From the NCBI GenBank assembly GCA_031285695.1, contig JAITVR010000135.1:1-10602 (forward strand): a DNA stretch of 10,602 bases, read 5' to 3'. The notes beneath the pieces were generated by a model that worked only from the letters and a program-made list of their open reading frames with translations, did no database searches and was not told where the DNA came from. Made by a program: the position numbers and the translations under genes. This DNA is from Prevotellaceae bacterium (GTDB taxonomy: Bacteria; Bacteroidota; Bacteroidia; Bacteroidales; UBA932). Of the stretch, positions 1 to 10,602 are shown one piece after another. Numbering within the stretch: position 1 is the stretch's first letter; every line of letters starts with the position of its first letter.

Positions 1-1104
1 CTGATTTGGATACTGGGCGTGGCCATTATACTGCTCACGCTCATGGGCGGCCTTGAGGGCGTAATTTGGATGGACGTGATTCAAGGCTTCATGCTCATAC
101 TCGGCGGCGTTGCCTGCGCGCTGGTGCTGGTGTTTACGCCTGAAGGCGCGCCGGGAACGGTGTTTCAGGTAATTTCCGAAGGCAGCAAAATCAGCTTTGC
201 GCCCTACGATTGGGATTTTACCAGGCTCACGTTTATCGTCATTGCCATCAACGGTGTTTTTTACGCCATACAAAAGTACGGCACCGACCAAACCATTGTG
301 CAGCGCTACCTTGCCGCCAAAACCGATAAGGACGCCATTCGCGCCTCGCTGTTGGGCGTTTTTCTTAGCGTTCCGCTGTGGGCGCTGTTTATGTTCATAG
401 GCACGGCGCTGTTTGCCTACTACCAACTTTCGCCTGCTGTGCCGCTGCCCGAGGGCACGTTGGCCGAGGGTGTATTTCCGTTTTTCATTGTATCGCAGCT
501 GCCTATTGGCATAAAAGGCTTTATTATTGCAGCGCTGTGTGCGGCGGCTATTTCGAGCTTGGACTCGGATATGAACTGCATTTCGGCGGTGGGCGTTGAG
601 GACTACTACAAGCGGGCTCGCCCCAAAAGCACCGACAAGCAGCAAATGAAAATGGCGCGCATACTGGTGGTGGTGTCGGGCTTGCTGTCGCTGCTGGTGG
701 CTACGCTTTACGTGCGCATGGGCGGCGAGGGCGTGCTGGGCATTGTGTTTGAACTGTACGCCATTTTCTCGGCGGGCATTGCAGGCATGTTTTTGCTCGG
801 GCTATTTAGCCGCAGGGCAAATAAAAAAGGGCTGTACGTGGGCGTGGCGGCCTGCGTGCTGTTTACGGCGTACGCCATGCTTACCTCTACCAAGTTTGAG
901 GTGGACGGCGTGAAGCGCGTGCTGCTCGACTTGGGCAGCTGGAATTTCCCGCACCACAAGTACATGCTGGGCGTGTATAGCCACGTGGTGCTGTTTGGCG
1001 TAGCGTGGGTGGCCAGCCACTTCTTCAAGTCCGAAAAGGTGGACGAACACTACACCATTTACGGATTTTTGAAGCAGAGAAGAGAGGCGAAGAAAATGGG
1101 TTAG
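1..1104 (+). CDS. Sodium/solute symporter (SSS family), 5' end outside window
   Basis: Inner-membrane sodium-coupled symporter of the SSS (SGLT-like) family; the window holds the last 367 codons and the open frame runs through base 1, so the true start lies upstream. Family members in Bacteroidetes are usually 500-550 residues, so roughly the first four or five membrane segments are missing. Visible family marks are the segment around DVIQGFMLILGG, the QRYLAAKTDKDAIRAS loop (QRY is a hallmark of SGLT-type carriers), and AAISSLDSDMNCIS in a later helix. Several hydrophobic helices follow, then a charged cytoplasmic tail ending in EAKKMG. The GH105 and GH28 genes lie downstream on the same strand, which suggests import of a pectin-derived uronate or sugar, possibly an unsaturated galacturonate product or rhamnose. 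The substrate is an inference from neighbours only; the family assignment is firm. Confidence 0.93.
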   Translation: MIWILGVAIILLTLMGGLEGVIWMDVIQGFMLILGGVACALVLVFTPEGAPGTVFQVISEGSKISFAPYDWDFTRLTFIVIAINGVFYAIQKYGTDQTIVQRYLAAKTDKDAIRASLLGVFLSVPLWALFMFIGTALFAYYQLSPAVPLPEGTLAEGVFPFFIVSQLPIGIKGFIIAALCAAAISSLDSDMNCISAVGVEDYYKRARPKSTDKQQMKMARILVVVSGLLSLLVATLYVRMGGEGVLGIVFELYAIFSAGIAGMFLLGLFSRRANKKGLYVGVAACVLFTAYAMLTSTKFEVDGVKRVLLDLGSWNFPHHKYMLGVYSHVVLFGVAWVASHFFKSEKVDEHYTIYGFLKQRREAKKMG

Positions 1105-1109
1105 TTGTT

Positions 1110-1121
1110 AATTATTAATGG
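1110..1121. repeat. Left copy of a 12-bp inverted repeat around the four-helix-bundle gene
   Basis: AATTATTAATGG at 1110-1121 is the exact reverse complement of CCATTAATAATT at 1474-1485. The left copy contains the ATG (1118-1120) of the broken four-helix-bundle gene and the right copy contains its stop codon, so the pair brackets the gene exactly. The sequence is low in complexity, so chance is possible, but the placement is precise. Confidence 0.5.
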
Positions 1122-1480
1122 TAAAGAAAACGAATGTAGTAAAGTAAAAGAGTTTTACATTCGCAATTCGAGTGGTAAAAATATTTCAGTACCTGCAGGA
1201 GCAGAAAAAAGAATTTATCCTGTCAAAGCAGCTGCTGAGGTGTGGAACTTCTGTTGGCGCCATGGTGAGAGAGGCTGAGCACTCGGAAAGTAGAGCAGAC
1301 TTTATTCATAAAATGGCCATTGCGCAAAAGGAGATAAACGAAACAATATATTGGCTGGAGTTGCTAAACGCTACCAACTATTTTAGCGATAAAGAATTTA
1401 AAAGTATAAATGCAGATGCTGTGGAGTTGATTAAAATTATTACCACCATTATTAAATCCGCCAAGGAAAATAACCATTAA
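1118..1480 (+). pseudogene. Four-helix-bundle protein (S23 / 23S rRNA intervening-sequence family), interrupted by an in-frame stop
   Basis: Small protein of the four-helix-bundle family named after proteins encoded in 23S rRNA intervening sequences; its molecular role is not known. Read from ATG 1118 the frame gives MVKKTNVVK, then TAA at 1145-1147, then KSFTFAIRVVKIFQYL and the rest to TAA at 1478-1480. The part after the stop but before the next usable start (GTG 1172) matches the conserved family N-terminus (KSFxFAIRVV), and the total of 120 codons is the normal family length. This means the gene once started at 1118 and was broken by a nonsense change, probably GAA to TAA because Glu or Asp commonly sits there. 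The core QLLRCGTSVGAMVREAEHSES and the Trp-Leu-Glu-Leu helix are intact. A 102-residue product from GTG 1172 is possible but would lack most of helix 1. The gene is more AT-rich than its neighbours and separates the transporter from GH105. Confidence 0.72.
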
Positions 1481-1500
1481 TAATTTACCATTAACCATTA
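1473..1500. repeat. 7-nt-phased ACCATTA repeats and right copy of the 12-bp inverted repeat
   Basis: ACCATTA occurs at 1473-1479, 1487-1493 and 1494-1500, that is, in strict 7-nt phase with one slot degenerate, and TACCATG follows at the GH105 start. The segment also contains CCATTAATAATT (1474-1485), the mate of the repeat at 1110-1121. It forms the end of the four-helix-bundle gene and the spacer to GH105. No promoter is apparent in it. Confidence 0.5.
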
Positions 1501-1504
1501 TACC

Positions 1505-2674
1505 ATGAAGCTGAAAAGTATGATGCCGATAGTAGCTGCGCTGCTACTCTTCGGTACAAGCTGCACTCAAGGCCAAAAGTGGTCGGTGCGCATGGCCAAC
1601 TCGGAGCTAGCGCGCCACCCCCACAGCTGGATGCTCGACTTTGCCACCAAGCCCAAGTGGGGCTACTGCCAAGGCTTGGAAACCCACGCCATATTTGAAG
1701 TGTACAAGGTCACGGGCAATAAAAAGTACCTTGACTTTGTAAAAAGTTTTGGCGATACCATGGTGTACGCTGATGGCAGCATTCGCACCTACGAGCTCAG
1801 CAAGTTCAACATTGATAACATTGCGGGCGGCAAAATGCTCATAGCCTTGTACAAAGAAACTGGCGAGGAGAAGTACAAAAAGGCGGCCGACCTGCTGCGC
1901 GAGCAAATGCGCCGGCACCCCCGCACCGCCGATGGCGGCTTTTGGCACAAGCAGGTGTACCCGCACCAAATGTGGCTCGACGGGCTGTTTATGGGCTCGC
2001 CCTTTTTGGCGCAGTACGGAAAAGAATTCAACGAGCCTGCACTGTTCGATGAAGTTACGCATCAGCTCACCACCGTGGCCAAGCACACCTACGACTCTAT
2101 CACGGGCTTGTACTTTCATGGTTGGGACGAAAGCCGCGAGCAAAAGTGGGCAGACAAAGCTACCGGAAAATCGCCCAACTTTTGGAGCCGCAGCATAGGC
2201 TGGTACATGATGGCGCTGGTAGATGTACTGGAATTTTTACCCGAAAATCACCCGCGCCGGAGCGAGGTAATTGCTATTTTGCAAAACCTTTCAAAATCTC
2301 TCGAAAAATACCAAGACACCAAAACCAAGGCGTGGTATCAGGTAACTATCTACGGTGGGCGCGAAGGTAACTACCTCGAAACCTCGGGTACCGCCATGTT
2401 TGCCTACGCTTGGGCTAAGGGTGCCATCAACGGCTGGCTGCACCCGAGTTACTTGCAAAAAGCCCGCGAAACCTTTGACGGGCTGACCAAAAACTTTATA
2501 GAAGTAAACGCCGATAAAACCATTAGCATTACGAATTGCTGCGCCGTGTCGGGGCTTGGTGGCAGCGACCGTCGCGATGGCAGCTTCGAGTACTACATTA
2601 GCGAGCCCGTGCGCCACAACGACCCCAAAACCATAGGGCCGTTTCTGTACGCCGCCCTGCTGCTCAATAAGTAG
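1505..2674 (+). CDS. GH105 unsaturated rhamnogalacturonyl/glucuronyl hydrolase, lipoprotein
   Basis: Predicted exported lipoprotein of 389 residues in glycoside hydrolase family 105 (YteR/YesR type). These enzymes hydrate and remove the 4,5-unsaturated uronic acid that pectate or rhamnogalacturonan lyases leave at the non-reducing end of oligosaccharides. A hydrophobic signal ends in LLLFGTSC with the lipidated Cys at residue 20. The mature part is an (alpha/alpha)6 barrel. WLDGLFMGSPF (residues 157-167) carries the conserved catalytic Asp at about 159, corresponding to Asp143 of YteR. The earlier NIDNIAGGK region, with Asp104, is a likely second active-site Asp. FWSRSIGWY, the YLETSGTAMFAY region and the C-terminal NCCAVSGLGGS are also family-like. 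Length is normal. It lies 39 nt before the GH28 gene and is probably cotranscribed with it. ATG 1505 is chosen because the lipoprotein signal starts there. No Shine-Dalgarno sequence is seen, as is usual in Bacteroidetes. Confidence 0.93.
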   Translation: MKLKSMMPIVAALLLFGTSCTQGQKWSVRMANSELARHPHSWMLDFATKPKWGYCQGLETHAIFEVYKVTGNKKYLDFVKSFGDTMVYADGSIRTYELSKFNIDNIAGGKMLIALYKETGEEKYKKAADLLREQMRRHPRTADGGFWHKQVYPHQMWLDGLFMGSPFLAQYGKEFNEPALFDEVTHQLTTVAKHTYDSITGLYFHGWDESREQKWADKATGKSPNFWSRSIGWYMMALVDVLEFLPENHPRRSEVIAILQNLSKSLEKYQDTKTKAWYQVTIYGGREGNYLETSGTAMFAYAWAKGAINGWLHPSYLQKARETFDGLTKNFIEVNADKTISITNCCAVSGLGGSDRRDGSFEYYISEPVRHNDPKTIGPFLYAALLLNK

Positions 2675-2688
2675 CTGAACAAATCAAG

Positions 2689-2701
2689 AATTAACAACTA
2701 A
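2689..2701. repeat. 13-bp inverted copy of the sequence after the symporter gene
   Basis: AATTAACAACTAA at 2689-2701, in the GH105-GH28 spacer, is the exact reverse complement of TTAGTTGTTAATT at 1101-1113, which begins on the last bases of the symporter stop region. The pair flanks the block of four-helix-bundle gene plus GH105. Both copies are AT-rich, so a common spacer composition rather than a functional pair cannot be excluded. Confidence 0.4.
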
Positions 2702-2713
2702 TAATTAACCTTT

Positions 2714-4258
2714 ATGAAAAAACTTCTCCTTGCCTTCGCTGCCGCTGCCCTTGTGTACAGCTGCACATGCACCCCCTCAGCATCGGTTATCCCCGATGAG
2801 GTGTACGCCGACCTGCCCTTTGCCATGAGCAAAGTGGTGCAGCCCACCTTTGCCGACAACACGGTCAGCATTGCCGATTTTGGCGCCAAGCCCGATGGCC
2901 TTACGCTCAACACCGATGCCTTTCACAAAGCCTTTGACGCCGTAACCGAAAAAGGCGGCGGAAAAGTGGTGGTGCCGGCCGGCATTTGGCTCACAGGCCC
3001 CATTGTTTTAAAAAGCAACGTAAACCTGCACGTGGAGCGCGGCGCGGTGGTGCTCTTCAGCCCCGACCTCAGCCTGTACCCGTTGCTCAAAGAAAAAGTT
3101 TCCTTTGAAGGGCTTGATACGCGCCGTTGCCAGTCGCCCATTTCGGCTAAGAATGCCGAAAATATTGCCATTACCGGCCGTGGCGTAATTGACGGTAGCG
3201 GCGATGCCTGGCGCCCCGTGAAAAAAGGGAAAATGACCGAAGGACAGTGGAAAAACCTGCTGGCCTCGGGCGGTGCACTCAACGCACGAAAGGATATTTG
3301 GTTCCCCTCCGAAAGCGGCCGCAAGGGCTACGAAAATGCCGTTGACCAAAACATCACCGCCGCCAAAACCGAAGAGGAATTTCAGGCCATAAAAGATTTT
3401 ATGCGCCCCGTAATGGTCAACATTGTGAAGTGCAAAAACGTGTGGTTGGACGGTGTTACTTTTCAAAACTCGCCGGCGTGGAATATTCACCCGCTCATGT
3501 GCGAAAACTTGACCGTAAGCAACCTCACCGTGCGCAACCCTTGGTACTCGCAAAACGGCGACGGCATTGACATTGAAAGTTGCAAAAATGTGGTGGTTTA
3601 CAACAGCAGCTTCGATGTGGGCGATGATGCCATTTGCGTAAAATCGGGCAAAAACGAGGAGGGTCGCAAGCGCGCAATTCCTACCGAAAACCTAATTGTA
3701 AAAGGCTGCTTGGTGTATCACGGACACGGCGGATTTGTGGTGGGCAGCGAAATGAGCAGCGGCGTAAAGAACGTAAAAGTTTCGGATTGCACCTTCCTTG
3801 GAACCGATGTGGGGCTTAGGTTTAAGAGCACGCGCGGCCGCGGCGGCGTAGTCGAAAACATTTGGATTTCGGACATCGACATGATGAACATTCCGGCCGA
3901 GCCCCTGCTGTTTGATTTATTTTACGGAGGAAAATCAGCCATTGAAGCGCGCGAAGCCGGCGACAAGCCCGACACGCAAATGAAGGCGGTGGACGAAACC
4001 ACGCCGCAGTTTCGCAACATTTTTATCAAAAACATTACCTGCAACGGCGCTGACCGCGCCATGTACTTCAACGGCCTGCCCGAAATGAACGTGCAAAACG
4101 TAACGGTGGACAACGTGGTAATTAAGTCAACTCGCGGTGCGGAAATTTCGGAATCAACCGATGTAAAATTGAGCAACATCAAAATCGTTCCCTCAAAAGG
4201 CGAACCGATTGTGGTGCGCAGCTCCAAGAACGTAACGCTGGACGGAAAGCCGCTGTAA
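2714..4258 (+). CDS. GH28 polygalacturonase-family glycoside hydrolase, lipoprotein
   Basis: Predicted lipoprotein of 514 residues in glycoside hydrolase family 28 (right-handed beta-helix), which hydrolyses alpha-galacturonic acid linkages in homogalacturonan or rhamnogalacturonan. The signal ends in AALVYSC with Cys17. VSIADFGAKPDG (from about residue 51) is the usual beta-helix entry. All catalytic motifs are present in order: NGDGID (residues 281-286; Asp283 is the NTD position), GDDAIC (Asp304, Asp305), GHGG (His338) and RFK (Arg369, Lys371). A long insertion at about residues 170-235, containing WRPVKKGKMTEGQWKNLL, is typical of the large Bacteroidetes members and is often associated with exo-acting enzymes. 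Whether this one is an exo-polygalacturonase, a rhamnogalacturonan galacturonohydrolase or an RG-II galacturonidase cannot be told from motifs. It follows GH105 by 39 nt and is the last gene of the plus-strand arm, closed by the hairpin at 4270-4320. Confidence 0.95.
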   Translation: MKKLLLAFAAAALVYSCTCTPSASVIPDEVYADLPFAMSKVVQPTFADNTVSIADFGAKPDGLTLNTDAFHKAFDAVTEKGGGKVVVPAGIWLTGPIVLKSNVNLHVERGAVVLFSPDLSLYPLLKEKVSFEGLDTRRCQSPISAKNAENIAITGRGVIDGSGDAWRPVKKGKMTEGQWKNLLASGGALNARKDIWFPSESGRKGYENAVDQNITAAKTEEEFQAIKDFMRPVMVNIVKCKNVWLDGVTFQNSPAWNIHPLMCENLTVSNLTVRNPWYSQNGDGIDIESCKNVVVYNSSFDVGDDAICVKSGKNEEGRKRAIPTENLIVKGCLVYHGHGGFVVGSEMSSGVKNVKVSDCTFLGTDVGLRFKSTRGRGGVVENIWISDIDMMNIPAEPLLFDLFYGGKSAIEAREAGDKPDTQMKAVDETTPQFRNIFIKNITCNGADRAMYFNGLPEMNVQNVTVDNVVIKSTRGAEISESTDVKLSNIKIVPSKGEPIVVRSSKNVTLDGKPL

Positions 4259-4269
4259 ACGAACTGTGC

Positions 4270-4320
4270 GTAATAAGTAATGGACAATGAGCGGCGTGTT
4301 CATTGTCCATTTTTTATTAC
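4270..4320 (+). terminator. Intrinsic terminator after GH28
   Basis: The arms 4270-4290 and 4300-4320 pair at 19 of 21 positions, including an unbroken 12-bp core (AATGGACAATGA with TCATTGTCCATT), with a 9-nt loop (GCGGCGTGT). The descending arm runs into a tract of six T residues (4310-4315). It sits 11 nt after the GH28 stop codon. Its last bases overlap the putative promoter of the next gene. Confidence 0.88.
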
Positions 4321-4325
4321 CTTTG
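4318..4325 (+). promoter_or_regulatory. Putative Bacteroidetes -7 promoter element for mntA-hepT
   Basis: TACCTTTG is an exact match to the Bacteroidetes sigma-ABfr -7 consensus TAnnTTTG. It lies 5 nt before the chosen mntA ATG at 4331, so transcription would begin at or within a few bases of that codon. No clear TTTG element is seen at the usual -33 spacing. The element begins inside the descending arm of the GH28 terminator. Confidence 0.55.
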
Positions 4326-4330
4326 CCTGC

Positions 4331-4624
4331 ATGATAACCGAAGCGCAAAAGAATATTATCATCAGCACCATACTGCCTTTTCACCCTGTGCGGATAGGCA
4401 TATTTGGCTCCACTGCACGTAACGAGAGTACGGACAGCAGCGATATTGATATTTTGTACCAGCTGAAAAACGCCGTTGGCTTGTTTACGCTTGTGCGCAT
4501 AAAAGATACCTTGGAGGAAAAGCTGCACAAAAAGGTGGACTTGGTTTCAGAAAAGTACGTGAACCCACAGCTGAAGCCCTACATCATGAATGACCTAAAA
4601 GTTATTTACAGCAATGGAGAATAA
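4331..4624 (+). CDS. mntA: MntA-type minimal nucleotidyltransferase antitoxin
   Basis: Cytoplasmic protein of 97 residues with a minimal nucleotidyltransferase fold. In characterised HepT/MntA systems the MntA partner transfers AMP from ATP onto a Tyr of the HEPN toxin and so silences it. The signature GSx10DxD is complete: Gly26-Ser27 followed by Asp38 and Asp40 (FGSTARNESTDSSDIDIL). A third acidic residue, Asp70, sits in KKVDLV, so the active site looks intact. I chose ATG 4331 rather than the in-frame ATG 4280. The earlier start lies inside the terminator hairpin and adds 17 residues that do not resemble the family, and the -7 element sits between the two. The gene overlaps hepT by 11 nt, indicating coupled translation. 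The protein is at the short end for MntA, but typical of small Bacteroidetes versions. Confidence 0.87.
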   Translation: MITEAQKNIIISTILPFHPVRIGIFGSTARNESTDSSDIDILYQLKNAVGLFTLVRIKDTLEEKLHKKVDLVSEKYVNPQLKPYIMNDLKVIYSNGE

Positions 4625-4967
4625 AAACCTGTTTCGGCTAAGGCACATGCTTGACAGCGTTGTGAAAATTGAATACCTAACGCAGCTGCTGTACACGCAA
4701 GACAACTTTGAAAAAAAGTGGGTGGAGCAAGACGCCATTATCCGAAATCTTGAAATTATAGGCGAAGCCTCTGCCAACATTACGGACGAGCTGAAGCAAA
4801 AGTATCCCGATGTTTTGTGGAGGGAAATGAAGGGCATGCGGAACTTTGTTACCCACCAGTACTTTGGGGTAGAGTTGAGCGATATTTGGAGTACCGCCGT
4901 AAACGATATACCGCTGCTCAAAAAGCAAATTCAAGAGATAGTAGAGGGCTTAGAAAGCATAAAATAA
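4614..4967 (+). CDS. hepT: HepT-type HEPN ribonuclease toxin (DUF86)
   Basis: All-helical HEPN protein of 117 residues, toxin partner of the preceding nucleotidyltransferase. HepT toxins are RNases. The active-site motif Rx4HxY is complete in MRNFVTHQYF: Arg76, His81 and Tyr83. Tyr83 is at the position AMPylated by MntA in characterised pairs. The segment DAIIRNLEIIGEAS (residues 40-53) and WREMKGMRN are also standard for DUF86. The start ATG 4614 lies inside the 3' end of mntA (11-nt overlap), so both are read from one transcript. The gene is more AT-rich than the enzyme genes on either side, consistent with independent acquisition. The pair is bounded on the left by the GH28 terminator and on the right by the bidirectional terminator at 5032-5071. 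Confidence 0.9.
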   Translation: MENKNLFRLRHMLDSVVKIEYLTQLLYTQDNFEKKWVEQDAIIRNLEIIGEASANITDELKQKYPDVLWREMKGMRNFVTHQYFGVELSDIWSTAVNDIPLLKKQIQEIVEGLESIK

Positions 4968-4995
4968 GCAACCATCAGCTTAGCGCTGCATGTGC

Positions 4996-5031
4996 GATGC
5001 TACCCGCCATCTCGGTTCAATATTTAGCATC
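4996..5031. repeat. 7-bp inverted repeat between hepT and the shared terminator
   Basis: GATGCTA (4996-5002) and TAGCATC (5025-5031) form a perfect 7-bp inverted repeat with a 22-nt spacer, ending directly against the A-tract of the terminator. It could extend the hairpin structure of the transcript end or be coincidental. Nothing else is recognisable in 4968-5031. Confidence 0.3.
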
Positions 5032-5071
5032 AAAAAAAACCCTGTCCCAAGTTTGGGACAGGGTTTTTTTT
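5032..5071. terminator. Bidirectional intrinsic terminator between convergent hepT and GH78
   Basis: The sequence 5032-5050 (eight A, then CCCTGTCCCAA) is the exact reverse complement of 5053-5071 (TTGGGACAGGG, then eight T), with GT between. The GC-rich core CCCTGTCCC/GGGACAGGG is flanked by A8 on the left and T8 on the right, so on either strand the hairpin is followed by a U-tract. It stands between two genes that end toward each other, 64 nt after hepT and 26 nt beyond the GH78 stop. Confidence 0.95.
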
Positions 5072-5097
5072 GCTTGCTGAGAGAGAACTTAGTTCCC

Positions 5098-7896
5098 CTA
5101 CTTTTCGCTGTAGCTAAAGGTGTATTGACCCGAGCCTACCAGTATGCTGCCCTGCGTTAGTATTTTTACGTTGCCGGCAGTTTCTATGGGCGCACCATCA
5201 AGCATAATTTCCACCCCTTCGGCGTAGGGCAGCGCTACGGTGGCGGTGGTATTTACGGGAACGGAAATTTTGAGCGTAAAGGTGCTATTTTCGGTAGTCC
5301 AATTAACCTTTATTTTTCCGTAAAGGGAGTTGTACGAAGCGTTCACGTGTGTCAAATCGCCCACCGGAACGGGCGCTATGCGGAAGTGCTGAAAGCCCGG
5401 CCGCTTTTCGTCGGGCGCAATGCCGGCCAGCGTGTGGAAAAACCACTCCTCAATTTGCCCCAGCATAAAGTGGTTCATTGATGCGCCGTGGCGCGGGTCC
5501 CACTGCTCGGTAAGCGTGCTGAGCCCAAACTTAAGCTGAAAGCCGTACCCCGGCACATCGTAGTGGTTGTGCATGGCGTACATCACATCGTTGTAGCCGT
5601 TGCGCGCCAGCGATTGAAAGAGGTAGCGGTTGCCCACATCGCCCGTGGTAAGGCGGTTGCCGTGCGCCTGCACATCTTTTACAATGTTGAGCAAAACGGC
5701 ATCTCTATTTTGCGGCTCCACAATATTCATAAATAGCGGAATGGCGTTGGAGGTTTGGCTGCCGGTGCCGTACTGCTTACTGTCGCTGTCAAAAAATTTG
5801 GTGTTGAACGCCCAGCGAATATTTTTTGCCAGCGTGGTATATTTTTCCTCGTAATTTTCTTTGCCCAACATGGCGGCGGCCTGCGCCGTGAGCTTGGCAA
5901 GGTAGTAGTAGTGCGCCGTGGCTACGAGCGACACAGGCGTGTTGCGCGAAAGCCCTGCACGAAAATCGCCGTAGTCGTACCAATCGCCCAAGCCGTGCGA
6001 CAAAATGTGCCCTTCGGCGCGGCGGCTGAGGTAGTCCACGTAGCGGCGCATAACGTCAAAGTAGCGCACAATAAGCGTGCTGTCGCCGTAGTACTGGTAG
6101 TACATAAAGGGCACAATTACCGCTGCGCCGCCCCACTCTGGCGAATCGACAAAGCCTTCGCCCCACACGCTCAAGTCGGTGTACTGCGGCACGGTGCTGG
6201 GCACTAATCCCGTGCGGTACTGCCCATCGGCCATGTCCTGCATTGACTTTGGAAAAAACTGCGCAAGGTTGTAGTTGTAAAAAAGTCCGGGGCCGTTGAG
6301 GTGCGTTTGCTCCAGCCAGCCCAACTTTTCGCGCTGCGGACAATCGGTAAACACCGCCTGCATGTTGCTTTTCATGGCGTTGTTGATGAGCCAGTGCGTC
6401 CTATTAAATATTTCGTTAGACGATTCAAACTCGCCCGTTTCCTCCACCGATGCGTAAATAAAATTCGACACAACATCAAGCAGCACGGGCTTTTTCCCCC
6501 TGCTTTCGTCGCGCCACAAGTCCACATTTTCTACCTGCAAATACTGGTAGCCGTAGTACGAAAATCGTGGCGACCACTCCTCCACGCTGTCGCCGCGCAG
6601 CGTGTACTGGTAGTAGTGCGGGCTGCCCGTCTTTTTTTGGTCGGCAAGGCTGTCCTTGGTCAACGATTCCGCAGGATAAATGCGCACCACCTGCCCCGCT
6701 TTTCCCTGCACTTTTATGGTAGGAAATCCCGAAAGATTTTGCCCCATATCGAGCACGTACGCGTTCTTTTTTGGCGCTATAACATGCTTTACATCGTACT
6801 GCTGCATTACTTTTACCGAGGGCATAAGCTGCGCGCGCAGCCTGCCCGTGGGCGACTCCTGCACTACTGCCGAAAGCCATGTGCTGTCGTCAAATTCGGG
6901 CGTATCCCAACCGTCCTGTTCGAGCAGCGCGTTGTAATCTTCGCCGCCGTAAATGCTGTTGTAGGTAATGGGGCTGGGCGAAAATTTCCACGTATTGTCC
7001 GAAATAACGGTGGACGAAGTGCCGTCGGTGTAGTCAACCTCCATGCGGAAAAAGAGCGTTGGTGGGCCAAAGCTGCGCAGCAACTTGTGGTAGCGCGCCA
7101 GCTCCGCCTCGTTGTAAAAACCGTTGCCCAGCAGCACGCCTACAGCGTTTGCGCCTGCCGAAAGCAGCGTATCCACATTGTAAATGTTGTAGTAAATTGT
7201 TTTGTCGTAATCGCTCCACGCCGGCGCAAAAATGCTGCTGCCCACGCGCTTTCCGTTAATGCTTAGCTCGTAGCTGCCCAGTCCCGAAACGTACACCATG
7301 GCGCGCTTTATCGTTTTTTTACTTATGTCAAAATTTTTGCGCAGCATGATGCTTCGCTTCGCAAGCGTATCCACCTTGGCAAAAAGCGTGTCGTAGCCGT
7401 GCTTTTTGAAGGGTGGCGTGTACGATTTTCCTTCGGGCAAATGGCTGTCCGCTTTTTTAATAGCGCCAATCCAGCGCACGTTTACCTCGTTAATTACGGG
7501 CGCCACATCAAGCTGCTGCACGCTGCTCCACGCCGATGGTTGGCCTGCCACATCGCGCGCCATCACGCGCCAGTAGTAGCGTTCGCCTGCCTTCAACTTT
7601 TTTCCGCCGTAGCTTACCAGCTGACTTTTTCCCGATTTTACCTCGTGGCTATCCCACACATTTCCCAACTTTTTTTCAGCATTCGCCTTGCTCGACGACA
7701 CAATAATTCGGTACGCCGTTTGCCTATCGCCCTGCGTAAATGACGTTAGCTGCCAGCCAAAGCGAACCTGCGATGCGCTAATGCCCATCGGGTTTTGCAG
7801 CATTTCGCAGGTGGGATTTTTTACTTCCATAGCTTGCGCAAAAAAGCTGCCGGCAAGCGTGGCAAAAAGAAAAATTGTACGGTAAAAACGGGTCAT
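5098..7896 (-). CDS. GH78 alpha-L-rhamnosidase, exported
   Basis: Exported alpha-L-rhamnosidase of 932 residues, family GH78, which releases terminal L-rhamnose from pectic side chains or glycosides. The N-terminus is a signal peptidase I signal ending AQA (residues 20-22), without a lipobox Cys, unlike the other enzymes here. Domains by position: an FN3/Ig-like domain with PTCEMLQNPMGI (about 25-130), a beta-sandwich N-domain (about 170-350, with YVSGLGSYELSINGKRVG), a second beta domain (about 360-480), the (alpha/alpha)6 catalytic barrel (about 490-830) and a C-terminal beta domain. DCPQREKLGW (518-527) supplies the probable general acid Glu523, and TLTEQWD supplies the probable general base Glu797; both are at the positions known from characterised GH78 enzymes. 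WGEGFVDSPEWGG is also characteristic. It is the last gene of the minus-strand arm, 98 nt after the GH43 gene. The best-known Bacteroidetes relatives act on rhamnogalacturonan; the exact linkage is not visible. Confidence 0.95.
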   Translation of the reverse strand: MTRFYRTIFLFATLAGSFFAQAMEVKNPTCEMLQNPMGISASQVRFGWQLTSFTQGDRQTAYRIIVSSSKANAEKKLGNVWDSHEVKSGKSQLVSYGGKKLKAGERYYWRVMARDVAGQPSAWSSVQQLDVAPVINEVNVRWIGAIKKADSHLPEGKSYTPPFKKHGYDTLFAKVDTLAKRSIMLRKNFDISKKTIKRAMVYVSGLGSYELSINGKRVGSSIFAPAWSDYDKTIYYNIYNVDTLLSAGANAVGVLLGNGFYNEAELARYHKLLRSFGPPTLFFRMEVDYTDGTSSTVISDNTWKFSPSPITYNSIYGGEDYNALLEQDGWDTPEFDDSTWLSAVVQESPTGRLRAQLMPSVKVMQQYDVKHVIAPKKNAYVLDMGQNLSGFPTIKVQGKAGQVVRIYPAESLTKDSLADQKKTGSPHYYQYTLRGDSVEEWSPRFSYYGYQYLQVENVDLWRDESRGKKPVLLDVVSNFIYASVEETGEFESSNEIFNRTHWLINNAMKSNMQAVFTDCPQREKLGWLEQTHLNGPGLFYNYNLAQFFPKSMQDMADGQYRTGLVPSTVPQYTDLSVWGEGFVDSPEWGGAAVIVPFMYYQYYGDSTLIVRYFDVMRRYVDYLSRRAEGHILSHGLGDWYDYGDFRAGLSRNTPVSLVATAHYYYLAKLTAQAAAMLGKENYEEKYTTLAKNIRWAFNTKFFDSDSKQYGTGSQTSNAIPLFMNIVEPQNRDAVLLNIVKDVQAHGNRLTTGDVGNRYLFQSLARNGYNDVMYAMHNHYDVPGYGFQLKFGLSTLTEQWDPRHGASMNHFMLGQIEEWFFHTLAGIAPDEKRPGFQHFRIAPVPVGDLTHVNASYNSLYGKIKVNWTTENSTFTLKISVPVNTTATVALPYAEGVEIMLDGAPIETAGNVKILTQGSILVGSGQYTFSYSEK

Positions 7897-7916
7897 AAAA
7901 TTTGGAGGGAATGAGG

Positions 7917-7990
7917 TTTAAGAAGATTAAGAAGTCTAAGAATTTTAGGAAGTTTTCTCTTCTTAATCTTCCTAAAATTCCTAAACTTCT
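7917..7990. repeat. Palindromic 9-nt-period repeat element A, in the GH43-GH78 spacer
   Basis: The left half consists of four 9-nt units in exact phase: TTTAAGAAG (7917), ATTAAGAAG (7926), TCTAAGAAT (7935), TTTAGGAAG (7944). The right half carries three inverted units: TTCTTAATC (7960), TTCCTAAAA (7969), TTCCTAAAC (7978). As a hairpin, 7931-7952 pairs with 7968-7989 at 20 of 22 positions, leaving a 15-nt loop. On the minus-strand transcript the hairpin begins a few bases after the GH43 stop codon and ends before GH78. A T-tract follows only on the plus strand, so it is not a simple terminator for the genes that cross it. It could stabilise or process the operon mRNA. Confidence 0.85.
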
Positions 7991-7994
7991 TTTT

Positions 7995-8963
7995 TTACAT
8001 TGTCAAGGTTGACGTTTCCTGTGCTTCGGCTTTTTCCTCTTCGCACAGCAGCTTGGCGGCGGCAGCCTGCAAGGTTTTCAGCTGGCTTTCGGTAACCATA
8101 AAAATGGTGCCGTGCTTGTGCGCTTTCGGCACGCTGATTTTTTCCGAAACATCGGTAAAGGTTTTAAAATCGCTGGTAAAATGCGCGCCAAAGCGGAATT
8201 GCCTGTACGCATCGTAGTAAATAAGCCAGCCGCCCTCAACCTTTGCCCAGGTGGGGCCTTCGGAATATTCGGGTGCAAACGATTCGGTTTCGCCACTCCA
8301 CGGACCAGTTGGTGTTGCGCCAAAAGCCAAGTGCAGATTGCTGTAGCCGGGCTTGCGGTTGTCCTTTACCACCAGCACGTAATCGTCCTTGCCGCGCTGC
8401 ATTACCGCGCCGTCAATGGAGTTGTAGCCCGGGTCATAAAAAAGTGCAGCGGGCGCAAATGTTTCAAAATCTTTGGTAGTAGTAAAGTACTGCCGCTGCG
8501 AACCGTCAAACCGCGCAGGGCTTGACGATGACCAGGCAATGCTAAACTCGCTGCGCGCGCTGTCGTAAAATAATTCCGGCGCCCAAGTGTTGCGAAAAGT
8601 GGTGTCGTAATCGTTTACCGGCACGTGCCGCTGCGCGCTCCAATTCACCAAATCCTTGGAGTGCGCGTAGCCAAAGCCAAGGTCGTTTTTCCAGCTGCTT
8701 GTCCACACCAAGTGAAAAGTGCCATCGGGGCCAACCACAATCGAAGGGTCGCGCATTATCTTTTGCGTACCCACTTCGGGGTGCAAAAATGAGGTTACGC
8801 CAAAGTCTTCCCACTTGTAGCCATCGCGGCTGTAAATGAAGCGCAAGCCGCTATCGGCAGGCTCACGAAAGCCGGTCATTACGTAAATATTGCGGGGTTC
8901 TTTTTTCGTTTCACACGAGGCAAAAACCGCAGCACAAATGATGAGGAGTAAAAGTTTTTTCAT
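7995..8963 (-). CDS. GH43-type glycoside hydrolase (probable arabinofuranosidase or related), lipoprotein
   Basis: Predicted lipoprotein of 322 residues with the five-bladed beta-propeller pattern of glycoside hydrolase family 43 (clan GH-F). The signal ends in AAVFASC with Cys17. The three expected acidic residues appear in order and at family-like spacing: Asp72 in MRDPSI (general base), Asp184 in NSIDGAV (pKa modulator) and Glu235 in SEGPTW (general acid). TWAPELFYD (126-134) is the conserved WAPE/D segment. GH43 members mostly release L-arabinofuranose, D-xylose or D-galactose. Beside GH140 and GH78 an arabinofuranosidase acting on pectin side chains is the best guess, but the subfamily is not decided. 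The C-terminal tail is Ala/Glu-rich (EEEKAEAQETSTLTM) and probably disordered. It sits between GH140 and GH78 in one minus-strand operon, with a repeat element on each side. The start is the ATG that opens the lipoprotein signal. Confidence 0.85.
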   Translation of the reverse strand: MKKLLLLIICAAVFASCETKKEPRNIYVMTGFREPADSGLRFIYSRDGYKWEDFGVTSFLHPEVGTQKIMRDPSIVVGPDGTFHLVWTSSWKNDLGFGYAHSKDLVNWSAQRHVPVNDYDTTFRNTWAPELFYDSARSEFSIAWSSSSPARFDGSQRQYFTTTKDFETFAPAALFYDPGYNSIDGAVMQRGKDDYVLVVKDNRKPGYSNLHLAFGATPTGPWSGETESFAPEYSEGPTWAKVEGGWLIYYDAYRQFRFGAHFTSDFKTFTDVSEKISVPKAHKHGTIFMVTESQLKTLQAAAAKLLCEEEKAEAQETSTLTM

Positions 8964-8970
8964 AGTAAAA

Positions 8971-9047
8971 AAGAAGTTTAAGAAGTTTAGGAAGATTAGG
9001 AATTTCTTATTCTTCTTAGACTTCCTAATCTTCTTAATCTTCTAATC
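8971..9047. repeat. Palindromic 9-nt-period repeat element B, in the GH140-GH43 spacer
   Basis: Left units in exact 9-nt phase are TTTAAGAAG (8977), TTTAGGAAG (8986) and ATTAGGAAT (8995), preceded by AAGAAG. Inverted right units are CTTCTTAGA (9012), CTTCCTAAT (9021), CTTCTTAAT (9030) and CTTCTAATC (9039). Arms 8973-9002 and 9013-9042 pair at 25 of 30 positions with a 10-nt loop. The element fills almost the whole spacer between the GH140 stop and the GH43 start. It is built from the same unit as the element at 7917-7990, so the two are copies or products of the same process. Confidence 0.85.
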
Positions 9048-9055
9048 TTGTGTTC

Positions 9056-10507
9056 TTAAATCATATCCAAAATCAGCACCCAGTCGTTGCCGTCCTTAAC
9101 TTCGGGCACAGGAGTAACAAAGGTTACCGCATTGTTGTTATTTTTATCTACAACAACTTGCGTTCCCTCAGTTATCTCGCCGTTGCGGGGGTTGAACCAC
9201 GAGGCTTTTACTTTTACCTGTTCGCCGTTTTTGCTTAGCTTATCAGTATTTACCTTCACTTCGCCACCTCTGTAGGTGTAGAAAAATGCGTACTTTTCAC
9301 CGCGCGTAGCCTGAATGTGGTCGTACTTTTCGCCCTGATTTGCCACAAGCGAGTTGTCCGGAACGCGCTCCAAAAATGGGCGCGACAGCATCAAGTTTTT
9401 CATGTACTGCATTTGCGAAGCGCCTTCGGCGTTCAGCGCATCGGTCCACAGCGTGGTGGCAAGGTAGGCGCCGGGTTTTTTGTCCTCGGGGCGCAGCATT
9501 TGCATGATAGAGGTGTGGCCGTAGGTAAAGCCAAATGCACCGGCAAATACCGACCAGTAGGCGTAACGGCGCACGTCTGCGGGCTTCCACAGCGGCTGCT
9601 GCATACCCTTGGTGTAGTTTTTGGGGCGCAGGTCGGTGCGCTTGTCCCAATCGTGCAGCCCCTGCGGAATTTCTTCATACGAGGGCTCGCCGTCCACCGT
9701 AGGTTTTGCAGGCGTCATGTTGTAGTCGGTGGTAATGTGCTTCCACGTGTCTTGGCCAATGCCGTTGGGGTCTTGCTCGTAGGTGCGGTGTCCGGATTGC
9801 ACCATGTTGAAATCCAACCACGGTGCGTTGTGAAACCAAATGCTTGAGCGCGAACGACCAAAAGGGTGATACGTTATAAGGTGGTTGGGCGCGTACTGGC
9901 GCAGCGTATTTCCTATAATGTTCCACGTTTCGGTAGAGTCGGTGCCCATCACATCGCCGCCGTTCATCCACACCACGTTGTTGCGGTTGGCGTAGCGTTC
10001 GCCCAAAAATTTTGCGTAAGCGGCAGCCTGTGCACGGCTTACCTTTCCGCCCTTTACGTTGGTGCCCCACACGGGTACAATGGCCACGTAAATTCCCTTT
10101 TCGGCAGCAAGGTCAACCGCGTAATCCACGTGGTCCCAGTAGTCGTACTGAACCGAATCGGCGGGGTTATTTCCCTCGGTAACAATCGGTTTCGAGGCAT
10201 CGGCATTTTCTACCGCCTGGCGTCCGTACACATTTTTCACGTTCAAGCCGTGCAGCACCGAGGTTTGCACTACGTTAAAGCCCAGCTGACGGCGATTTTC
10301 CAAGTACTGCTCCGTTTGCTCGCGGTTGAGCCTCGATAGCAGCCAGCCCGTATCGCCCAGCCACATAAAAGGTTTGCCATCGGCGGTAACCAAAAAACGT
10401 TGGTTTTCCGACACCTTCAGCGCCTGAATTTCCTGTTTCTTTTCGCCCGAAGAGCAGGCGCTCAACAGCGCAGCTACGGCCATAGCCGCAAAAATTTTGA
10501 GTTTCAT
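9056..10507 (-). CDS. GH140 apiosidase-like glycoside hydrolase (DUF4038), lipoprotein
   Basis: Predicted lipoprotein of 483 residues in glycoside hydrolase family 140, whose characterised member in Bacteroides thetaiotaomicron (BT1012) cleaves the apiose link of rhamnogalacturonan-II side chains to the backbone. The signal ends in AALLSAC with Cys18. The catalytic (beta/alpha)8 barrel starts with FLVTADGKPFMWLGDTGW (38-55). Asp185 in VVWMNGGDV is the likely acid/base and Glu274 in VDGEPSYE the likely nucleophile; both fit the positions expected for the family. A small C-terminal beta domain (about 390-483), ending in WVLILDMI, matches the collagen-binding-like domain that usually follows. 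ATG 10507 is preferred over GTG 10510 because the Lys-rich signal begins right there and ATG is the more usual start. It is the first gene of the minus-strand operon, with a putative promoter about 45 nt upstream. Confidence 0.92.
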   Translation of the reverse strand: MKLKIFAAMAVAALLSACSSGEKKQEIQALKVSENQRFLVTADGKPFMWLGDTGWLLSRLNREQTEQYLENRRQLGFNVVQTSVLHGLNVKNVYGRQAVENADASKPIVTEGNNPADSVQYDYWDHVDYAVDLAAEKGIYVAIVPVWGTNVKGGKVSRAQAAAYAKFLGERYANRNNVVWMNGGDVMGTDSTETWNIIGNTLRQYAPNHLITYHPFGRSRSSIWFHNAPWLDFNMVQSGHRTYEQDPNGIGQDTWKHITTDYNMTPAKPTVDGEPSYEEIPQGLHDWDKRTDLRPKNYTKGMQQPLWKPADVRRYAYWSVFAGAFGFTYGHTSIMQMLRPEDKKPGAYLATTLWTDALNAEGASQMQYMKNLMLSRPFLERVPDNSLVANQGEKYDHIQATRGEKYAFFYTYRGGEVKVNTDKLSKNGEQVKVKASWFNPRNGEITEGTQVVVDKNNNNAVTFVTPVPEVKDGNDWVLILDMI

Positions 10508-10552
10508 CACAAAAAAAATTAATTATTTATAAATAGAAAAAGACTTAGCGAG

Positions 10553-10560
10553 CAAAGTTA
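10553..10560 (-). promoter_or_regulatory. Putative -7 promoter element for the GH140-GH43-GH78 operon
   Basis: On the minus strand this reads TAACTTTG, an exact match to the Bacteroidetes -7 consensus TAnnTTTG. The start of transcription would fall near 10546, giving a leader of about 40 nt before the GH140 ATG. A TTTG -33 element at the standard distance is not evident, so the promoter may need an activator. The leader (10508-10545) is AT-rich and shows no other signal. Confidence 0.55.
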
Positions 10561-10579
10561 GCAATTTTTAGCAATTTTT
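10560..10579 (-). repeat. 10-bp tandem direct repeat upstream of the GH140 promoter
   Basis: AGCAATTTTT occurs twice back to back (10560-10569 and 10570-10579; minus strand AAAAATTGCT). The repeat length is close to one helical turn and the copies abut the -7 element, covering the region where -33 contacts or an activator would lie. The rest of the sequence to 10602 shows nothing further. Confidence 0.5.
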
Positions 10580-10602
10580 CGCAGGGCGGTTAAGAAAAAA
10601 GA

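Follow-up and report, generated by a model that had tools for sequence, protein, structure and literature searches.

Phased nine-nucleotide palindromes between glycoside hydrolase genes and the association of such arrays with genes for 23S rRNA intervening-sequence proteins

What are the long palindromes that fill both spacers of an operon for glycoside hydrolases, and how did they come to lie there? The window analysed here, a stretch of 10,602 nucleotides, is contig C129 of the MAG G000 (1.48 Mb in 255 contigs, 77% complete). Its minus strand carries an apiosidase-like gene (9056..10510; PF13204, labelled GH140 in the first-pass annotation) followed by a GH43-type gene (7995..8963) and a GH78-type alpha-L-rhamnosidase gene (5098..7896). 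Palindrome B (8969..9046), downstream of the apiosidase-like gene, occupies most of the 92-nt spacer in front of the GH43-type gene, and palindrome A (7918..7993) most of the 98-nt spacer between the GH43-type and the GH78-type gene. In A, phased 9-nt units start at 7918 on the plus strand and are followed by a loop (7956-7964) and inverted units to 7993; B has the same layout around a loop at 9003-9012. The first-pass annotation had described this construction for both spacers, and both palindromes were located as described: TTARGAAGWTTARGAAG with at most three mismatches matched 13 times in the window (0.16 expected from shuffles). The long stems that it gave as 20/22 and 25/30 are also present, with slightly different counts, the best ungapped arms being 7929-7955/7965-7991 for A (24/27 complementary, 9-nt loop) and 8972-9002/9013-9043 for B (26/31 complementary, 10-nt loop).

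Phased palindromes in the window and in the genome

RNA folding of the minus (transcribed) strand, which had been suggested as a check, gave strong structures for both A (z = -5.4; 24 uninterrupted pairs including G-U) and B (z = -4.7); together with the excess of unit matches this rules out chance as the origin of the two palindromes. On the minus strand the 3' arm of B runs out into TTTTTT (complementary to 8967-8972), just short of the GH43 start codon; the earlier statement that no T-tract follows either palindrome on the transcribed strand is therefore true for A and false for B. A consensus terminator scan had no match at A or B, both of which have AT-rich stems; the scan accepts loops of 3-8 nt only and requires three G-C pairs, and the 10-nt loop of B would therefore escape it. 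Rfam at the gathering threshold likewise returned no match for the palindromes. A and B themselves contain no gene and are read here as ORF-less elements.

A search of the whole genome with the unit pair (at most two mismatches) yielded 84 forward and 90 reverse matches compared with 1 and 3 for the reversed control pattern. A and B thus have many further copies and, as the first-pass annotation had supposed, are members of one element family. A first set of 41 contigs (271,688 bases, 0.27 Mb; 33 of them, the window included, picked for matches and eight by number only) holds 39 clusters, a count that includes L063, where the cluster consists of the sister unit AAAGTTTRT; two arms of at least 20 nt are present in 31. 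Each arm is made up of three or four 9-nt units of about WYTARGAAG, in which three sites vary freely. When units were selected without regard to the site under test, positions 4, 6, 7 and 8 are 82-93% fixed, position 1 is A/T in 93%, position 2 is T/C in 90%, position 5 is A/G in 94%, and at positions 3 and 9 the main base accounts for 62%; an earlier estimate of 90-99% for the fixed sites was partly built in by the search pattern. By eye, the unit that faces the loop often ends in T and not in G.

The elements occur in many unrelated operons. Among the 39 clusters 32 lie between codirectional genes, two between convergent and two between divergent genes, two at contig edges and one was misclassified; L070 was counted as 'inside' solely through a tally rule. 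Since 114 of 150 background gaps of at least 60 nt are also codirectional, orientation alone is no strong signal. In the 25 codirectional two-armed cases the element starts a median of 12 nt past the stop codon and ends a median of 32 nt before the next start, using gene calls from a simple gene caller of our own. Same-genus genomes are nearly devoid of the unit: at one mismatch or less the unit pair has 44 + 55 matches in G000, none in nine of ten same-genus genomes, and five, in a different layout, in the tenth (G007). In G007 (L200:840-1640) a GxxExxY gene (TIGR04256) lies between near-identical direct repeats containing GATTAAGAT and AAAATCACA 9-nt units, possibly a parallel element class with another gene.

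The 9-nt palindromes have company. In a survey of spacers of 40-600 nt on 59 contigs (0.40 Mb), 98 of 229 were palindromic (on the 19 contigs taken by number alone, 28 of 67), while shuffled spacers and coding windows gave 0/229 each. By eye, the 98 include many phased arrays built from different units of 7, 8 or 9 nt; others are unphased REP-like repeats or terminator-like. Spacers between divergent genes are palindromic less often than the others (6/29 vs 92/200, p = 0.015). Moreover, palindromes can be nested: a 9-nt palindrome is centred in a 7-nt palindrome on a common axis in five clear cases out of 30 (six at p ≤ 0.01). The unphased palindromes TGTCATTGCGGGCTTGACCCGCAATCC and TGTCATTCTGAGC...GAAGAATCTC, which recur in spacers of G000 (L067:494-582, L073:7242-7322, L212:7666-7745 and others), look like ordinary REP-like repeats. 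Elsewhere in the window, two convergent genes are separated by a perfect inverted repeat of 20 bp that has A/T tails (5031-5072) and is probably an ordinary bidirectional terminator, and a nucleotidyltransferase/HepT-like gene pair (4280-4967; MntA and HepT profiles matched below cut-off), with a 7-nt-type palindrome at its start (4270-4320), resembles a type VII toxin-antitoxin pair.

IVP genes and their flanking arrays

The window also contains a gene (1172..1480, plus strand) for a four-helix-bundle '23S rRNA intervening-sequence protein' (PF05635/TIGR02436; hereafter IVP), to which the first-pass annotation drew no connection from the palindromes. This gene-bearing relative has a left arm of 7-nt type with a TTAATKR-like unit (1099..1122, plus strand) that pairs with an inverted right arm (1473..1496) at 88% complementarity. 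The profile match (1133-1444) spans one stop codon, so that this copy may be decayed or start late. On contig C155 a lone 9-nt arm adjoins a 'four helix bundle protein' gene (TIGR02436): the few bases 5' of its start, at the contig end, are an inverted unit of about WYTARGAAG.

G000 has ten PF05635 matches, nine of them above cut-off, compared with 0-4 in each of the ten same-genus genomes; mere presence says little, since 13 of 17 genomes of the group have IVP genes. By eye, the flanks of the IVP genes in G000 are inverted phased arrays, mostly with one unit per gene (C75 partial). We aligned upstream and downstream flanks as inverted complements and took the 99th percentile of 2,998 cross-genome pairings as the limit, which was exceeded by 30 of 57 IVP loci compared with 4 of 160 other genes; the remaining 27 IVP loci stayed below it. 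Two of the four passing control genes, the GH43-type gene of the window and one in L082, sit between two 9-nt palindromes, and the 160 controls include the IVP gene of the window itself (score 18, limit 21). The 57 loci represent 57 of 86 distinct matches, those left out being mostly without a locus or weak, with one stronger (L188). The association of IVP genes with inverted arrays is thus well supported.

Do the arms belong to the IVP lineage? Over 1,303 between-genome pairs of 53 IVPs, the similarity of the proteins was correlated with that of their arms at r = 0.22 (Spearman 0.10), a value of r reached by 0 of 2,000 permutations. Sixteen pairs have an IVP similarity of at least 0.65 (three within one genome); 14 lack homology in the outer flanks available, and about 12 of these have, by eye, the same or almost the same unit, although they belong to a small number of groups and are not independent. 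IVPs that are related but lie at unrelated sites thus tend to have arm units in common, e.g. the TTAATGR-like unit of the window IVP and of IVPs at unrelated loci in G002, G008 and G039, or the two IVP-element copies L195 and L196 of G000, which are 81% identical over 421 nt at unrelated sites. Conversely, L198 (G000), L214 (G063) and L340 (G320, by eye) have similar IVPs after one and the same gene with arms of differing sequence; arms may have been rewritten in place, or the site may have been targeted repeatedly. The arms at L214 look direct rather than inverted.

The IVP of C155, chosen for its 9-nt arms, has homologues at E ≤ 1e-25 in 24 of 393 genomes of the order (its own included). The arms of this clade are GAAG-rich (5.6 per 300 nt at 27 other loci vs 2.05 at 56 other IVPs, p = 3.6e-6; CTTC 0.48), also in other families. 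At 24 of the 27 loci own flanks were compared with cross-pairings, which here share the unit, and exceeded their 99th percentile in 5/24 and their 95th in 12/24. Using the widened pattern GAAGWYWARGAAGWYWARGAAG, nine other genomes had at least 10 matches, and a clade IVP is present in six of these nine vs 17 of 383 (Fisher p = 1.6e-6, kinship ignored; the threshold of 10 was chosen after the counts were seen, and G419 was kept in the table although its matches are another repeat, of GAAGAGAAAGAAG type and coding-looking by eye). G127, which has no clade IVP, has 11 IVP matches, and its locus L353 is a complete 9-nt element whose loop contains an IVP gene; in G297 an IVP gene lies between 9-nt units. 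The true exception is G332, with 71 pattern matches and an IVP match only below cut-off.

Within G000, the arms of six of the ten own IVPs recur in ORF-less palindromic spacers (19, 7, 3, 3, 2 and 2 of the 98; shuffled arms 0), the 19 being those matched by the arms of the C155 IVP. The arms of the other four, that of the window included, had no match among ORF-less palindromes in the contigs examined. IVP arms from other genomes matched on average 0.64 spacers of G000 compared with 3.6 for own arms (p = 0.012), in a set of contigs partly chosen for the 9-nt unit.

A contig scan across many phyla gave 53 stretches among the matches listed; by eye, about 15 of them, from seven genomes, consist of 9-nt units phased and inverted as in A and B, and the remainder are hairpins of different kinds. 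IVP genes are present in all seven (and in G033, the same genome as one of the seven); the IVP search covered precisely these genomes and is no association test. In three acidobacterial MAGs, Pyrinomonadaceae SSF56, Acidobacteria 5-1 and SZAS-13 (loci L099, L121, L129, L139; L101, L110, L119; L114, L117, L140), 9-nt palindromes of TYTRGGAAG type occur together with seven to nine IVP matches each.

Taking these data together, we favour the reading of A and B as MITE-like elements without an ORF that belong to a family of small hairpins linked to IVP genes, with the IVP as the inferred mover, and we put its probability at roughly 0.6.

Gain, loss and alternative origins

Among other possibilities, the first-pass annotation had considered a MITE-like mobile spacer, and several findings agree with this: the many copies, the dispersed gene-bearing relatives, and spacers that are empty or differently filled in relatives. 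Specifically, what we take to be the korA-korB spacer holds a nested element in G000, is short in G001, G002, G007 and G008, and contains other, mostly phased sequence in G003, G005, G009 and G010 (by eye); the spacer that we take to be araA-araB has a 9-nt element in G000 and about 20 nt in G002. These empty-site comparisons cover the two latter spacers rather than A and B; for the GH43-type gene, a homologue search in the genus gave none above 50% identity among the matches listed. Near-identical contigs also differ. C57 and C155 are 94% and 98% identical on either side of one spacer that holds different palindromes, and C32 and C227 (93%) have one common element, with the divergence mostly inside it. 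The contig pairs L060/L088 and L065/L078 are 93-98% identical, which indicates that the MAG is a mixture of closely related strains or contains near copies. No target-site duplication or precise ends were recognised by eye in L195/L196 or in the spacer alignments, and no transposition event was seen in the spacer comparisons; the differences are signs of gain, loss or replacement, rather than proof of transposition.

The alternative that fares best, even if we regard it as unlikely, is that the palindromes are selected hairpins in the operon mRNA, which would serve as processing sites, protect 3' ends or set enzyme levels by attenuation. The strong folding of A and B, the six U residues after B on the transcribed strand and the lower frequency of palindromic spacers between divergent genes would all fit. 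Own-arm duplexes are moreover stronger than swapped-arm duplexes (mean -23.5 vs -20.7 kcal/mol, z = -4.1), so that pairing may matter too; the arm edges in this comparison were set by each element's own best axis, and the true partner arm had a median rank of 8th of 31 among swapped arms. Covariation between the arms, proposed earlier as a check and examined here among the copies in G000, is however weak. In 57 aligned unit pairs, with the arm register chosen for best match, which favours agreement, the free A/G site agrees in 61% vs 53% when shuffled (p = 0.14) and the free dinucleotide in 42% vs 32% (p = 0.05), so that conservation is stricter for the unit than for pairing. Mismatches compatible with G-U pairing have no strand preference (34 sense vs 35 antisense), there is no Rfam match, copies lie in unrelated operons, and corresponding spacers are empty or hold other sequence in relatives, and hold different palindromes in contigs that are nearly identical. 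A role specific to the glycoside hydrolase operon, as once envisaged, thus finds no support in the unrelated settings, the weak match at free sites or the balance of G-U mismatches. Given that the hairpins fold well and divergent spacers are depleted, some effect on mRNA is conceivable.

Improbable as well is a neutral local process, in which slippage and template switching would build and rewrite periodic palindromes in AT-rich spacers and the IVP link would be secondary, with IVP elements targeting palindromes. It would account for the many unit types within one genome, the nested palindromes, the similar IVPs at one site with differing arms, the arrays that differ between near-identical contigs and the situation in G332. 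It does not predict that one unit rule holds at dozens of unlinked places, that shuffled spacers and coding windows are free of such palindromes, or that related IVPs at unrelated sites tend toward a common unit.

REP/REPIN elements moved by a RAYT (Y1) transposase are a much weaker candidate. REPINs are small hairpin elements thought to be moved by a separate gene (PMC3116915, in the part available), and this known pairing of a hairpin with a partner gene and the interspersion of hairpins in spacers are reminiscent of the present case, but G000 (77% complete) has no Y1_Tnp match, and Y1_Tnp occurs in 20 of 30 relatives, yet those of the same genus are nearly without the 9-nt unit. A REP in the strict RAYT sense, which the first-pass annotation had allowed for, is consequently not supported. 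Least credible of all is the reading of the arrays as sites to which a host regulator binds on DNA or RNA, a role proposed for TAACTGA repeats (PMC4679880, in the part available), since the unit conserved beyond pairing and the proximity of arrays to the next start codon (median 32 nt) are outweighed by the inverted layout, the unrelated operons, the near absence of the unit from same-genus relatives and the variable filling between near-identical contigs.

The proposed IVP-linked family and known systems

In the IVP-linked family to which A and B would belong, a full member would consist of a short degenerate unit repeated in phase (the unit being of 9 nt in A and B and of 7 and 8 nt in sister families), a loop and the inverted array, and a single small gene, coding for a four-helix-bundle protein of IVP type, may be present in the loop. 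Such elements would settle in short intergenic spacers, mostly within operons; they would rarely enter divergent (promoter) spacers, and at times they would insert into the middle of another palindrome. If the IVP recognised the unit and not the exact hairpin, this would explain why unit positions are fixed while the arms are free to mismatch. The family would be mobile through the IVP, which may move gene-bearing elements in cis and act in trans on copies that lack an ORF, A and B among them. By analogy with the way Avd works in diversity-generating retroelements, copying might proceed via RNA or a single-stranded hairpin, possibly with the help of a reverse transcriptase encoded elsewhere. 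PF05635 resembles Avd (PMC10053308, in the part available), and the C155 IVP, compared by protein alone, matches the Avd profile NF033474 below cut-off (E = 6.5e-8). A solved relative of the C155 IVP is XCC0516 (PDB 2gsc; E = 5e-16), which consists of five four-helix bundles according to a reference title in PMC10053308.

The nearest precedent is provided by the 23S rRNA intervening sequences (IVSs), e.g. of Coxiella, with an inverted-repeat stem and an S23p gene for which a role in mobility was proposed (PMC4990558, in the part available). Both systems have an inverted-repeat stem around a loop (here A, B and 30/57 IVP loci) and a loop gene of the PF05635 family (here C155, window 1099-1496 and L353), and the available text of PMC4990558 has the IVS stem replace an rRNA hairpin loop, as elements here can occupy the centre of another palindrome. 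The present elements differ in lying between protein-coding genes, in having arms that are phased arrays of a degenerate unit and in their frequent ORF-less copies; A and B, between glycoside hydrolase genes and not in a 23S rRNA helix, are therefore not IVSs in the strict sense. With MITEs and REPIN/RAYT systems they share being short, non-coding, inverted and dispersed in many copies in spacers, and with MITEs also that ORF-less arms are common to a gene-bearing member of G000 (the C155 IVP); unlike in both, the arms are arrays of 7-9-nt units, and we found no RAYT match in the MAG and saw no target duplication. The TAACTGA heptamer repeats and related arrays of Cyanobacteria and Bacteroidetes (MacGregor 2015; PMC4679880) are, in the part of that paper available, phased units in spacers near start codons with a patchy distribution across distant phyla. 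The elements described here too are short phased units in spacers near start codons, but inverted, whereas the TAACTGA repeats are direct (one inverted set is reported in the same part); the terms four helix, S23, intervening and palindrom are absent from the text of PMC4679880 available. Among titles and abstract openings, with the subscription literature mostly outside reach, we found none that joins PF05635 to palindromic arrays outside rRNA, and a literature search with the string TTTAGGAAG gave unrelated titles among the matches listed.

A broader proposal is more tentative, and we consider it possible rather than probable: that the elements represent a widespread and undescribed class of mobile element, i.e. 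a hairpin of degenerate units whose sole gene, if any, encodes an Avd-like IVP that reads the unit and copies the hairpin, perhaps via RNA and a borrowed reverse transcriptase. Each IVP lineage would have its own unit, ORF-less copies would populate operon spacers of several phyla, and the 23S rRNA IVSs would be a special case that was noticed first. If the IVP-linked reading is right, a function would be assigned to the PF05635 'four helix bundle protein', common but of unclear function outside rRNA, and the many periodic palindromes in operon spacers that have lacked an explanation could be traced to its gene. Moreover, the old proposal that the IVS gene is a mobility component would become directly testable, and the elements would be one way in which the spacers within an operon change rapidly.
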